From: Kitasatospora sp. CB01950 | Lineage (GTDB): Bacteria; Actinomycetota; Actinomycetes; Streptomycetales; Streptomycetaceae | Direction: 5' to 3' | DNA: 64,000 nt | Assembly: GCF_001905465.1 (NCBI RefSeq) | Contig: NZ_LISX01000009.1 | Coordinates: forward strand, 98,731-162,730 | Part shown: positions 1-64,000 of the stretch, piece after piece | Position numbering within the stretch: position 1 is the first letter of the stretch | Layout: each line of letters opens with the position of its first letter | Notes under the pieces: generated by a model | Told to the model about the DNA's origin: nothing | The model's database searches: none | Seen by the model: only the letters and a program-made list of their open reading frames with translations | Position numbers and translations under genes: made by a program

Positions 1-555
1 GACCTGCGCGGTGACGGCGGCCAGCGCGGCGAAGAACAGCCCGGTGGCGCCGAGCGCGAGCCCGAACGCCAGCGCCCCGGCGGCCGACTGACCGGCCGCC
101 AGCAGCACGATCGTCACCAGGGCGGCCAGCGCGGCGTCGGCGGTGAGGGCGGTGGCCAGCGCGGCGGTCAGCGGGGCGCGGCGGCCGACCGCGCCGGCGC
201 CGATCAGTTCGAGCCGGCCGTCCTCCTCCTCCGCCCGGGTGTGCCGCACCACCAGCAGGGTGGACATCAGCGCGGCCAGCACCGCCCCGAACACGCCCAT
301 CCGCCACGCGGTCAGCCCGCCGATGGTGGAGCCGTCGAAGATCGGGCCGTACAGGGCGCGCAGCGAGCCGTTGCCGTCGATGCCGGCGGCGAAGGTCCGC
401 CGGGAGGCCTCGTCGCCGTACAGCTTGCGGAAGGAGAAGGCGGTGGAGGCGACCATGCCGGTGCCGATGTAGACCCACACCGGCAGGGCGATGCGGTCGC
501 GGCGCAGGGCGAGGCGGTACAGGGTGCCGGTGCCGGCCAGCGTGTAGCCGCTCAT
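1..555 (-). CDS. ABC-2 type exporter permease, C-terminus outside the window
   Basis: Membrane subunit of an ABC exporter, cut by the window edge after about 185 residues. It begins [20 protein letters not shown] and shows hydrophobic segments near residues 24-36, 88-103 and 135-185, separated by a loop rich in Asp, Gly and Arg. The layout resembles the large 'exporter of polyketide antibiotics' (TnrB-like) permeases of streptomycetes. Its ATG overlaps the TGA of the upstream ATPase gene by 4 bp, so the two are translationally coupled and almost certainly form one transporter. The substrate cannot be read from the sequence; drug or antibiotic export is an inference from the family. Confidence 0.8.
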
Positions 556-1460
556 CGGGCGGCCGCCGTCGAGGGGGTGTCGGCCGGGTCGTTCTCGTAG
601 TGGCGCAGGAAGAGCTCTTCCAGCGTCGGCGGCCGGCTGGTGAGGCTGCGCACGCCGACGGCGGTGAGTTCGGCGAGCAGGGTTCCGAGCTGTTCGGTGT
701 CGACGTGGCAGCGCAGCCGGTTGCCGTCGACGGTCAGGTCGTGGGCGTAGGCGGGGTGCGGCGGCGGGCCGGTGAGGACGGCGTCCACCGAGGTGCGGGT
801 GAGGTGGCGCAGCTCGTCGAGGGTGCCGGTCTCGACGGTGCGGCCGGCCCGGATGATCGACACCCGGTCGCAGAGCGCCTCCACCTCGGACAGGATGTGG
901 CTGGACAGCAGCACCGTGGCGCCCCGTTCGCGGGCCTCGCCGACGCACTCGCGGAACACCTCCTCCATCAGCGGGTCCAGGCCGGAGGTGGGTTCGTCCA
1001 GGATCAGCAGGTCGCTGTCGCCGGCGAACGCCGCGACCAGGGCGACCTTCTGCCGGTTGCCCTTGGAGTAGGAGCGGCCCTTCTTGGTGGGGTCGAGTTC
1101 GAAGCGCTCCAGCAGCGCGGCCCGGCGGGCCGGGTCGAGTCCGCCGCGCAGCCGTCCGAGCAGGTCGATCGCCTCCCCACCGGAGAGGTTGCGCCACAGC
1201 GTCACGTCGCCCGGCACGTAGGCGATGCGGCGGTGCAGCGGGACGGCGTCGCGCCACGGGTCGCCGCCGAGCAGGGTGGCGGTGCCGGAGTCGGCGCGCA
1301 GCAGGCCGAGGAGAACGCGGATGGTGGTGGACTTGCCCGACCCGTTGGGGCCGAGGAACCCGTGAACCTCGCCCTGCTCGACCGTGAGGTCCAGTCCGTC
1401 CAGGGCGCGGGTGCGGCCGAAGGTCTTCACCAGGCCGGACACCGAGATGGCGGTCGTCAT
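552..1460 (-). CDS. ABC transporter ATP-binding protein (drug-exporter type)
   Basis: 302-aa nucleotide-binding subunit. The Walker A motif GPNGSGKST lies near residues 38-46, the signature is the variant YSKGNRQK, and Walker B is [13 protein letters not shown], followed by the switch-region histidine in SSHILSE. The C-terminal 80 residues form the extension typical of CcmA/DrrA-type exporters. It is first in an operon with the downstream permease. No Shine-Dalgarno precedes the ATG, and a plausible -10 (TAGCGT, 1468-1473) lies only 7 bp upstream, so the mRNA is probably leaderless. A MarR-type regulator is divergently transcribed and probably controls it. Confidence 0.9.
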
Positions 1461-1467
1461 GAATTCG

Positions 1468-1496
1468 ACGCTACTCTTGTTTCACAACTTCGTGAA
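1468..1496 (-). promoter_or_regulatory. Promoter with embedded operator for the ABC exporter operon
   Basis: Read on the minus strand, TTCACG (1491-1496) and TAGCGT (1468-1473) are separated by 17 bp, which places the start point at or next to the ATPase ATG. An inverted repeat TTCAC-N6-GTGAA (1481-1496) covers the -35 and the spacer. A repressor bound here would block the promoter. The natural candidate is the divergent GbsR/MarR protein starting at 1586. The dyad and spacing are seen; the regulator pairing is inferred. Confidence 0.5.
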
Positions 1497-1585
1497 GTCA
1501 CCGAAAGTCCCGAATCTTCGCGTCGCCGGGGAGGGCGTGTGAAGGTGGGCGGACACCCGGTCGGGCGGATGTCGGGGAGGTTCCG

Positions 1586-2098
1586 GTGGTGCAGGTGAGT
1601 GAGGTGGGCGACGTGGGCGACGTGGGCGACGTGGACGCGCGGCGGAATCCGGCGGCGGTGTCGGAGTTCGTGGAGCGGTTCGCCGCGGTGCTGACGGACG
1701 CCGGGTTCCCGCGGATGCCGGCCCGGGTGTTCACCGCGCTGCTGACGTCCGACTCCGGGCGGCTGACCTCCGTCGAACTGGGCGAGCTGCTGCAGGTCTC
1801 CCCCGCCGCGGTCTCCGGCGCCGTCCGCTACCTGACCCAGGTCGGCCTGGTCACCCGGGAACGCGAGCCCGGCTCCCGCCGCGACCGCTACCGCGTCCAC
1901 GACCACGTCTGGTACGAGGTCACCGCCAGCCGCGACCGCACCCTCTTCCGCTGGGAGTCCGGCCTCGCCGAGGGCATCGAGGCTCTCGGCCCGGACACCC
2001 CGGCCGGTCAACGCCTCGCCGAGTCCCTGGAGTTCTTCGCCTTCCTGCGGGTCGAACTCCAGCAGATGATGCAGCGCTGGCGCGAACGCCACGACTGA
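1586..2098 (+). CDS. GbsR/MarR family transcriptional regulator
   Basis: 170 aa winged helix-turn-helix protein. The region around residues 40-100 contains FPRMPARVFTALL, LLQVSPAAVSGAVRYL (recognition helix) and a wing LVTREREPGSRRDRYRV, the layout of GbsR-like MarR proteins that control transport operons. The C-terminal part is a helical dimerisation segment. The GTG start follows GGGGAGG with 5-bp spacing. The N-terminus carries three GDV triplets encoded by a 9-bp tandem repeat (1609-1635), probably disordered. It is divergent from the ABC exporter and is its likely regulator, presumably relieved by the exported compound. A strong hairpin terminator follows. Confidence 0.85.
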   Translation: MVQVSEVGDVGDVGDVDARRNPAAVSEFVERFAAVLTDAGFPRMPARVFTALLTSDSGRLTSVELGELLQVSPAAVSGAVRYLTQVGLVTREREPGSRRDRYRVHDHVWYEVTASRDRTLFRWESGLAEGIEALGPDTPAGQRLAESLEFFAFLRVELQQMMQRWRERHD

Positions 2099-2119
2099 CG
2101 GCGCGCCGTGGCCGTTGCA

Positions 2120-2160
2120 GCGACGAGGCCGGCCGGGGGTGTCCCGGCCGGCCTCGTCGC
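2120..2160. terminator. Bidirectional hairpin terminator
   Basis: A perfect 18-bp inverted repeat (2120-2137 and 2143-2160) with a 5-nt loop GGTGT lies between the convergent MarR gene and the membrane-protein gene. There is no long T tract, as usual in streptomycetes. Confidence 0.85.
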
Positions 2161-2173
2161 GCAGCAGGCAGTA

Positions 2174-2791
2174 CTACTCCGCTCCGTCCGCGGCGGTCTC
2201 CCGGCTCCGCTCCAGAGGCGGGCCGAACCGGCCCCACAGTGGCATCGACAGGACCAGCACGGCCAGCACCGCGGCCAGCACCTCGGCGGTGAACGCCCGG
2301 CCGTCCGGGTCGGGGGTGCCTTCGATCGAAGCCACCCGCCCGGCCGGGTCGAAGGTGACGCCGACGCGGTCGCCGACGTGGCAGCCGTTCGAACGGAGCT
2401 CGCGGATGTCCCCGCCGTCGATGGCCCGCCGCAGCTCACAGTGCTCGGCGTTCATCCGGCCGCCCGGAGTGACGGCGACGACCTCGGCGACCGTGGGCTC
2501 GCCGTCCCGGGCCAGCACGCCGTGGTGCACCGCGGTGGCCCCGGTGTACCCGAGGATGACCACCAGCGCGAAGGCCGCCACCGCCCCGACGAGGCCGAGC
2601 ATGGTGCGGTAGGCGAACCCCATCACCAGCATCAGGGCCATCGCCGACACTGCCCGCGACACATTCATGGCCGGCGCACCCCAGCCGAGCTGGTGGTCCG
2701 CCACCCAGAGCAGAGCGAAACTGCCGACCAACGTCGCCGGCACGAACCGCACCCAGAAACGGTGCGGGTGTTCCTTGGGCATGACGTTCAT
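2174..2791 (-). CDS. Predicted membrane protein of unknown function
   Basis: 205 aa. Four hydrophobic segments are visible (about residues 14-30, 45-58, 63-85 and 170-186). Between the third and fourth is an extracytoplasmic-type domain of about 85 residues containing TVAEVVAVTPGGRMN, two cysteines (in EHCELRR and SNGCHVGD) and GDRVGVTFDPAGRVAS, which resembles the DUF3592-like beta domains of actinobacterial membrane proteins. The two cysteines could form a disulfide outside the cell. AGGGGG lies 6-8 bp before the ATG. It is monocistronic: a terminator follows it, and the next gene upstream on this strand ends 108 bp away. No function is assigned. Confidence 0.75.
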   Translation of the reverse strand: MNVMPKEHPHRFWVRFVPATLVGSFALLWVADHQLGWGAPAMNVSRAVSAMALMLVMGFAYRTMLGLVGAVAAFALVVILGYTGATAVHHGVLARDGEPTVAEVVAVTPGGRMNAEHCELRRAIDGGDIRELRSNGCHVGDRVGVTFDPAGRVASIEGTPDPDGRAFTAEVLAAVLAVLVLSMPLWGRFGPPLERSRETAADGAE

Positions 2792-2802
2792 ATCGATCCC
2801 CC

Positions 2803-2821
2803 CTTGATCATTCGGATCAAG
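2803..2821. promoter_or_regulatory. Inverted repeat at the 5' leader of the membrane-protein gene
   Basis: CTTGATC-N5-GATCAAG (2803-2809 and 2815-2821) abuts the ribosome-binding site of the 2174-2791 gene. It could be an operator or an mRNA hairpin that masks the Shine-Dalgarno. It could also end the message of an upstream gene, but no gene on this strand reads into it closely. Confidence 0.35.
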
Positions 2822-2899
2822 AGGGACGCTACTCCTGCCCGCACACCGCTGTCAGCCGGGGTACCCGGGTGCGGCCACCGGTCGGTCCGGCCGCCGCCG

Positions 2900-3976
2900 T
2901 CAGCCCAGGTAGGCGGGGGCGACGGCGGAGCGGACCAGGACGGTCGGGGTGCCGGTGCCGTCGGCGGGGGTGGTCCACAGGTCGGAGCCGTAGTCGCCGG
3001 GCAGCGAGTACAGCAGGGTGTGGTCGTCGGACCAGAGTGCCTGGTCGTCGATGTTGCGCTGCTCGGCGGTGGCGGTCTCGGTCATGGTGGCGAGGTCGAG
3101 CACGTACAGCCGCCAGGGCGCGGCCGGGTCGGCGCCGGCCACCCGCTTCTTGTACGCGACGCGGGTGCCGTCCGGCGAGAGCGACGGGCACTCGACGTTC
3201 TGGTGCAGGGTGGTCAGGGTGCGGGCGGCGAGGTCGCCCTGCACCAGGTAGGTCTGGCCGCCGGTGGCGACCGTCGCGTAGAAGCGGTTGTCGTCGGCGG
3301 CGAAGGTGACGCCCCAGACGTTGACGTCGGACGCCTGCACGGGGTGGCCGTCCTTCAGCACCTGGAAGGTCTCCAGGTTGTCGTAGAACTGCCAGCTGCG
3401 GGTGTCGACGATCGCGGTGCGGGTGGAGAAGTCGGTGCCCGCGTAGGAGTCGCCGCTGACGAACACCGTCCAGCCGACCAGGTGCCCGGACGGGGAGACC
3501 CGGGAGCGGGTGGGGATGCCGGGCGCGGGGAAGCGCCTGACCTCGTGCAGCGAGGCGTCCAGCACGGACGCGTGGTAGGTGTCGTCCAGCGCGCCGTGCT
3601 CGGCCTGGAGGCAGATGCCGGTGCCGGCGGCGGCGTGGAAGCGCAGGCACTTCACCCCGGACGCGGTCCGCGGCCCGTCCGGGCGGTCGGCGGGCACGGC
3701 CGCGACCTCGTCCCGGTGCGGCCCCCAGGCGAGGTTGCGCAGCAGCAGCTGACGCCCCGCCGGTTGCAGCGTCACCGCACCCTCCCGCACCGGCGGGCCG
3801 CCCGCCTGCTCCTGGTTGCGCCGGTCCGCCCGCCCGGCGGCGTACCGGACCGCGAAGGTTCCGACCCCGGCCAGCAGCAGCACGGCGACCACCAGCACCA
3901 GCACCTTGCGCCGCACGTTCCCACCGGGAGGTTCGGGCGTCTCGGAGTCCGGCTCTGCGACGACGGGAGCAGTCAT
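2900..3976 (-). CDS. Membrane-anchored TolB-like beta-propeller protein
   Basis: 358 aa from the ATG at 3976; the reading frame stays open far upstream, but that part is shadow of the MFS gene. A cytoplasmic Pro/Glu-rich stub is followed by one transmembrane helix (about residues 24-43) and a roughly 300-residue extracytoplasmic region. That region has repeated WD40/PD40-like strands such as SRVSPSGHLVGWTV, VECPSLSPDGTRVAYKK and DDQALWSDDHTLLYSLPGD, the TolB C-terminal propeller signature. It is probably the last gene of an operon with the upstream MFS transporter (52-bp gap) and phosphoesterase. The role is unknown; such propellers bind ligands or proteins at the cell surface. Confidence 0.8.
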   Translation of the reverse strand: MTAPVVAEPDSETPEPPGGNVRRKVLVLVVAVLLLAGVGTFAVRYAAGRADRRNQEQAGGPPVREGAVTLQPAGRQLLLRNLAWGPHRDEVAAVPADRPDGPRTASGVKCLRFHAAAGTGICLQAEHGALDDTYHASVLDASLHEVRRFPAPGIPTRSRVSPSGHLVGWTVFVSGDSYAGTDFSTRTAIVDTRSWQFYDNLETFQVLKDGHPVQASDVNVWGVTFAADDNRFYATVATGGQTYLVQGDLAARTLTTLHQNVECPSLSPDGTRVAYKKRVAGADPAAPWRLYVLDLATMTETATAEQRNIDDQALWSDDHTLLYSLPGDYGSDLWTTPADGTGTPTVLVRSAVAPAYLG

Positions 3977-4028
3977 GTGAGGTGCCCTCCGGGCGGGGGT
4001 TCGTGAGCGGTCGCGGGATGGCGGCGCA

Positions 4029-5339
4029 TCAGCCGGTCGTGGCGGTCGGGCGGAGCAGGCGGGTGGCGGCGAGGGCGGCGACGGCCAGGGCGACCGTCGT
4101 CGCGGCGAGGGCGGTGCGGGGGCCGCAGAGGGTCCAGGCGGCGCCGAACGCGAGGGAGCAGGTGAAGCGGGCGAGGGCCTGGCCGGTGCCGACGAGGGCC
4201 TGGCCGGCGCCCTGCTGCTCGTCGGGGACGGTCGCGGCGGTGGCGGCGGCGAGCACCCCGTCCGTCGCGGCGTAGAAGGTGCCGTGCAGCAGCAGGACCA
4301 GCACGGCGGCGCCCACGCCGTGCAGTGGGGAGAGGACGGTGCCGTACGCGCCGAGCAGCACGACGTGGCCGGCCAGGAAGAGGGTGCGGCGGCCGATCCG
4401 GTCGGCGAGCAGGCCGAGCGGGACGGCGAGGGTGAGGAAGACGGCGGCGGTGCCGAGCGGCAGCAGCGGGAACAGGTGGGCAGGCAGGGCGAGTTCGCGT
4501 TGCAGCAGCAGGTAGAGGAAGGAGTCGCTGACGGTGGTGAGGCCGAGCAGCACGGCGGCCAGGGTGAGTCGGCGCAGCGCGGGCCGTCGCAGCAGCGCGA
4601 TCGCGTCCCGCAGCGTGGGCCGGGGGCCGGGCGGCACGGCGGCAGGAGCGACACGGCCCGGCGGCACGGCGGCGGGAGCGACGCGGCCGGGCACGAACAG
4701 CACCAGCAGCAGCACGCCGAGCACGGCCACGCACCCGGAGACGGTGAACACCGCGCCGTAGCCGGCCCGTTCGGCCCGGTCGTCGGTGATTCGCAGGACG
4801 GCGAAGGCGAGCAGCGGGCCGAGCAGCGCGCCGGTGGTGTCCATGGCGCGGTGGACGCCGAACGCGCGGCCGCGGTGTTCGGGTGCGGTGGCGAGCGAGA
4901 TCATCGCGTCGCGCGGCGCGGTGCGCAGGCCCTTGCCGGTGCGGTCGATCGCGAGGACGCCGCCGATCAGCGGCACGGTGTGGACGAGCAGCAGCAGCGG
5001 CTTGCACAGCGCGGACAGGCCGTAGCCGATCCCGGCGACGAGTTTGTGGCCGCGTCCGCCGCGGTCGGCGAGGTGGCCGCCGAGCAGCCGGACCAGCGCG
5101 CCGACGCCGTTGTTGATGCCGTCGAGCAGGCCGAAGCCGAGCGGGGACAGGCCGAGCGCGGCGACCACGTACAGCGGCAGGACCGCGCTGACCATCTCGG
5201 AGGAGACGTCGGTGACCAGGCTGACGGCGCCGAGCGCGAGCACGGTGCCGGGGACGGCGGCGCGCCGCCCCGGGCGGGTGCCCGGGGTGGCGGCCGCGGC
5301 GCGGTCACTCTTGGTGGAGCGGGCGTCCGCGAGGTACAT
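4029..5339 (-). CDS. MFS transporter
   Basis: 436 aa with about 12 hydrophobic segments. The loop between helices 2 and 3 reads GGHLADRGGRGHKL, matching the MFS G-x3-D-R-x-G-R/K motif, and the second half has the equivalent GLLADRIGRRTLF. The early sequence SLVTDVSSEMVSAVLPLY is typical of the actinobacterial MFS group whose members begin with TDxSSEM. The central loop contains two copies of a 10-residue unit (GRVAPAAVPP) from an exact-length 30-bp tandem duplication. The gene starts 6 bp after the phosphoesterase stop, so they are co-transcribed. The substrate is unknown. Confidence 0.88.
   Translation of the reverse strand: MYLADARSTKSDRAAAATPGTRPGRRAAVPGTVLALGAVSLVTDVSSEMVSAVLPLYVVAALGLSPLGFGLLDGINNGVGALVRLLGGHLADRGGRGHKLVAGIGYGLSALCKPLLLLVHTVPLIGGVLAIDRTGKGLRTAPRDAMISLATAPEHRGRAFGVHRAMDTTGALLGPLLAFAVLRITDDRAERAGYGAVFTVSGCVAVLGVLLLVLFVPGRVAPAAVPPGRVAPAAVPPGPRPTLRDAIALLRRPALRRLTLAAVLLGLTTVSDSFLYLLLQRELALPAHLFPLLPLGTAAVFLTLAVPLGLLADRIGRRTLFLAGHVVLLGAYGTVLSPLHGVGAAVLVLLLHGTFYAATDGVLAAATAATVPDEQQGAGQALVGTGQALARFTCSLAFGAAWTLCGPRTALAATTVALAVAALAATRLLRPTATTG
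4631..4690. repeat. 30-bp tandem duplication inside the MFS gene
   Basis: Two 30-bp units (4631-4660 and 4661-4690) with three differences encode the duplicated GRVAPAAVPP in the central cytoplasmic loop of the MFS transporter. The frame is kept, so the protein tolerates it; copy number could vary between strains. Confidence 0.85.
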
Positions 5340-5345
5340 CCGGCG

Positions 5346-6236
5346 TCAGTTCCAGATGCCGGTGATGTCGGAGGCGCCGGCGGCGTTGCCCGCGTGGGTG
5401 CTCAGGCCGGCCAGGTCCTCCAGGGTGCGCAGCACGTTGTAGTGGTTGTAGGTGGTGGAGCTGCTGGAGCCGGGGATGACGTGCTGGCCGTAGACCAGGG
5501 TGGGGATGCGGTTGCCGGAGAGGCTGTTGTCCTCGTCGAAGGTGACCACCAGCAGGCTGTTGTGGGTCTGTGCCCAGGTGGCGTACGCGCCGAGGTTGTT
5601 CTTGATCCAGGTGTCGCCGGTGGAGACCGAACAGTCGTGCATGTCGCTGCACAGGTTCGGCACCACGAAGGAGACCTTCGGCAGGGTGGTGTAGTCGGTG
5701 GGGAACTGGGCGAAGGTGTACGCGGTGTTGGTCGGCACGTTGGCGAAGCCGAACCACGGGTTGTGCTTCTGCGCGTACTTGCCGCTGGAGCAGACCGTGG
5801 AGCCCTGGCTGGGCAGGGTCTCGTTGTACGAGCCCCAGGTCTGGCCGGCGGCGATCAGCTCGGACGCCAGGTTGGGGGCGGTCATCGATCCGACCTTGAC
5901 GCAACTGTCGTCGGTGCGGCCCTGGTTGGAGCCGGAGAACAGCATGTAGTAGTTGGGCTCGGACGGGTGGGTCAGGCCGTAGGACTGGGCGAGGTCGGCG
6001 CCGCCGGCCTTCAGGGTGCCGTTCAGGTAGGGGGCGCTGGAGCTGCCGATCACCTGGCTGTAGGCGTGGTTCTCCATCACCACCACGATGACGTGGTCGG
6101 GCGAGGGGAGCGCGGCGGCCTGCGCGGTGGAGCCGGTGGCGGCCCACAGCCCGAGCGAGGCGGCGGCGAGGGCGACGGTGCTGCCGATCGCGGTGAGGCG
6201 GCGCTTGGTGCGGCGGGTGAGCGGTGCAGCGGTCAT
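5346..6236 (-). CDS. Secreted phosphoesterase (acid phosphatase / phospholipase C-like)
   Basis: 296 aa. A twin-Arg-poor Sec signal (RRTKRRLTAIGSTVALAAAS... to AQAAA, about residues 8-40) precedes the catalytic domain of the phosphoesterase family PF04185. VIVVVMENHAYSQVIG carries the Glu-Asn metal/nucleophile motif, THPSEPNYYMLFSG follows, and VVTFDEDNS near residue 230 holds the second metal-binding Asp-Glu. Family members hydrolyse phosphate monoesters or phospholipids outside the cell. The ATG at 6236 is chosen over an upstream in-frame TTG because GAAGGGA sits 8 bp before it. It is first in an operon with the MFS and TolB-like genes. Confidence 0.88.
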   Translation of the reverse strand: MTAAPLTRRTKRRLTAIGSTVALAAASLGLWAATGSTAQAAALPSPDHVIVVVMENHAYSQVIGSSSAPYLNGTLKAGGADLAQSYGLTHPSEPNYYMLFSGSNQGRTDDSCVKVGSMTAPNLASELIAAGQTWGSYNETLPSQGSTVCSSGKYAQKHNPWFGFANVPTNTAYTFAQFPTDYTTLPKVSFVVPNLCSDMHDCSVSTGDTWIKNNLGAYATWAQTHNSLLVVTFDEDNSLSGNRIPTLVYGQHVIPGSSSSTTYNHYNVLRTLEDLAGLSTHAGNAAGASDITGIWN

Positions 6237-6503
6237 GGCGTGGTCCCTTCGGGGCAAGGAACGTACGAGGGCTGAACTGGTGGAGCGCCGGAAACCCTAG
6301 GCGCGGGCGGTGGCCGACGAGGCTTTTGACAGGTTAAGAACAAGCGAATGGTTGGCTGTGCAACTCACCCCTCCCGCCCGGGCCTTGTCGGAGCGGCGCG
6401 TCTCACACTTACCCGGATTGACCCTGATCGGACCGACATGGTGGGATCTTCGCGGCCCGGCGCGCACGACCGGCGCGGTGGACGAGGAACGGGAGGGCCG
6501 GGC

Positions 6504-6902
6504 ATGACAGCCACCCCCCGTGTGGTGCTCGGGCTCGGGCTGCGCCGCGGCACCCCCGCCGCCGAGCTGCTCCGCACCGCCGACGCCGCGCTCGCCGCCT
6601 GCGGCCTCGACCGTTCCGCCGTCGCCCTGGTCGCCACCCTGGACAGCAAGCTCGCCGAGCCCGGACTCCGGCTCGCGGCACGGGAGTTGGACGTCCCGCT
6701 GGTCGGCCGGCCGGCCGCCGAACTGGCCGCCGTCCCGGTCGCCGGCTCGGCCCGGGTGGCCGCCGCGGTCGGCACCCCGAGCGTCGCGGAGGCCGCCGCG
6801 CTGGCCGCAGCCGGGCCCGGCGCCCGCCTGCTCGCGCCGCGCACCGCCTCGGCGACGGCCACCGCAGCTCTCGCCGCACCCCCACCGGAGGCCCCCAGGT
6901 GA
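6504..6902 (+). CDS. CobE/CbiG C-terminal-like cobalamin biosynthesis protein
   Basis: 132 aa, the size of a stand-alone CobE / CbiG C-terminal domain. It shows the family features VVLGLGLRRGTPAAELL at the N-terminus, LVATLDSKLAEPGLRLAA in the centre and SVAEAAALAAAG towards the end. CbiG opens the ring of precorrin/cobalt-precorrin-5A; the isolated domain has a poorly defined role in the same pathway. The ATG is placed at 6504 because GGGAGGG lies 6 bp upstream. The stop overlaps the GTG of the next gene by 4 bp, and that gene is also a corrinoid-type aminotransferase, which supports the assignment. No cobalamin riboswitch was recognised upstream. Confidence 0.8.
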   Translation: MTATPRVVLGLGLRRGTPAAELLRTADAALAACGLDRSAVALVATLDSKLAEPGLRLAARELDVPLVGRPAAELAAVPVAGSARVAAAVGTPSVAEAAALAAAGPGARLLAPRTASATATAALAAPPPEAPR

Positions 6903-7939
6903 ACGCCGAACCCGATCTGCGCCATCACGGCGACGCCGAAGTCCGCTCCGCCGGTCTGGTCGACCTCGCGGTGAACGTCCGCACCGGCACCCCGCCGCCG
7001 TGGCTGCGCGACCGTCTCGCCGCCACCCTGGGCACCCTCGCCGCGTACCCGGACGGCACCGCGGCCCGCACCGCCGTCGCCGCCCGGCACGGGCGGCCGG
7101 TCGCCGAGGTGCTGCTGACCGCCGGCGCGGCCGAGGCGTTCGTACTGCTCGCCCGGGTGCTGCGCCCGCGCCACGCGGTGGTGGTGCACCCGCAGTTCAC
7201 CGAGCCGGAGGCGGCGCTGCGGGACGCCGGGCACACCGTCCACCGGGTCCTCCTCACGCCGGAGCAGGGTTTCCGCCTGCCGCCGGGGGCCGTTCCCGAG
7301 GACGCCGACCTGGTGGTGGTCGGCAACCCCACCAACCCCACCTCCATCCTGCACCCGGCCGCCGCACTGGCCGAACTCGCCCGCCCCGGGCGGACCCTGG
7401 TGGTCGACGAGGCGTTCATGGACACCGACCCGGGCGAGACCGAGTCCCTCGCCGGGGCCCGCGACCTGCCCGGCCGGGTGGTGGTGCTGCGCAGCCTCAC
7501 CAAGACCTGGGGCCTGGCCGGCCTGCGGATCGGCTACCTGCTGGCCCCCGCCGGGCTGGTCGCGGAACTCGCCGCCGCCCAGCCGCTGTGGCCGGTCTCC
7601 ACGCCCGCGCTGGCCGCCGCCGAACTCTGCTCCGCGCCCGCCGCCCTGGCCGAGGCGGACGCCGCCGCCCGCGCCACCGCGCTCGACCGCGAACACCTGC
7701 TCAAGGGCCTTGCCGCGCTCCCCGCCGTCCGGGTGTACGGCGACCCCGCCGCGTCCTTCGTGCTGATCCGGCTCCCCGGCGCCACCGCCGTCCGCGACCG
7801 CCTGCGCGCCGCCGGGTTCGCCGTCCGCCGCGGCGACACCTTCCCCGGTCTCGGCCCCGACTGGCTGCGGCTGGCCGTCCGCGACCGCGACACCACCGAC
7901 CGCTTCCTCGACGCGCTGGCCGCGGCCGTCCCGGGCTGA
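6899..7939 (+). CDS. cobC: CobC-like PLP-dependent aminotransferase / L-threonine-phosphate decarboxylase
   Basis: 346-aa fold type I PLP enzyme of the HisC/CobC group (compare mycobacterial Rv2231c). Seen: LLTAGAAEAFVLLAR near residue 75, the PLP-contacting VVVGNPTNPTS, the aspartate in LVVDEAFMD, and the Schiff-base lysine in RSLTKTWGLAGLRIGY. Known role of the family: making aminopropanol phosphate for the lower loop of cobalamin, although some members are histidinol-phosphate aminotransferases. Translational coupling to the CobE-like gene favours a cobalamin role. The gene starts with GTG inside the preceding stop codon region. Confidence 0.82.
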   Translation: MNAEPDLRHHGDAEVRSAGLVDLAVNVRTGTPPPWLRDRLAATLGTLAAYPDGTAARTAVAARHGRPVAEVLLTAGAAEAFVLLARVLRPRHAVVVHPQFTEPEAALRDAGHTVHRVLLTPEQGFRLPPGAVPEDADLVVVGNPTNPTSILHPAAALAELARPGRTLVVDEAFMDTDPGETESLAGARDLPGRVVVLRSLTKTWGLAGLRIGYLLAPAGLVAELAAAQPLWPVSTPALAAAELCSAPAALAEADAAARATALDREHLLKGLAALPAVRVYGDPAASFVLIRLPGATAVRDRLRAAGFAVRRGDTFPGLGPDWLRLAVRDRDTTDRFLDALAAAVPG

Positions 7940-7944
7940 GTCGG

Positions 7945-8027
7945 CTCAGTCCAGCTCGACCCGGTGGCCGGCCTCAGTCCAGCTCGACCCGGTGGCCGGA
8001 CTCAGTCCAGCTCGACCCGGTGGCCGG
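7945..8027. repeat. Three tandem copies of a 28-bp unit at the 3' end of the MOSC gene
   Basis: The 27-bp core CTCAGTCCAGCTCGACCCGG... occurs at 7945-7971, 7973-7999 and 8001-8027 (period 28). The last copy is the real 3' end of the MOSC gene, including its stop codon (minus strand). The other two copies sit in the gap before the convergent cobC gene, so the stop codon and the last eight codons have been copied downstream twice. Confidence 0.95.
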
Positions 8028-8778
8028 CCTCCACCACGCCCGGCGTGACCACCTGCGCGTAGACGCCGAGGCAGGGCATCGGGCCCAGGCCGGGCAGCGG
8101 CTCTGTCCGGTTCAGCCGGGCCGGGCGGCGCAGCGCCTCCGGGTCGGCGGGCAGCGACCCGTGGGCGAGCGTGGGGACGGCGCAGCGCGGGCTGGCAGCG
8201 ATCACGCGCAGCCGCAGGTCGGGGCCGACGGTGAGCTCGCGGCCGACCCAGTCGTTCTCGACGAACGGCTCGGCGTCGACGTCGATCACCAGGTTGGGCC
8301 GGTAGCGGACCACCGGGGTGCCGGCCAGGCTGGCGGTGGTGACCAGGTGCAGCGGCGCGAAGTCGAAGAAGCTGCCGGGTGCGGCGGCCTTGCCGAACTC
8401 CTGTACGGTGTAGTCGACTTCGGCCTCGATGCCGTCCGCCAGCACCTTCTCGGGCACCGAGCGCAGCAGCGTCGAACCGGGTGGCCGTTCACTGATCAGC
8501 CGGACGGGGCGGCCCAGCAGCGCGCCGAGGTCGCCGTCCTTCAGCTCGGCGCCGTCGGGGCCGGTGATCCGCACCCCGCCGTCCACGCTCTCGGCCTGGA
8601 GCGTGAGCAACTTCCGCCACAGGCGCGGCTGTTTGGCGCTGGCGATCCGCCCGGTCGTCACGTCGAGCAGGGCGTGGCGCCGGTCGCCCTCGACGCCGTG
8701 CTCGTCGATCCGGGCCCGGGCGATCTCCTCGCCGAGCATCGACTTCACGGGGTGGCGGTACAGCGCGGCGACCTTCAT
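8002..8778 (-). CDS. MOSC domain-containing protein
   Basis: 258 aa. The N-terminal MOSC_N beta-barrel begins VAALYRHPVKSMLGEEI, the standard opening of this family. The C-terminal MOSC domain contains YRPNLVIDVD, the conserved cysteine in AASPRCAVPTLAHGSL, and LGVYAQVVTPG. MOSC proteins bind molybdenum cofactor sulfur through that cysteine and reduce N-hydroxylated compounds (mARC/YcbX type) or sulfurate the cofactor. The ATG at 8778 overlaps the stop of the upstream HAD gene by 4 bp. A longer open frame exists upstream but runs across the HAD gene and is shadow. Confidence 0.88.
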   Translation of the reverse strand: MKVAALYRHPVKSMLGEEIARARIDEHGVEGDRRHALLDVTTGRIASAKQPRLWRKLLTLQAESVDGGVRITGPDGAELKDGDLGALLGRPVRLISERPPGSTLLRSVPEKVLADGIEAEVDYTVQEFGKAAAPGSFFDFAPLHLVTTASLAGTPVVRYRPNLVIDVDAEPFVENDWVGRELTVGPDLRLRVIAASPRCAVPTLAHGSLPADPEALRRPARLNRTEPLPGLGPMPCLGVYAQVVTPGVVEAGHRVELD

Positions 8779-9314
8779 CGTCCGATCTCCTCTGCCCAGT
8801 CGGCGAGTTGTGCGAAGTCCTCGGCCCGCAGCCCGTACCGGTGGTCCACGGTCAGGGTGAGCGCCGGTGCCGGGTGGTGGGCGGCGATCCACTCGGTGTC
8901 CTGCGGTTCGATCTCGTCGTCCACCCAGGCGAACGGCCGCCCCGCGGCCCACGCCACCAGCTGCCTGGTCTTCCAGTGCAGTCCGTCCGGATCGGCGTGA
9001 TGCATCGATTCCCAGTCCACGTACGGCAGTTGAGGCAGGCCGAGGAGGCCGGCCAGGTGTTCGTTCGCCTCGGCGCGCCAGGTGGTCGCCCACACCGGGT
9101 CGTACGGCAGGGCCAGCAGGGACGGACCGTGCTCGGGGTGCAGCCACACCCGCAGCGGCTTCGGGTTGCGGATGCCCGCCTCCCGCTGGCGCTGCCGCCA
9201 GGCCTGCGACTCGACCCGGTACGTCAGGTAGCCCTCGGGCCTCCGGTACGGGCTGCCGACGTAGGGCGCGATCGGCCCGTCGACGTCCAGCATCAGCAAC
9301 GGCCGGTCCGGCAT
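8775..9314 (-). CDS. HAD-domain protein, Swiss-Army-Knife RNA-repair type (copy 1)
   Basis: 179 aa. RPLLMLDVDGPIAPY is the HAD motif I with nucleophile aspartate, and FAWVDDEIEPQD is the acidic motif III/IV. Between them lies LALPYDPVWATTW, and the C-terminus has GLRAEDFAQLADWAEEI. These features match the small HAD family named after Swiss-Army-Knife RNA repair proteins, many of which stand alone in actinobacteria without known substrates. It is followed by the MOSC gene with a 4-bp overlap. The gene upstream (9395-9928) is a close paralogue, and both share the same leader sequence, showing a whole-gene tandem duplication. Confidence 0.8.
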   Translation of the reverse strand: MPDRPLLMLDVDGPIAPYVGSPYRRPEGYLTYRVESQAWRQRQREAGIRNPKPLRVWLHPEHGPSLLALPYDPVWATTWRAEANEHLAGLLGLPQLPYVDWESMHHADPDGLHWKTRQLVAWAAGRPFAWVDDEIEPQDTEWIAAHHPAPALTLTVDHRYGLRAEDFAQLADWAEEIGR

Positions 9315-9394
9315 GAACTCCCCCTCGGATGGTGCGGTCCCGAATTCTCTCCTGCCGCCACCCGGCCCGGCCAGCGATTATGGCGCGGCGGCCC

Positions 9395-9928
9395 TCAACG
9401 GGCGATCTCCTGCGCCCAGTCGGCGAGTTGCGCGAAGTGCGCCGGTCGCAGCCCGTACCGGGGGTCGACCTTCAGGGTGAGCGCCGGGCCCGGGTGGTGG
9501 GCGGCGATCCACTCGGTGTCCTGCGGTCCGATCTCGTCGTCCACCCAGGCGAACGGCTGTTGGTCGGCCCAGCACACCAGCTGCCGGGTCTTCCAGTGCA
9601 GCCCGTCCGGGTCCTTGTGGAACATCGACTCCCAGTTCACGTACGGGAGTCGGGGAAGTCCGAGAAGCGGCGCCAGGTGCTCGTCCACCTCCGCGCACCA
9701 GGCGGTCGCCCACACCAGGTCGTACGGCAGGGCCAGCAGGGACGGCCCGTGGGTGCGGTTCAGCCGGACCCGCAGCGGCTTCGGGTCCGTCACGCCCTTG
9801 TCGAGCTGGCGCTGCCGCCAGGTCTGCGACGGCACCCGGTGCGTCCGGTAGCCCCGGGGGCGGAAGAAGCCGCCGTACGGGGCGATCGGGCCGTCGACAT
9901 CCAGCATCAGCAGCGGACGGTCTGCCAT
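9395..9928 (-). CDS. HAD-domain protein, Swiss-Army-Knife RNA-repair type (copy 2)
   Basis: 177 aa paralogue of the adjacent downstream gene, with the same order of motifs: RPLLMLDVDGPIAPYGG, LALPYDLVWATAW, FAWVDDEIGPQDTEWIAAHH and a C-terminal ADWAQEIAR. Identity is concentrated in the catalytic segments, while the N-terminal 25-60 region has diverged (FRPRGYRTHRVPSQTW against RRPEGYLTYRVESQAW). The leader (GAGAGAAT..., GAGGGGGAG before ATG) is also conserved between copies, so promoter and ribosome-binding site were duplicated together; the duplication unit is about 614 bp. Catalytic acids are intact in both, so neither is an obvious pseudogene. Confidence 0.8.
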   Translation of the reverse strand: MADRPLLMLDVDGPIAPYGGFFRPRGYRTHRVPSQTWRQRQLDKGVTDPKPLRVRLNRTHGPSLLALPYDLVWATAWCAEVDEHLAPLLGLPRLPYVNWESMFHKDPDGLHWKTRQLVCWADQQPFAWVDDEIGPQDTEWIAAHHPGPALTLKVDPRYGLRPAHFAQLADWAQEIAR

Positions 9929-9996
9929 GGGCTCCCCCTCGGTCGGTCGGTGCCGGATTCTCTCCCACGCCCGGCCCGCCCGGCCACCGTTTCGGC

Positions 9997-11169
9997 TCAG
10001 GACGCCTGTTCGGCCTGCCAGGCGCGGGCGGCGGCGATGCGGCGGGTGGCGCTGGGGTGGGTGGCGAGGAGGAGTTCGAGGGCGCGGGGCGGTGCGGGGT
10101 CGGAGATGTTGGCGACCGCGAGGCGGCGCTGCATGGCGATGAACTGCTCAGTGTCGCCGGTCAGTTCGAGGGCGTGGCGGTCGGCGCGGGTTTCGATGCG
10201 GCGGCTGACGGCGCACTGGACGGGGGTGCTGGCCGCGCCGAGCAGGGCGGCCAGGGCGGCGAGCAGCGGGAGCGAACGCGGGTCCTGCGGGTGGGCGGCG
10301 CCGGCGGCGTCCAGCAGTGGCTGCCAGGCGAGCAGGGCGGCGAGGACCGGGACCACGACGGCCGCGCCGAGCGCGCCGAGCACGGTGCCGGTGGCGACGT
10401 CGCGGTGCTTGACGTGGCCGAGTTCGTGGGCGGCGACGAGTTCGACCTCGCGCGGGTCGGCGGTCTCCAGCAGGGTGTCGTGGACCACGATCCGGCGGGT
10501 CGGGCCGAAGCCGGAGACGTACGCGTTCAGCGCGGTGGTGCGGCGGGACGCGTCGGCGACCAGCACGTCGCGCACCGCGATGCCGTCGCGGCGGGCCAAC
10601 TCCAGCAGGGCGGTGCGCAGTTCGCCGTCCGGCAGCGGGGAGAAGCGGTTGAACAGCGGCTCGATCACCAGCGGGTGCAGGAACGACAGCGCCACCGTCA
10701 GCAGCGCCGCCGCGAGCGCGCCCGCCACCCACCAGTGCTCCGGCGAGCGGCCGATCAGCGTGTACAGGCCGAGCGCGAGCGGCAGGAACAGCGCGAGGGT
10801 GACGGCCGTGCCGCGCAGGACGTCCACCGCCCAGCCGGCCCAGCCCTGGGTGACCAGCCCGAACCGGGCGCGGGCGACCCGGACCCGGGCCGAGAACGGC
10901 AGCGTCACCGCCCGTCCGAGCAGCACCAGCGCCGCGCTCCCGCCCAGCACCTCGGCCGCCCAACTGCCGCCGAACCAGCTGCCGACCGCCGTCACCAGCC
11001 CCGCCCCGGCCGCCGTGAACCCGAGCGCCGCCGCCAACCCCAGCGACGCGGCCTGCCCCCCGAGCGCCCACGGCACCTGCGCCCGCCGCAACGCCCGCCC
11101 GCGCGCCACCTCCTGCGACGTGAAGTCACCGGACGCGACGGGGGACGGCGGGGGCGGAGTGTCGGTCAT
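9997..11169 (-). CDS. M48 family zinc metalloprotease (Ste24/CAAX-protease-like)
   Basis: 390-aa integral membrane protease. The zinc motif HELGH is near residue 246 in VELVAAHELGHVKHRD, and the third ligand is the glutamate in RRIETRADRHALELTG near residue 328. Six or more hydrophobic segments flank it, and the GFGPTRRIVVHDTLL segment before the active site is typical of Ste24-type M48A enzymes. In bacteria these proteases act in membrane-protein quality control; the prenyl-protein role is eukaryotic. The gene stands alone between the HAD pair and the MerR gene. Confidence 0.88.
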   Translation of the reverse strand: MTDTPPPPSPVASGDFTSQEVARGRALRRAQVPWALGGQAASLGLAAALGFTAAGAGLVTAVGSWFGGSWAAEVLGGSAALVLLGRAVTLPFSARVRVARARFGLVTQGWAGWAVDVLRGTAVTLALFLPLALGLYTLIGRSPEHWWVAGALAAALLTVALSFLHPLVIEPLFNRFSPLPDGELRTALLELARRDGIAVRDVLVADASRRTTALNAYVSGFGPTRRIVVHDTLLETADPREVELVAAHELGHVKHRDVATGTVLGALGAAVVVPVLAALLAWQPLLDAAGAAHPQDPRSLPLLAALAALLGAASTPVQCAVSRRIETRADRHALELTGDTEQFIAMQRRLAVANISDPAPPRALELLLATHPSATRRIAAARAWQAEQAS

Positions 11170-11215
11170 GCCCCCAGCGTAGTGACCGTCCCCGCCACCT
11201 CACCCCGTTCGCGCC

Positions 11216-12166
11216 TCAGGACCCCGTCGGCCGTCGCGCGACCTCGCGCAGGGCCGCCCCGAACCAGTCGAACACCGGCGTCAGCGAGGGCGGCTCCGGC
11301 CAGTCGTTGACGCGGGACAGCAGGTGCCAGTAGCGCTCGACCCGGGGGTCGGCCGCGACGTCGAGACGGGCGAGCAGCCAGGTGCGCAGGGCGGCGTCGT
11401 CCGGGCGGTCGAAGACCTGGGCGTAGCGTGCGGTCAGGTCGGCCACGACGGCCGCGGCCTGCGGCGCGTCGGGGGCGAGGCCGGCGGCGAGGGCTCCGGT
11501 GACGGCCTCGCGGACGTGTTCGGTGAGTTCGTGGTGCAGCCCGGTGGTGTCGCCGGCGGCGCGTTCCGCGGCCTGGTAGGCGGCCATCCGTCGCAGCGAG
11601 GCCCGGAAGGCGGCGTCCTGGGTGAGTTCGGCGAGTTCGACCCAGGCCGCGACCTGCGCCGGGGTGGGTTCCTCCGGCAGTTCCGGCACCGCCGTGCGGA
11701 GCATCGCCACCAGCTCGGGGTTGGCGTCCGCCGTGCCGAAGGTGTCCTCGACGAACTCCTCGATCATCCGGCGCCGTTCCTGCGAGGACAGCCTCGCCAG
11801 TCGGTGCATCAACGCGATCTCCTCCGTTTCGCTTCCCTGTTCGGCGACCGTGCGGAGCACCGCCCGGCGCAGCCGCAGCGTGCGGATCTGTGCGTCGAGG
11901 GCGTCCGCGTGCGCGCGGGCCACCTCGGCGACTGTGCTCTCCCGTTCCAGCACCTGCCGGATCGTCGCCAGCCCTATCCCCAACTCCCGCAGGGTGCGGA
12001 CCAGTTCGAGCCGCGCCACGGCCTGTGTCCGGTACCGCCGGTACCCGGCGGGGGTGCGGTCGGTGGACGGCACCAGGCCGGTGTCCGACCAGTAGCGGAC
12101 GGTCTTCACCGTCAGTCCGGTCCGTCGCGCCAACTCGCCTATCGTCACCAGCTCTTCGCCGTCCAT
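11216..12166 (-). CDS. MerR family transcriptional regulator
   Basis: 316 aa. The N-terminal winged helix reads VTIGELARRTGLTVKTVRYWSDTGLV followed by RTPAGYRRYR, the standard MerR DNA-binding half. A helical dimerisation arm runs to about residue 115. The remaining 200 residues form a long helical domain without cysteine or aromatic metal/drug motifs that I recognise. It is divergent from a GNAT gene. Its own promoter has a 19-bp spacer containing a dyad and places transcription start on the ATG, so the mRNA is probably leaderless and autoregulated. The effector is unknown. Confidence 0.87.
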   Translation of the reverse strand: MDGEELVTIGELARRTGLTVKTVRYWSDTGLVPSTDRTPAGYRRYRTQAVARLELVRTLRELGIGLATIRQVLERESTVAEVARAHADALDAQIRTLRLRRAVLRTVAEQGSETEEIALMHRLARLSSQERRRMIEEFVEDTFGTADANPELVAMLRTAVPELPEEPTPAQVAAWVELAELTQDAAFRASLRRMAAYQAAERAAGDTTGLHHELTEHVREAVTGALAAGLAPDAPQAAAVVADLTARYAQVFDRPDDAALRTWLLARLDVAADPRVERYWHLLSRVNDWPEPPSLTPVFDWFGAALREVARRPTGS

Positions 12167-12172
12167 GGCCCC

Positions 12173-12203
12173 ACTGTGCGGTCTCCCCCGGCGGGAGACT
12201 CAA
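12173..12203 (-). promoter_or_regulatory. MerR-type promoter with 19-bp spacer and dyad operator
   Basis: On the minus strand TTGAGT (12198-12203) and CACAGT (12173-12178) are separated by exactly 19 bp. The spacer is filled by the inverted repeat GTCTCCC-N5-GGGAGAC (12181-12199). Overlong 19-bp spacers with a central dyad are the hallmark of promoters activated by MerR proteins through DNA untwisting. The start point would fall on the ATG of the MerR gene. Confidence 0.6.
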
Positions 12204-12252
12204 GCCGGGCTATTCGGTCGGTAGATCTGCACGTCCGGCCTACGATGGCCGG

Positions 12253-13017
12253 ATGATGGGCGAGGAGAGTCTGCGGACAGCGCTGGAGTTCCGTCGCGGG
12301 TTCGCCCGTCGGCAGGCCGACGAGGTCGTCGAACTCCCGGGCGGTTTCGCGGTGTTGAGCGAGCCGTACCGGTATTCGCACGAGCACAACCAGCTGATCC
12401 TGGACGCCCCGCCGAGCGGCATGGACGTGGCGGGGCTGGCCGAGGAGGTGCTCGGGCACCTCGGGCACCGGCGGATCGCGGTGTTCGACGACGCGTCCGC
12501 GCTGGCGCTGGCCCCGGGTCTGGTCGCGGCCGGGTACCAGCACGAGACGGAACTGGTGATGGTCCACCGGGGGCCGGTGCCGAGCGCCGGCGGCGCGGAG
12601 CAGGTCGAACTGGCCGAGCTGGCACCGGCGTTGGACCGCCAGTGGCGCAACTGGCTGCCGTGGGCTTCGGACGAATCGATCGGGCAGCTGGTGTCGCGGC
12701 GCACCGCCCGCGAGGCCGGCGCGGACCGGGTGCTGATCCTGGCCGCGCGGGACGCCGACGGCGAGTTCGGCTCCTGGGCGGACCTCTACCAGGACGCGGC
12801 GGGCACCGCGCAGGTCGAGGACCTGGCGACGGCGGAGGGCCGACAGCATCGCGGCCTCGCCGGCCGGGTGCTGTCCACCGCCCTGCGCCTGGCCGCCGAG
12901 CAGGCCCCCGACGGCCTGCGCTTCCTGGTCGCGGACGCCGAGGACTGGCCGCAGCAGTGGTACGCCCGCCGGGGCTTCGTGCCGGTCGGCCGCACCCACG
13001 GCTTCACCCGCATGTAA
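12253..13017 (+). CDS. GNAT-family N-acetyltransferase
   Basis: 254 aa. The C-terminal half carries the acetyl-CoA-binding segment: VEDLATAEGRQHRGLAGRVLSTALRLAAE corresponds to motif A (R/Q-x-x-G-x-G/A), followed by FLVADAEDWPQQWYARRGFVPVGRTHGFTR, where W-Y-x-R-x-G-F is the usual GNAT end. The N-terminal 110 residues (PYRYSHEHNQLILD...) are a degenerate GNAT-like half. The ATG at 12253 has no Shine-Dalgarno, but TACGAT at 12241-12246 could be a -10, so translation may be leaderless. The substrate is unknown. The gene is divergent from the MerR regulator, which may control it. Confidence 0.8.
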   Translation: MMGEESLRTALEFRRGFARRQADEVVELPGGFAVLSEPYRYSHEHNQLILDAPPSGMDVAGLAEEVLGHLGHRRIAVFDDASALALAPGLVAAGYQHETELVMVHRGPVPSAGGAEQVELAELAPALDRQWRNWLPWASDESIGQLVSRRTAREAGADRVLILAARDADGEFGSWADLYQDAAGTAQVEDLATAEGRQHRGLAGRVLSTALRLAAEQAPDGLRFLVADAEDWPQQWYARRGFVPVGRTHGFTRM

Positions 13018-13069
13018 CGACGAGAAGTCACGGCCAGACGTGACAGCGAGACGAGACGACGAGACGACG

Positions 13070-13112
13070 ACGGCGCCCGCCGACCCCCGGGAAGGGGTTC
13101 GGCGGGCGCCGT
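13070..13112. terminator. Bidirectional hairpin terminator between GNAT gene and glnII
   Basis: ACGGCGCCCGCCGACCCC (13070-13087) pairs with GGGGTTCGGCGGGCGCCGT (13094-13112), leaving one bulged base and a 6-nt loop. It lies between two convergent genes and can end both transcripts. Confidence 0.85.
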
Positions 13113-13135
13113 TCGCGATGCGCGGAGGGCGCGGA

Positions 13136-14158
13136 TCAGACCTGGCCGGCCTTCTCCAGGGCCTCGCAGCAGGTGTTGATCAGCAGGCGGGTGACCACGT
13201 ACGGGTCGATGTTCGCGTTCGGGCGGCGGTCCTCGATGTAGCCCTTCTGGTCCACCTCGACCTGCCACGGGATGCGGACCGAAGCGCCGCGGTTGGAGAC
13301 GCCGTAGGAGTAGACGTTCCACGGGGCGGTCTCGTGCTTGCCGGTCAGGCGGGACTGGATGTCGTCACCGTACTGGTTGACGTGCTCCAGGACCTTCTCC
13401 TGGGAGGCGCCGAGCGACTCGCAGGCGGTGATGATGGCCTCGTAGCCCTCGCGCATCGCCTTGGTGGAGAAGTTGGTGTGCGCACCCGCGCCGTTCCAGT
13501 CGCCACGGACCGGCTTGGCGTCCAGGGTGGCGTCGATGCCGAACTCCTCGGCGGTGCGGTAGAGCAGGTAGCGGGCGATCCACAGGTCGTCGGAGGCGGT
13601 CAGCGCGTCGACCGGGCCGATCTGGAACTCCCACTGGCCGGGCATGACCTCGGCGTTGATGCCGCAGATCGCCAGGCCGGCGTTCATGCAGCGGTCGAGG
13701 TGCAGCTCGACGATCTCGCGGCCGAAGACCTCCTCGGCACCCACGCCGCAGTAGTAGCCGCCCTGCGGGGCCGGGTAGCCGCCCTCGGGGAAGCCGAGCG
13801 GGCGGGAGCCCTTGAAGAAGGTGTACTCCTGCTCGATGCCGAAGATCGACTCCTGGTCGGCGTACCGCTCGGCGACCTCGCGCAGCAGGGCGCGGTGGTT
13901 GGACTCGTGGGCGGTGCCGTTGGTCTCCAGCACCTCGCACAGCACCAGGATGTGGTCGCCGCCGCGGATCGGGTCCGGGACGACGCGCACCGGGTCGAGC
14001 ACACGGTCCGAGGCGTGGCCCTCGGCCTGGTTGGTCGAGGAACCGTCGAAGCCCCAGGTGGGGATCTTGTCCGCGTTCGGCAGGACACGAGTCTTGGAAC
14101 GCAGCTTCGCGGTCGGCTTGGTGCCGTCGATCCAGATGTACTCGGCCTTGATTGCCAT
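13136..14158 (-). CDS. glnII: Glutamine synthetase, eukaryotic type II (GlnII)
   Basis: 340 aa, the size of GSII (about 343) rather than of GSI (about 470). It forms glutamine from glutamate, ammonia and ATP in the cytoplasm. Seen: the opening AEYIWIDGTKPTAKLRSKTR, WGFDGSSTNQAEGHASDR, the metal/glutamate-binding FGIEQEYTFFKG, GINAEVMPGQWEFQIGP and NGAGAHTNFST, all characteristic of GSII of plants and of Streptomyces GlnII. The ATG at 14158 is chosen because the known family starts there; upstream frame is leader. Four GlnR half-boxes precede the gene, so expression should rise under nitrogen limitation. Confidence 0.96.
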   Translation of the reverse strand: MAIKAEYIWIDGTKPTAKLRSKTRVLPNADKIPTWGFDGSSTNQAEGHASDRVLDPVRVVPDPIRGGDHILVLCEVLETNGTAHESNHRALLREVAERYADQESIFGIEQEYTFFKGSRPLGFPEGGYPAPQGGYYCGVGAEEVFGREIVELHLDRCMNAGLAICGINAEVMPGQWEFQIGPVDALTASDDLWIARYLLYRTAEEFGIDATLDAKPVRGDWNGAGAHTNFSTKAMREGYEAIITACESLGASQEKVLEHVNQYGDDIQSRLTGKHETAPWNVYSYGVSNRGASVRIPWQVEVDQKGYIEDRRPNANIDPYVVTRLLINTCCEALEKAGQV

Positions 14159-14213
14159 CGCGGTGAACCTCACTGCTCGGGTGGTGGGTGCCTGCGTAGC
14201 CTCGCAAGCCGCC

Positions 14214-14251
14214 GTTTCCCGGTTGTTCCTCCTATGTAACGCCCATGTGAA
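14214..14251 (-). promoter_or_regulatory. GlnR operator (two tandem a/b boxes) upstream of glnII
   Basis: On the minus strand the motif reads TTCAC-N6-GTTAC-N6-GGAAC-N6-GAAAC, with half-sites at 14247-14251, 14236-14240, 14225-14229 and 14214-14218, each exactly 11 bp apart. This matches the GlnR consensus gTnAC-N6-GaAAc known from streptomycete nitrogen genes, including glnII. It lies 56-93 bp upstream of the start codon. Confidence 0.85.
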
Positions 14252-14335
14252 CCAACGGTCCGCGGCGGCGTGCTCACCGTCCGCGAGTGCACCGACGGTG
14301 CGGGGGCACGCCACCGGGACCGTTGGGGCCGGGAA

Positions 14336-15271
14336 TCAGCGCTGGCGGGCGTGCGCGGCGCGGCGGCGGCGGGTCATCCACACCGCGGCCCCGCCGGCCA
14401 CCAGCAGGGTGAAGCCGCCGGCGGCCATCGCGGCGGTTCCGGTGGAGCCGGTGTACGCGAGTTCCTCGCCGGACTCCTTGGGCGCCGTCCGGTTCTGTCC
14501 GGTCGTCCCGGGGGCGGTGCCGGACGGGCTCGGCGTGGCGGAGGTGTCGGTGGCGGGCGCGGCGGCGGGCACCGGCTTCTCGCAGGACACCGCGGCGATC
14601 GTCACCTTGCCGTCCACCTTGGCGACGTTCAGGTTCAGCGGGTTGATCGACACCTGCACCTCCAGCGCGGAGGCGGCGGCGGTGCTGCTGGTGACGGTCT
14701 TCTTCGAGAACTCGACGTCGACCGTGCCGATCGCCGGAACGTCCACGTGGGTGGGCGAGTTGAGGCCGACGGTCACCGACTTGCCGAGCACTGTGAGCTT
14801 CACGGGGGAGGTCACCTTGGCGGTCGGCTGCCCGTTCACCGGGCAGGTCACCTCGGTGCTCATCGCGTCGAGGCCGAGCAGTGTGGTCAGCGGCAGGCCG
14901 GGCACGTGCACGTCCGCGCCGACCAGCTGCACCGAGGCGGTCGCCTGCTTGTCGTCGACCTTGGTGACGGACTTGCCGACCTGCGCCTTCACCAGGTTCA
15001 CCGGCTTCCCGTTGTCGACGCCGTCGACGGTCGCGGTGAGCATCGCCCCGTCCCGTTGGGCGGGCGACTCGACCTTGTTCAGGGCCACGTTCACGGGCAC
15101 CTTGATCGCGTTCAACAGCGTGACGTCCAGGGCGAGTTCGGCGGTCACGGCGCTCGCCTTCCCGGGTTTGGCGGACGCGCCGGCGTCGGCGGCATGGGCC
15201 GGCATCGGCAGCGCGACCGCGAGGGCGGACGCGGCAAGGGCGGACGCGGCGACCGTACGCAGAACAGACAT
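14336..15271 (-). CDS. Sortase-anchored secreted protein with LAYTG motif
   Basis: 311 aa. Signal peptide at residues 1-26 (SVLRTVAASALAASALAVAL...AHA). Then about 220 residues of repeating beta-type segments with two cysteines (VTCPVNGQPTA and AVSCEKPVP), a Ser/Thr/Pro-rich linker (about 225-265), the sorting signal LAYTG, a hydrophobic helix and a TRRRRAAHARQR tail. LAxTG is the class E sortase motif of high-GC actinobacteria. The overall design resembles the 'SCO1860 family LAETG-anchored' proteins of streptomycetes, which I name from memory. It is presumably linked to peptidoglycan; function unknown. The ATG at 15271 is chosen because the signal peptide begins there. Confidence 0.82.
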   Translation of the reverse strand: MSVLRTVAASALAASALAVALPMPAHAADAGASAKPGKASAVTAELALDVTLLNAIKVPVNVALNKVESPAQRDGAMLTATVDGVDNGKPVNLVKAQVGKSVTKVDDKQATASVQLVGADVHVPGLPLTTLLGLDAMSTEVTCPVNGQPTAKVTSPVKLTVLGKSVTVGLNSPTHVDVPAIGTVDVEFSKKTVTSSTAAASALEVQVSINPLNLNVAKVDGKVTIAAVSCEKPVPAAAPATDTSATPSPSGTAPGTTGQNRTAPKESGEELAYTGSTGTAAMAAGGFTLLVAGGAAVWMTRRRRAAHARQR

Positions 15272-15479
15272 GACAGGAAACCCCCACACATGGTGAAACG
15301 GCAGAGCGCACCCGCGACCCACCCGGCACCACGCACGGGGAGGGGTTCGCGCTCTCGACTGCCGCCAGTCTTCTCGAACCGTGCGTCACCTCAGCAACAC
15401 GGAGCGTCAGTTCACTCCTTCGAGTGGTGTTGACGCCATTGAGTGACCGCGAGTCCCTCACGTCCCCTCCACAGCTCCG

Positions 15480-16028
15480 TCATCCGTCCCAGCGCCGCAG
15501 CGGCAGCAGCCCGAGCCCGAGTGCGGCGGCCGTCCAGGCGATCAGCACCAGCAGTCCGCGCAGCCCGTCGCGGGAGCCCACGGTGAGCAGTTCGGCCCCG
15601 GCCCGGTCCGGCAGGTAGCGGGAGAGTTCCCTGGTCGCGCCGGGCAGCGACAGCAGGTGCGAGCCGGCCAGCACCATCGGCAGCAGCACGATCAGCGGGA
15701 CGACGGCGTTGCGGGCCGCCGCGGCCGGCCCGGCCGCGAACAGGCTCATCAGCACCAGGTAGCCGACCGCGCCGACCAGCGCGCCGGGCACGCCGTCCGC
15801 CCCGATGCCCGCGCCGTGCGGGCCGAGCGCGTACTGCGTGACCAGATAACCGGCCACGGTCACGGGCGCGCCGAACGCCAGTGCCGCCAGGGCCGTTGCC
15901 GCGGTCTTCGCCAGGTAGAGCCGGCCCCGGTCGGGCACCGCCAGCAGCGAGGTCCGGATCATTCCTGAGCTGTGCTCGCCGGCCACCGCCAGCACCGCGA
16001 AGACGATCAGGGCGAGCTGCCCGTACTG
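15480..16028 (-). pseudogene. 5'-truncated ABC-2 permease remnant
   Basis: The frame from 16028 down encodes QYGQLALIVFAVLAVAGEHS and SSGMIRTSLLAVPDRGRLYL, the characteristic middle of streptomycete ABC-2 permeases, followed by four membrane segments and a normal C-terminus (RRWDG). A TGA at 16029-16031 cuts the frame just where the first transmembrane helix and N-terminal cytoplasmic arm should precede it, and no ATPase gene is nearby. No good start codon or ribosome-binding site is visible. The DNA immediately upstream (16032-16078) reads like the tail of an unrelated plus-strand frame, which suggests a deletion junction near 16030. An internal start (GTG/CTG near 15995) yielding a short protein is not excluded. 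Confidence 0.65.
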
Positions 16029-16093
16029 TCACCGGAAGCACCGCCACCATCCGCCTGAGCGCCACCGACATCGGGTGACCCGCCCCACCGCTC

Positions 16094-16921
16094 TCAGGAC
16101 ACGGACCGCAGCCGGCTCCCGGACCCGGCCAGCACTGCGGCGGTGGCCGCGTCCTCGGCCATCAGGACCACCAACTGCTGTGCGTCACCGGGTAGTTCGA
16201 GGGTTTCGCGGAGCAGTCGCAGCCGGTGCCCCTCGGGGTGGTCGAGCCGCAGGACGCCGCGGCGCGGCACCGTCGCCAGGTGCAGGCGGCGGGTGAACTC
16301 CTCGCCCGCGGCGGGGGCCAGTTCGGCGGTCAGCCACTCCAGGTTCTCCAGCGACGGCGCCTGCCACAGGTCGAAGGTCTGCTCGTCCGCGACGTCGTCC
16401 CAGTCGGCGAAGAAGGCCCGGGCCCGCGGGTCGGTGAACAGGTAGTGGTTGAGGTTGGGCCGGTCCGCGTCGAGCAGGCCCGCCGCGCCGACCACCGCCC
16501 GGAAGCCGGCGGTGTGGGCGAGCACGTCGCCCAGCCGGTTGGTCACGAACGCCGCGCCCGGCTCCAGGAGTTCGAGCATCCGCAGCACGGACCCGCGCAC
16601 CTCCCGGGAGGGCGGTACGGGCCGGACGTCGACGGCGCACGCGTCGCCGGTGATCTTGGCGAGGTAGCGCAGGTGGTTGCGTTCGGACGCGTCCAGCCGG
16701 AGCGCGTCGGCGAGCGCGCCGACCACCGCCGGCGAGGGGTTTCGGTCGCGGCCCTGCTCGATCCGGGCGAGGTATTCGACGCTGACGTCGGCCCGGTCGG
16801 CGAGGTCCTGCCGGCGCAGCCCCGGCGACCGGCGGCGTCGGCGCTCCGGCAGCCCGAGGGCCGCCGGTTGGACGGCGTCCCGTTTGGCGCGGATGAAGTT
16901 GCCCAGGGGTGTAGTGGCCAC
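16094..16921 (-). CDS. XRE-type regulator with MmyB-like ligand-binding domain
   Basis: 275 aa. The N-terminal helix-turn-helix (about 8-80) contains LPERRRRRSPGLRRQDLADRADVSVEYLARIEQGR, with the usual actinobacterial spacing. The C-terminal domain (about 110-270) has AFVTNRLGDVLAHT, NLNHYLFTDPRARAFFADWDDVA and LELPGDAQQLVVLMAED, matching the MmyB-like (PAS-type, fatty-acid-binding in MmyB) domain common in streptomycetes. It starts with GTG. It is divergent from the CynX-type MFS gene at 17024, separated by 102 bp, and probably regulates that gene. Confidence 0.88.
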   Translation of the reverse strand: MATTPLGNFIRAKRDAVQPAALGLPERRRRRSPGLRRQDLADRADVSVEYLARIEQGRDRNPSPAVVGALADALRLDASERNHLRYLAKITGDACAVDVRPVPPSREVRGSVLRMLELLEPGAAFVTNRLGDVLAHTAGFRAVVGAAGLLDADRPNLNHYLFTDPRARAFFADWDDVADEQTFDLWQAPSLENLEWLTAELAPAAGEEFTRRLHLATVPRRGVLRLDHPEGHRLRLLRETLELPGDAQQLVVLMAEDAATAAVLAGSGSRLRSVS

Positions 16922-17023
16922 GCGCCCAGCCTAGAAGCCCCGGCAACGCGCAGGATGGCCCTGCGGGGGCCACCCTGGGCAGGGCCTCGCTGCCGGTCGG
17001 CGGGCCGCCCGATGCTGACCGGC

Positions 17024-18256
17024 ATGACGAACACATCGACCCGCCGCTCGGGCCGACTGCTCCTGGTGTGGGGGCTGTTGGTGGTGGCGGCCAACCTGCG
17101 GGCGAGCCTGACCGGGGTCGGTCCGCTGCTGGACCGGGTGCAGTCCGAGCTGGGCCTGACCCCGGCCGTCGCGGGCCTGCTGAACACCCTGCCGCTGCTG
17201 GCCTTCGCCGCCCTGTCGCCGCTCGTCCCCGCGCTGACCGCCCGCTGGGGCGCGGAGCGGCTGCTCGGCGGCGCGCTGGCGGTGCTGACCCTCGGCATCG
17301 CCGTCCGTTGGATCCCCACGGCGGCGGGCCTGTTCGGCGGCACCGTGCTGATCGGCGCGGGCGTCGCGGTCGGCAACGTGCTGCTGCCGGGCCTGATCCG
17401 CCGCGATTTCCCCACCCGGGTGGGCCTGTTGACCAGCGCCTACGCCACCGTGATGGGCGGGGTGGCGGCCGTGGCGTCCGGGGTGGCCGTCCCGATCGCC
17501 GAGGCCGCTCCCGGCGGTTGGCACACCGCGCTGGGCTGCTGGGTGCTCTTCGCCCTGGTCGCGCTGCTGGCGTGGCTCCCGCAGCTGCGCACTCCCCGCC
17601 CGACCGGGCCCGCCCGCAACGGGCAACGGCTGCCCTGGAGTTCGGGGTTGGCCTGGGCGGTCACCGGGTTCATGGGGTTGCAGTCGCTGGGCTTCTACGT
17701 CGCCGTGACCTGGCTGCCGCAGGTGTTCCAGGACAACGGCTCCGACCCGGCGACGGCCGGCTGGCTGCTCTTCCTGTTCCAGGTCGTCGCGGTGCTGACC
17801 AGCCTCGCCGTGCCCGGGGCGATGCGCCGCGCCCGCGACCAACGCGGCCTGGCGGCGGCCTGCTCCGCCGTCCTGCTGGCCGGCTGGCTCGGCCTGTTCG
17901 CCCAACCCCACTGGGCCCTGCTGTGGACGGTGCTCCTGGGCCTCGGCGGCGGCGCCTGTCTGGTCCTCGCCCTCGCCTTCATCGGCCTCCGCGCCCAGGA
18001 CGCCGCCTCGGCCGGCGCCCTCTCCGCCATGACCCAGTCCGTCGGCTACCTGCTGGCCGCCGTCGGCCCGGTGGTCTTCGGCCTGCTCCACTCCCCCGGC
18101 CCCGACGGCTGGCGCGCGCCGCTGCTGCTGATGTCCCTCGCCACGACTGCCCAACTCGCGGTGTCCCTGGCCGCCGGACGGGGCACGGTGGCCGCCGCCA
18201 TACTTGACGCGACATCAGCTCGTCGGCCCGACCGAACGGAAACCTCCCCCTCATGA
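17024..18256 (+). CDS. CynX/NimT-family MFS transporter
   Basis: 410 aa with 12 predicted membrane segments. VVAANLRASLTGVGPLLDRV at the start is the NLR-x3-T/A-x-VGPL signature of the cyanate/nitroimidazole transporter subfamily (CynX, YycB, NimT). PLLAFAALSPLVPALTARWG and GNVLLPGLIRRDFPTRVGL, also family-typical, follow. The start is taken at ATG 17024; an in-frame ATG at 17012 is also possible, and neither has a strong ribosome-binding site. Its TGA overlaps the ATG of the DUF2087 gene, so the two are coupled. Substrate unknown. Confidence 0.88.
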   Translation: MTNTSTRRSGRLLLVWGLLVVAANLRASLTGVGPLLDRVQSELGLTPAVAGLLNTLPLLAFAALSPLVPALTARWGAERLLGGALAVLTLGIAVRWIPTAAGLFGGTVLIGAGVAVGNVLLPGLIRRDFPTRVGLLTSAYATVMGGVAAVASGVAVPIAEAAPGGWHTALGCWVLFALVALLAWLPQLRTPRPTGPARNGQRLPWSSGLAWAVTGFMGLQSLGFYVAVTWLPQVFQDNGSDPATAGWLLFLFQVVAVLTSLAVPGAMRRARDQRGLAAACSAVLLAGWLGLFAQPHWALLWTVLLGLGGGACLVLALAFIGLRAQDAASAGALSAMTQSVGYLLAAVGPVVFGLLHSPGPDGWRAPLLLMSLATTAQLAVSLAAGRGTVAAAILDATSARRPDRTETSPS

Positions 18257-18801
18257 CCCCCGACCAACTCGCCGTCGAACTGGCCGATCCCGCACTGCGC
18301 CGGGTGTTCGCGGCAGTCACCCTCGGCGCGTCGACCGCCTCCGAGATCCTCGCCGCGTCCGGCCTCGGCGCACCCCAGGCCGCCCCCGCCATCGGACGGC
18401 TCGTCCGCAGCGGCCTGCTCGTCCAGGGGCGCGGCACCCTCGCCCTGAACGACGCCGCCCTCGCCGCCGCGGCGGAGACCGCCGCCCGGCGGACGGCCGA
18501 CGAACTGGCCGCCGACCAGCCCGACCCCCGCCTGCGCGGCCACATCCGCGCCGGCGTCCTGGTCGACGTCCCGGACGACGCGGACGCCCGCGGCGCGGTG
18601 CTCGGCCACGTCGCCCGGAGCAGCTTCGCCGCCGACGACGAGTACGACGAACGGACGGTCACCGACCGCCTGCGGCCGTGGTGCGCGGGCGGCGCGCTCG
18701 ACGCCGTCTCGCTGCGGCGCATCCTCGTCGACGACGGCCTGCTGACCCGCGACACCGGCCGCTACCGCCTCGCCGCGACCGCCGAGGACCGCGCGGTCTG
18801 A
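18253..18801 (+). CDS. DUF2087 protein with ArsR-like N-terminal domain
   Basis: 182 aa. Residues 1-75 form a winged-helix-like unit (GASTASEILAASGLGAPQAAPAIGRLVRSGLLVQG), as in an ArsR regulator. Residues 115-175 contain EYDERTVTDRLRPWC...DAVSLRRILVDDGLLTRDTGRYRL, which fits DUF2087 (Y-x-E-x-x-V-N, D-x-x-x-LRR-x-LVD-x-G-x-L-x-R). Such proteins are thought to be DNA- or RNA-binding regulators, but no mechanism is established. It overlaps the MFS stop codon by 4 bp. Confidence 0.8.
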   Translation: MTPDQLAVELADPALRRVFAAVTLGASTASEILAASGLGAPQAAPAIGRLVRSGLLVQGRGTLALNDAALAAAAETAARRTADELAADQPDPRLRGHIRAGVLVDVPDDADARGAVLGHVARSSFAADDEYDERTVTDRLRPWCAGGALDAVSLRRILVDDGLLTRDTGRYRLAATAEDRAV

Positions 18802-19211
18802 CCACGCCCCGACCCGGCCCCGACCCGACCCGGCCCCGACCCGGTCCCAGCACCGGAGTGGGCGACCGGGCGGCAGGAGCGCGCAGGCCGAAGCCCGCAC
18901 CTCGAAGATCGACGCTCGGCGGGGTCGGGCCCCAACCGGACTCTTTCCCCGGTGCGAACGGGCCGGGCGGAGTGGTGGGGTGGGCCTGCTCCCGAAGCCG
19001 GCCGCTGCGGCCGCCCTCGCCCGATCGGCCCACGCGCCAGCACCGCGCCGCCCCGGCTGTGCGACTCCGCCGGCACACGCCCAGTGACGCCAACTGCCCC
19101 TGCCGGCCGACGAGATCCACGTTCCCCTTACGCCCGGCTCTCCGGCCCGACAGGGCACCGGCCCGTGGACACCGCCGGTACACGGAGCGCCCGCGAGGGC
19201 GGGGCGACGGC
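18802..19211. other. Intergenic region, 410 bp, no gene recognised
   Basis: This gap separates the convergent DUF2087 and lanC genes. The first 50 bp are imperfect repeats of CGACCCGGCCCC, possibly acting in termination. Open frames on both strands are compositionally like antisense, have no recognisable protein features, and are not called. I looked here for a second lanthipeptide precursor, transporter or immunity gene and found none. Confidence 0.6.
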
Positions 19212-20465
19212 TCAGCCGAGCAGCAGGAAGGTGTCCCAGGCGGGTGCGTCGGGGCGCGGGGCGGTGTGGGCGTGCAGGGCGAGGGCGGCGCCCGCCGTGC
19301 CGTCCAGCAGGCCGGGGTCGGGGGCGGCGGCGAGTGCCGCGTCGAGTTCGCGGGTGACGGTGGCGGCGAGAACGGGGAGGTGGGCGGCGAGTTCGGCGGA
19401 GCCGGAGTCCTCGGCCATCCGCTGGGCGATCCGCAGCAGGCCGCCGGTGCCGTGGCAGAGCCCGGCGCCTTCGAGGTTCCAGCCGGCCGGCTCGCGCAGC
19501 GTCCCCACCAGCGCGGCGACGGCGTCGCGCTGCCAGTCGGGGCGCCCGAGGGCCGTGCCCGCCAGGAAGAGCGCGCGGGCCACGCCGGGCGTGCCGTAGC
19601 ACCAGGCCGCGCGGGTGGGCGGGTCGGCGGGCAGCCGTCCGGCCTCCTCGTCCTCGACGCGCAACGCCATCGGCCAGTGGCACCCGACCCGCCGCGCGGC
19701 CAGCCAGCCCCCCAGCGCCGCGACGGCCTCGTCGAGCCCGGCCACCCCGACGCCGTGCAGCCGAGCCGTGGCCAGCAGCGCGAGCGGGCCCGGAATCCCG
19801 TGCGCCAGGCCCAGGTTGAGGTGCCCTCGGGGGTACTCGGGGCCGACACCCAGCGTTCCGGGGCCACCGGCGGTCCACCAGCGCGGCAACCGGGCACCCG
19901 CGTCCGGCCCGGTCAGTTCCACCAGCGCGGCGAGCAGCTCGGCGAGGGCCGGCCCGTCCGGCTCCAGGGCGAGCAGCAGCCGCCCCAGACCCGCCGCGCC
20001 CGCGACAGCATCGAACGTGGGAGCACTCAGCCCGGCCCCGGCGGCCAGCTCGGCCCGGAGCGCGACAGTGCGCGCGGCGGCAGCCTCCCGCACCCGGGGC
20101 GTCAACGCGTCCAGCAGCCCCCGGTACTCGCCCGGCCGCGCCATGGTGTGGGCGGCGAGAGCGAGAGCGGCAGCCCCGAAGTACAACCCGCCCGGCCGCA
20201 TCGCCCCGGGCGACTTCGCGGCAGCCGCAAGGTGCCCGTGCGCAGCGCGACGCAGCCTGGCGTCCGATCCCCCGTCCGGCCCGGCGTCCGCCAGCACGGC
20301 GAGGGCCAGCGCAGCCCCGATCCGACCGGTTCCGAGCGCATGCGCCGGCCGATCGCCCTCGAACACCCTTGGGGCGCTGAGCAGTTCAGCGACCCCACGC
20401 ACTACGTCCGACGCACTCACCGCCTCGACCTCCACACCCGGTATCCCGCCACGCAGTCCACTCAC
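19212..20465 (-). CDS. lanC: LanC-type lanthionine synthetase C (cyclase)
   Basis: 417 aa. The zinc site of LanC enzymes is present: Cys in AAWCYGTPGVARAL (near residue 290) and Cys-His in GLCHGTGGLLRIAQR (near 337). The (alpha/alpha)-barrel repeats NLGLAHGIPGPLALL, GAGL and LLDGTAGAALALHAH (C-terminal) are also intact. It adds cysteine thiols to dehydrated Ser/Thr of the precursor peptide to form lanthionine rings. It starts with GTG, directly overlapping by 4 bp the stop of a short frame that is a duplicate of its own 5' end, and lies downstream of lanB in the same operon. Confidence 0.92.
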   Translation of the reverse strand: MSGLRGGIPGVEVEAVSASDVVRGVAELLSAPRVFEGDRPAHALGTGRIGAALALAVLADAGPDGGSDARLRRAAHGHLAAAAKSPGAMRPGGLYFGAAALALAAHTMARPGEYRGLLDALTPRVREAAAARTVALRAELAAGAGLSAPTFDAVAGAAGLGRLLLALEPDGPALAELLAALVELTGPDAGARLPRWWTAGGPGTLGVGPEYPRGHLNLGLAHGIPGPLALLATARLHGVGVAGLDEAVAALGGWLAARRVGCHWPMALRVEDEEAGRLPADPPTRAAWCYGTPGVARALFLAGTALGRPDWQRDAVAALVGTLREPAGWNLEGAGLCHGTGGLLRIAQRMAEDSGSAELAAHLPVLAATVTRELDAALAAAPDPGLLDGTAGAALALHAHTAPRPDAPAWDTFLLLG

Positions 20466-20625
20466 TCACCCTCGAACTCCCCCGGAACGCCGAGCAGTTC
20501 AGCGACCCCACGCACCACGTCCGACGCACTCACCGCCTCGACCTCCACACCCGGCGTCCCGCCACGCAGTTCACCCACTCACCCCCAAACTCCCCCGGAA
20601 CGCCAGACAGTTCGGCAACCCGACG
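20379..20625. repeat. 113-bp tandem duplication of the lanC 5' end between lanB and lanC
   Basis: Segment 20379-20491 (the first codons of lanC) is repeated almost exactly at 20492-20604. A third, degenerate half-copy starts at about 20605 and runs to the lanB stop. On the minus strand the middle copy encodes a 35-40 residue frame (GELRGGTPGVEVEAVSASDV, then VVRGVAELLG...) matching the LanC N-terminus and ending in a TGA that overlaps the lanC GTG. It looks like a recent slippage or unequal-exchange event. Confidence 0.93.
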
Positions 20626-20627
20626 AT

Positions 20628-23600
20628 TCACTGCCGTGCCTGCCGCGCCCGGTGGGCCTCGACCGCGCCCCTGGCCAGGGCGTACGAGCGGCGCTCCGCC
20701 TCGCGGTCCATCCCCGCCAGCCGGTTGTGCCCCATGTGCAGCAGCGAGGCCAGCACGGAGTCGACCTCGACGGACGGCACCCGGGTCGCGTAGGCGGCGA
20801 GGGCTGTCGCGCGTCGCTGCCAGGCCTCGGCGAGTACGGGGTCGGCGGGCAGCAGGCCGCCTGCCGGGGCGGGCGGACCCTCGGGGCCGATGGCCTGCAG
20901 AGCAGCCCGGCGGTGGGTGCGGAAGGCCTGGTGGTGGTGTTCCGACTTCGGAAAGACGGTGGTCAGCCAGTCGACGAGCGGCGGCCCGTCGGGGCGGGCG
21001 GTGAGGAAGTCCTGTGCGGTGGCGGCGGCGTTCGCGGCGGCCAGCAGTTCCCTGGACGGGCCGCGCCCGGCCCGGGTCAGGCGCAGGGCGGCGAGGGCGA
21101 CCGAGCTGTCGGCCTGGAACACCCGCTCGGCGTCCGCGAGCAGCTCGGGGCCGCCGTACCGGTCGGCCTCCGGCTGGTAGCTCTCCAGGCGCAGGTCGGC
21201 GGCGAGACCATCGCGGCGCAGGTCGGTCACCCAGTCGTGCAGGGCGGGGAGCAGGGCGGCCGCCAGGGCCGGGGGTGCGCCGTGGAAGCGCAGCCGCAGG
21301 TGCGGTTCCGGGTCCCGGTAGCGGATGAAGAACCAGCGGTCCACCTCACCCGGCAGCGCGGCGATCAACGGAGGCAACCGGTCGGCCAGGATCTCGTCGT
21401 GCCGGGCCTCGACGGCCGCCAGCCTGGCGAACAACCATGGCCCGCCGGGCAGTTCGGGCCCACGCGAGCGGGGCGCGGGCAGCGCCCGTCGGCGACGCGG
21501 AGCGGCCTGCGGCAACGGCCGACGGCGCATCGGGACGACCAGTTCGACGGTGCGCGCACCGTCGGGCCCGCACAGCCAGCCCGCGTCACCGGCGGGCGCC
21601 AACTCCTCCTGGAGCAGCACCGGTTCGGACGAACGCGCCTGACTGTGCAACAGCCGCTGATGCCACGGGAGTTCGAGGTCCAGGCTGATCCGGTGGTCAC
21701 CGCTGACCAGCCGGACGGCGGCCGGCACGCCCCAGCGCCGACGCCACCGGGCCAGCCCGTCGGCCCACTCCTCGAACGGCGCGGCGGCGTCCGGCACGGG
21801 CGCGGACAGCCGCCAACTGGCCGGCGCCAGAACGACTCTGCCGTACCGGACCCGGGGCAGCACGGGGGCGGCGCTCACCGCTCCCCAGTCCCAGGACTGC
21901 CAGGGGCGCTGCCCGCCGAGCATCACTTCCTGTAGGAAACGGGCCACATTGGGCGCGCCCGCACGCTGGTTGAGCGCATGGTGCGCGCCGGCCCGGACCT
22001 CACGCCCAAGACTCCGCGAGAAGACGGCGAGCCGCTCCTGATCGGCGAGCACCACCAAATCGTCCAGCGGCAGCGTGGCCGGACCGCCCCGCTCGGGGAA
22101 GGCACTCACCACGACCCGATGGCCGAGCCAGTGCGGAGCCAGCGCGATGTTGGCGTGCCGAGGCCGGTAGGGAGCGAACTGCAGATGCACCTCGACCGCC
22201 TCGCCGTCACCGACCCCGGCAGCCTCGGCCATCAACAACCCAGCACCCGACGTCGCACCACCGCCGCCGCCCCGGACGGGCGACGCGACGCCCGACGTCG
22301 CGTCGCCGCCAACCCCAGCGAACACCGCAGCACTCAACACCGCGTCGCCGCCCCCGCCCGGTAGCGGTGCATTCGACGTCGTGTCGCCGCCAACTCCGGT
22401 GAACGCCACAGCACCCGCCACCGCGCCACCACCCATTGCGGCGGGCAGCGCAGCACCTGACACCGCACCGCCGCCAACTCCGGCAAGCTCCGCAACACCC
22501 GACGTCGCGCTGCCACCGCCCCCGACAGGCAACGCAGCACCCGCCACCGCATGGCCGCCAACCCCGGCAGGAATCGCGCCACCCGTCACTGCATCGCCGC
22601 CAACCCCGGCGAACGCCGCAGCATTCAACACCGCACCGCCGCTCCGGGCAGGCATCGCAGCACCCGGCACCGCGCCGCCACCGCCACCGCCACCGCCACC
22701 GCCACCGCCGGGCATCGCGACAGCCGCCACCGCATCGCCGCCAACTCCGGTGAACTCCGCAGCACCCGGCTCTGCATCGCCACCAACCCCGGCAGACAAC
22801 GCAGCACTCAGCACCGCGTCGCTGCCGCTCCCGGCGGGCAATACCGCACCTGACGTCGCGGCACGGCCACCCCTGGCAGGCAACGCCGCGCCCGACACCG
22901 CACCGCCACCACCGCCGGCGAACTCCGCAGCACCCGGCTCTGCATCGCCACCAACCCCGGCCAGCAGCGCGGCAAAGCGACCGAACGTCGCGCCGGCGCG
23001 GTCGCTGCCCGCCATCGGGGAGATCACCAGCCGGTAGTCACCGGCGTCCAGCGCCTCGACGGAGTCCGCGGCCAGTTCGGCGTACAGCTCCAACGACGCG
23101 GACGGGGTGTCGGCGGCCCGGCCCGCCGCCTCGTCCGCCGGCAGCACCAACCGGCTCAACAGCGCTTCGTCCAGCACCACTTCGGGCAGTCCCCCGTCCG
23201 GTCCCCGGTCGGCGAGGGCTCCGGTCGCGAGCTCGGCCAGCAGCCGGTCGCGGGCCGCTTCGGCGTCGGTGCGTTCTCCGGACGGCTGCGGGTTGGCCGC
23301 GCCCCGCCCGCCGACCGGGCGCCGGTAGCCGGCGGGCGGGCCCAACCCGGTGTCGGGGTCGAGCAGTTCGGTCAGCGGGACGGGGCTGTCCGTGCCGTAC
23401 CGTTCGACGAACTCCCGGTGGTAGGAGCGCAGATGCTCGGGCCCGGTGGTCGGCGGCGACAGCCGCCAGAGCGCCGTGACGGCCTGTTCCAGTTCGGTGC
23501 GGACGTGGTCGGGCAGCACGATCTCGGCGTCCAGCGCGAGGTCCGCGTGGATCGGACGGTCGGCCGGCCCGAGCCGGGCCATTCGGGCCCGCACCTCCCG

Positions 23601-24584
23601 GATCAACTCCCCGCCACACCCGCTACCGGCCTCGGCGGCCGCGTCCAACTGCGCTCCGATGCCTGCCAGTTCGGCGCGCAGCGGCAACTCGTCCGGGAGC
23701 CGGTCAAGGACGTGGCCCAGCAGGTCCGGACAGGACGCGGGCGGGGTGAGGTCGGTCAGCAGGAAGCCGTGCTCGACCAGGGCACGGACCAGGTTCGCGA
23801 CCGCTTCGGCGGGTGCGGCCAGGAACTCGGCGGCCAGCGCGGCCAGCAGCTCGGGGTGGCGGACCGGCGCACCGGCCGCCGTCATCGCGGCCCGGACCAC
23901 GGCGGTGGCACGGACGGTGCGTTCGGCGACCGGCTGCGTCTCGGCGGCATCGGCACCGGCACCGGCTGCGACCCCGCGCTCGGGCAGGTACGGCAGAACC
24001 AGCCGGTCACCGCGCACCACCGCCTGCTGGTCCGCGACCAGCAGCAGGCCGGGCAGGACGGCCGGATCGGTCCGCAGCCGGTCCAGCAGCGGGAGCAGCC
24101 AGCCGAGGTCGGGGCGCAGCACGCGGCGGTGGCCGCCGGCCCACCGGACCTTGGTCGCCGTGTCGAAGCGGGCGGGGGCCACGGCGGCCATCAGCCCGAA
24201 CGGGGTGGGCCGGGTCGACATCCTCAGCCGGTAGCGGCCGACGGCCTCGGCCGCGCGGCGCAGCGCGGCGGGCCGCAGCACAGCCCCGGCGGCGACCTGC
24301 GCGAGCTGGTCGGCCAGCGAGGGGCTGGATATCTCGATCGCCTCCCGCAGCACCGGATCGGCGGCGGCCTCGGCAAGGTACTCGGCCATCGCAGCCCGCC
24401 GGACGTCCTCACCCCCGAGGCCCCCGACGTCCGCGAGCCCCCCGAACTCCCCAAGGCCCCCAAAGTCCACCGGTTCGGCCGGGGCGGTCCTGCGGTGCCG
24501 GCGCGGCAGTGCCGGGCTGCGCAGCAGAACCGGCCCGGTGGCTGTGAAGAGTGGGTCCTGCCGCGCCGCCGCTGTCTCGCCCAC
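20628..24584 (-). CDS. lanB: Full-length LanB lanthipeptide dehydratase with a 14-aa repeat insertion
   Basis: About 1318 aa from GTG 24584. It uses glutamyl-tRNA to glutamylate and then eliminate Ser/Thr of the precursor. The N-terminal glutamylation domain starts PLFTATGPVLLRSPALP and contains RMSTRPTPFGLMAAVAPA, the usual LanB R-x-T-PFGL motif, and GATFGRFAAL. The C-terminal SpaB_C elimination domain starts WLFARLAAVEARHDEIL and has WFFIRYRDPEPHLRLRF. Between FGRFAAL and the next core segment (VHLQFAPYRPRHANIALAP), where relatives have a short loop, about 243 residues of tandem 14-mers are inserted. The start follows GGAG and lies downstream of a good promoter (24650-24678), which argues against the longer open frame to 24767. 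lanC follows. Confidence 0.92.
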   Translation of the reverse strand: MGETAAARQDPLFTATGPVLLRSPALPRRHRRTAPAEPVDFGGLGEFGGLADVGGLGGEDVRRAAMAEYLAEAAADPVLREAIEISSPSLADQLAQVAAGAVLRPAALRRAAEAVGRYRLRMSTRPTPFGLMAAVAPARFDTATKVRWAGGHRRVLRPDLGWLLPLLDRLRTDPAVLPGLLLVADQQAVVRGDRLVLPYLPERGVAAGAGADAAETQPVAERTVRATAVVRAAMTAAGAPVRHPELLAALAAEFLAAPAEAVANLVRALVEHGFLLTDLTPPASCPDLLGHVLDRLPDELPLRAELAGIGAQLDAAAEAGSGCGGELIREVRARMARLGPADRPIHADLALDAEIVLPDHVRTELEQAVTALWRLSPPTTGPEHLRSYHREFVERYGTDSPVPLTELLDPDTGLGPPAGYRRPVGGRGAANPQPSGERTDAEAARDRLLAELATGALADRGPDGGLPEVVLDEALLSRLVLPADEAAGRAADTPSASLELYAELAADSVEALDAGDYRLVISPMAGSDRAGATFGRFAALLAGVGGDAEPGAAEFAGGGGGAVSGAALPARGGRAATSGAVLPAGSGSDAVLSAALSAGVGGDAEPGAAEFTGVGGDAVAAVAMPGGGGGGGGGGGGAVPGAAMPARSGGAVLNAAAFAGVGGDAVTGGAIPAGVGGHAVAGAALPVGGGGSATSGVAELAGVGGGAVSGAALPAAMGGGAVAGAVAFTGVGGDTTSNAPLPGGGGDAVLSAAVFAGVGGDATSGVASPVRGGGGGATSGAGLLMAEAAGVGDGEAVEVHLQFAPYRPRHANIALAPHWLGHRVVVSAFPERGGPATLPLDDLVVLADQERLAVFSRSLGREVRAGAHHALNQRAGAPNVARFLQEVMLGGQRPWQSWDWGAVSAAPVLPRVRYGRVVLAPASWRLSAPVPDAAAPFEEWADGLARWRRRWGVPAAVRLVSGDHRISLDLELPWHQRLLHSQARSSEPVLLQEELAPAGDAGWLCGPDGARTVELVVPMRRRPLPQAAPRRRRALPAPRSRGPELPGGPWLFARLAAVEARHDEILADRLPPLIAALPGEVDRWFFIRYRDPEPHLRLRFHGAPPALAAALLPALHDWVTDLRRDGLAADLRLESYQPEADRYGGPELLADAERVFQADSSVALAALRLTRAGRGPSRELLAAANAAATAQDFLTARPDGPPLVDWLTTVFPKSEHHHQAFRTHRRAALQAIGPEGPPAPAGGLLPADPVLAEAWQRRATALAAYATRVPSVEVDSVLASLLHMGHNRLAGMDREAERRSYALARGAVEAHRARQARQ
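22230..22958. repeat. About 17 tandem 42-bp units encoding a Gly/Ala 14-mer inside lanB
   Basis: Units read GVGGDAEPGAAEFA, GVGGDAVTGGAIPA, GVGGHAVAGAALPV, GVGGGAVSGAALPA and similar; lengths are mostly 14 codons, with 13- and 15-codon variants and one 21-codon unit enlarged by a (CCACCG)n run near 22673-22712 that encodes 12 glycines. The array is 729 bp, in frame throughout, with no stop or frameshift. Units have drifted at many positions, so the array is not brand new. Confidence 0.93.
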
Positions 24585-24649
24585 AGTGCTCCTCACGCCG
24601 GTCGGGTGACTCCTGGGTGCCGTCGGCCGAGTTCGGACGGCATCCGGGT

Positions 24650-24678
24650 TGTGTATCGCGGCGATCGAGAACTGTCCA
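24650..24678 (-). promoter_or_regulatory. Probable lanB-lanC promoter
   Basis: On the minus strand TGGACA (24673-24678) and TACACA (24650-24655) are separated by 17 bp. The predicted start lies about 60 bp upstream of the GTG at 24584, leaving room for the GGAG ribosome-binding site. This is a prediction from consensus only. Confidence 0.5.
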
Positions 24679-24747
24679 TGGCCGATCGACCGTAGACGGA
24701 CTGAGTCGATGATTGACCGAATACGATCGCCCGGCGGCGCAGAACCA

Positions 24748-24777
24748 TTGTCCGGCCGGTCACCCACTGCCTAACGT
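24748..24777 (+). promoter_or_regulatory. Probable promoter of the lanthipeptide precursor gene
   Basis: TTGTCC (24748-24753) and TAACGT (24772-24777) are separated by 18 bp, followed by a leader of about 45 bp with AAAGGGAGG 6 bp before the ATG. This is a prediction from consensus only. It is divergent from the lanB promoter, with about 70 bp between the two. Confidence 0.45.
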
Positions 24778-24827
24778 CCGATGCTGTCCGCCGCGTCCGA
24801 TGCGGCAGCGAGGAAAGGGAGGCTCAC

Positions 24828-24962
24828 ATGGCCGACGACATGAACGAGCTGTTCGACCTGGACGTCCACGACCTGATCTCCACCGAGTCCGACGCGGCGG
24901 AGCAGGCCAGCATCAGTGACCTCTGCGTCACCGGGTCCTGTCACCGCCCGTACTGCATCTGA
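24828..24962 (+). CDS. lanA: Class I lanthipeptide precursor peptide
   Basis: 44 aa, preceded by AAAGGGAGG 6 bp before the ATG. The acidic leader MADDMNELFDLDVHDLIST contains FDLD, the class I leader box (FNLD in nisin) recognised by LanB/LanC. The probable core is SISDLCVTGSCHRPYCI, with three Cys and four Ser/Thr. SISDLC followed by TGSC resembles rings A and B of nisin-type peptides (SISLC, TPGC); the third Cys could bridge to Ser10 or another residue. The leader/core boundary is not certain; the AEQA before the first Ser is a plausible protease site. It diverges from lanB and ends in a hairpin terminator 25 bp downstream. Too short for most gene finders. Confidence 0.88.
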   Translation: MADDMNELFDLDVHDLISTESDAAEQASISDLCVTGSCHRPYCI

Positions 24963-24986
24963 CGCTTCGGCGCTCGCGTCAGAACG

Positions 24987-25032
24987 GGGCGCGGCTGCCC
25001 GGACCGTGCGAACGGTCCCGGCTGCCGCGCCC
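24987..25032. terminator. Hairpin between lanA and the convergent oxygenase gene
   Basis: GGGCGCGGC (24987-24995) pairs with its complement at the right edge (to 25032), and GGACCGT pairs with ACGGTCC around a GCGA loop. The two stems are separated by a small internal loop. It would terminate both the precursor transcript and the opposing oxygenase transcript. A smaller stem GACGC/GCGTC lies at 24961-24980. Confidence 0.65.
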
Positions 25033-25049
25033 TTGTGTGCGTTCCCGGC

Positions 25050-25985
25050 CTACGCCGGGTCCTGGCCGAGCGGCCCGTGCGACCCGTGCGGCCCGTGCGG
25101 CCCGTGCAGCCCGCTCTCGTCCGCCGTGGGCAGCGGCCCCCTGGCCAGGCGCAGCAGTTCCTCGGGGGTGAGTGCGGCCAGCCGCTCCCGGCCGAGCCGC
25201 AGCAGTTCGGCGGCGGCGGCCAGCAACTCCGCCTCGGTCGCGGGGCGTTGCGGCAGCGTCGCGGCCCGGCCGCCGCCCGCCAGCCACTCGCCGATGGCTC
25301 CCCACATCCCTCCGGTGCCCGCTTCCCGGACGGTGAAGGACAGGTGGACGGAGAGCCCCGCGTGGCCGGTCGCGGCATGCGCGGCGCCGCGCGGCACGTA
25401 CAGCACCTGGCCCGCCCGGAGCACCGTGGCGAGCGCCACCGGGCCGGGCTCCGGGGCCGGTCCGGGGTGCCAGCGCCCGTCGGCGGGCGCCTCGTGGACG
25501 GTCCACTCCTTCTCGCCGGCCAGCTGGACGACCAGCACGTCCGCGTCGTCCCGGTGCACGTCGAGCCCGCGCCGGCCTGGCCCGGTGGCGAAGCAGAACG
25601 CCTCGGTGCGCCGGCCCAGGGTGCGCGCGATGTCGGCGGCCAGCGCGCGCACGGACGGGTGCCACTGGTCCAGTTGCGGCAGCAGTAGCGTTGCGCCCTC
25701 GGCGAGCAGCGCGCCGATCCGCTCGGGGTCGGCGAAGCCCTGCTCGCGACGCCCGGCCACGGTGCGGGTCGTACAGAACTCCGCGGCCGGGACGACCTCC
25801 CCCGCCCGGACCATCTCGACGTACGGCACCCGCAGCAGCCCGCCGCGCAGCACCTCGTCCAGATCCTTCGGCCCGGGAACCCCGACGGGCCAGGCGTCCG
25901 GGGCGAACACCTCCGGCTGCCGCTTCGCCAGCAGTTCGACGAAGGCCGCCGTGTCCCCCACCAGTCCGGCCAGTGCTCCCGCCAT
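25050..25985 (-). CDS. JmjC/cupin-4 Fe(II)/2-oxoglutarate oxygenase, putative lanthipeptide tailoring enzyme
   Basis: 311 aa. The double-stranded beta-helix fold of cupin-4/JmjC proteins (PF08007, ribosomal-oxygenase type) is visible: GGLLRVPYVEMVRAGEVVP near the N-terminus, the iron-binding HxD in LDVHRDDADVLVVQLAGEK (about 143-145) and the distal histidine in LYVPRGAAHAATGH (about 202). Such enzymes hydroxylate amino acid side chains in proteins or peptides. The gene ends 88 bp from the precursor gene, facing it, so hydroxylation of the lanthipeptide is a reasonable inference, not shown. The C-terminus has GPHGPHGSHGP from a 9-bp repeat. The start at 25985 follows GGGAGG. Confidence 0.82.
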   Translation of the reverse strand: MAGALAGLVGDTAAFVELLAKRQPEVFAPDAWPVGVPGPKDLDEVLRGGLLRVPYVEMVRAGEVVPAAEFCTTRTVAGRREQGFADPERIGALLAEGATLLLPQLDQWHPSVRALAADIARTLGRRTEAFCFATGPGRRGLDVHRDDADVLVVQLAGEKEWTVHEAPADGRWHPGPAPEPGPVALATVLRAGQVLYVPRGAAHAATGHAGLSVHLSFTVREAGTGGMWGAIGEWLAGGGRAATLPQRPATEAELLAAAAELLRLGRERLAALTPEELLRLARGPLPTADESGLHGPHGPHGSHGPLGQDPA

Positions 25986-26286
25986 CGTCCGTCCTCCCGC
26001 TCCCGCGGCCGATCCGGGGCCGGCCGTCCCCCACAACTACGGACCGCGACCGGCCGCCGGTCCACCCCCGCCCGACCGATCGGTCGGCTATCGGCCACCT
26101 TTGCGCGGGCTTCACCGGCCGGCCATATCGCCGCCGCCGCCAGGACATCGCAGTTCACCGGACGTTACGCACGGTAATCTCCGACCGAAGCTCCACACCT
26201 CGCGCACTCCGTTCCGGCGGGAGTGATTTAGATCACAGCAACCGCGCCCGGCGGCCGACCGTACAGGACCGATTCGCCGCGCGGCG
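25986..26286. other. Intergenic region, 301 bp, with two palindromes
   Basis: No gene is seen. It is the 5' region of the oxygenase gene. CCGACCGATCGGTCGG (26072-26087) is a perfect 16-bp palindrome of the kind bound by TetR-family repressors, about 90 bp upstream of the oxygenase start. AGTGA-N6-TCACA (26222-26237) resembles a CRP/Crp site. Neither has a neighbouring regulator gene, so both are only candidates. Confidence 0.5.
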
Positions 26287-26964
26287 TTACGGCAGACGCC
26301 AATCCACCGGCTGCCCGCCCTGCCGGACCAGCAGGTCGTTGGCGCGGCTGAACGGGCGGGAGTTGAAGAAGCCGCGGTCGGCGGAGTACGGGCTCGGGTG
26401 CGACGACTCGATGCTGGGCACCTGGCCCAGCCACGGCCGCAACTCCTGCGCATCGCGGCCCCACAGGATCGCGACCAGCGGGCCGCCACGCGCCGCGAGC
26501 GCCTTGATCGCCTGCTCGGTGACGGCCTCCCAGCCCTTGCCGCGGTGGCCGTTGGTCTGGCGGGTCTGCGTGGTCAGCGCCCGGTTGAGCAGCAGCACGC
26601 CCTGGTTCGCCCACGGCGTCAGGTCGCCGTTGGACGGCGGCGGGAAGCCCAGGTCGGTGCTGTACTCCCGGTAGATGTTGATCAGACTCTTCGGAATCGG
26701 CCGGACATCCGCGCCGACCGAGAAACTCAGACCGACGGCGTGACCCGGCGTCGGGTACGGGTCCTGACCGACGATCAGCACCCGGACGTCCGCGAACGGC
26801 TGCTGGAAGGCCCGCAGCACCTGCGGCCCCGGTGGCAGGTACGTCCGGCCGGCCGCGATCTCGGCGCGCAGGAAATCGCCCATCGCGGCGACCTGTCCGG
26901 CGACCGGCGCAAGGGCCTCGGCCCAGCCGGCTTCAACAACTTCGTGCAAGGGTCGTGCAGCCAT
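26287..26964 (-). CDS. ung: Uracil-DNA glycosylase, family 1
   Basis: 225 aa, normal length for Ung. It removes uracil from DNA in base excision repair. Seen: the catalytic water-activating motif [18 protein letters not shown] (Asp near residue 66), [10 protein letters not shown], the uracil-recognition segment, and the leucine-loop motif [12 protein letters not shown] with the catalytic His near residue 188. The ATG at 26964 opens [14 protein letters not shown]. Streptomycetes often carry two family-1 genes; whether this is the only copy cannot be told here. The gene stands alone on the minus strand. Confidence 0.96.
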
Positions 26965-26999
26965 GACGGAAGCCTATCGGCCGCACTGACAATGCCAGT

Positions 27000-27545
27000 T
27001 CAGCAGGTCGCCGCACCCGGCCGCACCCACCGCGGCGCCCGCCCGTCGGGCACCCGCGGACTCGCGAAGTGGAACGGCACCCGCAACGCCCGTGCCACCG
27101 CGACGCCGATCATCTCCGCCGCCACCGCGATGTGCGGCCGCCCGTCGTCGCTCTCCTCCGAGCCGAGGTGCCGGGTCGCCGTGCTCGCGTACACGGGCTC
27201 CAGCGGGTGGTCCCGCGTCTCACCGATCGCGAACAGCCACACGAACCGGCCGTGCGCCAAGTCACCGGCCCAGACCGCCTCGACCGCCAGCACCCGCTCC
27301 TCGACCTCCCCGGCCTTCCGGATCAGCACCCGGGGATCCACCGGCCCGTCCGGGACCGGCGGCCGCAGCAACGCGTGGCGGGCGACCGCGATCCTCAGCC
27401 CCTGCGGGATGCTCAAGCCGTGGGCCGGACACAGCAGCGCCACGATCCCGAACGACGTGCCCTTCCGCGCCAGGTCGTCCACCCGCTCGCGCACGTCGGC
27501 GGGCAGCGCCTCCCACAGCGCGAGCACCGCCTCGTCCGCCGTCAC
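27000..27545 (-). CDS. Conserved hypothetical protein
   Basis: 181 aa, no domain recognised. The N-terminal half is helical (EAVLALWEALPADVRERVDDLARKG), and the middle contains FGIVALLCPAHGLSIPQGLRIAVARH. The second half looks like alternating strands (VLAVEAVWAGDLAHGRFVWLFAIG, HPLEPVYASTATRHLG) and ends in RVPFHFASPRVPDGRAPRW. It begins with GTG, 16 bp downstream of the amidohydrolase stop, and so is probably co-transcribed with it. It has no membrane segment or signal peptide. Confidence 0.65.
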   Translation of the reverse strand: MTADEAVLALWEALPADVRERVDDLARKGTSFGIVALLCPAHGLSIPQGLRIAVARHALLRPPVPDGPVDPRVLIRKAGEVEERVLAVEAVWAGDLAHGRFVWLFAIGETRDHPLEPVYASTATRHLGSEESDDGRPHIAVAAEMIGVAVARALRVPFHFASPRVPDGRAPRWVRPGAATC

Positions 27546-27561
27546 GGCGCCTCCTGCCGCC

Positions 27562-28647
27562 TCACACCACCGCGCCGTTGAGCACGATGTGCCGCGGCGC
27601 CCCCAGGACCCGCAGGTCTGCGCGCGGGTCGGCGTCGTAGACCACCAGGTCGGCGGGGGCGCCCTCGGTGAGGCCGGGGCGGCCGAGCCACTCGCGGGCG
27701 GACCAACTGGCGGCGGCCAGGGCCTCGTTGGCGCTGAGGCCGGCCTTGGTGAGTTCGATCGCCTCCTCGGCGACCAGGCCGTGCGCGAGCGAGCCCCCGG
27801 CGTCGGTGCCGACGTAGATCGGGATGCCGGCGTCGTGCGCGGCGCCCACCGTCGCGTAGCGGTTCTCGTGCAGGCGGCGCATGTGCGCGGACCACTGCGG
27901 GAACTTGGCCTCGCCGCCGTCGGCGAGGGCCGGGAAGGTGGCGATGTTGACCAGGGTCGGGACGATCGCCACGCCGCGCTCCACGAAGGCGGGGATCAGT
28001 TCCTCGGTGAGGCCGGTGGCGTGCTCGATGCAGTCGATGCCGGCGGCCAGCAGGTCGGGCAGCGACTCGGTGGCGAAGCAGTGCGCGGTGACCCGCGCGC
28101 CCTCGGCGTGCGCGGCGGCGATCGCCTCGGTGAGCGCGTCGCCGGGCCAGCACGCGGCGAGGTCGCCGGCGCCGCGGTCGATCCAGTCGCCGACCAGCTT
28201 GACCCAGCCGTCGCCGCGCCGGGCCTCTGCGGTGACGTACGCGGCGAGGTCGCCGGGCTCGATCTCGTGCGCGTAGTTGCGGATGTAGCGGCGGGTGCGG
28301 GCGATGTGCCGCCCGGCCCGGATGATCTTCGGCAGGTCGTCGCGGTCGTCGATCCACCGGGTGTCGGCGGCGGAGCCGGCGTCGCGGATCAGCAGGGTGC
28401 CGGCGTCCCGGTCGGTGAGGGCCTGCTTCTCGCTGGTGGCCCGGTCGACGGCGCCGTGCGCGTCCAGGCCGACATGGCAGTGGGCGTCCACCAGGCCGGG
28501 CATCGCCCAGCCGGTGAGGGTCGCGGCGGGCTCGGCGGCGGGCCGCTCGAAGGTCACCCGGCCGTCCACCGCCCAGAGTTCGTCCCGGACGTCGTCCGGT
28601 CCGACCAGCACCCGGCCCCTGATGTGCAGCACCCCACCGTCGGTCAT
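27562..28647 (-). CDS. Amidohydrolase family protein
   Basis: 361 aa metal-dependent hydrolase with the composite beta-barrel (residues 1-50 and 320-361) and TIM-barrel organisation of the imidazolonepropionase/prolidase-like group. Metal ligands seen: HxH-type LVDAHCHVGLD near residue 55, the lysine in GDGWVKLVGDW, His in VTAHCFATESL, His in GIDCIEHATGL and Asp in PIYVGTDAGGSL. The C-terminus GAPADLVVYDADPRADL is standard for the family. The substrate (cyclic amide, dipeptide or guanidine-type) cannot be read. The hypothetical gene downstream is probably in the same operon. Confidence 0.88.
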   Translation of the reverse strand: MTDGGVLHIRGRVLVGPDDVRDELWAVDGRVTFERPAAEPAATLTGWAMPGLVDAHCHVGLDAHGAVDRATSEKQALTDRDAGTLLIRDAGSAADTRWIDDRDDLPKIIRAGRHIARTRRYIRNYAHEIEPGDLAAYVTAEARRGDGWVKLVGDWIDRGAGDLAACWPGDALTEAIAAAHAEGARVTAHCFATESLPDLLAAGIDCIEHATGLTEELIPAFVERGVAIVPTLVNIATFPALADGGEAKFPQWSAHMRRLHENRYATVGAAHDAGIPIYVGTDAGGSLAHGLVAEEAIELTKAGLSANEALAAASWSAREWLGRPGLTEGAPADLVVYDADPRADLRVLGAPRHIVLNGAVV

Positions 28648-28767
28648 GCCTGGCACTGTACTCGGCGCCTGTGCGGGCGCACAGGACGATCTGCGGCAGA
28701 CTGTTCGACGGCGGACCTCCCGTGCCGCCCCGGCGAAATCCCTCCGCTGCCCGAAAGGTCTTCCCGC

Positions 28768-29850
28768 ATGCTGCTCGACCTCCCGCCGATGACCGCCGCC
28801 CGGTTCGCCGCGATCGAGGACAAGGTGGCGGCGCTGCTGCACACCGAGGCCGACGTGATCGTGACCCAGGGCGAGGCGCTGCTGCCGCTGGAGGCGGCGA
28901 TCAAGGGCGCGGCGCACCCGGGCTCGACCGCGCTGAACATCATCACCGGCCCGTACGGCCAGACCTTCGGCGGCTGGCTGCGCGACGCGGGCGCCAAGGT
29001 GGTGGACCTGGCCGCGCCGTTCGACGCCGCCGTCACCGCCGAGCAGGTCGCGGACGCGCTGCGCGCCAACCCGGAGATCGACTTCGTCTCGCTGGTGCAC
29101 GCCGAGGCCGCCACCGGCAACACCAACCCGGTCGCCGACATCGCCGCCGTGGTGCGCGAGCACGGTGCGCTGCTGATGCTGGACGCGGTGGCCTCGGTGG
29201 CCGCCGAGCCGCTGCTGACCGACGCCTGGGGCATCGACCTGTGCGTGATCGGCGGCCAGAAGGCGATGGGCGGCCCGGCCGGCGTCTCGGCGGTCTCGGT
29301 CAGCGAGCGGGCCTGGCAGCGGATCGAGGCCAACCCGGCCGCACCGCGCCGCTCCTACCTCTCGCTGCTCGACTGGAAGGCCCGCTGGACCGACGCCGGC
29401 CGCACCCAACTGCCGCACGCCCCCGCCCAGTTGGAGATGCTCGCGCTGGACGCCTGCCTGGACGCGATCACCGCCGAGGGCCTCGACGCGGTCATCGCCC
29501 GGCACCGCGCCGCGGCCGCCGCCACCCGCGCCGGCGCCACCGCGCTCGGCACCGTCACCCCGTACGTCCGCCTCGCCGAGCACGCCGCCCCGGTCGCCAC
29601 AACCCTGCGCACCCCCGAGGGCCTGGACGCCACCGAGCTCGCCGCCGAACTCCACCGCCACGCCCCGCAGTTGCCGATCCAGGCAGGCGGCGGCGCACTG
29701 GCCTCCCGCATGCTCCGCCTCAACCACTACGGCCCGGCCGCCACCGCCGAAACCGTCATCGCCACCCTCGAAGCCCTCGCCCAGGCCACCGCCACCCCCG
29801 CCGCCCCGGCGGTCACGGCGGCCACCGAGGCCTGGGAGCGGGCGATCTGA
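28768..29850 (+). CDS. Class V PLP-dependent aminotransferase
   Basis: 360 aa. The fold type I class V features are TQGEALLPLEAAIKGAAHPG near residue 30, LVHAEAATGNTNPVADIAAV, LLMLDAVASVAAEPL (Asp binding the pyridine nitrogen) and CVIGGQKAMGGPAGVS, where the lysine carries PLP. This group includes alanine/serine-glyoxylate, serine-pyruvate and 2-aminoethylphosphonate-pyruvate aminotransferases. Because phosphonate genes lie within 15 kb a phosphonate role is conceivable, but nothing specific supports it and no palindrome of that regulon precedes it. GAAAGG lies 9 bp before the ATG. Confidence 0.85.
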   Translation: MLLDLPPMTAARFAAIEDKVAALLHTEADVIVTQGEALLPLEAAIKGAAHPGSTALNIITGPYGQTFGGWLRDAGAKVVDLAAPFDAAVTAEQVADALRANPEIDFVSLVHAEAATGNTNPVADIAAVVREHGALLMLDAVASVAAEPLLTDAWGIDLCVIGGQKAMGGPAGVSAVSVSERAWQRIEANPAAPRRSYLSLLDWKARWTDAGRTQLPHAPAQLEMLALDACLDAITAEGLDAVIARHRAAAAATRAGATALGTVTPYVRLAEHAAPVATTLRTPEGLDATELAAELHRHAPQLPIQAGGGALASRMLRLNHYGPAATAETVIATLEALAQATATPAAPAVTAATEAWERAI

Positions 29851-29972
29851 CGGCCCGACACCGTCGATCAGGAGCGAACCGGCAGGTGCGGCTAGGTCTC
29901 GTGAGAGCCTGATCGGCACTCGGCGGCCTGCGCCGAGACCGCGTCGGCCGCCGAAGTGAAGAGGGAGTGCGG

Positions 29973-31319
29973 GTGTACGTCACCAGAGTCCAGCTCAGGA
30001 ACGTCAAGGGCTTCAGCGGGAAGCGGGCCGTGGACCTGCGCCTGGAGGGGAAGAGCGGCTGGACGGTCCTGGCCGGACGCAACAGCTCGGGCAAGTCCAC
30101 GGTGCTCCAGGCGATCGCGCTGGCACTCTGCGGCCCAGGCGTCGCCCGGTCCCTGGTGACGGATTTCACCGGCTGGGTCACCACCGGCGCCAAGAAGGGC
30201 GAGGTGGAGGTCCATGTCACCCATGAACCGTCCCTGGACGGCTTCGTGGGCCCCGGGAACACGCCCCAGCGAGAGATCTCATTGGGGCTGCGGTGGACGC
30301 CCCCGTCCACCGAACAGGACCACGGTGCCCGGCCGGTCCTGGACACCCTGACACCCAGGATCAAGAACGGCCCCCGCGGCCCGTGGGCGGAGAACCCGGT
30401 CGGCTGGTTCTACGCGGGCTACGGGCCGTTCCGGCGTCTCACCGGCGGATCCAGCGAGGCCCAGCGTCTGATGATGAACCAGGGGCCGAGAGGCCGTCTG
30501 GCCACTCTCTTCCACGAGGATGCGTCTCTGGCCGAAGGGGTGGCCTGGCTGATCGACCTGCGCCTGCGGGCGTTCGAGGAGGGCACCCGGGAAGGCGTCG
30601 CCGAAGGCCTGCTCGACATCGTGCTCGACCTGCTGGGAGACGGCCTGCTGCCGGACCAGTACCAGATTCAGCGCGTGACAGCGGACGGCTTGTGGGTCGC
30701 CGAGACGGGCAAGGAGGGCAGACGCTTCCCGCTGAAGGAGATGAGTGACGGTTACCGGACGGTGGCAGCGCTGGTCCTCGACATCGTCCGTCAACTCCAC
30801 CACACCTACGGCTCGTTGTCCTTCATGGGGACCGGCAACGGGGGCCTCGCAATCGCTTCGCCCGGTGTCGTGCTGATCGACGAGGTCGACGCGCATCTGC
30901 ACGTCACCTGGCAGCGCAAGATCGGCGATTGGCTGCAGGAACACTTCCCGAACATCCAGTTCATCGTCACCAGCCACAGTCCCTACATCTGTCAGGCCGC
31001 CGACCCGAGGAGCCTGATCCGCCTGCCCGGGGTGGACGAGCAGCAGCCGGCCGCGGTCGTCGACGACGACCTCTATCGACGAGTCGTCTACGGCAGCGGG
31101 GACGACGCGGTGCTCTCGGAGCTCTTCGGCCTGGAGACGCCCTACTCCAGCCGCGCCGAGCAGCAGCGGAGGCGGCTGGTCGCACTGGAGAGCAAGGTGT
31201 ACGCCGAGACCGCCTCCGAGGACGAGATCACCGAGTACCACAACCTGGCCGAACTGCTCACGAGTTCACTGTCCAGCAGGGTGGCCGAGGTGTCCGCCCG
31301 GCTGGAGCAGGACCGGTGA
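29973..31319 (+). CDS. ptuA: Septu-type AAA/ABC ATPase (PtuA-like)
   Basis: 448 aa from GTG 29973 (GAGGGAG 5 bp upstream); an in-frame GTG at 29967 is possible. It is an SMC/RecF-like ATPase of the overcoming-lysogenisation/Septu type. It opens TRVQLRNVKGFSGKR, Walker A is LAGRNSSGKST (about 36-45), a basic loop PLKEMSDGYRT carries the signature-like region, Walker B is VVLIDEVDAHLH (about 300), and the His-switch is FIVTSHSPYICQAAD (about 333). The acidic C-terminal third is helical. In Septu, PtuA assembles with the HNH nuclease PtuB and restrains or licenses DNA cleavage during phage infection. The HNH gene follows with a 4-bp overlap, which makes the assignment strong. Confidence 0.85.
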   Translation: MYVTRVQLRNVKGFSGKRAVDLRLEGKSGWTVLAGRNSSGKSTVLQAIALALCGPGVARSLVTDFTGWVTTGAKKGEVEVHVTHEPSLDGFVGPGNTPQREISLGLRWTPPSTEQDHGARPVLDTLTPRIKNGPRGPWAENPVGWFYAGYGPFRRLTGGSSEAQRLMMNQGPRGRLATLFHEDASLAEGVAWLIDLRLRAFEEGTREGVAEGLLDIVLDLLGDGLLPDQYQIQRVTADGLWVAETGKEGRRFPLKEMSDGYRTVAALVLDIVRQLHHTYGSLSFMGTGNGGLAIASPGVVLIDEVDAHLHVTWQRKIGDWLQEHFPNIQFIVTSHSPYICQAADPRSLIRLPGVDEQQPAAVVDDDLYRRVVYGSGDDAVLSELFGLETPYSSRAEQQRRRLVALESKVYAETASEDEITEYHNLAELLTSSLSSRVAEVSARLEQDR

Positions 31320-32035
31320 TCCCGCTCCGGCGGATACCGCTGCCGACGAACGCCGAGACGCTGCTGACCAAGTGGAGCGGCCGTGTCTCGGACGCGGGCG
31401 GCAGTTCGAAAGCGGCACGTGACCTGTGGGTGAGAGCCGCCAGGCCGAAGAAGCACGTCCGAGACGCACTGGAGCCGATGGCCCGCGGCAATGTCCGGTG
31501 CATGTACTGCGACGACAGCCGAGCCACCGACATCGACCACTTTCAGCCGATCGAGAAGGCGCCGCTGCGGACGTTCGTCTGGGCGAACCACCTTCTTGCC
31601 TGCTCCTACTGCAACAGCAACGCCAAGAGGTCGCGCTACCCGGTCGACCAGGACGGCGCATGTCTGCTTGTCGATCCGACTGTCGAGGACCCTGCCGACC
31701 ATCTGGTGCTGCTGCTGAGGAGCGGCGAGTATCTGGCGGTGAACGACTCCCCGAAGGGGCAGCAGACGATCGACGTGTTCGGCCTCAACCGGAGAGATCT
31801 GGTCAAGGGCCGCTTGGACGCCTTCGACCGCGCCTGCTCCAACATCCGCGACTGGTTCGTTCTGATCCAGGACGACGACCCGCACGCCGACCGCTTGGCG
31901 CAGGCCTTGTTGGATTCCCCCTTCATCGACGTCGTCCACGCGATGACCCGGCTCGGGCCGGCCGTCGCCCCCACCGTCGTCGGACAGCGCACCGTGGCCG
32001 CTCTCGACGCCTGGCGGTCGGTGCACAGCTTCTGA
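31316..32035 (+). CDS. ptuB: Septu-type HNH endonuclease (PtuB-like)
   Basis: 239 aa, GTG start overlapping the ATPase stop. The beta-beta-alpha-metal HNH core spans about residues 60-110. Zinc-binding cysteine pairs are in VRCMYCDD and LLACSYCNSNAKRSRYP, the catalytic histidine in ATDIDHFQPIEK, and the usual W-x-N-H-L-L in FVWANHLLACS. After it comes a helical region with DVFGLNRRDLVKGRLDAFDRACSNI, a feature of PtuB and related TIGR02646-like HNH proteins. In the family this nuclease is held by PtuA and cuts DNA when phage attack relieves ATP-dependent inhibition. No third component is adjacent. Confidence 0.85.
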   Translation: MIPLRRIPLPTNAETLLTKWSGRVSDAGGSSKAARDLWVRAARPKKHVRDALEPMARGNVRCMYCDDSRATDIDHFQPIEKAPLRTFVWANHLLACSYCNSNAKRSRYPVDQDGACLLVDPTVEDPADHLVLLLRSGEYLAVNDSPKGQQTIDVFGLNRRDLVKGRLDAFDRACSNIRDWFVLIQDDDPHADRLAQALLDSPFIDVVHAMTRLGPAVAPTVVGQRTVAALDAWRSVHSF

Positions 32036-32036
32036 G

Positions 32037-32747
32037 TCAGTGTTCGAGCCAGGGTGCCGGAAGCTCCTCGCAGATCGCGTCCAGCGCCTCCTCGTCCACC
32101 GCACGCACCGCCAGCCAGGCGCCCTCCTGGAGCACCAGCAGGGCGTCCGGCCGGGCGAAGAAGCGGGTGTCGACGCCGTCGGCGTGCACGCGCGGCAGTT
32201 CCGTCCAGGCGGTCAGGTCGGCCGGATCGACCTCGGCGCCGTCCACGTGTGCGCTGTCGTCGAGCAGCGGTTCGGCGAGCACGATGCCCAGGCACTCGGC
32301 CGAGAAGCGGGCCGTCCACGGGGTGATCTCCAGCTGCACGGACGGCGCGACGTCCGGCCAGGCCACGGTCGGTGGGTCCTCCTGGTCGAGCGCGGTGAGC
32401 GGGATGCCCCAGTAGGCGCAGGACTGGTTCTCGACCCGGTACACCAGGCAGTCCTGGTCGATGTACAGCTCTTCGGGCGGCAGCAGGGTGTCCTGGTTGC
32501 TGGTCAGGTCGGGGCGGTTGCCGAGCAGCCGGTACGCCTCGCGCAGCGCGGCGGGCAGTTTCAGGCCCAACCGGGCCTCGGCCGCGTCGAGTCGGACGTC
32601 GCTCCAGCCGCCGTCGGGGGTCAGCGGCGCGCCCCAGAAGGCGGCGATGTCGGCGATCAGCCGCCACGCGGCGGCACGGTCGGCGAGGGCGGCGGGCAGG
32701 TCCCGGGACAGGTCGCGGGCGAGGTCACGGGCGAGATCGAGCGTCAT
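32037..32747 (-). CDS. SMI1/KNR4 (SUKH)-like protein
   Basis: 236 aa. The region about 40-80 contains DVRLDAAEARLGLKLPAALREAYRLLGN, the SUKH family opening (E-x-x-L-G-x-x-LP-x-x-x-x-x-Y), followed by DTLLPPEELYIDQDCLVYRVENQSC and YWGIPL, which fit SMI1/KNR4. SUKH proteins are often immunity proteins for bacterial toxins, but many stand alone. Here it is convergent with the Septu nuclease gene (1-bp gap), which does not prove a link. The N-terminus has LARDLARDLSRDL from a 12-bp repeat. The start at 32747 is chosen after this repeat; upstream frame is shadow. Confidence 0.75.
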   Translation of the reverse strand: MTLDLARDLARDLSRDLPAALADRAAAWRLIADIAAFWGAPLTPDGGWSDVRLDAAEARLGLKLPAALREAYRLLGNRPDLTSNQDTLLPPEELYIDQDCLVYRVENQSCAYWGIPLTALDQEDPPTVAWPDVAPSVQLEITPWTARFSAECLGIVLAEPLLDDSAHVDGAEVDPADLTAWTELPRVHADGVDTRFFARPDALLVLQEGAWLAVRAVDEEALDAICEELPAPWLEH

Positions 32748-32858
32748 GCCCGGCACGCTAACGCACCCCACGGACAGGGTTCGGCTGCCGGTGGCCGACC
32801 GTTCACCGGCTGGGCAACCGGCGGACGCAAGCGGGCACTTGGCTGAGGGCCCCCGCGA

Positions 32859-32874
32859 AGTTGTCTGTACAACT
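32859..32874. promoter_or_regulatory. Palindromic operator 1 of the phosphonate regulon
   Basis: AGTTGT-CTGT-ACAACT, a perfect 6-bp inverted repeat, ends 13 bp before the ATG of the TmpA/TmpB fusion gene and overlaps the start of its ribosome-binding region. Near-identical palindromes precede the importer operon (39181-39198) and the HpnW/PhnX genes (48545-48560). The form (GT-N-T-N2-AC-AAC) suits a HutC-type GntR regulator such as the one encoded at 38220-38987. Confidence 0.75.
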
Positions 32875-32887
32875 GGAGGCTGCTCCG

Positions 32888-34471
32888 ATGTCCGTCCCCG
32901 TCCCCAACCCCTACTGGCTGCGCGACAACTGCCCGTGCGCCGAGTGCCGCAACCCGCGCAGCGGGCAGAAGCGGTTCCAGATCGGCGACCTGCCGGACGA
33001 CCTGACCGCCGCCGAGGCCGTCGAGGACGCGACCGGCCTGAGCGTGCTGTGGTCCGACGGCCACCGCTCGCACTACCCGACCGACTGGAACACGCCCGAC
33101 GAGAGCGGCGACCACCGCACCGAGCACGGCAAGCGCCTGTGGGAGGCCGCCGACTTCGCCCGCGGCCTGCCCGAGGCCGACTGGTCGACCTACCTGGCCG
33201 ACCCGGAGGAGAAGATCGCCGTCCTCGCCGCCGTCCGCCGCTCCGGCTTCGCGGTACTCCGCGGCGTCCCCGTCGAGGAGCGTCAAGTCCTGGCCGTGGC
33301 ACGGAGTTTCGGCTACGTCCGGGACACCAACTACGGCGAGCTGTTCGACGTCCGGGTCGAGCCCGACGCGGTGAACTTCGCCTTCACCGACGCCGCCATC
33401 GCCCCGCACACCGACAACCCGTACCGTGACCCCGTCCCCACCCTCCAGCTGCTGCACTGCCTGCGCAACGAGGCCGCCGGCGGCGACTCCGGCCTGGTGG
33501 ACGGCTTCCGCGCGGCCGCGCTGCTGCGCGAGGAGGACCCGGAGGCGTTCGCGCTGCTCGCCCGCACGCCGGTGCCGTTCCGCTACCGCGACCGCACCGC
33601 CGACCTGGCCGCCGAGCTGCCGATGATCGGCCTCGACCCGCGCGGCGCGATCCGCGAGGTCCGCTTCAACAACCGCTCCATCGACACCATTCGCACCCTC
33701 GACGGCGCCGAGCTCGACGCCTTCTACGCCGCGTACCGGCGGTTCGCGGAGATCACCCTGCGCCCGGCCCTCCAGCTGGAGTTCCGCCTCGGCCCCGGCG
33801 ACTGCCTGATCTTCGACAACACCCGCCTGCTGCACGCCCGCACCGCCTTCGAGCAGGCCGGCGGCCGCCACCTGCAGGGCTGCTACGCCGACCTCGACTC
33901 GCTCTCCTCGACCCTGTCCGTGCTGCGGCGCAACGTCGCCGCCCTCGACGAGTTGGAGGCGCTGTTCGCGGGCGAGGGCGCCGGCGAGTATCTGGGCGAG
34001 GCCGTCACCATGGCCGAACACATGCTCCAGGCAGGCCAGTTGGCCCGCGCCGCGGGTGCCCCGCCGGCGCTGGTGGCCGCCGCGCTGCTGCACGACATCG
34101 GCCACTTCCACGGCAGCGGACTGGAGTTGATGGCCGGCGCCGACAACCGCCACGGCGCGACCGCCGCCGCCCGGCTCTCCCGCTTCTTCGCCCCGGCCGT
34201 CACCGAGCCCGTCCGCCTGCACGTCCCCGCCAAGCGCTACCTCTGCGCCGTCGAACCCGACTACTTCGCCAAGCTCTCCCCCGCCTCCGTCCACACCCTC
34301 GGCCTCCAGGGCGGCCCGATGACCCCCGCCGAGGCCGAGGAGTTCGCCGCCGGCCCGTTCGCCACCGACGCGGTCGCCGTCCGACGGTGGGACGAGGCCG
34401 CGAAGGACCCGTCGGCCGAAACCCCGACGTTCGCCGAATTCCGGCCGCTGCTGCTGGAGTTGATGGGATGA
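32888..34471 (+). CDS. TmpA-TmpB-like fusion: 2OG dioxygenase plus PhnZ-type HD oxygenase
   Basis: 527 aa. Residues 1-345 match gamma-butyrobetaine-hydroxylase-like dioxygenases. The N-terminal zinc motif is RDNCPCAECRNP, Fe(II) ligands are HTDNPYRDP (about H174, D176), and the distal His is in FDNTRLLHARTAF (about 315). Residues 365-527 are an HD domain: GEYLGEAVTMAEHMLQ and LLHDIGHFHG. The spacing Y-x2-E-x6-H-x23-HD equals that of PhnZ (Y24, E27, H34, H58-D59). In the known pair, TmpA hydroxylates 2-(trimethylammonio)ethylphosphonate and TmpB cleaves the C-P bond to glycine betaine and phosphate. The fusion should therefore do both steps, though the exact substrate is inferred. The start at 32888 follows TGGAGG. 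Confidence 0.82.
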   Translation: MSVPVPNPYWLRDNCPCAECRNPRSGQKRFQIGDLPDDLTAAEAVEDATGLSVLWSDGHRSHYPTDWNTPDESGDHRTEHGKRLWEAADFARGLPEADWSTYLADPEEKIAVLAAVRRSGFAVLRGVPVEERQVLAVARSFGYVRDTNYGELFDVRVEPDAVNFAFTDAAIAPHTDNPYRDPVPTLQLLHCLRNEAAGGDSGLVDGFRAAALLREEDPEAFALLARTPVPFRYRDRTADLAAELPMIGLDPRGAIREVRFNNRSIDTIRTLDGAELDAFYAAYRRFAEITLRPALQLEFRLGPGDCLIFDNTRLLHARTAFEQAGGRHLQGCYADLDSLSSTLSVLRRNVAALDELEALFAGEGAGEYLGEAVTMAEHMLQAGQLARAAGAPPALVAAALLHDIGHFHGSGLELMAGADNRHGATAAARLSRFFAPAVTEPVRLHVPAKRYLCAVEPDYFAKLSPASVHTLGLQGGPMTPAEAEEFAAGPFATDAVAVRRWDEAAKDPSAETPTFAEFRPLLLELMG

Positions 34472-34696
34472 ACCGCTGTCAACCCTGACCCTGGCCAGGG
34501 GTGCCGATTGACTTTCGGGCCGGGTGGAACGGGCGTCCCGGCTCATAGCGTCCGACCCATGCTGTTCACGCACCACAGGAAATCGAGGCGGCCCGGCCCG
34601 ACCGAAACCCCCGGGTCCAGGCCCGCCCTCGCCGCATCGCACCTGGAGCCTCCTGCACGACCGGGACCGGGACGAGCAGGGCGGGACCAGCACGAC

Positions 34697-35155
34697 TCAC
34701 TGCACGGGCCGGAGCACCGGCTCGATCCCGGCCAGGATCCCGCGCAGCTCCCGCGCTCCCCGGGCGACGCGCTGGTCGGCGTCCTGCGACAGTTTGTCGC
34801 ACCACCGAGCCGCGTCGTCCCAGTCATCGGCGAAGACGCCGAGCACGTCCACGACTGCGGTCGCGATCCAGTCCCCGTGACCCGGTTCGGCGACCGCCAG
34901 TGCGGACGCGACCACCGCGAGCCCGGCCCTGTCCATCCGCCGCAGCAACGCGCCCGTCGTCGCCCTGGTGACGAAGGTGTCATCGGGGTCGAGCACCAGT
35001 GCCAGCAACGCCTCGACCGCCTCCGGCAGTTCGGCGAACGCCGCCAGGCCGCACCCGGCATCCGCACGGTCGCCCGCGTCGCGACTCCGTCCGAGCGCGC
35101 ACAGCGCCACGACGGCGGCCCGGCGCAACTCCGGCCCGACGCCCCTACTGATCAC
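34697..35155 (-). CDS. Small HEAT-repeat-like hypothetical protein
   Basis: 152 aa, entirely helical. It has repeated motifs such as RRAAVVALCALGR, AVEALLALVLDPDDTFVTRATTGALLRRMD and LAVVASALAVAEPGHGDWIATAVVDVLGVFADDWD, the periodicity of HEAT-like repeats. It starts with GTG and overlaps the 3' end of the upstream SpoIIE-type gene by 11 bp, so the two are translated together. No enzymatic motif is seen; a partner of the phosphatase/kinase upstream is possible. Confidence 0.65.
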   Translation of the reverse strand: MISRGVGPELRRAAVVALCALGRSRDAGDRADAGCGLAAFAELPEAVEALLALVLDPDDTFVTRATTGALLRRMDRAGLAVVASALAVAEPGHGDWIATAVVDVLGVFADDWDDAARWCDKLSQDADQRVARGARELRGILAGIEPVLRPVQ

Positions 35156-37382
35156 GACCGACCCCCAGTTCGAACCAGACCACCTTGCCGACCGTCTTCC
35201 GGGACGCTCCCCAGCGGTCGGCGAGCCGGCTGACGAGCAGCAGGCCGCGGCCGCTGTCGGCGAGCGGGTCGTCGTCGTTCAGCGCCGGGAGTTCGTGGTC
35301 GTCGTCGCAGACCTCGATCAACAGCCGGTCGGTGCAGACCAGTTGGAGGTCGATCGGCAGGTGGGCCACTCGCTGGGCGTTGGTCACCAGCTCGCCGGCC
35401 AGCAGTTCGGCGGTGAACGACAGATGGTCCAGCCCCCACTGTTCGAGCCGGGCCCGCACCCACCGTCGGACCATCCGCACGGCGGTGGGGTGGAGCGGCA
35501 CCACGAAGGCCGCCACCCTGTCCTGCGGAATGCCGTCCAACCGGGCCGCCAGCAGGGCCACGTCGTCCCGCCGGTCCGGCAGCGCACCCAACAGGAGGGT
35601 GCAGGCGTCGTCCGGGTCGTCGGCCGGCCCGATCAGCTCGCCGCACAGCTCGGCCAGCCCGTCGACCAGGCTGTCACTGCACATCACCAGCATCGAGCCG
35701 TCCGGGACGGTCAACTTCTGCGGAACGAACGGAATCCCGCCGACCCCGATCGGCGCTCCCGGCGGAACCGGAAGCAGCTCGCCCCGACCGTCCCGATGCA
35801 CCAGCACCGGCGGGGTGTGCCCGGCCGAGGCGACCTCGCAGGTCCGGTTGATCGGGTCGTAGACGGCGTACAGGCAGGTGGCGAGGTGGTCGTCGCCCAG
35901 GGTGTGGGCCAAGTTGTCGAGGTGGCGTAGCAGTTGGCCGGGCGGCAGGTCGAGCGCCGCGAACGCCTGCACCCCGGCCCGGAGTCGGCTCATCGCCTGC
36001 GCGGCGGGCAGCCCGTGGCCCATCACGTCGCCGATCACCAACGCCACCCGGCTGCCCGGCAGTTGGATCGCATCGAACCAGTCTCCGCCGGCCCCGGCTT
36101 CCCCGTCGCCCGGCAGGTAGCGGTGGGCGATCCGGGTCCCGGGGATGCGCGGCGGCTCGGTCGGGATCATCGACCGTTGCAGGGCCGACGCCAGCCGGCC
36201 CTCCGCCTGGTACAGCCGGGCACTGTCCAGTAGCAGCGCGCCACGTTCCGCAAGCCCCGACAGCAGCTCGATGTCGGCCCGCTCGAACGGCAACCGTCCA
36301 GGCTCCCGGACGAATTGGAGCGCCCCGAACACCTCGCCCCGGACGGACAGCGGCAGTGTCAGCGTCGAATGCACCAGTTCTTCGTCCAGCTCTCCGGGTA
36401 CCGAGGCGAGCGACGGAACGCCGTCCCGAAGCACTCGCCTCGCTTCCCCGAACAGACGCCCCGGATTGTCGAACTCGTCGTCGCCCGACTGGAAAGCCAT
36501 CAATGACGTGTCCTGGCCGGGGACTCCGAGGTACGCGGACCGCAGGAACACCTTGGCGGACGTCGCCCAGCCCGGGACGAACACTTCGCAGAGCTCGGTC
36601 GCGGTGGCGAGCAGATCCGGCTTCGTCCCGACCTTGCGCGCGAACTCCCGGCCGAGCACCGCCGCCGGCGACTCCAACTCCGCCCGGTACCTCAACTCCC
36701 GCTCGTGCCGCGCCCGCTGGGTGGCGAGCGCGGCCTCCGCCGCCAGCAACCGCGCCTCCAACCGAACGCACTGGTCCTCCGCGTCGTGCCGCAGCTCCTG
36801 GGCCCGCGCCAGCTCGGTTCGCAGCAGGTCCAACTCCCGCCTGAGCTCCCGCAGTTCCTCGCGCGCATGCTCCGTCTCGGGCCCGTCCGCCCAGCGCTCC
36901 AACTCCCCCGGCCCGGCCCCGTACCGCGCCGCGGCCCGGTCGGCCTCCAGTTGCCGGTAGCGCTGTTCGGCCTGGTGTGCCTGCGCCTCGGTCGCCTCCA
37001 GCGAGCGCAGCAGGTACCGTTCCCGCACCCCCGCCAACTGCAAGTCGCGTTCCGCCGCGCCCAGTCGGTCGCGCAGTTCCTCGACCTCGTGCCGCGAGGC
37101 GTTGCGCACCTGCAACGCCGCCATCCGCAGCCGGTGGACGTGCTCCTGCACCTCCGGGGTGACGGACTCCCCGGTGGTCTCGGCGACCTGCCGCAGCAGC
37201 TCGTCCACGAAGTCCTTGGGGGCGATCCGCGCCCCGCTGAAGTACCGCGAGACGCTGCCCTTGTCGCGGTTGCAGCGGGCCGCGTAGCGGGTGAGCGAGA
37301 TCCCCAGCGCCTGGAACAACTGCTCCAGGAAGGCCGTGAACGCCGCGACTTCCGGCCCCCCGCCCCGCGGTTCGAGCGTCAT
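35145..37382 (-). CDS. Multidomain regulator: HTH, coiled coil, GAF, SpoIIE phosphatase, HATPase
   Basis: 745 aa. Residues 1-60 are an XRE-like helix-turn-helix unit (GISLTRYAARCNRDKGSVSRYFSG). About 90-230 is a coiled coil rich in Glu, Arg and Leu. About 240-390 is a GAF domain (LLATATELCEVFVPGWA ... ERADIELLSGLAERGALL). About 410-610 is a PP2C/SpoIIE phosphatase with RYLPGDGEAGAGGDWFDAIQ and VIGDVMGHGLPAA, carrying the metal-binding Asp residues. The last 120 residues are an RsbW-like HATPase with ELVTNAQRVAH and DSGRGLLLVSRLADRWG. Such proteins reset anti-sigma factor switches in streptomycetes. The ATG at 37382 is chosen; the frame runs further but without features. The HEAT-like gene follows. 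Confidence 0.88.
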   Translation of the reverse strand: MTLEPRGGGPEVAAFTAFLEQLFQALGISLTRYAARCNRDKGSVSRYFSGARIAPKDFVDELLRQVAETTGESVTPEVQEHVHRLRMAALQVRNASRHEVEELRDRLGAAERDLQLAGVRERYLLRSLEATEAQAHQAEQRYRQLEADRAAARYGAGPGELERWADGPETEHAREELRELRRELDLLRTELARAQELRHDAEDQCVRLEARLLAAEAALATQRARHERELRYRAELESPAAVLGREFARKVGTKPDLLATATELCEVFVPGWATSAKVFLRSAYLGVPGQDTSLMAFQSGDDEFDNPGRLFGEARRVLRDGVPSLASVPGELDEELVHSTLTLPLSVRGEVFGALQFVREPGRLPFERADIELLSGLAERGALLLDSARLYQAEGRLASALQRSMIPTEPPRIPGTRIAHRYLPGDGEAGAGGDWFDAIQLPGSRVALVIGDVMGHGLPAAQAMSRLRAGVQAFAALDLPPGQLLRHLDNLAHTLGDDHLATCLYAVYDPINRTCEVASAGHTPPVLVHRDGRGELLPVPPGAPIGVGGIPFVPQKLTVPDGSMLVMCSDSLVDGLAELCGELIGPADDPDDACTLLLGALPDRRDDVALLAARLDGIPQDRVAAFVVPLHPTAVRMVRRWVRARLEQWGLDHLSFTAELLAGELVTNAQRVAHLPIDLQLVCTDRLLIEVCDDDHELPALNDDDPLADSGRGLLLVSRLADRWGASRKTVGKVVWFELGVGRDQ

Positions 37383-37503
37383 CGACCCGACTCCCCTCCC
37401 CGGCCGTTGCCGGAAAGTGGCAACCCGTTGCGCCTGGCGCAACCCTCGACCTGCGTCGAAGACTAGGAGAAATCCTCAACCCCCCGCAGTGAAAGGCCCA
37501 TTG

Positions 37504-37707
37504 ATGTTCACCGCAGTCGTCCGACAGCTCGCCGCCTGCCAGCGCGCAGTGGTCGTGGCCCTGGCCCTGCTCCCCGTGATCCTGGTGACGGTGGCCTGCC
37601 TGCCCGCCGTCCTGCTCCTCCCCGCCTTCCCCGGCGGCATCCGCCGCCTCACCGCCCTGCTCACCCTGCTCCGCCGCTGGACCGACACCGTCCTGTCCCG
37701 GAGCTAG
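37504..37707 (+). CDS. Small membrane protein
   Basis: 67 aa. One strongly hydrophobic segment (VVVALALLPVILVTVACLPA and on to LLLPAF, about residues 16-42) is followed by a basic amphipathic tail (RRLTALLTLLRRWTDTVLSRS). The ATG follows GAAAGG at 9 bp. It is divergent from the SpoIIE-type regulator, with 121 bp between start codons, a common arrangement for a co-regulated product. No family was recognised; coding potential is supported by start, ribosome-binding site and composition. Confidence 0.6.
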   Translation: MFTAVVRQLAACQRAVVVALALLPVILVTVACLPAVLLLPAFPGGIRRLTALLTLLRRWTDTVLSRS

Positions 37708-37769
37708 GCAGGGCACGCCCAAGGCAGTCCCCGTCACGGCGCCCTACCGGCAGAAGTGGCGGCGTCCGG

Positions 37770-38177
37770 TCACTCGGGCAGCGCCGCCGTCAGGTCGATC
37801 TCCACCAACTGGCCGCGGTAGCCGAGCGCGGTGACGCCCAGCAGCGTGCCGGCGGTGGCGAATGCGGGCGCGAGCGGCCCGGCCTGCAGGTGGTCCCAGG
37901 CGGCGGCGAGTTCCTCCGCCCGGTCGCTCACCACGTAGATCACCGACCGCACCACCCGCTCGGGGCCGACCCCGACCGCCCCGAGGGCGACCAGCGAGTT
38001 GGCGACCATCTGGTCGATCTGCGCGAACAGGTCGCCCTCGCCGACCAGGACGTCGTGGCGGTCCATCGGGCACTGCCCGGCCAGGTGCGCGGTGCGGCCG
38101 GCTTCGACGACGGTGATGTGGGCGTAGCCGCCGGTCGGGTGGAGTTCGGCGGGGCTGATGCGGGTGATGTCGGTCAT
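37770..38177 (-). CDS. RidA (YjgF/YER057c/UK114) family protein
   Basis: 135 aa. AHITVVEAGRTAHLAGQCPMDRHD, IDQMVANSLVALGAVGVGPERVVRSVIYVV and the C-terminal LLGVTALGYRGQLVEIDLTA fit the RidA fold. The family arginine appears as R in LGYRGQLVEID, although the canonical R-x-x-V-E-I motif is altered. RidA proteins hydrolyse reactive enamines and imines. It lies 42 bp downstream of the GntR gene and is probably co-transcribed with it. An imine-hydrolysing role alongside the amine-oxidising HpnW enzyme of this regulon is my inference. Confidence 0.85.
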   Translation of the reverse strand: MTDITRISPAELHPTGGYAHITVVEAGRTAHLAGQCPMDRHDVLVGEGDLFAQIDQMVANSLVALGAVGVGPERVVRSVIYVVSDRAEELAAAWDHLQAGPLAPAFATAGTLLGVTALGYRGQLVEIDLTAALPE

Positions 38178-38219
38178 CCGCCGATGGTCGCCCACCCGCA
38201 GGACGGCCGCACCCGAATT

Positions 38220-38987
38220 TCAGTCGTTCTCCCGGGCGTGCCGCGAAAGCGCCGACGACGCAAGGGAGTTGTGGATCGAGAACGCCACCGTCCCGGGCAG
38301 GTACCGGTCCTGGGACCACTCGACGGGCGTGCCGGTGGGGTCCGTCGTGCGGCGCTTCTCGCGCAGCAGCGGGCTGCCGCGCCGGCAGCCGAGCAGGCGG
38401 GCGTCGTCGGCGTTGGCGCCGACCACGTCGATGGTGTGGTCGGCGTCGCTGAACAGGATGCCGTGTTCGCGCAGCGGTTCGGTGTGGGAGACGGCGTCGG
38501 GCGGGAGTTGGGCGACGAGTTCGCCGACCCGGGGCGGGTAGACGGTGCGTTCGACCATGACGGGGGTGCCGGAGAGGGTGCGCAGCCGGAGCATGGCGTA
38601 GACCTCGGTGCCGGGTTCGAGGCGCAGGTGTTCGCGTTCGGCGGCGTCGGCGGGGCGGCGGACCATGGATTCGAGCCGGCCGCCGGGTTCCTCGCCCATG
38701 GAGCGGGCCCAGTGGGTGAAGGAGAGCAGTTCGGAGAAGGACTGGACGCGGGCGCTGCCGAGGACGACCCGGCGGGTGCCGCGGCGGGAGGTGACCAGGC
38801 CGTCGGCGCGCAGCAGGGCGAGGGCCTGCCGGACGGTGCCGCGGGAGACGCCGTACTGCTCGGCGAGGGCGCCCTCCGCCGGCAGTCGTCCGGCGTCGCC
38901 GAACGAGCCGGAGGTGATCGCTTCGCGCAGGTCGGCGGCCACCTTGCGGTAGAGCGAGCCGGCGGCGCTGTCCTGGTCGGGTGCCAC
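38220..38987 (-). CDS. GntR-family (HutC/PhnF-type) transcriptional regulator
   Basis: 255 aa. The N-terminal winged helix (about 10-78) reads RKVAADLREAITSGSF...LPAEGALAEQYGVSRGTVRQALALLRADGLVTSRRGTR, a textbook GntR head. The C-terminal UTRA domain (about 85-245) has VYAMLRLRTLSGTPVMVERTVYPP and SPLLREKRRTTDPTGTPVEWSQDRYLPGT, typical of HutC/PhnF regulators that bind metabolites. It is divergent from the phosphonate-type importer, with palindrome 39181-39198 in between, and is the probable regulator of all three palindrome-bearing loci. It starts with GTG. Confidence 0.9.
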   Translation of the reverse strand: MAPDQDSAAGSLYRKVAADLREAITSGSFGDAGRLPAEGALAEQYGVSRGTVRQALALLRADGLVTSRRGTRRVVLGSARVQSFSELLSFTHWARSMGEEPGGRLESMVRRPADAAEREHLRLEPGTEVYAMLRLRTLSGTPVMVERTVYPPRVGELVAQLPPDAVSHTEPLREHGILFSDADHTIDVVGANADDARLLGCRRGSPLLREKRRTTDPTGTPVEWSQDRYLPGTVAFSIHNSLASSALSRHAREND

Positions 38988-39180
38988 GTGCGTCGAGTCC
39001 CTTGACTGGTAAGGAGATTGGGCTGTGTCCGCGCTGTGATCGCGCGTACACCATTGACTGTAGCCGCTGCTGCCGCGCCCTCCGGCGCGGGGCGCGACCG
39101 TTCCGACAGCCGCCCCCTGTACTGGGCCGTCCGTTCACTTTCCCGTCACCGGCCTCGGGCGTACTTAGCTCGGGCGACGG

Positions 39181-39198
39181 AAGTTGGCTGGCCAACTT
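39181..39198. promoter_or_regulatory. Palindromic operator 2 (importer / GntR intergenic region)
   Basis: AAGTTGGC-TG-GCCAACTT is a perfect 18-bp palindrome in the 289-bp gap between the divergent GntR gene and the importer operon, about 80 bp before the importer start. Its core AGTTG-N6-CAACT is the same as in the palindromes upstream of the TmpA/TmpB fusion and HpnW genes. It could control both directions. Confidence 0.72.
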
Positions 39199-39276
39199 GG
39201 CCGCGGACATGCCGCGCCGCGCACCGAACACCCTCTTGTGATCTCTGCAGCTCCACTTCCTCCAGGAGACCCTCCC

Positions 39277-40443
39277 GTGACCGTGCACCGCCACCGCGCC
39301 GCCGCCCTCGCGGCCGTGCTGACCGCTGCCGCGCTCTCCCTGTCCGCCTGCGGCTCCGCCGGCTCGACCGCCAAGTCCGGCGACGCCAAGGGCGGTGCGG
39401 GCAACGCCAAGACCGCCACCTCGCTGGCCGACTTCGGCGGCATGGACGGCCTGGTCGCCGCCGCGAAGAAGGAGGGCAAGCTGCACGTCATCACCCTCCC
39501 GCGCGACTGGGCCAACTACGGCAAGCTGATGGACGACTTCAAGGCGAAGTACGGCATCGAGATCGAGGACGAGAACCCGGACGGCTCCAGCCAGGACGAG
39601 ATCAACGCGGTCAAGTCCCGCAAGGGCCAGGACCGCGCGCCCGACACCCTGGACCTGGGTTCGGCGTTCGCGCTGTCCGCCGCCAAGGAGGGCATCCTCG
39701 CCCCCTACAAGGTCGCGTCCTTCGACAAGATCCCGGACACCATGAAGGACCCGGCCGGTCTGCGGGTCAACGACTACGGCGGCTACGTCTCGATCGGCTG
39801 CGACGCCAAGAAGGTCGCCAACTGCCCGAAGACCTTCGCCGACCTGCTCAAGCCCGAGTACAAGGGCCAGGTCGCGCTGAACGGCAACCCGACCAAGTCC
39901 GGTTCGGCGTTCGGCGGCGTGTACGCGGCCGCGCTGGCCAACGGCGGTTCGCTGGACAACATCCAGCCCGGCATCGACTTCTTCGCCAAGCTGAAGCAGT
40001 CCGGCAACTTCAACCCGGTCGAGTCCACCCCGGCGACCGTCGAGAAGGGCGAGACCCCGATCTCGATCGACTGGTCGTACCTGAACGCCGGCTACACCGA
40101 CGAGTTCAAGGGCAAGGGCGTCGACTGGAAGGTGTCGATCCCCTCGGACGGCTCCTACGCCCAGTTCTACAACCAGGCCATCAACAAGGACGCGCCGCAC
40201 CCGGCGGCCGCCCGCCTGTGGATGGAGTACCTGTACTCGGCCGAGGGCCAGAACGGCTTCATGGGCGGCTACGCCACCCCGGCGCTGTTCGACGCGATGA
40301 AGAAGGACGGCACCCTGGACACCGCCGCCGCGGCCAAGCTGCCGGTCGTCGAGAAGCCGTTCACCACCTTCCCGTCCTCGGAGCAGATCGACGCGGCCAA
40401 GAAGGTCGTGACCGAGAACTGGGCCAAGGCGATCGCGGGCTGA
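39277..40443 (+). CDS. Phosphonate-type ABC importer, substrate-binding lipoprotein
   Basis: 388 aa. The signal ends in the lipobox LSLSACGSAG (Cys near residue 21), so the mature protein is lipid-anchored outside the membrane. The body has KEGKLHVITLPRDWANYGKLMDDF, APDTLDLGSAFALSAAKEGIL, DWSYLNAGYTDEFKGKGVDWK and LWMEYLYSAEGQNGFMGGYATP, the pattern of the Fe3+/2-aminoethylphosphonate (PhnS-like) binding proteins of family 1 extracellular proteins. First gene of a four-gene importer operon. The GTG at 39277 follows AGGAG at 9 bp. Substrate inference rests on the regulon: an aminoalkylphosphonate is likely. Confidence 0.87.
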   Translation: MTVHRHRAAALAAVLTAAALSLSACGSAGSTAKSGDAKGGAGNAKTATSLADFGGMDGLVAAAKKEGKLHVITLPRDWANYGKLMDDFKAKYGIEIEDENPDGSSQDEINAVKSRKGQDRAPDTLDLGSAFALSAAKEGILAPYKVASFDKIPDTMKDPAGLRVNDYGGYVSIGCDAKKVANCPKTFADLLKPEYKGQVALNGNPTKSGSAFGGVYAAALANGGSLDNIQPGIDFFAKLKQSGNFNPVESTPATVEKGETPISIDWSYLNAGYTDEFKGKGVDWKVSIPSDGSYAQFYNQAINKDAPHPAAARLWMEYLYSAEGQNGFMGGYATPALFDAMKKDGTLDTAAAAKLPVVEKPFTTFPSSEQIDAAKKVVTENWAKAIAG

Positions 40444-40451
40444 TCACCGAA

Positions 40452-41456
40452 ATGACCACGGCTCCCACCCCGGTGCCGGCCCCGGCCGCCGCTGACCTCA
40501 GCGGCGGCCCGGGGGCCGCGGGCACCGCCACGAACTCCCCCACCCTCCCGAACTCCACCCCGCCGAGCTCCACCCTCCGGAGCTCCGCCCCTAAGGCCGC
40601 CGGACGCCGCCTGCTGCGCGGCAAGTCCTGGCTGGCCACCGTCCCGCTGCTGGTGTTCTTCCTGATCGGCTTCGGCCTGCCCGCCGTCGCCATCGTCACC
40701 GGGGCGTTCACCGTCTCCAGCGACGCGGACACCGGCGCGGGCTCGTTCACCACCGCCAACGTCACCGACTCGGTGCAGGGCGCCTACTGGACGGCCCTGG
40801 TCTCCAGCGTGAAGCTGTCCGCGCTCACCGCGCTGATCGGCACCGTCGTCGGCGTCCCGATCGCACAGGCGGTGCTCACCTCCCGGTTCCGGGTGCTGCG
40901 CGAGGCGGTGCTGACCGCCTCCGGCGTGCTCGCCAACTTCGGCGGCCTGCCGCTGGCGTTCGCGTTCGTCGCGACCCTCGGCAACGCCGGTGAGCTGACC
41001 AAGATGTTCCACCTGACCGACCACGGCTGGTCGCTGTACAGCTTCACCGGCCTGACCGTCGCCTACCTGTACTTCCTGGTGCCGCTGATGGTCCTCACCA
41101 TCACCCCGGCCCTGGAGGGCCTGCGGGTCCAGTGGCGCGAGGCCGCCCAGAACAACCGGGCCACCAGCCTCCAGTACTGGCGGCACGTCGCGCTGCCGAT
41201 CCTCTTCCCGTCCCTGCTCGGCGGCTTCGTGCTGCTGTTCGGCTCGGCGTTCGCCGCGTACGCCACCGCCGCCGCGATGGTCGGCGCGACCGTCCCGCTG
41301 ATCAGCCGGCAGATCGCCGACGCGCTGTCCGGCAACGTGCTGGTCGGCCAGGGCAACCTGGCGCTGGCGCTCAGCCTCGACATGATCATCGTCGCCGTCC
41401 TGGTGATGGCCGTGTACCTGCCCCTCCAGCGTCGGAGTGCCCGATGGCTCAGCTGA
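40452..41456 (+). CDS. Phosphonate-type ABC importer, permease 1
   Basis: 334 aa. An Ala/Pro/Ser-rich N-terminal tail of about 55 residues precedes the first membrane helix (LATVPLLVFFLIGFGLPAVAIV). Six transmembrane segments follow, and the EAA-type cytoplasmic loop reads WREAAQNNRATSLQYWRHVALPILFPSLLG. It matches the first permease of 2-aminoethylphosphonate/Fe3+-type importers (PhnU-like). It starts 8 bp after the binding-protein stop and overlaps the second permease by 13 bp. Confidence 0.87.
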   Translation: MTTAPTPVPAPAAADLSGGPGAAGTATNSPTLPNSTPPSSTLRSSAPKAAGRRLLRGKSWLATVPLLVFFLIGFGLPAVAIVTGAFTVSSDADTGAGSFTTANVTDSVQGAYWTALVSSVKLSALTALIGTVVGVPIAQAVLTSRFRVLREAVLTASGVLANFGGLPLAFAFVATLGNAGELTKMFHLTDHGWSLYSFTGLTVAYLYFLVPLMVLTITPALEGLRVQWREAAQNNRATSLQYWRHVALPILFPSLLGGFVLLFGSAFAAYATAAAMVGATVPLISRQIADALSGNVLVGQGNLALALSLDMIIVAVLVMAVYLPLQRRSARWLS

Positions 41457-42274
41457 TCTCCCGTCTGCGGGTCTGGCGCGGGGCGGTCCTGCTGCTGGCC
41501 GGCCTGTACTTCCTGATCCCGATGGCCGCCTCGGTGTGGTTCTCCATCGACGACGTCAACGGCACCATCGCCTTCGACGCCTACACCGGCCTGATCTCCG
41601 CCCCCGGCTTCACCGACAGCCTGGTGCTCACCCTGGAACTCGCCGTCGTCACCGTCGTGGTGCTGCTGCTCCTGCTGGTGCCCGCCATGATCGCGGTCCG
41701 GCTCGGCTCGCCGAAGCTCCGCCCGCTGCTCGAAGTGGTCTGCACCTTGCCGCTGGTGGTGCCGCCGGTCGCCCTGACCGCCGGCCTGATCGGCGTGCTC
41801 CGCTGGGGCCCGGACTACCTGATGGACACCCCGTTCTTCCAGACCTTCGTGTTCGTCCAGCAGCCGGAGTTCCCGCTGGTCCTGGTGATCGCCTACGTGC
41901 TGATGGCCCTGCCGCTCGCCTACCGCGCCCTGGACTCCGGCCTGCGCGCCGTGGACGTCCGCACCCTGGTCGAGGCCGCCCGCAACTGCGGCGCGAGCTG
42001 GCCGCGCGCGGTCGTCCAGGTGATCCTGCCGAACCTGCGCGGCGCCCTGCTGAACGCCTCCTTCCTCACCCTGGCCCTGGTCCTCGGCGAGTTCACCACC
42101 GCCTCGATCCTCGGCTACCAGCCCTTCGCCGTGTGGATCTACTCGGTCGGCAACAGCCAGGGCCAGATGTCCGTCGCGGTGTCCGTGCTCAGCCTGCTGA
42201 TCACCTGGGTGCTGCTGCTCCTGTTGGCCGCCGCCGGCCGCGAGCGCCGCCACAAGACCGCCACCGCCTCCTGA
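41444..42274 (+). CDS. Phosphonate-type ABC importer, permease 2
   Basis: 276 aa, six membrane segments. The EAA loop is EAARNCGASWPRAVVQVILPNLRGALLNA, the usual coupling site for the ATPase. VVCTLPLVVPPVALTAGLIGVL and ALVLGEFTTASILGYQPFAVWIYSVG are typical of PhnV-like permeases. It overlaps permease 1 by 13 bp, and the ATPase gene starts 23 bp after its stop. With permease 1 it forms the membrane channel. Confidence 0.87.
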   Translation: MAQLISRLRVWRGAVLLLAGLYFLIPMAASVWFSIDDVNGTIAFDAYTGLISAPGFTDSLVLTLELAVVTVVVLLLLLVPAMIAVRLGSPKLRPLLEVVCTLPLVVPPVALTAGLIGVLRWGPDYLMDTPFFQTFVFVQQPEFPLVLVIAYVLMALPLAYRALDSGLRAVDVRTLVEAARNCGASWPRAVVQVILPNLRGALLNASFLTLALVLGEFTTASILGYQPFAVWIYSVGNSQGQMSVAVSVLSLLITWVLLLLLAAAGRERRHKTATAS

Positions 42275-42297
42275 GCCTCTCCCGGAGACCACCACCC

Positions 42298-43380
42298 ATG
42301 AGCACCGCCACCCTCGCCCCCGCCGGACGCACCACCACCAGCGCCACCGTCGAATTCCGCTCCCTGCGGCGGCAGTTCGGCACCACCACCGCCCTCGACG
42401 GCCTCGACCTGACGGTCGAACCGGGCGAACTCCTCGCCCTGCTCGGCCCGTCCGGCTGCGGCAAGACCACCGCGCTGCGCATCCTCGCCGGGTTCGAGAC
42501 CCACGACTCCGGCGAGGTCCTGGTCGACGGCGAGGACATCACCCGAATCCCCGCCCACAAGCGCGACGCCGGCATGGTGTTCCAGTCCTACAGCCTCTTC
42601 CCGCACCTCACCGCCGCCGACAACGTCGCCTTCGGCCTCCGCATGCGCGGCGTCGCCAAGGCCGAACGCCGCAAGCGCGCCCACGAGTTGCTCGAACTCG
42701 TCGGCCTGCCGCAGCGCGCCGAGCACTACCCGCACCAGATGTCCGGCGGCCAGCAGCAGCGCATCGCCCTCGCCCGCGCCCTCGCCCTCCAGCCGCGCGT
42801 CCTGCTCCTCGACGAGCCGCTGTCCGCGCTCGACGCGAAGGTCCGCCTCTCGCTCCGCGAGGAGATCCGCCGCCTCCAGCAGGAACTCGGCATCACCACC
42901 CTGTTCGTCACCCACGACCAGGAAGAGGCCCTCTCGATGGCCGACCGGGTCGCCGTCCTGCGCGCCGGACAGCTCGAACAGTGCGCGACGCCCTCCGAGC
43001 TGTACTCCCGGCCGGCCACCGCGTTCGTCGCCGAGTTCGTCGGCACCATGAGCCGTATCCCGTGCTCGCGCACGGCCGACGGCCAGGTCGAGGTCCTCGG
43101 CCATCGGCACCCCGTCGACGGCGACCTCCCCGCCGACGGCGACCTGCACGTCCTGGTCCGCCCCGAGAACGTCGAACTCACCCCCGCCGCGGACGGCCCC
43201 GCCCAGGTCGTCGCCGCCTCCTTCCTCGGCGCCGTCACCCGCCTCACCGTCCGCCTCGCCGACGGCACCGAGATCAAGTCCGACGTCCCCACCGAGACCG
43301 CCACCACCCTCCCCCTCGGCACCCACGCCACCCTCACCCTCCCGCCCCGCCCCGTCCTCGTCGACCGCGCCACCCCCTGA
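42298..43380 (+). CDS. Phosphonate-type ABC importer, ATP-binding subunit
   Basis: 360 aa. Walker A LLGPSGCGKTTALRI, Q-loop VFQSYSLFPHLT, signature HQMSGGQQQRIALARALA, Walker B LLLDEPLSALDAKVR and switch FVTHDQEEAL are all intact. A C-terminal TOBE-like domain (about 275-360; LHVLVRPENVELT) is present, as in PhnT/PotA/FbpC-type importers. It energises uptake by the two permeases and is the last gene of the operon. A repeat-rich 293-bp gap follows. Confidence 0.9.
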   Translation: MSTATLAPAGRTTTSATVEFRSLRRQFGTTTALDGLDLTVEPGELLALLGPSGCGKTTALRILAGFETHDSGEVLVDGEDITRIPAHKRDAGMVFQSYSLFPHLTAADNVAFGLRMRGVAKAERRKRAHELLELVGLPQRAEHYPHQMSGGQQQRIALARALALQPRVLLLDEPLSALDAKVRLSLREEIRRLQQELGITTLFVTHDQEEALSMADRVAVLRAGQLEQCATPSELYSRPATAFVAEFVGTMSRIPCSRTADGQVEVLGHRHPVDGDLPADGDLHVLVRPENVELTPAADGPAQVVAASFLGAVTRLTVRLADGTEIKSDVPTETATTLPLGTHATLTLPPRPVLVDRATP

Positions 43381-43466
43381 CGCCCCGCCAGGCGCGCGTG
43401 GGGACACCTCCCTGCCCGCCAGAACTGCGCGAGAACGCGCTGGTCTAAGGCCCGCCCACCGGCCGT

Positions 43467-43628
43467 CAGTTGCACCACGCGGCGCTTTCCCGACCCTCAA
43501 CCTTCGTGCCCCGCCAGGGGCGCGGGGAACTGCGCGAAGCGGAAGACACCGGCCCAAAACCTGCCCGCCAACAGCCAGTTGCACCACGCAGCGCTTTCCC
43601 GATCCTCAACCTCCACGCCCCGCCAGGG
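43467..43628. repeat. Two 53-bp direct repeats in the intergenic region
   Basis: The sequence starting CAGTTGCACCACGC and ending CCCCGCCAGGG occurs at 43467-43519 and 43576-43628 (period 109) with five or so differences. The first copy runs into GGGCGCGGGGAACTGCGCGA (43518-43537), a motif I remember as widespread between genes in streptomycete genomes. A shorter relative (GCCCGCCAGAACTGCGCGAG) lies at about 43414-43433. The element may be a small dispersed repeat; it contains no gene. Confidence 0.8.
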
Positions 43629-43673
43629 CCCCGTCCCACGCCCTGGCCCGACATGCCCACGTAAGGTACCGCC

Positions 43674-44333
43674 ATGCCTGCATCCCACCCCGCCGCCGTC
43701 CTGTTCGACATGGACGGCACCCTGGTCGACACCGAGCACCTCTGGTGGCAGGCCGCGGCCGAACTCGCCGCCGAACTCGACCTCACCCTCACCGACGCCG
43801 ACCTCCCGGACGTCCTCGGCCAGGCCGTCGAGCACACCGCGGCCCACCTGTACCGCTCCAGCCGCACCACCCGCGCCGAGTCCGAGCTGATCGAGCACCT
43901 CAACGACGCCTTCGCCGCCAAGGTCGAGGCCGAGATCGTCCCCCGCCCCGGCGCCCTCGCGCTGCTCTCGGCCCTCCGCGAGGCGCAGATCCCCGCCGCC
44001 CTGGTCTCCGCCTCCCCCCGCCGCGTCGTCGATCTCGTCCTGCACGCTCTCGGCCCGCACTGGTTCACCACCACTCTCGCCGCCGAGGACACCCCCCGCA
44101 CCAAGCCCGCCCCGGACCCGTACCTGGCCGCCGCCGCGCGTCTCGGTCTCGCCCCGGCCGCCTGCGTCGCCGTCGAGGACACCCCCACCGGCGTCGCCTC
44201 CGCGCACGCCGCCGGCTGCGCCGTCCTGGCCGTCCCGTCCACCGTCCCGATCGCGGCCGCCGACGGCATCACCGTGCTCGACAGCCTCGAACACGCGGAC
44301 CTCGCGTTCCTCGGCGCCCTCACGAGTTCCTGA
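43674..44333 (+). CDS. HAD-superfamily hydrolase (beta-phosphoglucomutase-like)
   Basis: 219 aa. Motif I is AVLFDMDGTLVDTEHLWW, motif II is AALVSASPRRVV, motif III is the lysine in TPRTKPAPDPYLAAA, and motif IV is AVEDTPTGVASAHAAG, with a helical cap between motifs I and II (subclass IA). Enzymes of this group are phosphatases or mutases on small sugar phosphates; the substrate is unknown. Its stop overlaps the ATG of the SMR gene (TGATG), so the two are coupled. No regulon palindrome is seen upstream. Confidence 0.88.
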   Translation: MPASHPAAVLFDMDGTLVDTEHLWWQAAAELAAELDLTLTDADLPDVLGQAVEHTAAHLYRSSRTTRAESELIEHLNDAFAAKVEAEIVPRPGALALLSALREAQIPAALVSASPRRVVDLVLHALGPHWFTTTLAAEDTPRTKPAPDPYLAAAARLGLAPAACVAVEDTPTGVASAHAAGCAVLAVPSTVPIAAADGITVLDSLEHADLAFLGALTSS

Positions 44334-44653
44334 TGCCGTACCTGCTGCTCGCGCTCGCGATAGCCAGCGAGGTCTGCGCCACCAGCCTGCTGAAGCTCAC
44401 CGAGGGCTTCTCCCGGCTGTGGCCCAGCCTCGCCGTCGCCGTCGGCTACGTGCTGTCGTTCTTCCTGCTGGGCCGCGCCCTCAAGCACATCCCGGTGTCC
44501 GTCGCCTACGCCGTCTGGTCGGGCGCGGGCACCGCGGCCGTCGCCGCGATAGGCACGACCTTCTTCGGCGAGTCGCTGGGCCGCCTCCAGTGGTGCGGCA
44601 TCGCCCTGGTGATCGCGGGCGTGGTCCTGCTCAACCTCCGCTCCTCGCACTGA
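44333..44653 (+). CDS. Small multidrug resistance (SMR/EmrE-type) transporter
   Basis: 106 aa, the standard SMR length, with four hydrophobic helices. The membrane-embedded glutamate sits in ALAIASEVCATSLLKLTEGFS (about residue 13), the proton/drug-binding residue of EmrE. Other hallmarks are VAYAVWSGAGTAAVAAIG and LGRLQWCGIALVIAGVVLLNL. It works as an antiparallel dimer exporting cationic compounds, including guanidinium in some subfamilies. It is translationally coupled to the HAD gene. Confidence 0.92.
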   Translation: MPYLLLALAIASEVCATSLLKLTEGFSRLWPSLAVAVGYVLSFFLLGRALKHIPVSVAYAVWSGAGTAAVAAIGTTFFGESLGRLQWCGIALVIAGVVLLNLRSSH

Positions 44654-44711
44654 CGACGCCCCGCCGAAAGCCCGTTGACGCACCGCCCGCCGGCCCGGAA
44701 CGATCACTGCC

Positions 44712-45260
44712 ATGAGCGTCGAATCCACCCTGGCCAAGGCCGCCGCCGACCGGCGCGAGTGCCGGTACGGCCTCGCCCGACGCCGCCTGTACGGCCTGCT
44801 GTCGAGCTACCCGACCGACCTGACGATCCGCCTCGCGATCGCCGGCGCCCACGGGTACGACCCGCCCCAGGCCGGCCGCTGGAACTACCTCGACGACTCG
44901 CTGACCACCACCGAACTCGCCGCGTTCGAGAAGCAGTTCCGCGACCCGGCCCGCCGCCTCGCGGTCCTGCGCTGGCCCGACCCGGACCGCAACCCGCCGT
45001 CCACCCCGACGGCCCGCCGCCGTCTCGCCGCCCTCCACCGCGCGGCCACCGGCAAGGCCCCGAACTGGCCGGACCACCCGGAGGACGCCACCGCCCCCGC
45101 CCCGCCCCCGCGCGAACCGGAGCCCCTGTACCTGCCGCTCCCACCGCCGCCGCCGATCGCCCTGCCGTACCGCAAGCCCGAGCCCCCGGCGCACCTCTGG
45201 CCCAAGCGGATCGCCCTGCTGCTCTGCCTCGCCGCCCTGACCTGGCTCTACTTCCGCTGA
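44712..45260 (+). CDS. DUF6584-type membrane-anchored protein
   Basis: 182 aa. The opening SVESTLAKAAADRRECRYGLARRRLYGLLSSYPTDL and GRWNYLDDSLTTTELAAFEKQF are typical of a streptomycete family I recall as DUF6584. The middle is Pro-rich (about 135-160, including seven prolines in a row with Leu), and the C-terminus ends in one membrane helix IALLLCLAALTWLYFR. No function is known. It stands alone; the next gene is convergent. Confidence 0.75.
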   Translation: MSVESTLAKAAADRRECRYGLARRRLYGLLSSYPTDLTIRLAIAGAHGYDPPQAGRWNYLDDSLTTTELAAFEKQFRDPARRLAVLRWPDPDRNPPSTPTARRRLAALHRAATGKAPNWPDHPEDATAPAPPPREPEPLYLPLPPPPPIALPYRKPEPPAHLWPKRIALLLCLAALTWLYFR

Positions 45261-45293
45261 TCCCGCCCCGCGGCAACTCGCCTTCCGGCCGAG

Positions 45294-46550
45294 CTACTTG
45301 AGCGACCCCCGCAACGCCTCCACCCGGTCCGCGGACGCGGTGAACGCGTCCCGGTCGAGATCCCCGGAGTCCAGTGCACCGGCCAGCGCGGCGGCCGCCT
45401 GGTCGCCCTGCCCGACGTCCCGCGCGGAGCACAGGATCAGGTCGACACCGGCCCCGGCGACAGCGAGGGCCCGTTTCGCGGTGCTGCCGACGGGGTCGAG
45501 CGCCTTCGCCTCCAGCGCGTCCGTCACCGTGACGCCCCGGTAGTTCAGCCGCCCCCGGAGCTCGTCGCGGACGACGGTGCCGGACATCCCGGCGGGGGTG
45601 CCGGGGTCGAGCGCGGGGTAGACGGCCCAGGACAGCATCACCAGCTTGACGTCGGCGGCGACCGCGTCCCGGTAGGGGCGCTCGTCGACGGTCCGCAGCG
45701 TGTCCAGGGAGACGTTGAGCGTCACCGGCTCCTCGTCGGTGTTGGCCCCGGCGGGCGCGCTGCCCAGCCCCGGGAAGTGCTTGGCGGTGGCGGCGACCCC
45801 GGCGCCCTGCTGGGCCTTGATGAACGCGGAGCCGAGCCGGCCCACGACGGCGGGGTCGGTGCTGTACGAGCGCTGGGCGCTGTCGGCGAAGTCGCCGGGG
45901 GTGCGGTAGACGTCGAGGACGGGCGCCAGGTTGAGGTTGAGTCCGAAGCCGGCCAGGGTCGCGGCGGCCTGCCCGCCGGTCGCGGTGGCGGCGGCGGTCG
46001 GGTCGGCGGCGCGGCCGACGTCCTTCGCGGACTGTCCGGGCCCGCCGGGCAGCCGCCGTACCAGGCCGCCTTCCTGGTCGGTCATCAGCAGCAGCGGCCG
46101 CGGGTTCGGGGCCTGCTGTTCGGCCTGCCGCAGCTGGTTGACGGCGGTGCGCAGCACGGACGGGTCGCTGCCGACGTTCTCGGCGAAGAAGATCACCCCG
46201 GCGACCCGGCCCTCGCGGATGCGCTGCAGCAGCGCGGCGGGCGGCGTGGTGCCGGGGTAGGAGTACACGATCCGCTGTCCGGCCAGTTCGGCGGAGCTCG
46301 CCGCGGACGCGGGGGCGGGCGTCAACGAGGCCGAGGGGGACGGCGAGGGCGAGGGGGACGGCGAGGGCGACGCCGAGGGTGAAGGCGAGGGCGACGGGCT
46401 CTCCGGCTCGGGGCTGCCGGCCGTCGGGCTGGGCGACGGGCTGCCGCCGTTGCCTGCGTTGCCGGGCGATCCGCAGCCGGCGGCCAGCGCCAGGCCCAGC
46501 ACGAGCAACAGTCCGACCGACCTCGATGACATCGACATACCGTCAGACAA
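45294..46550 (-). CDS. Glycoside hydrolase family 3 lipoprotein (NagZ-like)
   Basis: 418 aa. The signal peptide ends in a lipobox ALAAGC (Cys near residue 26), followed by a Pro-Ser linker (about 30-75) made from 6-bp repeats. The GH3 barrel contains GVIFFAENVG, LLLMTDQEGGLVRRLPG, the catalytic-loop motif AATAKHFPGLG and the nucleophile Asp in GVTVTDALEAKAL. Family 3 NagZ enzymes remove beta-N-acetylglucosamine from peptidoglycan fragments; an extracellular lipoprotein form is usual in actinobacteria. The start may be at 46550 or at the in-frame ATG 46538. Confidence 0.88.
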   Translation of the reverse strand: MSDGMSMSSRSVGLLLVLGLALAAGCGSPGNAGNGGSPSPSPTAGSPEPESPSPSPSPSASPSPSPSPSPSPSASLTPAPASAASSAELAGQRIVYSYPGTTPPAALLQRIREGRVAGVIFFAENVGSDPSVLRTAVNQLRQAEQQAPNPRPLLLMTDQEGGLVRRLPGGPGQSAKDVGRAADPTAAATATGGQAAATLAGFGLNLNLAPVLDVYRTPGDFADSAQRSYSTDPAVVGRLGSAFIKAQQGAGVAATAKHFPGLGSAPAGANTDEEPVTLNVSLDTLRTVDERPYRDAVAADVKLVMLSWAVYPALDPGTPAGMSGTVVRDELRGRLNYRGVTVTDALEAKALDPVGSTAKRALAVAGAGVDLILCSARDVGQGDQAAAALAGALDSGDLDRDAFTASADRVEALRGSLK

Positions 46551-46636
46551 GCATGCGAACTACCTCGGATCCAGCACCGGCGCGACCCCGGGGCGTCAAC
46601 GCCACCCCGGGGCCGCACACACCGCCTGACCGGGCG

Positions 46637-47317
46637 TCAGCCCAGCAGCACCGCCGGCAGCTCGGCGATCGAGCCGAGCACGTGCGTCGCGCCGTCCGCC
46701 CGCAGCCGGGCCTCGTCGTGGGCGCCGGTGAGCACGCCCGCCACCACGGACGCGCCGGCCCGGGTGCCGGTGAGCATGTCGTAGCCGGTGTCACCGGCCA
46801 CCGCGATCTGCCGGACCGAGTCGGTGCGGGTGCGCAGCAGCGCGGTGAGCACCATGTCGGGGTAGGGGCGGCCGCGGCCCGCGTCGGCGGGGCACAGCGT
46901 CAGGTCGGCCGCGGACTGCCAGCCGAGCGCGTCCAGGATCCGGTCCTGGGTGGTGCGGGCGAAGCCGGTGGTGAGGACCACCTTCAGGCCCCGGCCGCGC
47001 AGTTCGGCGATCGCCTCGGCGGCGCCGGGCAGCGCCTCGCAGCGGCCTTCGTCGACGAGGCTGTCGTAGGCGGCCTCGAAGGCCAGGTTGGCGGCCTGGG
47101 CGCGGTCCTCGTCGCCGAACAGGTGGCGGAAGACCGAGATCTTGGACTCGCCCATGGTGGCGCGGACGTGCGCCAGCATCGCGGTGTGCTCGGGGCTGCC
47201 GGTCTCGACGCCCTGGGAGCGGGCGGCGGCGGCGAAGGCGAGCTCCACCAGGCCGTCGTCGGCGACGGTGGTGCCGGCCATGTCGAGCACCACCAGGGTC
47301 ACATCGTGCGTGGTCAT
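46637..47317 (-). CDS. PhnX-like phosphonatase-type HAD hydrolase
   Basis: 226 aa. The nucleophile motif LVVLDMAGTTVADDG (Asp12) has the D-x-A-G-T form of phosphonoacetaldehyde hydrolase rather than D-x-D-G-T. TMGESKISVF places a lysine (59) where PhnX has its Schiff-base lysine, and IAVAGDTGYDMLTGTRAG is the late acidic motif. This matches the group named phosphonatase-like hydrolase (TIGR03351), which is regularly next to HpnW-type FAD enzymes, as here. Expected reaction: C-P bond cleavage of phosphonoacetaldehyde. It begins 34 bp downstream of the HpnW gene, in one operon. Confidence 0.87.
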   Translation of the reverse strand: MTTHDVTLVVLDMAGTTVADDGLVELAFAAAARSQGVETGSPEHTAMLAHVRATMGESKISVFRHLFGDEDRAQAANLAFEAAYDSLVDEGRCEALPGAAEAIAELRGRGLKVVLTTGFARTTQDRILDALGWQSAADLTLCPADAGRGRPYPDMVLTALLRTRTDSVRQIAVAGDTGYDMLTGTRAGASVVAGVLTGAHDEARLRADGATHVLGSIAELPAVLLG

Positions 47318-47351
47318 GTTCTGCCCTTGCAGTCGTTCGGGAGTGGTGGGC

Positions 47352-48473
47352 TCAGAGGCCGGCGAGGTCGGCGGTGGTCTCGGCGATCGCGGGCGAGCAG
47401 GTCATGCCGCGGCCGCCGGGGCCGGTGACCAGCCAGGTGCCGTCGGCGACCTGCTGGCGGTGCACCACCCGGGTGGTGTCGACGCACTGGGCGTAGACGC
47501 CGGCCCAGCGGCGGCGGATCTTCGGCAGCGGCCGGCCGAGCAGGGCCTCGGCGACCTCGGCGACGTGCTCGTACGGGTCCTCGACGACGTCGAAGCCGAA
47601 CGGCTGGTCGTACTCGTGGGTGTCGCCGATGGTGAGGCCGCCGTCCTTGCGCTGGACCATCAGCAGCTGCATCTTGTGCTCGGCGGCGACCGGCGACTGC
47701 GGCTGGACGGCGCGCAGCGCGTCCAGCTCGGGGCCGGCGAAGGCGGGGTAGTAGCGGAACGAGTCGCCGTCGGCGACCGAGGTGGTGAGGGTCTCGCCGA
47801 GCGGGTCGGTCTGCATCATCTGCAGGCGGACCCGGCGCACCGGCAGGTCGGGGACGAGTTCGCGGACCAGGCCGCCGAGCCAGGCGCCGGTGCACAGGAT
47901 CACCTGGTCGCCCTGGTGCAGCTGCCCGTGGTCGTCGCGGACGGCGGCGGCGCCGACGACCTCGCGGACCTCGCGTCCGGGCAGGAAGGTGTAGCGGCCG
48001 GTGGCCTCCAGCGCGGCGCGCAGCGCCGGCTGGGCGACCCGGGATTCGACGGCGCCGTCCCGGGTGCAGTGCAGGCCGCCGAGGAAGTCGCCGCGCAGCG
48101 CCGGGTTGACGGCGCGGACCTGGTCGGCGTCGAGCAGGCGGTAACCGCGGGCGGCGGCGTCGGGCAGCTCGACGGCGGCTTCGGCGACGGCGAGTTCGGC
48201 CTCGGTGCGGGCCATCGTGAGCGAGCCGTTGGGCCGGAACCCGAGGCCGGGGACGCGCGCGCCGATCTGCTCCCAGAGTTCACGGGCGCGCAGCGCGACC
48301 TCCAGCTCCTCACCGGCGGCGCGTCCGCTGACCCAGACCAGTCCGAAGTTGCGGACGGACGCGCCGCGCGCCTCGGCCTCGCGCTCCAGGTGGACGACCT
48401 CGTGGCCGCGCTCGACGGCCTGCCAGGCGTGCATGGTGCCCAGCACGCCTGCTCCTACGACGATTACCTTCAT
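47352..48473 (-). CDS. HpnW-type FAD-dependent oxidoreductase (phosphonate catabolism)
   Basis: 373 aa. The Rossmann FAD motif KVIVVGAGVLGTMHAWQAVERG opens the protein, followed by EREAEARGASVRNFG (second FAD contact) and a DAO-fold C-terminus ending in VTGPGGRGMTCSPAIAE. It fits TIGR03364, a DadA-like clade linked by synteny to phosphonatase-like hydrolases. A member is reported to oxidise N-methylated aminoethylphosphonate to phosphonoacetaldehyde (from memory). Together with the PhnX-like enzyme this gives a second route from aminoalkylphosphonate to acetaldehyde and phosphate. A regulon palindrome lies 72 bp upstream. Confidence 0.87.
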   Translation of the reverse strand: MKVIVVGAGVLGTMHAWQAVERGHEVVHLEREAEARGASVRNFGLVWVSGRAAGEELEVALRARELWEQIGARVPGLGFRPNGSLTMARTEAELAVAEAAVELPDAAARGYRLLDADQVRAVNPALRGDFLGGLHCTRDGAVESRVAQPALRAALEATGRYTFLPGREVREVVGAAAVRDDHGQLHQGDQVILCTGAWLGGLVRELVPDLPVRRVRLQMMQTDPLGETLTTSVADGDSFRYYPAFAGPELDALRAVQPQSPVAAEHKMQLLMVQRKDGGLTIGDTHEYDQPFGFDVVEDPYEHVAEVAEALLGRPLPKIRRRWAGVYAQCVDTTRVVHRQQVADGTWLVTGPGGRGMTCSPAIAETTADLAGL

Positions 48474-48544
48474 GCGGACAGGCTGGGGCGTCGAGGTGGC
48501 CGCAGGTCGTCCGGATCGGGTCGGTCAGGTGAACCGCCCGCAAG

Positions 48545-48560
48545 AGTTGTCCATACAACC
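48545..48560. promoter_or_regulatory. Palindromic operator 3 (upstream of HpnW/PhnX-like genes)
   Basis: AGTTGT-CCAT-ACAACC matches operator 1 except in the central bases and the last position. It lies 72-87 bp upstream of the HpnW ATG (minus strand) and 20 bp from the end of the PAP2 gene. It links this operon to the same GntR control. Confidence 0.75.
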
Positions 48561-48580
48561 TGGGCCACCGGCGGGGAGGG

Positions 48581-49219
48581 TCAGGCCGCTCCGGCACCGA
48601 GGACGGGGCCGAGCGGGCCGGTGCGCAGCCGGTCCACCAGCGGTGCGGCCCTCCCGGCGAGCAGCGCCAGCGGGATCGCGACCAGGACGCCGACCAGCGC
48701 GCCGACCGCCACGTCGTGCGGGTAGTGCGCGCCGACCCAGACCCGGGAGGCGCCCATCAGCACGGCGGCGACCAGGCCGATCCAGCCGAGCCGACGGTCC
48801 GCGTACCAGAGCGCGACGGCGGCGGCGAACGCGATCACCGTGTGGTTGCTGGGGAACGACCAGTCACCGGGGGCGGGACAGGCCTCCAGGGTGACGGTGC
48901 CGGGGATCTGCTGGCAGGGCCGGTTCTCCTCGACCAGGCTCTTGAACACCGAGTTCACCAGGTACGCGCCGACCACGATCAGCGGCGAGGCCAGCACCCG
49001 GGCCATCACCGTCGAGTCGGCGGCCCGGGCCCGCCACCAGCCCCACACCATCAGCACCGCGAAGACGCCGAGGCCGAGCGCCGACCACTGCGTGACCAGT
49101 TGGTCGAACCAGTGCGGCGCGGCCTCGGCCCACCCGGTGATCCGGGTGTAGAGGCCGCCGTCGATGCCGCTGCCGTCGTAGGCGAGCAGGCGGGCGGGGG
49201 GATGAACGTTCGAAGTCAC
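48581..49219 (-). CDS. PAP2-superfamily membrane phosphatase
   Basis: 212 aa with about five membrane helices. All three phosphatase motifs are present: KSLVEENRP (K-x6-RP, about 93-101), FPSNHTV (PSGH variant with Asn) and SRVWVGAHYPHDV (SR-x5-H-x3-D). Such enzymes dephosphorylate undecaprenyl pyrophosphate or lipid phosphates at the membrane. The start is uncertain: GTG 49219 (VTSNVHPPARLL) is chosen because the frame above it looks non-coding, but it has no ribosome-binding site. Confidence 0.85.
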   Translation of the reverse strand: MTSNVHPPARLLAYDGSGIDGGLYTRITGWAEAAPHWFDQLVTQWSALGLGVFAVLMVWGWWRARAADSTVMARVLASPLIVVGAYLVNSVFKSLVEENRPCQQIPGTVTLEACPAPGDWSFPSNHTVIAFAAAVALWYADRRLGWIGLVAAVLMGASRVWVGAHYPHDVAVGALVGVLVAIPLALLAGRAAPLVDRLRTGPLGPVLGAGAA

Positions 49220-49347
49220 AGGGACAAGGTGTACCAGAACGGACGTACTGGACGGCTCGGCCGCAGAGGCGAGCAGGAGTGACTGGGGCAAGGCTGGCGG
49301 ACCTCCCGTTACCTTTGGGGGTGGCCGATCCCCGGCCGCCCCCGCAC

Positions 49348-49387
49348 GTCTACAGTGTTGTAGACGTCGATCGACAGGACTGTAGAC
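49348..49387. promoter_or_regulatory. BlaI-type operator
   Basis: GTCTACA-GTGT-TGTAGAC (49348-49365) is a perfect 18-bp palindrome containing the BlaI/MecI core TACA-N4-TGTA. A further half-site TGTAGAC lies at 49381-49387. It is 45 bp upstream of the BlaI-family gene, so autorepression is expected. Confidence 0.85.
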
Positions 49388-49409
49388 GAATGCCGGAGGT
49401 TCGCGCGAC

Positions 49410-49778
49410 ATGACGGATTCACCCGCACGTCGCCCGTCGGGCGAGCTGGAGTCCCAGGTGCTCGCCGCCCTCTGGGCCGCCGGCGCCCCGCTCACCCCCC
49501 AGCAGGTGCAGGACGCCGTGGACGCCGACCTGGCCCGCACCACGGTCGCCACCATCCTGGCCAGGCTGCACGAGAAGGGCACCGTCGCCCGCAGCAAGGC
49601 GGGCCGCTCCTTCGCCTACACCCCGACCGTCCAGGACGCCGACGGCCTCGCCGCCCGCCGGATGCGCACCGAACTCGACCGCGGCCGCGACCGCTCCACG
49701 GTGCTCGCCCGGTTCGTCTCCGACCTGTCCGACGAGGACGAGCGGCTGCTGCGCGACCTGCTCGGGGACCAGTCGTGA
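49410..49778 (+). CDS. BlaI/MecI/CopY family transcriptional repressor
   Basis: 122 aa, typical length. The winged helix has GELESQVLAALWAAGAPLTPQQVQDAVDADLARTTVATILARLHEKG followed by VARSKAGRSFAYTPT, and the C-terminal dimerisation helices end FVSDLSDEDERLLRDLLG. The family represses its own operon until a membrane metalloprotease partner triggers its cleavage. The ATG follows GGAGG at 9 bp. The M56 protease gene follows with a 4-bp overlap, and an operator palindrome lies upstream. Confidence 0.95.
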   Translation: MTDSPARRPSGELESQVLAALWAAGAPLTPQQVQDAVDADLARTTVATILARLHEKGTVARSKAGRSFAYTPTVQDADGLAARRMRTELDRGRDRSTVLARFVSDLSDEDERLLRDLLGDQS

Positions 49779-50761
49779 CCCTCGCCGTCTGGATCCCGCT
49801 GCTGCTGCCGCTGCTCGCCGCGCCGCTGGCCCGCCGGCTCGCCGAACAGCTCGCCCCGCGCACCGCCGCGCTCACCCTGGCCGCCACCGCCGCCGCCCTC
49901 GGCACCGCCGCGCTGGCCTCACTCGGCCTGCTCACCGTCACCGGCCTGCTGCACCTGCCGTACGCGGCCGCGCTCGCCCACTTCACCCCCGCCCGCCGCC
50001 TGCCCGACGCCCTGTCCGGGACGCAGTGGGCGCCCGCCGCGGCCGCCGCCGCGCTCGCCCTGCTGGTGATCGGCGCGCTCGCCGCCCGCACCGCCCACCA
50101 CCAGCTGGCCGACCTGCGCCGGGCCCGCCGCGCCACCGGCGACGCCCCCGCCGGGCTGCGCGCCCGGCTGCGCCGCAGCGGCCCGGCCGCGCTCACCGTC
50201 CTCGACGACCACCGCGCCGACGCCTACGCGCTGCCCGGCCGGCCGCCCCGGATCGTCGCCACCACCGGCATGCTGGCCGCGCTCAGCGCGCCCGAACGCG
50301 CCGCGCTGCTCGCCCACGAACGCGCCCACCTGGCCGGCCGCCACCACCTGCTGCTGGCCGCCGCCGAGTACGCCGCCGCCTGCCACCCGGCGCTGCGGCC
50401 GCTGCGCGGCGCGCTCGGCTACCACCTGGAGCGCTGGGCCGACGAGTGCGCCGCCGCCGAGGTCGGCGACCGGGCCCTCACCGCCCGGGCGATCGGCCGC
50501 GCCGCCCTCGCCGCCTCCCGCGCCCCCGCCGACCCGCGCCCCCGACTCGCCCCCGCCGCCGCCGGCGGCCCGGTGCCCCGCCGGGTCCGCGCCCTGCTCA
50601 CCCCCGGCCGTCCGCGCAGCCGCCGCACCGCCCGCACCCTCGCCGCCCTCGCCCTGGCCGGCTGCCTGGCCGCCGCCGCGGTCACCACCGCCGAGGCCGG
50701 CCACGACCTGCACCGCGCCGTCGAAACCGCCCAGGGCGAGCGCCCCGCCCCGCACCACTGA
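49775..50761 (+). CDS. M56 family membrane metallopeptidase (BlaR1-like, no sensor domain)
   Basis: 328 aa. Hydrophobic helices at about 3-20, 30-60 and 85-105 precede the zinc motif HERAH (about 181-185) in ERAALLAHERAHLAGRHH; a third ligand candidate is the glutamate in HLERWADECAAAEVGDR. A last helix lies near 285-305. Unlike BlaR1/MecR1 there is no penicillin-binding sensor domain, so the inducing signal is unknown. It starts with GTG overlapping the BlaI stop. Expected job: cleave the BlaI-type repressor or another substrate. Confidence 0.9.
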   Translation: MTLAVWIPLLLPLLAAPLARRLAEQLAPRTAALTLAATAAALGTAALASLGLLTVTGLLHLPYAAALAHFTPARRLPDALSGTQWAPAAAAAALALLVIGALAARTAHHQLADLRRARRATGDAPAGLRARLRRSGPAALTVLDDHRADAYALPGRPPRIVATTGMLAALSAPERAALLAHERAHLAGRHHLLLAAAEYAAACHPALRPLRGALGYHLERWADECAAAEVGDRALTARAIGRAALAASRAPADPRPRLAPAAAGGPVPRRVRALLTPGRPRSRRTARTLAALALAGCLAAAAVTTAEAGHDLHRAVETAQGERPAPHH

Positions 50762-50874
50762 ACCGATCAGTGTGCACCGGCCGCCACCGGGCGGACGACC
50801 TTCCTTCCCCGGCTCGGCGTGTCCACGTCGACCGGCCTACGCTGACAGCCGACCGTCGAGGACCGGGGGTACCC

Positions 50875-52278
50875 ATGCAGCACGGCACCAGAGGCCTCCG
50901 CCCGACCCGCGTGCACGCCCCCGCCCGGGCCTACGACCGGCTCATGGCGGGCGAGCGGCCCGCCCCCGACGACTGCGCGGTCCGCCCGGAGATCGAGGAC
51001 TCCTGGTCCCGGCTGCGCCGCCTCGGCCTGGACCCGGAACGGTCCCGGGAGATCCACCGGCTGGCGCCCGCCGAACTGGAGGAGCTGCGCCGCACCACCG
51101 GCCTGGCCCAGGTGCTGCCGGTGCTGCGCTCCACCCTGTTCACGCCCGGCGACTCCACGCCGCTGGTGCTCGCGGTCTCCGACCCGAAGGCCCGGATCCT
51201 CTGGATGGACGGCGAGCAGCGGCTGCGCCGCGCCGTCGACGCGATCGGCTTCGAACAGGGCGCGCTCTGGTCCGAGGAGGAGGTCGGCACCAACGCCATC
51301 GGCCTGGCTGCCCGCACCGCCCGGCCCTCCCAGGTGCACTCCGCCGAGCACTACCTGCGCAGCCACCACACCTGGAGCTGCTTCGGCGCGCCGATCCGCG
51401 ACCCGCGCACCGGCCGCCCCGCCGGCGTGATCGACCTCAGCGGCCCCGCCACCGGCGACCACCACTACCTGCGGCAGCTCGCCCTGACCGCCGCCCGCCT
51501 CGCCGAGACCGAACTGCGCGCCGCCCACCTGGAGTCCCTGCACCGCCTGCGCACCGTCGCCGTTCCGCTGCTGGCCCGCTTCGGCGACCCCGCGCTGGTC
51601 GTCGACCCGTCCGGCTGGACGGCCGCCGCGGTCGGCCTGCCCGCCCCGCCCCGGCTGGCGCTGCCCGCGGAGAACTGGGAGGGCGGCGGCACGCACTGGG
51701 TGCCGACCCTCGGCGAGTGCCGGGTCGAGCCGCTCGCCGACGGCTGGCTGGTCCGCCCGTCCGCTCCGCAGCCCGCCGAGGACGCCGAGCGCTCCGGCGG
51801 CGGCCTGGTCGAACTCGACCTGCGCCGCCCCGACCGGCCCGAACTGCGGGTCAGCGGCAGCGTCGGCTGCTGGTCGCACACCCCCAGCCCCCGGCACACC
51901 GAACTGCTCCTGATGCTGGCCCTGCACCGGGACGGCCTGAGCGCCGCCGAACTCGCCGAGGCGCTGTTCGCCGACCCCGCCCGCACCGTCACCGTCCGCG
52001 CCGAACTCTCCCGCCTGCGAAGACACTTGGGCCCTCTGCTGGAGGCCCGCCCGTACCGGCTGACGGCCTGCACCCGGGTGACGGTGCACGGCCCGCACGA
52101 CCCGCACGACCTGCTCCCCGGGTCGGCCGCACCGGCGGTCCGCGCCCTGCGCACGGACCTCGCGCACGGCATCCTGCGACTGCCCGCCGCGCCGGATCAG
52201 TCCTCCGCGATCAGCTGCGCCAACTCTTCGTCGCTGGGCAGCAGTTCGTCTTCCTGGCCGTCCGGGACGATCCGGTAG
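50875..52278 (+). CDS. GAF-domain transcriptional regulator (AcoR N-terminal type)
   Basis: 467 aa. ARAYDRLMAGERP...VRPEIEDSWSRLRRLGLDPE at the N-terminus and a GAF domain (about 100-215; LWMDGEQRLRRAVDAIGFEQGALWSEEEVGTNAIGLAART, then GAPIRDPRTGRPAGVIDLSG) are those of AcoR/DhaR-type regulators. No sigma-54 AAA domain follows, as usual in streptomycetes. The C-terminal part (about 345-430) is a winged-helix-like region with HTELLLMLALHRDGLSAAELAEALFADPARTVTVRAELSRLRRHLG. The last 26 codons are antisense to the SsgA-like gene and look non-functional, implying an earlier ancestral stop. The inducer is unknown. Confidence 0.85.
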   Translation: MQHGTRGLRPTRVHAPARAYDRLMAGERPAPDDCAVRPEIEDSWSRLRRLGLDPERSREIHRLAPAELEELRRTTGLAQVLPVLRSTLFTPGDSTPLVLAVSDPKARILWMDGEQRLRRAVDAIGFEQGALWSEEEVGTNAIGLAARTARPSQVHSAEHYLRSHHTWSCFGAPIRDPRTGRPAGVIDLSGPATGDHHYLRQLALTAARLAETELRAAHLESLHRLRTVAVPLLARFGDPALVVDPSGWTAAAVGLPAPPRLALPAENWEGGGTHWVPTLGECRVEPLADGWLVRPSAPQPAEDAERSGGGLVELDLRRPDRPELRVSGSVGCWSHTPSPRHTELLLMLALHRDGLSAAELAEALFADPARTVTVRAELSRLRRHLGPLLEARPYRLTACTRVTVHGPHDPHDLLPGSAAPAVRALRTDLAHGILRLPAAPDQSSAISCANSSSLGSSSSSWPSGTIR

Positions 52279-52694
52279 GTGCGTTCCAGCCAGGCTTTCA
52301 CCTGCGGCCGGGACGCCTCCAGCAGCGCACTGCCGTACGGCGACTCCAGCGCCACGTGCAGGGTCACCCCGTGGCACGGGCAGTGGGTGGGCCACAGCTT
52401 GACGTCGCCCTGGCCGCTCAGCGAGTCCAGTCCGTCGCGCAGCAGTTCCCGCGAGAACACCCAGTCCGCCTCGTCCGGGCGGCCCGCGTGGAACGTCAGG
52501 CGCACCTCGTACGGCGCGGCGGCGTCGTAGCGGAACCTGGTCCGCACCTCGCCGACCTGCTCCTCCTCCAGCGCGATCCGCAGCACCAGCGTCTCCTCCA
52601 CCACCCCGGTCGCGGCAGCGCCGGCCGGCTCGCCGCCCGTGGGGGTGGCGGCGAGCGGCTGGTCGGACGGGGCTGAGAGCGGGTCGCGCGGCAT
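52197..52694 (-). CDS. SsgA-like sporulation/cell-division protein (SALP)
   Basis: 165 aa. A Pro/Ala-rich tail of about 35 residues precedes the SsgA core: LRIALEEEQVGEVRTRFRYDAAAPYEVRLTFHAG, WVFSRELLRDGLDSLSGQGDVKLWP, then VTLHVALESPYGSALLEASRPQVKAWLERTYRIVPDGQE. SALPs are specific to sporulating actinobacteria and steer septum placement and spore-wall assembly through FtsZ and peptidoglycan machinery. It is slightly longer than the usual 140 aa because of the N-terminal tail. It converges on and overlaps the GAF regulator gene by 82 bp. Confidence 0.93.
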   Translation of the reverse strand: MPRDPLSAPSDQPLAATPTGGEPAGAAATGVVEETLVLRIALEEEQVGEVRTRFRYDAAAPYEVRLTFHAGRPDEADWVFSRELLRDGLDSLSGQGDVKLWPTHCPCHGVTLHVALESPYGSALLEASRPQVKAWLERTYRIVPDGQEDELLPSDEELAQLIAED

Positions 52695-52979
52695 GACGGC
52701 CTCCCCGAGGCGGCTGGGATCCCGCAAAGCCTGCTCCCGCGCACCCCGGCGTGCAACGGTTGCAGGGGGTTGCACGGCCGTCCCGCCCGCCCCGCTCCAC
52801 CCCGTCCGGCACAGGACTCGATTCGCACCCCGGTTCGGCACCGGATCTGGCGGTCCGTCAGACCGCTGGTAGTCTCGTCCCTCCCGTGCCGTTCGTCCGG
52901 GCACCCCCGGCGGCGCGGGGTGCGGCGCGGCGTTCGGACCGGACGCCGGACGCGGACCAGACCCAGGAAGGGGAGCCCG

Positions 52980-53855
52980 GTGGCGCTCCGCGAGCACTCC
53001 CGGCCCGCCGCCGCGGGCCGGACCGGACGGCACGGCCGCCCCGGACCCTTCGGCGGACGGCTCCGGCTGCCCACCATCCGGTTCTCGGGCGCGGCGATGG
53101 CGATGTCCACGGTGGTCGGGATCAGTCTGGCCACCACCTGGCTGCTCAACGAGCAGCAGCAGATCGGCCGCCGCCCCGGCGTCACCGTCGGCGGCCCGCC
53201 CGTGCCCAGCCCGGACGCCTCCGGGCCGGCCCCCGTCGACGAGGCCGCCGGCCCGCAGACCTCCCCGGTGGCCCCGCGCGGCTCGGCGACCGCCTCCCCG
53301 CTCCCCGGCCCCGGCCCCACCCGCACCCCCGCCCGACCCGCGGCCGTGCCCGGCAGCCCCGCCGCCGCCCCGCCGAGCCGCCCCTCGCCGTCGGTCCCTG
53401 TCTCGCCGTCGGTCCCCGTCTCGCCGTCGCCCAGCGACACCCCCTCGCCCCTGGCCTCGCACCCCGAACCGGCCCCCACCGCGCCGCAGCCCCTGAGCGG
53501 CACCTCCCGGGTGGACGCCCTCGGCCGCACCGGCACCCGCCACGTGGTGCAGGTACGCCTCGACGAGACCATGACGGCCCTCCAGGTCGAGTTCCGCCTG
53601 GCCCGCCCGACGGCCCTCCCCGGCACCACCCCCGCCACCGACCTCCCCGGCGCAGTGGCCACCGTCGCCCTCGAACGCGACACCCTCGTCTACCGCTTCA
53701 CCACCCCCGCCGACCTCCCCCTCTCCCCCGGCACCTACACCTTCACCGTCACCGGCGCCCTCCCCGCCCCCACCCCCGCCGCCCCCGAAACCTGGACCGC
53801 CTCCGCCTTCGCCCTCCCCACCACCCGCGCCGTAGCCGCCCGCGGTACCTTCTGA
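52980..53855 (+). CDS. Membrane-anchored Pro/Ser-rich protein
   Basis: 291 aa from GTG 52980, which follows GGAAGGGGAG. A basic N-terminus (about 1-32) is followed by one hydrophobic helix (FSGAAMAMSTVVGISLATTWLL). A 130-residue low-complexity region rich in Pro, Ser and Ala includes SPSVPVSPSVPVSPS from an 18-bp repeat. A C-terminal folded domain of about 105 residues has HVVQVRLDETMTALQVEFRLARPT and LVYRFTTPADLPLSPGTYTFTVTGALP, which looks like a beta-sandwich. Exposed outside the cell by topology; no family recognised. Confidence 0.7.
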   Translation: MALREHSRPAAAGRTGRHGRPGPFGGRLRLPTIRFSGAAMAMSTVVGISLATTWLLNEQQQIGRRPGVTVGGPPVPSPDASGPAPVDEAAGPQTSPVAPRGSATASPLPGPGPTRTPARPAAVPGSPAAAPPSRPSPSVPVSPSVPVSPSPSDTPSPLASHPEPAPTAPQPLSGTSRVDALGRTGTRHVVQVRLDETMTALQVEFRLARPTALPGTTPATDLPGAVATVALERDTLVYRFTTPADLPLSPGTYTFTVTGALPAPTPAAPETWTASAFALPTTRAVAARGTF

Positions 53856-54394
53856 CCCCCGCCGCACTGCCGACGAAGCCGCCAACTCCCGCCCCACCAG
53901 GGCCCGTCCGGCGGCACGGGCGCTCGGCGCAGCCTGCGACACACAGCAGCCCGTTCCACGGCACCCCGGGACGCCGCACGCCTCCCCGCCCGCCGGCCGA
54001 CCTCGGCCGCACCCCTGGCGCGGCCGCGTTGCGGACGCTCTGCACCGTGCGCACCATCAGAGCCGACTCCCGCCGACCAAGGGCCTGTTAAGCCGCGCGC
54101 CGGGCACCCGAGCGCACCTCTCCGCCCCGGCCGAGCGGCCGCCCACATGCCTCCGCCCGCCCCCCTGGCTCACACAGGTACCGCCGCGCCACGGGCTCGC
54201 GACACCGCCGACGACGCGCGCTGCGTCAACTCCCCGAAAGTCACCGGCTGTTCGGCGACAGCCCCTCCCGGCCGGACGAACGCCTCCAAGCCGCGCCGTC
54301 GACCGGCGTCAACTCGCCATCGACGAAAGCCAGTTGCCACCAGCCACCGACGGGAGCCCACACCCGCGCTCCCGCCGGCGGCCGGTTCGCGGGC
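53856..54394. other. Intergenic region, 539 bp, no gene recognised
   Basis: The gap lies between the convergent Pro-rich membrane-protein gene and pepN. Open frames here lack ribosome-binding sites and recognisable motifs. No strong hairpin, palindrome or repeat was found. It may be the remains of a lost gene, but nothing identifiable is left. Confidence 0.5.
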
Positions 54395-56887
54395 CTACTC
54401 GAATGCCGCCCGGACCGCGCGGGTACGGCGGAGGTCGTCGGTGCAGTCGGCCAGGTTGCGGCGCAGCGACGGGGTCAACTCCTGGTCGGCGAGGGCCTGT
54501 TCGGCGGCCGTCAGGACCTCGGAGGTGGCCTGGGCGACCGGGTAGAGGGTCTCGCCGAGCTGGCGGGCGATGATGTCGCCGCGGTGGGCGGCCTCCCCGA
54601 TCCGCTCGAAGTACCGCAGCGCGTACGCGCTCTTCCCGGTGTCGTCGCCGGAGGCCCAGAAGCCGCGCGCGGTGGCCTCCAGCAGCCGGTTGGACATCGC
54701 GTCGGGCGTGAACAGGTCCCGCCAGGCGCGGGCCTTGGCCTCGGCGTCGGGCAGCGCGGCCCGGCAGCGGGCGGCGCCGAACTGGGCCTCGGTGCCGGGC
54801 TCGCGGGCGAGTTCGGCCGCGATCCGGTGCTCGTCGAGCTCGCCGAGCGAGGCCAGCCGGGCCAGCCCGGCCCACCGCAGCTCGGGGCCGACCAGCAGCC
54901 CGGCCGGCACGTTCTCCCCGTTCAACCAGCCGCGCAGCTCGGCGAGTTGCTCCTCGCCGCCGGAACTCTCCACGGCCGCCCGCAGCGCCGCCAGCCGAAT
55001 CCCCTGGCCGCCGTCGCCGGCCAGCAGCGCCCGCGCGGTGCGGCTGATCGCCGCCGACCCGGCAGCCCGCCGGTCCCCGGTCAGGTACCGCCCGACCACG
55101 TGCATGTGCGCGAACGTGAGCACCGCCTCGACGATCACGTCGGCGGTCTCCGCGGGCAGGTGCCGCTCCATCAGGTCGAGGTAGACCGCCGGGTCGAGCT
55201 CGGCGTCCCGGACGAGGTCGCGGGCCTGCGCCCACAGCACGGCCCGCGTGACGTCGTCCTCGACCGCGGAGAGCGTCTCGGTGACGAGCTGCCAGGAGTG
55301 CGTGTCCAGCCGGATCTTCGCCCAGGTGAGGTCGCTGTCGTTGGGGACGATCAGCTGCGCACCGGCCTCGACCAGCGCGGGCACGGCGACCCGGCGGCCG
55401 GGGCCGAGTTCGACGGCGACGCGGCCGACGGGGACGACCCGGCCGTCCTCGACGCGGTAGCCGCCGACCTCGATCAGGTGCGGCCGTTCGCCCTCGTTGA
55501 CGACGGTGAGCGCGGTCAGGGTGCCGTCGTCGGCGCGTTCGGCCTCGGCGCGCAGGGTGTCGACGCCGCTGGTGCGCAGCCAGCTCTCGGCCCAGCCGTG
55601 GACGTCGCGGCCGCTCGCGGCGGCCAGCGCGGCGAGGAAGTCGGGCAGTTCGGCGTTGCCGTACAGGTGGTCGGCGAAGTAGGCGTTCAGGCCGGCGAAG
55701 AAGGCCTCGTCGCCGAGCCAGGCGACCAGCTGGCGCAGCGCGGAGGCGCCCTTGGCGTAGGAGATGCCGTCGAAGTTGACCATCGCCTCGGCGACCGAGC
55801 GGGTGCCGTTGCCGGCCACCGGGTGGGTGGAGGCGCGCTGGTCGGCGTCGTAGCCCCAGCCCTTGCGCTGCACGGAGAAGCCGGTCCAGGTGCCGGTGAA
55901 GCGGGTGGATTCGGCGGCGATCCGGTAGCCGAGCATCTCGGCGAACGACTCGTTCAGCCACAGGTCGTCCCACCAGCGCATGGTGACGAGGTCGCCGAAC
56001 CACATGTGGGCCATCTCGTGGCAGATCACCATGGCGCGGCGTTCGTGCTCGGAGAAGGTGGCCGGGGAGCGGAACAGCATCTCGTCGCGGAAGACCACGC
56101 AGCCGGGGTTCTCCATCGCGCCCCAGTTGAACTCGGGGACGAACGCCTGGTGGTACTCGCCGAACGGGTAACGCTCGTCGAAGAGTTCGTGCAGCCGGTC
56201 GAAGGAGGCGGCCGTCACCTCGAACAACTCGGGTGCTTCGCGGTCGAGTTCGGCGGCCAGCGAGCGGCGGGCGTGCAGGCCGAGCGGGATGCCGTCGTGT
56301 TCGCCGTAGACCGAGTGCAGCGGGCCGGCGACGACCGTGAACAGGTAGGTGGAGATCGGCTTGGTGGCGGCGAACTCCCAGTGCCCGCCCTCGGACTTGA
56401 CCGGCGCGCCGTTGGAGACCAGGGTCCACTCGTCGGGGGCGGTGGCGGTGAGGGTGATCGGGGCCTTCAGGTCGGGCTGGTCGAAGCAGGCGAACACCTT
56501 GGCGGCGAGGTCGGGGCCGCAGCTGGCGTACAGGTAGACGGCGTCGTCGGCCGGGTCGGTGTAGCGGTGCAGGCCTTCGCCGGTGCGCGAGTAGCGCATC
56601 TCGGCCTCGATCAGCAGTTCGTTCTCGGCGCGCAGGCCGGGCAGCGCGAGGCGGTTGCCGTCCAGGGCGGCCACGTCGAGCGGCTGCCCGTTCAGGACGG
56701 CCCGGTGCAGGGTCGCCGGTTCCAGGTCGACGAAGGTGTCGCTGCCGGGCTCGGTGCAGCCGAACCGGATCACGGCGGTGCTGCCGAACCGGTCGGGTCC
56801 CCGGGTCAGGTCGAGGTCGACGGTGTAGCCGTGGACCTCCAACAGGCGGGCACGGACAGTTGCTTCGGCTCGTTGCAGTGCTGGCAT
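54395..56887 (-). CDS. pepN: Aminopeptidase N (M1 family)
   Basis: 830 aa. The substrate-binding motif GAMENPGCVVF is near residue 254, and the zinc-binding HExxH-x18-E is HEMAHMWFGDLVTMRWWDDLWLNESFAE, starting near residue 288. A transition-state tyrosine is in GISYAKGASALRQL. The 300-residue helical C-terminal ERAP1-like domain is complete (LRRTRAVRAAFE end). It removes N-terminal residues from peptides in the cytoplasm. The ATG at 56887 is chosen because the family begins at MPALQRAEA; a longer frame has a Gly/Pro-rich unlikely extension. Confidence 0.96.
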   Translation of the reverse strand: MPALQRAEATVRARLLEVHGYTVDLDLTRGPDRFGSTAVIRFGCTEPGSDTFVDLEPATLHRAVLNGQPLDVAALDGNRLALPGLRAENELLIEAEMRYSRTGEGLHRYTDPADDAVYLYASCGPDLAAKVFACFDQPDLKAPITLTATAPDEWTLVSNGAPVKSEGGHWEFAATKPISTYLFTVVAGPLHSVYGEHDGIPLGLHARRSLAAELDREAPELFEVTAASFDRLHELFDERYPFGEYHQAFVPEFNWGAMENPGCVVFRDEMLFRSPATFSEHERRAMVICHEMAHMWFGDLVTMRWWDDLWLNESFAEMLGYRIAAESTRFTGTWTGFSVQRKGWGYDADQRASTHPVAGNGTRSVAEAMVNFDGISYAKGASALRQLVAWLGDEAFFAGLNAYFADHLYGNAELPDFLAALAAASGRDVHGWAESWLRTSGVDTLRAEAERADDGTLTALTVVNEGERPHLIEVGGYRVEDGRVVPVGRVAVELGPGRRVAVPALVEAGAQLIVPNDSDLTWAKIRLDTHSWQLVTETLSAVEDDVTRAVLWAQARDLVRDAELDPAVYLDLMERHLPAETADVIVEAVLTFAHMHVVGRYLTGDRRAAGSAAISRTARALLAGDGGQGIRLAALRAAVESSGGEEQLAELRGWLNGENVPAGLLVGPELRWAGLARLASLGELDEHRIAAELAREPGTEAQFGAARCRAALPDAEAKARAWRDLFTPDAMSNRLLEATARGFWASGDDTGKSAYALRYFERIGEAAHRGDIIARQLGETLYPVAQATSEVLTAAEQALADQELTPSLRRNLADCTDDLRRTRAVRAAFE

Positions 56888-57014
56888 GACTGCATGCTTG
56901 CCCAGCCCGCCCGGGCCCGGCAAGCGCGTTCGACCCGGATTCGCTGGTGGCGTACCCGGGGTGTTCGAGAGTGACGGCTAGGGTGTGTCGCGGCGGCGAG
57001 TCGAGGAGGAGCAC

Positions 57015-58181
57015 GTGACGTCTGTTCTGGTGCAGGGCGGCAATGCGTCGCTCGGTGCGGGCCGGGTCGTGGTGGAGGTCACCGCGCCCAAGCAACTGGA
57101 CGTGTCGGCGCTGCTGCTCGACCAGTCGGGAAAGGTCCGCTCGGACGCCGACTTCGTCTTCTTCAACGCCCCGAACGGCCCGGGCGTGACGCACCGCCCG
57201 GCCGCCGGCGCCACCCCTGACGCGATCAGCGTCGACACCTCGGCGGTGCCCGCCGCCGTCACCCGGATCGTGGTCACGGCCTCCCTCGACGACCGGCGGG
57301 CGACCTTCTCCGGCACCGAGCCCACCGCGACCGTCCGGGACGCCGACAGCGGCCGCGCGCTGTTCACCTTCACCCCGCCCCGCCTGGGCCGGGAGACCGC
57401 CCTGGTGGTGGTCGAGGTGTACCGGCGCGGCGCCGAGTGGAAGATCCGCGCGGTCGGCCAGGGCTACGCCAACGGCCTGGCGGGCATCGCCACCGACTTC
57501 GGCGTCACTGTCGAGGACCAGGCCCCGGCGGCGCCCGTCGCGCCGCCGATGCCCACCACCGCGCCCACCGCCCCGCCGATGCCGTCCGGCTCCCCGGCCG
57601 TCGGCAAGATCACCCTCGACAAGGGCCGGGTCAACCTGGTCAAGGGCGGCTCGGTCTCGCTGGAGAAGGCCGGAAAGCCGTACCTGGCCTCGGTCCGGAT
57701 GGGCCTCGGCTGGGAGCCCGCCAACCGGGGCCGCGGCATCGACCTGGACGCCTCGGTGATCGCGTTCGACGCCAAGCGCGAGAAGGTCGACACCGCCTGG
57801 TTCATGAAGCTGTCCGTCTTCAACGGCGCGATCGCCCACTCCGGCGACAACCTGACCGGCAAGGGCGGCGGCGACGACGAATCCATCACCGTCCACCTCG
57901 AAGGCCTGCCCGCCGAAGTCTGCGGCCTGGTCTTCGTCGTCAACTCCTTCTCCGGCCAGAAGTTCACCGACGTCAAGAACGCCTACTGCCGCCTGGTCGA
58001 CGCCGCCACCGGCGAGGAACTCGTCCGCTTCGACCTCACCCAGGCCGAACCCCGCACCGGCGTCGCCATGTGCAAGCTCGTCCGCCAGTTCTCCGGCGAG
58101 TGGGTCATGACCGCCCTCGGCGAATACGTCGACGCCAAGACCGCCCGCTCCATGGTCAAGCCCGCCGCCGCCATGCTCTGA
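57015..58181 (+). CDS. Protein with two TerD-family domains
   Basis: 388 aa. The first TerD-like domain (about 1-170) has KQLDVSALLLDQSGKVRSDADFVFFNAPNGP and ALFTFTPPRLGRETALVVVEVYRRGAEWKIRAVGQGYANGLAGI. After a Pro-rich hinge (about 175-195) a second begins KITLDKGRVNLVKGG and has MGLGWEPANRGRGIDLDASVIAFDAKREKVDTAWF, with the Asp-rich calcium-binding region, and LVRQFSGEWVMTALGEYVDAKTARSM. TerD domains bind calcium and occur in stress and tellurite-resistance or envelope-associated systems. The GTG at 57015 follows GAGGAG. It is divergent from pepN. Confidence 0.9.
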   Translation: MTSVLVQGGNASLGAGRVVVEVTAPKQLDVSALLLDQSGKVRSDADFVFFNAPNGPGVTHRPAAGATPDAISVDTSAVPAAVTRIVVTASLDDRRATFSGTEPTATVRDADSGRALFTFTPPRLGRETALVVVEVYRRGAEWKIRAVGQGYANGLAGIATDFGVTVEDQAPAAPVAPPMPTTAPTAPPMPSGSPAVGKITLDKGRVNLVKGGSVSLEKAGKPYLASVRMGLGWEPANRGRGIDLDASVIAFDAKREKVDTAWFMKLSVFNGAIAHSGDNLTGKGGGDDESITVHLEGLPAEVCGLVFVVNSFSGQKFTDVKNAYCRLVDAATGEELVRFDLTQAEPRTGVAMCKLVRQFSGEWVMTALGEYVDAKTARSMVKPAAAML

Positions 58182-58272
58182 ACCACCCCCGCAACCGCCC
58201 CCGGCGCACTACCGTCTCTCCCAGCACGGCATCAACCGACCTACTGGGCAAGGCCGTTCGCGGGGGGCTGCG

Positions 58273-61200
58273 GTGAGCAACCAGATCGTCAAGGCGCTGG
58301 AGCACGGGGCGCAGAAGCTCGGCAAGACGTTGGCGGAGGACGCCGGGAAGGCGTTGAAGGGCTTCTACCGCAAGGCCGGCGACAACCTGAAGAAGGTCGC
58401 CAAGAACGTCCGGGAGGTGGAGGAGAAGCACGCCAAGGACCTGGAGAAGATCTTCAAGGGCGATGGCAAGGGCGGCGTCCCGCACCCGCGTTCGGGCGGC
58501 GGCGGGCGAGGCCGGGGCGGCGGCTCGCACCCGAAGGGCCGGGGCCGCGACCAGGTGAAGAGCCCCCGCACCGAGGGCCGCGACCACGGCTCCCGCAAGT
58601 GTCCGGGCGAGCCCGTCGACATCGCGACGGGGCGGATGTTCATCGACCAGGTCGACGCCTCCCTGCCCGGCTCACTGCCGCTGGAGTTCACCCGCGACTT
58701 CGAGTCCGGTCTGCTGACGGGGCGTTGGATGGGCCCGAAGTGGATCTGCACCTTCGACGAACGACTCGAACTCGACGAACAGGGCGTCATCCACATCCGC
58801 CCCGACCGCATCACCCAGGCCTACCCTCACCCGGAACCCGGGGACCCGGTGTACGCCTCCGCCGGCTCACGCAACGAACTCGACCTCGCCGAAGGCCTGT
58901 TCACCATCTCGGACCCCTCAACCGGCCTGGTCCGCACCTTCACCCCCACCCCGGACGGCGACGAAGCTCTCCTCACTGAGGTCCGCGACCGCCACGGACG
59001 CCACTACACCCTCGCCTACGACGCCGACGGCGTCCCCCTTTCGATCACCCACTCCGGCGGCTACCAACTCCTCGTCACCGTCGACAACGACCGCATCACC
59101 GCGCTACGCCTGGCCAACGCCACCGACGCCGGCGGCGACGCCCTGCTGATGCGCTACGGCTACACCGACGGCCATCTGTCGGCCGTCTACAACTCCTCCG
59201 GCAAGCCGATGCGCTTCGCCAACGACAGCGCCGGCCGCGTCCTGTCCTGGACCGACCGCAACGCCTCCCAGTACCGCTACACCTACGACACCCACGACCG
59301 CGTCACCGACGAAGGCGGCGCCAGCGGCGCCCTGCACTTCACCTTCACCTACGGCGACGCCGACCCCGCAACCGGGCTGCGCACGCACACCGAGACCAAC
59401 GCCCTCGGCCACACCACCACGTACCTGATCAACGACCACGCCCAGGTCGCCGCCGTCACCGACCCCCTCGGCCACACCACCCACTACGAACGCGACGACT
59501 ACGACCGCCTGCTGGCCGAGACCGATCCGCTCGGCCGCACCACCCGCTACGCGTACGACGGCGCCGGCGACCTCATATCCATCACCCGCCCGGACGGCCA
59601 CCAGTCCACCGCGAGCTACGTGGACGGATACTCGCTGCCCACGCTGATCACCGACGTGGGCGGGGCCGTATGGAGGCAGACGTACGACCCCACCGGCCTG
59701 CGCACCTCACTCACCGATCCGCTCGGCGCCACCACTCGGTACACCCACGACGAACGCGGTCACCTCGCCACTGTGACCGACACCCTCGGCCACACCACTC
59801 TCGTCCGCTGCAACCCGGCCGGCCTGGCCGTCGCAGTCACCGACCCGACCGGCGGCACCACCCGCCACGCCTACGATGCCTTCGGCCGCCCCACCAGCAC
59901 CACCGATCCGCTGGGCCACACCACCCGCACCACCTGGACCACCGAGGGCCACCCCGCCTCCCGCACCGACGCCGACGGCCACACCGAGAGCTGGGCCTAC
60001 GACGGCGAGGGCAACTGCCTCACCCACACCGACCAGCTCGGCCAGGTCACCGCCTTCGAGTACACCCACTTCGAGACCCTCGCCGCCCGCACCGACCCGG
60101 ACGGCACTCACTACTCCTTCACCCACGATGCCCACATGCAGCTTGTCGCCGTCACCAACCCGCTCGGCGAGCAGTGGACCTACCGTCACGACCCGGCCGG
60201 ACGGGTCATCGGCGAGTGCGACTTCGCCGGACGCACGATCGAGTACCAGCTCGACCCCGCCGGCCAACTCGTCGCCCACACCAATCCGCTCGGCCGGCGC
60301 ACCACCTACGGCTACGACCTACTGGGACGAACCACCTCGGTGAACGCGGCAGGCAGCCTCACCACCTTCGGCTACGACCCGGCCGGGTACCTCGTGCACG
60401 CCCGCAACCGCGACGCCGAGTTGGTCCGCACCGTCGACCCATTGGGGTTGCTGGTCGCCGAAACCGTCAACGGGCGCACAGTCAGCCACGAACGGGACGC
60501 CCTCGGCCGACGAGTCCGCCGCACCACACCGGCCGACCATGTGAGCGCCTGGTCCTACGACCCGCTGGACCGCCCGCTGCTCCTCGACACGACGTCCGGC
60601 CGACTCGCCTTCAGCTACGACGTCATCGGACGCGAGACCGAACGCTCTGTCAACGAGCGCCTCACCATCGCCAGCACCTGGAGTCCCGCTCACCGCCTCA
60701 CCGGCCAAAGCGTCCGAAGCGGCGGATCCGTTCTCGCCGAACACTCGTACTCGTACCGTGCCGACGGCCACCTGGTCGGTGTGGCGAACCGGTGGAACGG
60801 CCCGCGCGCCTTCGAACTGGACCCGGCCGGACGGGTCACCGCCGTCACCGGGGACAGCTGGAGCGAGCGCTACCGCTACGACGCCCTCGGCAACCCCACC
60901 GAAGCGGACTGGCCCGCCCACAGCACCGCCAAATCGGCACTGGGCCCGCGCAGTTACACCGGGACCAGACTGATCGGCGCCGGTCGAGTCCGCTACGAGC
61001 ACGACGCCGCCGGACGCACGGTGCTGCGCCAGGTCAGCCGGTTGTCCAGGAAACCGGACACCTGGCACTACACCTGGGACGCCGAGGACCGCCTCACCGA
61101 AGTCACCACTCCGGACGGCAGCCGCTGGCGCTACCTGTACGACCCACTCGGCCGGCGCATCGCCAAGCAACGACTGGACGGCGACCACGTCGTCGAGAAG

Positions 61201-61995
61201 ACCGAGTTCAGTTGGGACGGCCCGGTTCTCGCCGAACAGACGACCACCGCGCCGTACCTGCCCGGCCCGCACACGCTCAGCTGGGACCACGGCGGACTCC
61301 ACCCGCTCAGCCAGACGGAGACCATCACCCACCAGGGCGAGACCGACCGCCGGTTCTTCGCCATCGTCACCGACCTGGTCGGCACCCCGGTCGAACTCCT
61401 CGATCCGGACCGCGGCACCATCGCCTGGCACGGTGTCTCGGCGCTGTGGGGCCCCACCAGCTGGCCCAGCGACAGTGCGACGTACATCCCGCTGCGGTTC
61501 CCCGGCCAGTACTTCGACCCCGAATCCCGCCTGCACTACAACGTCCACCGCTACTACGACCCCGAGACCGGCCGCTACACCAGCCCTGATCCACTGGGGC
61601 TCGGCCCAGCTGTCAATCCCGAAACCTACGTCACCAATCCGCACACCTGGACCGACCCCCTCGGCCTCTCCCCGCACCGTCACCGCCCGCGGATCGAGAC
61701 CGGCAACGACAAAGAGGGGTGGATCCACATCGACGGGCGCCACGTCACCGGCAACCACCCGCACGGCCCCGGTGACCTGATGCCCCCGGGAACGACCAGA
61801 AATCAGGTCCAGTCGGCCGCCGAAAAGCTGGTGAAACGTGGTCAGCGAATCTCCGATCCAGCCAAGCGCATGCAACTCTACGAGCACCGGCTGACCGTCA
61901 ACGGCATGAGCGCCCGCTATCGGGTACTGGTCGACTCGCACGACTTCAACCGCGTCATCACGTTCTTCCCCGTCGAAAAGAGCTACCGCCCGTGA
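58273..61995 (+). CDS. Rhs-repeat polymorphic toxin
   Basis: 1240 aa. The N-terminus has a lysine-rich helical stretch (about 1-65) and a Gly/Arg-rich linker. A DUF6531-type start of the Rhs shell follows (CPGEPVDIATGRMFIDQVD, LEFTRDFESG, about 110-150). About 40 YD/Rhs repeats with motifs such as DPLGRTTRYAYDGAGDL fill residues 290-1080, and the Rhs core end RYYDPETGRYTSPDPLGLG lies near 1100. The last 110 residues are a variable toxin tip containing WIHIDGRHVTGNHPHGPGD and NGMSARYRVLVDSHDFNRVI, ending TFFPVEKSYRP, which resembles RNase toxins of the BECR fold; this class assignment is tentative. No signal peptide is seen. Immunity gene follows with 4-bp overlap. Confidence 0.9.
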   Translation: MSNQIVKALEHGAQKLGKTLAEDAGKALKGFYRKAGDNLKKVAKNVREVEEKHAKDLEKIFKGDGKGGVPHPRSGGGGRGRGGGSHPKGRGRDQVKSPRTEGRDHGSRKCPGEPVDIATGRMFIDQVDASLPGSLPLEFTRDFESGLLTGRWMGPKWICTFDERLELDEQGVIHIRPDRITQAYPHPEPGDPVYASAGSRNELDLAEGLFTISDPSTGLVRTFTPTPDGDEALLTEVRDRHGRHYTLAYDADGVPLSITHSGGYQLLVTVDNDRITALRLANATDAGGDALLMRYGYTDGHLSAVYNSSGKPMRFANDSAGRVLSWTDRNASQYRYTYDTHDRVTDEGGASGALHFTFTYGDADPATGLRTHTETNALGHTTTYLINDHAQVAAVTDPLGHTTHYERDDYDRLLAETDPLGRTTRYAYDGAGDLISITRPDGHQSTASYVDGYSLPTLITDVGGAVWRQTYDPTGLRTSLTDPLGATTRYTHDERGHLATVTDTLGHTTLVRCNPAGLAVAVTDPTGGTTRHAYDAFGRPTSTTDPLGHTTRTTWTTEGHPASRTDADGHTESWAYDGEGNCLTHTDQLGQVTAFEYTHFETLAARTDPDGTHYSFTHDAHMQLVAVTNPLGEQWTYRHDPAGRVIGECDFAGRTIEYQLDPAGQLVAHTNPLGRRTTYGYDLLGRTTSVNAAGSLTTFGYDPAGYLVHARNRDAELVRTVDPLGLLVAETVNGRTVSHERDALGRRVRRTTPADHVSAWSYDPLDRPLLLDTTSGRLAFSYDVIGRETERSVNERLTIASTWSPAHRLTGQSVRSGGSVLAEHSYSYRADGHLVGVANRWNGPRAFELDPAGRVTAVTGDSWSERYRYDALGNPTEADWPAHSTAKSALGPRSYTGTRLIGAGRVRYEHDAAGRTVLRQVSRLSRKPDTWHYTWDAEDRLTEVTTPDGSRWRYLYDPLGRRIAKQRLDGDHVVEKTEFSWDGPVLAEQTTTAPYLPGPHTLSWDHGGLHPLSQTETITHQGETDRRFFAIVTDLVGTPVELLDPDRGTIAWHGVSALWGPTSWPSDSATYIPLRFPGQYFDPESRLHYNVHRYYDPETGRYTSPDPLGLGPAVNPETYVTNPHTWTDPLGLSPHRHRPRIETGNDKEGWIHIDGRHVTGNHPHGPGDLMPPGTTRNQVQSAAEKLVKRGQRISDPAKRMQLYEHRLTVNGMSARYRVLVDSHDFNRVITFFPVEKSYRP

Positions 61996-62429
61996 TCGCC
62001 TTCCGGTTCACCCCGCGCCCCGCCCAGGGCGGACCGTCCGGCTTCGACCTGGGCGACATGTCCGTCTCAGGCCCGGCCGCCGCGGTGAGTTCGGCCGACC
62101 GGGCACCGGATCAGGGAATGATGCTCGTCCCGTCGGTCGGACTGCTCCTCGACCAGGTGCGCGCACTGCTCGACGCCGGACGCGGCACGCTCGCCTTCCA
62201 CGGCGTGGACTCCTCGTTCCGCCTCGACTTCTCCGTCGCGAAGGGCTCAGTGGCCGTCGCCGTCCGCAAGAAGGCGATCGCCACCGTCCCGGCTCCCGTC
62301 CTCGTGGACGCGCTCCTCACGGCCGCCGAAGCCCTCGCCCGCACCGAGCTGCCCCGTCTCCCGGCCGACGATCCCGCCCGCGACGACTTCGTCTCCTCAC
62401 TCGCCGCCTTCCGGGCCCTGCACGACTGA
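61992..62429 (+). CDS. Probable immunity protein for the Rhs toxin
   Basis: 145 aa, no family recognised. It starts with GTG overlapping the toxin stop by 4 bp, the usual toxin-immunity arrangement. Segments AFRFTPRPAQGGPSGFDLGD, LLLDQVRALLDAGRGTLAFHGVDSSFRLDFSVAKG and VPAPVLVDALLTAAEALARTEL suggest a mixed alpha/beta fold. No membrane helix, so it should act in the cytoplasm and neutralise the tip domain. Function is inferred from position only. A terminator hairpin follows. Confidence 0.7.
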   Translation: MIAFRFTPRPAQGGPSGFDLGDMSVSGPAAAVSSADRAPDQGMMLVPSVGLLLDQVRALLDAGRGTLAFHGVDSSFRLDFSVAKGSVAVAVRKKAIATVPAPVLVDALLTAAEALARTELPRLPADDPARDDFVSSLAAFRALHD

Positions 62430-62442
62430 CCGCCACCACGCA

Positions 62443-62479
62443 CTACGGGGCCCATGGCATCAAGCCGTGGGCCCCGTAG
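62443..62479. terminator. Bidirectional hairpin terminator
   Basis: CTACGGGGCCCATGGC (62443-62458) pairs with GCCGTGGGCCCCGTAG (62464-62479), a 16-bp stem with one G-U type mismatch and a 5-nt loop. It lies between the convergent immunity gene and proline dehydrogenase gene. Confidence 0.9.
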
Positions 62480-62495
62480 GGAAGTTGACGATACG

Positions 62496-63425
62496 TCAGC
62501 CGCGGGTCGCCATCGCCCGCAGGAAGAACGTCAGGTTCGCGGGGCGCTCCGCGAGGCGGCGCATGAAGTAGCCGTACCACTCCTGGCCGTAGGGGAGGTA
62601 GACGCGCATCGTGTTGCCGGCCTCGGCGAGGCGGAGCTGCTCCTCGGGGCGGATGCCGAACAGCATCTGGTACTCGAAGGAGGTGGTGTCGCGGCGGTTC
62701 CACTCGGCCAGCTGGCCCGCGATCTTGATCATGTTGGGGTCGTGCGAGGCCACCATCGGGTAACCCTCGCCCGCCATCAGGACCTTCAGCGCGCGGACGT
62801 ACGCGAGGTCGACGTCGCGCTTGCCCTGGAAGGCCACCGACTCGGGCTCCTTGTAGGCGCCCTTGCAGATGCGCACGCGCGAGCCCTCGTGGGCGAGGTC
62901 GCGGCAGTCGGCCTCGGTACGGCGCAGGTACGCCTGGAGGACGACGCCGAGCCACGGGAAGTCGGCGCGCAGCTCGCGGGCGATGGAGAGGGTGGAGTCG
63001 GTGGTGGTGTGGTCCTCCATGTCGAGGGTCACCGTGGTGCCGGCGTCGGCCGCGGCCCGGCAGATCCGGCGGGCGTTCTCCAGCGCGATCTTCTCGCCGT
63101 CCACGGGCAGGAACTGGCCCACCGCGGAGAGCTTGACGGAGACCTCGGCGTCGGCGGCGAGGCCGGTCTCCTTGAGGGCGGTCAGCAGGTGCTCGTACGC
63201 CAGGGCGGTGCCGGCGGCCTGGGCGGCGTCCTTGGTGTCCTCGCCGAGGTGGTCGAGGGTGACCTTGCGGCCGCTGTCGACCAGCGTCTCGGTCGCGCTC
63301 ACGCCCTGGTCGAGGCGGTCGCCGGCGACGAAGCGCTCGACTATCGCGTGGGTGGGCGGGAACTTCTCGACCATGGTGCGCACCTGCGGGGAGCGCGAGG
63401 CGGCGAGGAGGGCGGAACGGAGCAT
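62496..63425 (-). CDS. Proline dehydrogenase
   Basis: 309 aa, the compact monofunctional form. It oxidises L-proline to 1-pyrroline-5-carboxylate with FAD, at the membrane face. The TIM-barrel motifs VSVKLSAVGQFL, TLDMEDHTTTDSTL, LQAYLRRTEADC, VRICKGAYKEP and MVASHDPNMI, plus the C-terminal substrate motif YLPYGQEWYGYFMRRLAERP, are all present. The ATG at 63425 (MLRSALLAASRSP) is chosen because the family begins there. It lies 88 bp downstream of the P5C dehydrogenase gene on the same strand, so the two probably form an operon for proline use. Confidence 0.95.
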   Translation of the reverse strand: MLRSALLAASRSPQVRTMVEKFPPTHAIVERFVAGDRLDQGVSATETLVDSGRKVTLDHLGEDTKDAAQAAGTALAYEHLLTALKETGLAADAEVSVKLSAVGQFLPVDGEKIALENARRICRAAADAGTTVTLDMEDHTTTDSTLSIARELRADFPWLGVVLQAYLRRTEADCRDLAHEGSRVRICKGAYKEPESVAFQGKRDVDLAYVRALKVLMAGEGYPMVASHDPNMIKIAGQLAEWNRRDTTSFEYQMLFGIRPEEQLRLAEAGNTMRVYLPYGQEWYGYFMRRLAERPANLTFFLRAMATRG

Positions 63426-63513
63426 CGTGGACTCCCGATCAAGGATCAGCTGGTGGCGAGAGGTGCGGGGCGGCCGGGGTGGCGGCCGCCCCGCGGGTGG
63501 CACAGGGCGAAGG

Positions 63514-64000
63514 TCAGCCCATGTGCGGGTAGCGGTAGTCCGTCGGCGGGACGAACGTCTCCTTGATGGACCGGGTGGACGTCCAGCGCATCAGGTTCTG
63601 CTTGGCGCCGGCCTTGTCGTTGGTGCCGGAGGCACGCCCGCCGCCGAAGGGCTGCTGGCCGACGACGGCGCCGGTCGGCTTGTCGTTGATGTAGAAGTTG
63701 CCGGCCGCGTTGCGCAGCACGTGCATGGCGTGCTCGACGGCCGTACGGTCCTGGGCGATGATCGAGCCGGTCAGGCCGTAGGTCGACACCGACTCCATCT
63801 GCGCGAGCATCTCGTCGTACTTCTCGTCCTCGTAGACGTGCACGGCGAGGATCGGGCCGAAGTACTCGTCCTTGAAGTACTCGGCGGACGGGTCCTTGCC
63901 GACCAGCACGGTCGGGCGGACGAAGTAGCCGACCGAGTCGTCGTAGGTGCCGCCGGCCAGGACCTCGACGTCCGGGTCGGCCTGCGCGCGGTCGATCGCG
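63514..64000 (-). CDS. pruA: 1-pyrroline-5-carboxylate dehydrogenase, C-terminal part only
   Basis: The last 161 residues of an aldehyde dehydrogenase, cut by the window edge. Seen: YFVRPTVLVGKDPSAEYFKDEYFGPILAVHVYED, the conserved cofactor-binding E-x-F-G-P motif, and GNFYINDKPTGAVVGQQPFGGGRASGTNDKAG with the family GGxxxSG-like segment. It ends RSIKETFVPPTDYRYPHMG. The protein oxidises glutamate semialdehyde to glutamate with NAD+, the second step after proline dehydrogenase encoded just downstream. The catalytic cysteine lies outside the window. Confidence 0.95.
   Translation of the reverse strand, partial: AIDRAQADPDVEVLAGGTYDDSVGYFVRPTVLVGKDPSAEYFKDEYFGPILAVHVYEDEKYDEMLAQMESVSTYGLTGSIIAQDRTAVEHAMHVLRNAAGNFYINDKPTGAVVGQQPFGGGRASGTNDKAGAKQNLMRWTSTRSIKETFVPPTDYRYPHMG

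Follow-up and report, generated by a model that had tools for sequence, protein, structure and literature searches.

Oxygenases of the JmjC/cupin type act on ribosomally synthesized peptides in biphenomycin-type pathways, where BipG, BpmG and PbsQ hydroxylate ornithine (itself made from arginine) in RiPP precursors, as far as the accessible portions of the reports describe (PMC12707348, PMC12257519). Those clusters encode an MNIO, an arginase and a radical SAM enzyme, whereas the locus described here combines a JmjC gene with LanB and LanC; the likeness, drawn from the partly accessible descriptions and not from sequence, is that of a JmjC/cupin 2-oxoglutarate-type oxygenase working on a ribosomal peptide, demonstrated there and predicted here. 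Bacterial relatives of RRE-fused JmjC proteins, which like our protein belong to PF08007, are described as occurring in RiPP-like contexts, and the accessible part of that report names no lanthipeptide cluster for them (PMC12710340). Our literature survey, which took in few subscription papers and some sources only in part, turned up no described JmjC enzyme of a lanthipeptide, no arginine hydroxylation in a lanthipeptide and no hydroxyarginine hydroxylase of ribosomally synthesized peptides. No title or abstract that we found describes the present system, and the main text of PMC9576775 mentions no JmjC, cupin or hydroxylase.

The locus lies in a 64,000-nucleotide stretch of the Kitasatospora sp. 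CB01950 genome (the window). Like other actinobacterial class I lanthipeptide loci, with their 5ehk-like LanB proteins and FxLD leaders, it encodes a full-length LanB, a LanC with the expected motifs and a precursor with an FDLD leader box. It differs from them in that the cassette, in which we saw no leader peptidase, dedicated LanT or recognisable immunity gene, regularly includes JmjC, and in that its precursors do not carry the lipid II motif of nisin and gallidermin. The precursor has 44 residues (MADDMNELFDLDVHDLISTESDAAEQASISDLCVTGSCHRPYCI; 24828-24962, plus strand), with an ELFDLDV box in the leader and a core that ends in GSCHRPYCI, and so combines an FxLD leader with a Ser/Thr/Cys core. 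It is matched by a precursor family profile built from ten rows, its own among them (E=7.6e-25). It reaches no Pfam cut-off (Gallidermin gives 15.7 bits against a cut-off of 21), and the NCBIfam search returned no family for either the precursor or the JmjC protein.

LanB (20628-24584, minus strand) matches both PF04738 (E=2e-188) and PF14028 (E=1e-53), the glutamylation and elimination domains, and its closest solved sequence is 5ehk, a lantibiotic dehydratase. It contains WFFIRYRDPEPHLRLR, RYGG and SLLHMGHNR, which we take to be functional motifs of these two domains. Translation likely begins at a GTG (24584) closely preceded by GAGGAG, and the resulting protein of 1,318 amino acids owes its length to a Gly/Ala-rich insert. 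LanC (19212-20465, minus strand; PF05147, E=1.1e-33) has LAHG, WCYGTPG and GLCHG, presumably the active and zinc site, with the Cys-Cys-His zinc ligands in WCYG and GLCHG. These results bear out an earlier note on this DNA, which had read from it a class I lanthipeptide locus with a 44-residue FDLD precursor, a full-length LanB and a zinc-complete LanC; the assignment is further supported by the recurrence of the layout in other genomes (see below). A pearlin-type scaffold peptide was also considered, but the two-domain LanB and the presence of LanC spoke against it.

The LanB insert (22203-22955, minus strand) is a long in-frame Gly/Ala/Val-rich repeat of 42/84-bp tandem units, about 250 residues (approximately 546-796) placed between two parts of the first domain, with tandem arrays detected from 22385 to 22961; it may form a flexible loop, lengthening as the repeats slip. 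With ranges as cut for comparison, the window LanB (1320 amino acids) is the longest among 13 cassette LanBs, the other 12 spanning 1032-1160 amino acids, one of them (L043) cut by a contig end. A 113-bp tandem repeat of 2.4 copies (20356-20625) puts a duplicate of the lanC start into the lanB-lanC intergenic region.

The lanB and precursor genes are divergent and share a gap of 243 bp. Within it, a conserved element (TGCCTAACGTCCG...) and the ribosome-binding site of the precursor gene occupy 24768-24827 (plus strand); the 60 bases upstream of the precursor are similar across ten aligned precursor genes, from which we infer a promoter role. On the other side, the precursor and JmjC genes face each other, as the earlier note had seen, across 87 bp (24963-25049) instead of the 88 bp it gave. 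This gap holds a hairpin (24986-25032; fold −56 kcal/mol, z −3.9), which is probably a two-way terminator for both genes. The corresponding gaps of the 14 other loci, folded with no shuffle control, range from −13.6 (L034) to −267.8 (L041, 420 bp). The hairpin was dropped as proof, since it would be an ordinary terminator and is weak in L034.

The JmjC gene (25050-25985, minus strand) encodes a JmjC_2 Fe(II)/2-oxoglutarate oxygenase of 311 amino acids (PF08007, E=3.6e-15; 56 bits against a cut-off of 22). All 34 aligned JmjC proteins keep its HxD...H triad (H144, D146, H203). An AlphaFold model (mean pLDDT 91.2) has as its closest structural neighbours NO66 (Z 23.1), MINA53 (21.5), Bacillus subtilis YxbC (18.9) and Escherichia coli YcfD (18.0). 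By their entry titles, NO66 and MINA53 are histidine hydroxylases, YxbC is a putative asparaginyl hydroxylase, and YcfD-like proteins are arginine hydroxylases of ribosomal protein L16. The window protein shares with NO66, MINA53 and YcfD the fold and the metal triad (model residues 1-290), but it is only 17-23% identical to them, is shorter (311 amino acids against solved chains of 360-461) and is encoded in a biosynthetic cassette. NO66, MINA53 and YcfD carry a winged-helix domain C-terminal to their JmjC and dimerisation parts; in our model the final helix of the ordered part ends at residue 282 and confidence is low from residue 292. Repeats of 9 bp (25066-25113) encode a GPHGPHG tail on the protein, modelled with low confidence.

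Comparison with sister genomes places the cassette in an accessory island of about 10.5 kb (15737-26276), whose left edge falls within 15435-15737 and right edge within 26276-26291. Four sister genomes (G035, G058, G069 and G029) keep both the left flank up to 15.44-15.74 kb and the right flank from 26.28 kb, at a distance of 0.6-3.6 kb from each other, and none of the four has a DNA match to the 10.5 kb in between. A glycosylase on the right flank is present in 69 of 70 genomes of the genus, and a tRNA scan of the window found none. The protein search listed no JmjC match at any of the four empty sites; elsewhere in these genomes, G035 and G058 have paralogues, G069 has a remote one and G029 has none. 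Since both flanks are present there with neither lan genes nor JmjC, the oxygenase arrived together with the lan genes, and the idea that it is a neighbour belonging to the flanks was rejected. The earlier note had assigned the oxygenase to the locus, naming as evidence to the contrary its presence beside the same neighbours in genomes that lack lan genes; this did not occur at the empty sites.

The island also carries, outside the conserved cassette, genes for an MFS transporter and a DUF2087 protein (16226-18801, plus strand). The MFS gene (16226-18256, plus strand; PF07690, E=6e-24) lies about 1 kb beyond LanC, so the earlier statement that no transporter is adjacent was only partly right. 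An export role for this protein is possible; among the ten orthologous loci, an MFS gene beside LanC was found only in L037.

How widely the cassette occurs was assessed by several searches. A JmjC protein search across 199 relatives gave ten orthologues at 69-80% identity. Identity then drops to about 40-51% for paralogues, and many more distant proteins were also matched. In seven of the ten orthologous regions precursor, LanB, LanC and JmjC occur in the same layout; in two (L040, L043) precursor and JmjC are accompanied by a LanB that a contig end cuts short, and in one (L042) JmjC stands alone. A further scan of genome contigs using the JmjC alignment, which relied on two exact peptide patterns and so misses distant members, gave 12 loci: six repeats of known cassettes, one paralogue without lan genes (L085) and five more from Streptomyces, in which JmjC is 59-61% identical and the cassette is complete in four and decaying in one (L081). 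The layout therefore recurs beyond chance in 14 further loci (11 complete, two cut by contig ends and one decaying), and with the window included 15 loci have a precursor, 12 of them in complete cassettes. Among 394 Streptomycetaceae genomes, a JmjC orthologue (E<=1e-72) is present in 12, a precursor profile match (E<=1e-3) in 12, and both in 11 (Fisher p=1.9e-19, a value that ignores kinship and includes the genomes from which the profile was built). The two exceptions are G019 (L042), with a JmjC orthologue and neither lan genes nor precursor, and G392 (L129), with a weak leader-only precursor match beside a LanB of 38% identity and no JmjC. A genus-wide LanB search of 70 genomes, whose matches outside the cassette were sampled as 18 regions (L131-L148), found no JmjC in any of the 19 other LanB loci of this partial sample (L129 included); 17 of these extend far enough for a verdict, and L131 and L138 break off with their contigs.

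Distances between JmjC proteins correlate with those between LanB proteins (r=0.97 over 13 cassettes and 0.88 over the nine of the window's genus), which could arise from shared descent alone; the only contrast used was uracil-DNA glycosylase identity to the window. By that measure, G022 has the glycosylase nearest to the window's among cassette genomes (90%), yet within the genus its cassette is the least similar (JmjC 67%, LanB 66%), so the cassette does not simply track species phylogeny. Flanking genes are mostly not common to the cassettes, with the exception of L035 and L036, which have several in common. We regard it as very improbable that the oxygenase is a bystander, or the maker of an unrelated small molecule, tied to the lan genes only by the mobile island. 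Its convergent transcription and the P450-like and NRPS-like genes that adjoin related JmjC genes would fit such a role, but the same block is found in 15 loci with mostly different flanks, and this, like the close co-occurrence and the matching divergence of JmjC and LanB, speaks against it. The cassette is real, conserved and mobile, and the oxygenase belongs to it.

A second pairing of JmjC with a class I lanthipeptide is found in L046 (G024) and in L169 (G304, another genus). Like the window, these loci have a precursor, here with an FELD box, together with LanB, LanC and JmjC; unlike the window, they have the order precursor-LanB-LanC-JmjC on one strand, another core and a JmjC from another branch. 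The two precursors have in common the C-terminus TGSWPFYCKTTI, in which a Lys is the sole basic residue. Since the L046 JmjC sits on a different branch of the tree from the cassette JmjC proteins (the L169 protein, 75% identical to it, is represented in the tree by L046 only), the association of JmjC with class I lanthipeptides probably arose twice. L135, a LanB relative of this second type that has no JmjC, encodes a core that contains SWPYSC and two Arg and lacks Lys; L131 resembles it and its contig ends 0.3 kb after LanB.

Other JmjC paralogues keep different company. In the 43 paralogue loci (L044-L073, L169-L181) fetched from a longer list, lan genes occur in two (L046 and L169) and in none of the other 41. 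In 12 of 40 fetched JmjC loci (L051, L054, L055, L057, L059-L062, L064, L067, L069 and L070) the paralogue adjoins a gene that is P450-like by eye, with an odd haem-type loop, FDGARCWAKH. Paralogues in L044, L047, L049 and L052 lie beside condensation-like proteins (named by eye), three of the four with adenylation-like and ABC exporter genes and two with a small protein resembling a carrier, so that a JmjC enzyme seems to take part in an NRPS-like pathway there. Six loci hold a further, distinct family of class I precursors whose C-terminus, T(Y/F)TSPSSYAIGTRCP(V/I)CC, is nearly constant (L142, L143, L145-L148), one of which (L145, G000:C1) is in the window's own genome; no JmjC was found near these precursors in the regions fetched.

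Two loci bear on whether the oxygenase serves the peptide at all. In L042 the JmjC orthologue occurs without lan genes, as a role outside the peptide would allow. In the tree the cassette JmjC proteins and that of L042 fall on one side of a well-supported branch (100/99), and the L042 protein adjoins that of L041 (99/97), nested within the cassette clade; the simplest reading, given this nesting, is a loss of the lan genes, which suggests that JmjC outlived them. In L081 (Streptomyces sp. ERV7; 10961-12316) the JmjC gene is open while the precursor is shortened, the LanB match gives out around residue 377, shortly before a stop, and no LanC match was found in the locus. Both cases count against peptide tailoring, as do the 41 paralogue loci without lan genes and the convergent orientation of the JmjC gene, which places it outside the precursor operon. 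The two cases would instead suit an oxygenase that protects the producer by hydroxylating the cellular target of the peptide, for example a ribosomal protein: its fold kin are ribosomal oxygenases, the cassette has no recognisable immunity gene, and JmjC is the surviving part in L042 and L081, as immunity genes can be. We nevertheless consider protection improbable, since the second lanthipeptide type with a JmjC from a different branch is more easily explained by tailoring of the peptide, and since the JmjC enzymes studied in RiPP clusters, insofar as the accessible accounts go, modify the precursor.

If the oxygenase tailors the peptide, conservation of the core points to its target. S30, C33, G36, S37, C38, R40, P41, C43 and I44 are invariant in both precursor alignments (ten rows each), and Arg-Pro is constant across all 15 precursors; even the decaying L081 precursor, which has lost GSC, keeps it. 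Position 39 is His, Thr or Phe, position 42 is Tyr, Leu, Trp or Phe, and the Asp/Glu that precedes GSC in other precursors is replaced by Val-Thr in the window. The earlier suggestion of Asp, His, Arg, Pro and Tyr as possible targets can accordingly be narrowed to Arg and Pro. Its description of the product as nisin-ring-like finds no support: SxxxCTP(G/S)C, the motif quoted for nisin and gallidermin in the part of the source available (PMC7268733), occurs by eye in none of the 15 precursors, and a nisin-like lipid II motif was rejected on this ground.

Because Arg-Pro is constant while the Asp, His and Tyr candidates vary, Arg40 is the predicted target and Pro41 the next candidate. The two residues do not by themselves require JmjC, because L135 keeps both in its core without one, and for the same reason Pro was lowered as prime target. 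The constant Arg, the Lys in the cores of L046 and L169, and the precedent of BipG, BpmG and PbsQ as ornithine hydroxylases make a basic side chain the most likely target. Against Arg, the best structural match is a histidine hydroxylase and some precursors have His at position 39. It is conceivable, if rather unlikely, that the oxygenase acts elsewhere on the peptide (at His39 in those precursors that have it, at Pro41, or at a residue with an acidic or aromatic side chain) or assists ring chemistry. The two closest solved structures (NO66 and MINA53) carry His hydroxylase titles and Pro41 is as invariant as Arg40, but positions 39 and 42 and the acidic position before GSC all vary, and the Pro is kept in a relative without JmjC.

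What the analysis establishes is the gene set, its conserved linkage, a JmjC metal site that is intact, and the constant Arg-Pro. On this basis we favour, with reasonable though limited confidence, a mobile class I lanthipeptide cassette whose JmjC enzyme hydroxylates the core; the reactions, their order and the target are proposals. LanB would dehydrate Ser/Thr of the precursor, whose three cysteines LanC would join in thioether rings. As an Fe(II)/2-oxoglutarate oxygenase, the JmjC enzyme would hydroxylate the core, with the side chain of the invariant Arg40 as the favoured site and Pro41 as the lesser candidate. Enzymes encoded elsewhere than in the conserved cassette would export the product and remove its leader; in this genome the island's MFS protein may be one of them. 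The wider proposal, that JmjC enzymes hydroxylate a basic residue of class I lanthipeptides (Arg40 here, Lys in the second type) and were recruited at least twice from different JmjC branches, seems to us attractive at somewhat below even chances.

If this reading is true, a JmjC enzyme resembling the ribosomal oxygenases would tailor lanthipeptides at a specified residue, and the 15 precursors would provide a natural series on which to test this. JmjC would then serve as a single-gene marker for compact lanthipeptide cassettes, and hydroxylation of a basic residue would be a new lanthipeptide modification that brings with it a new genomic marker.
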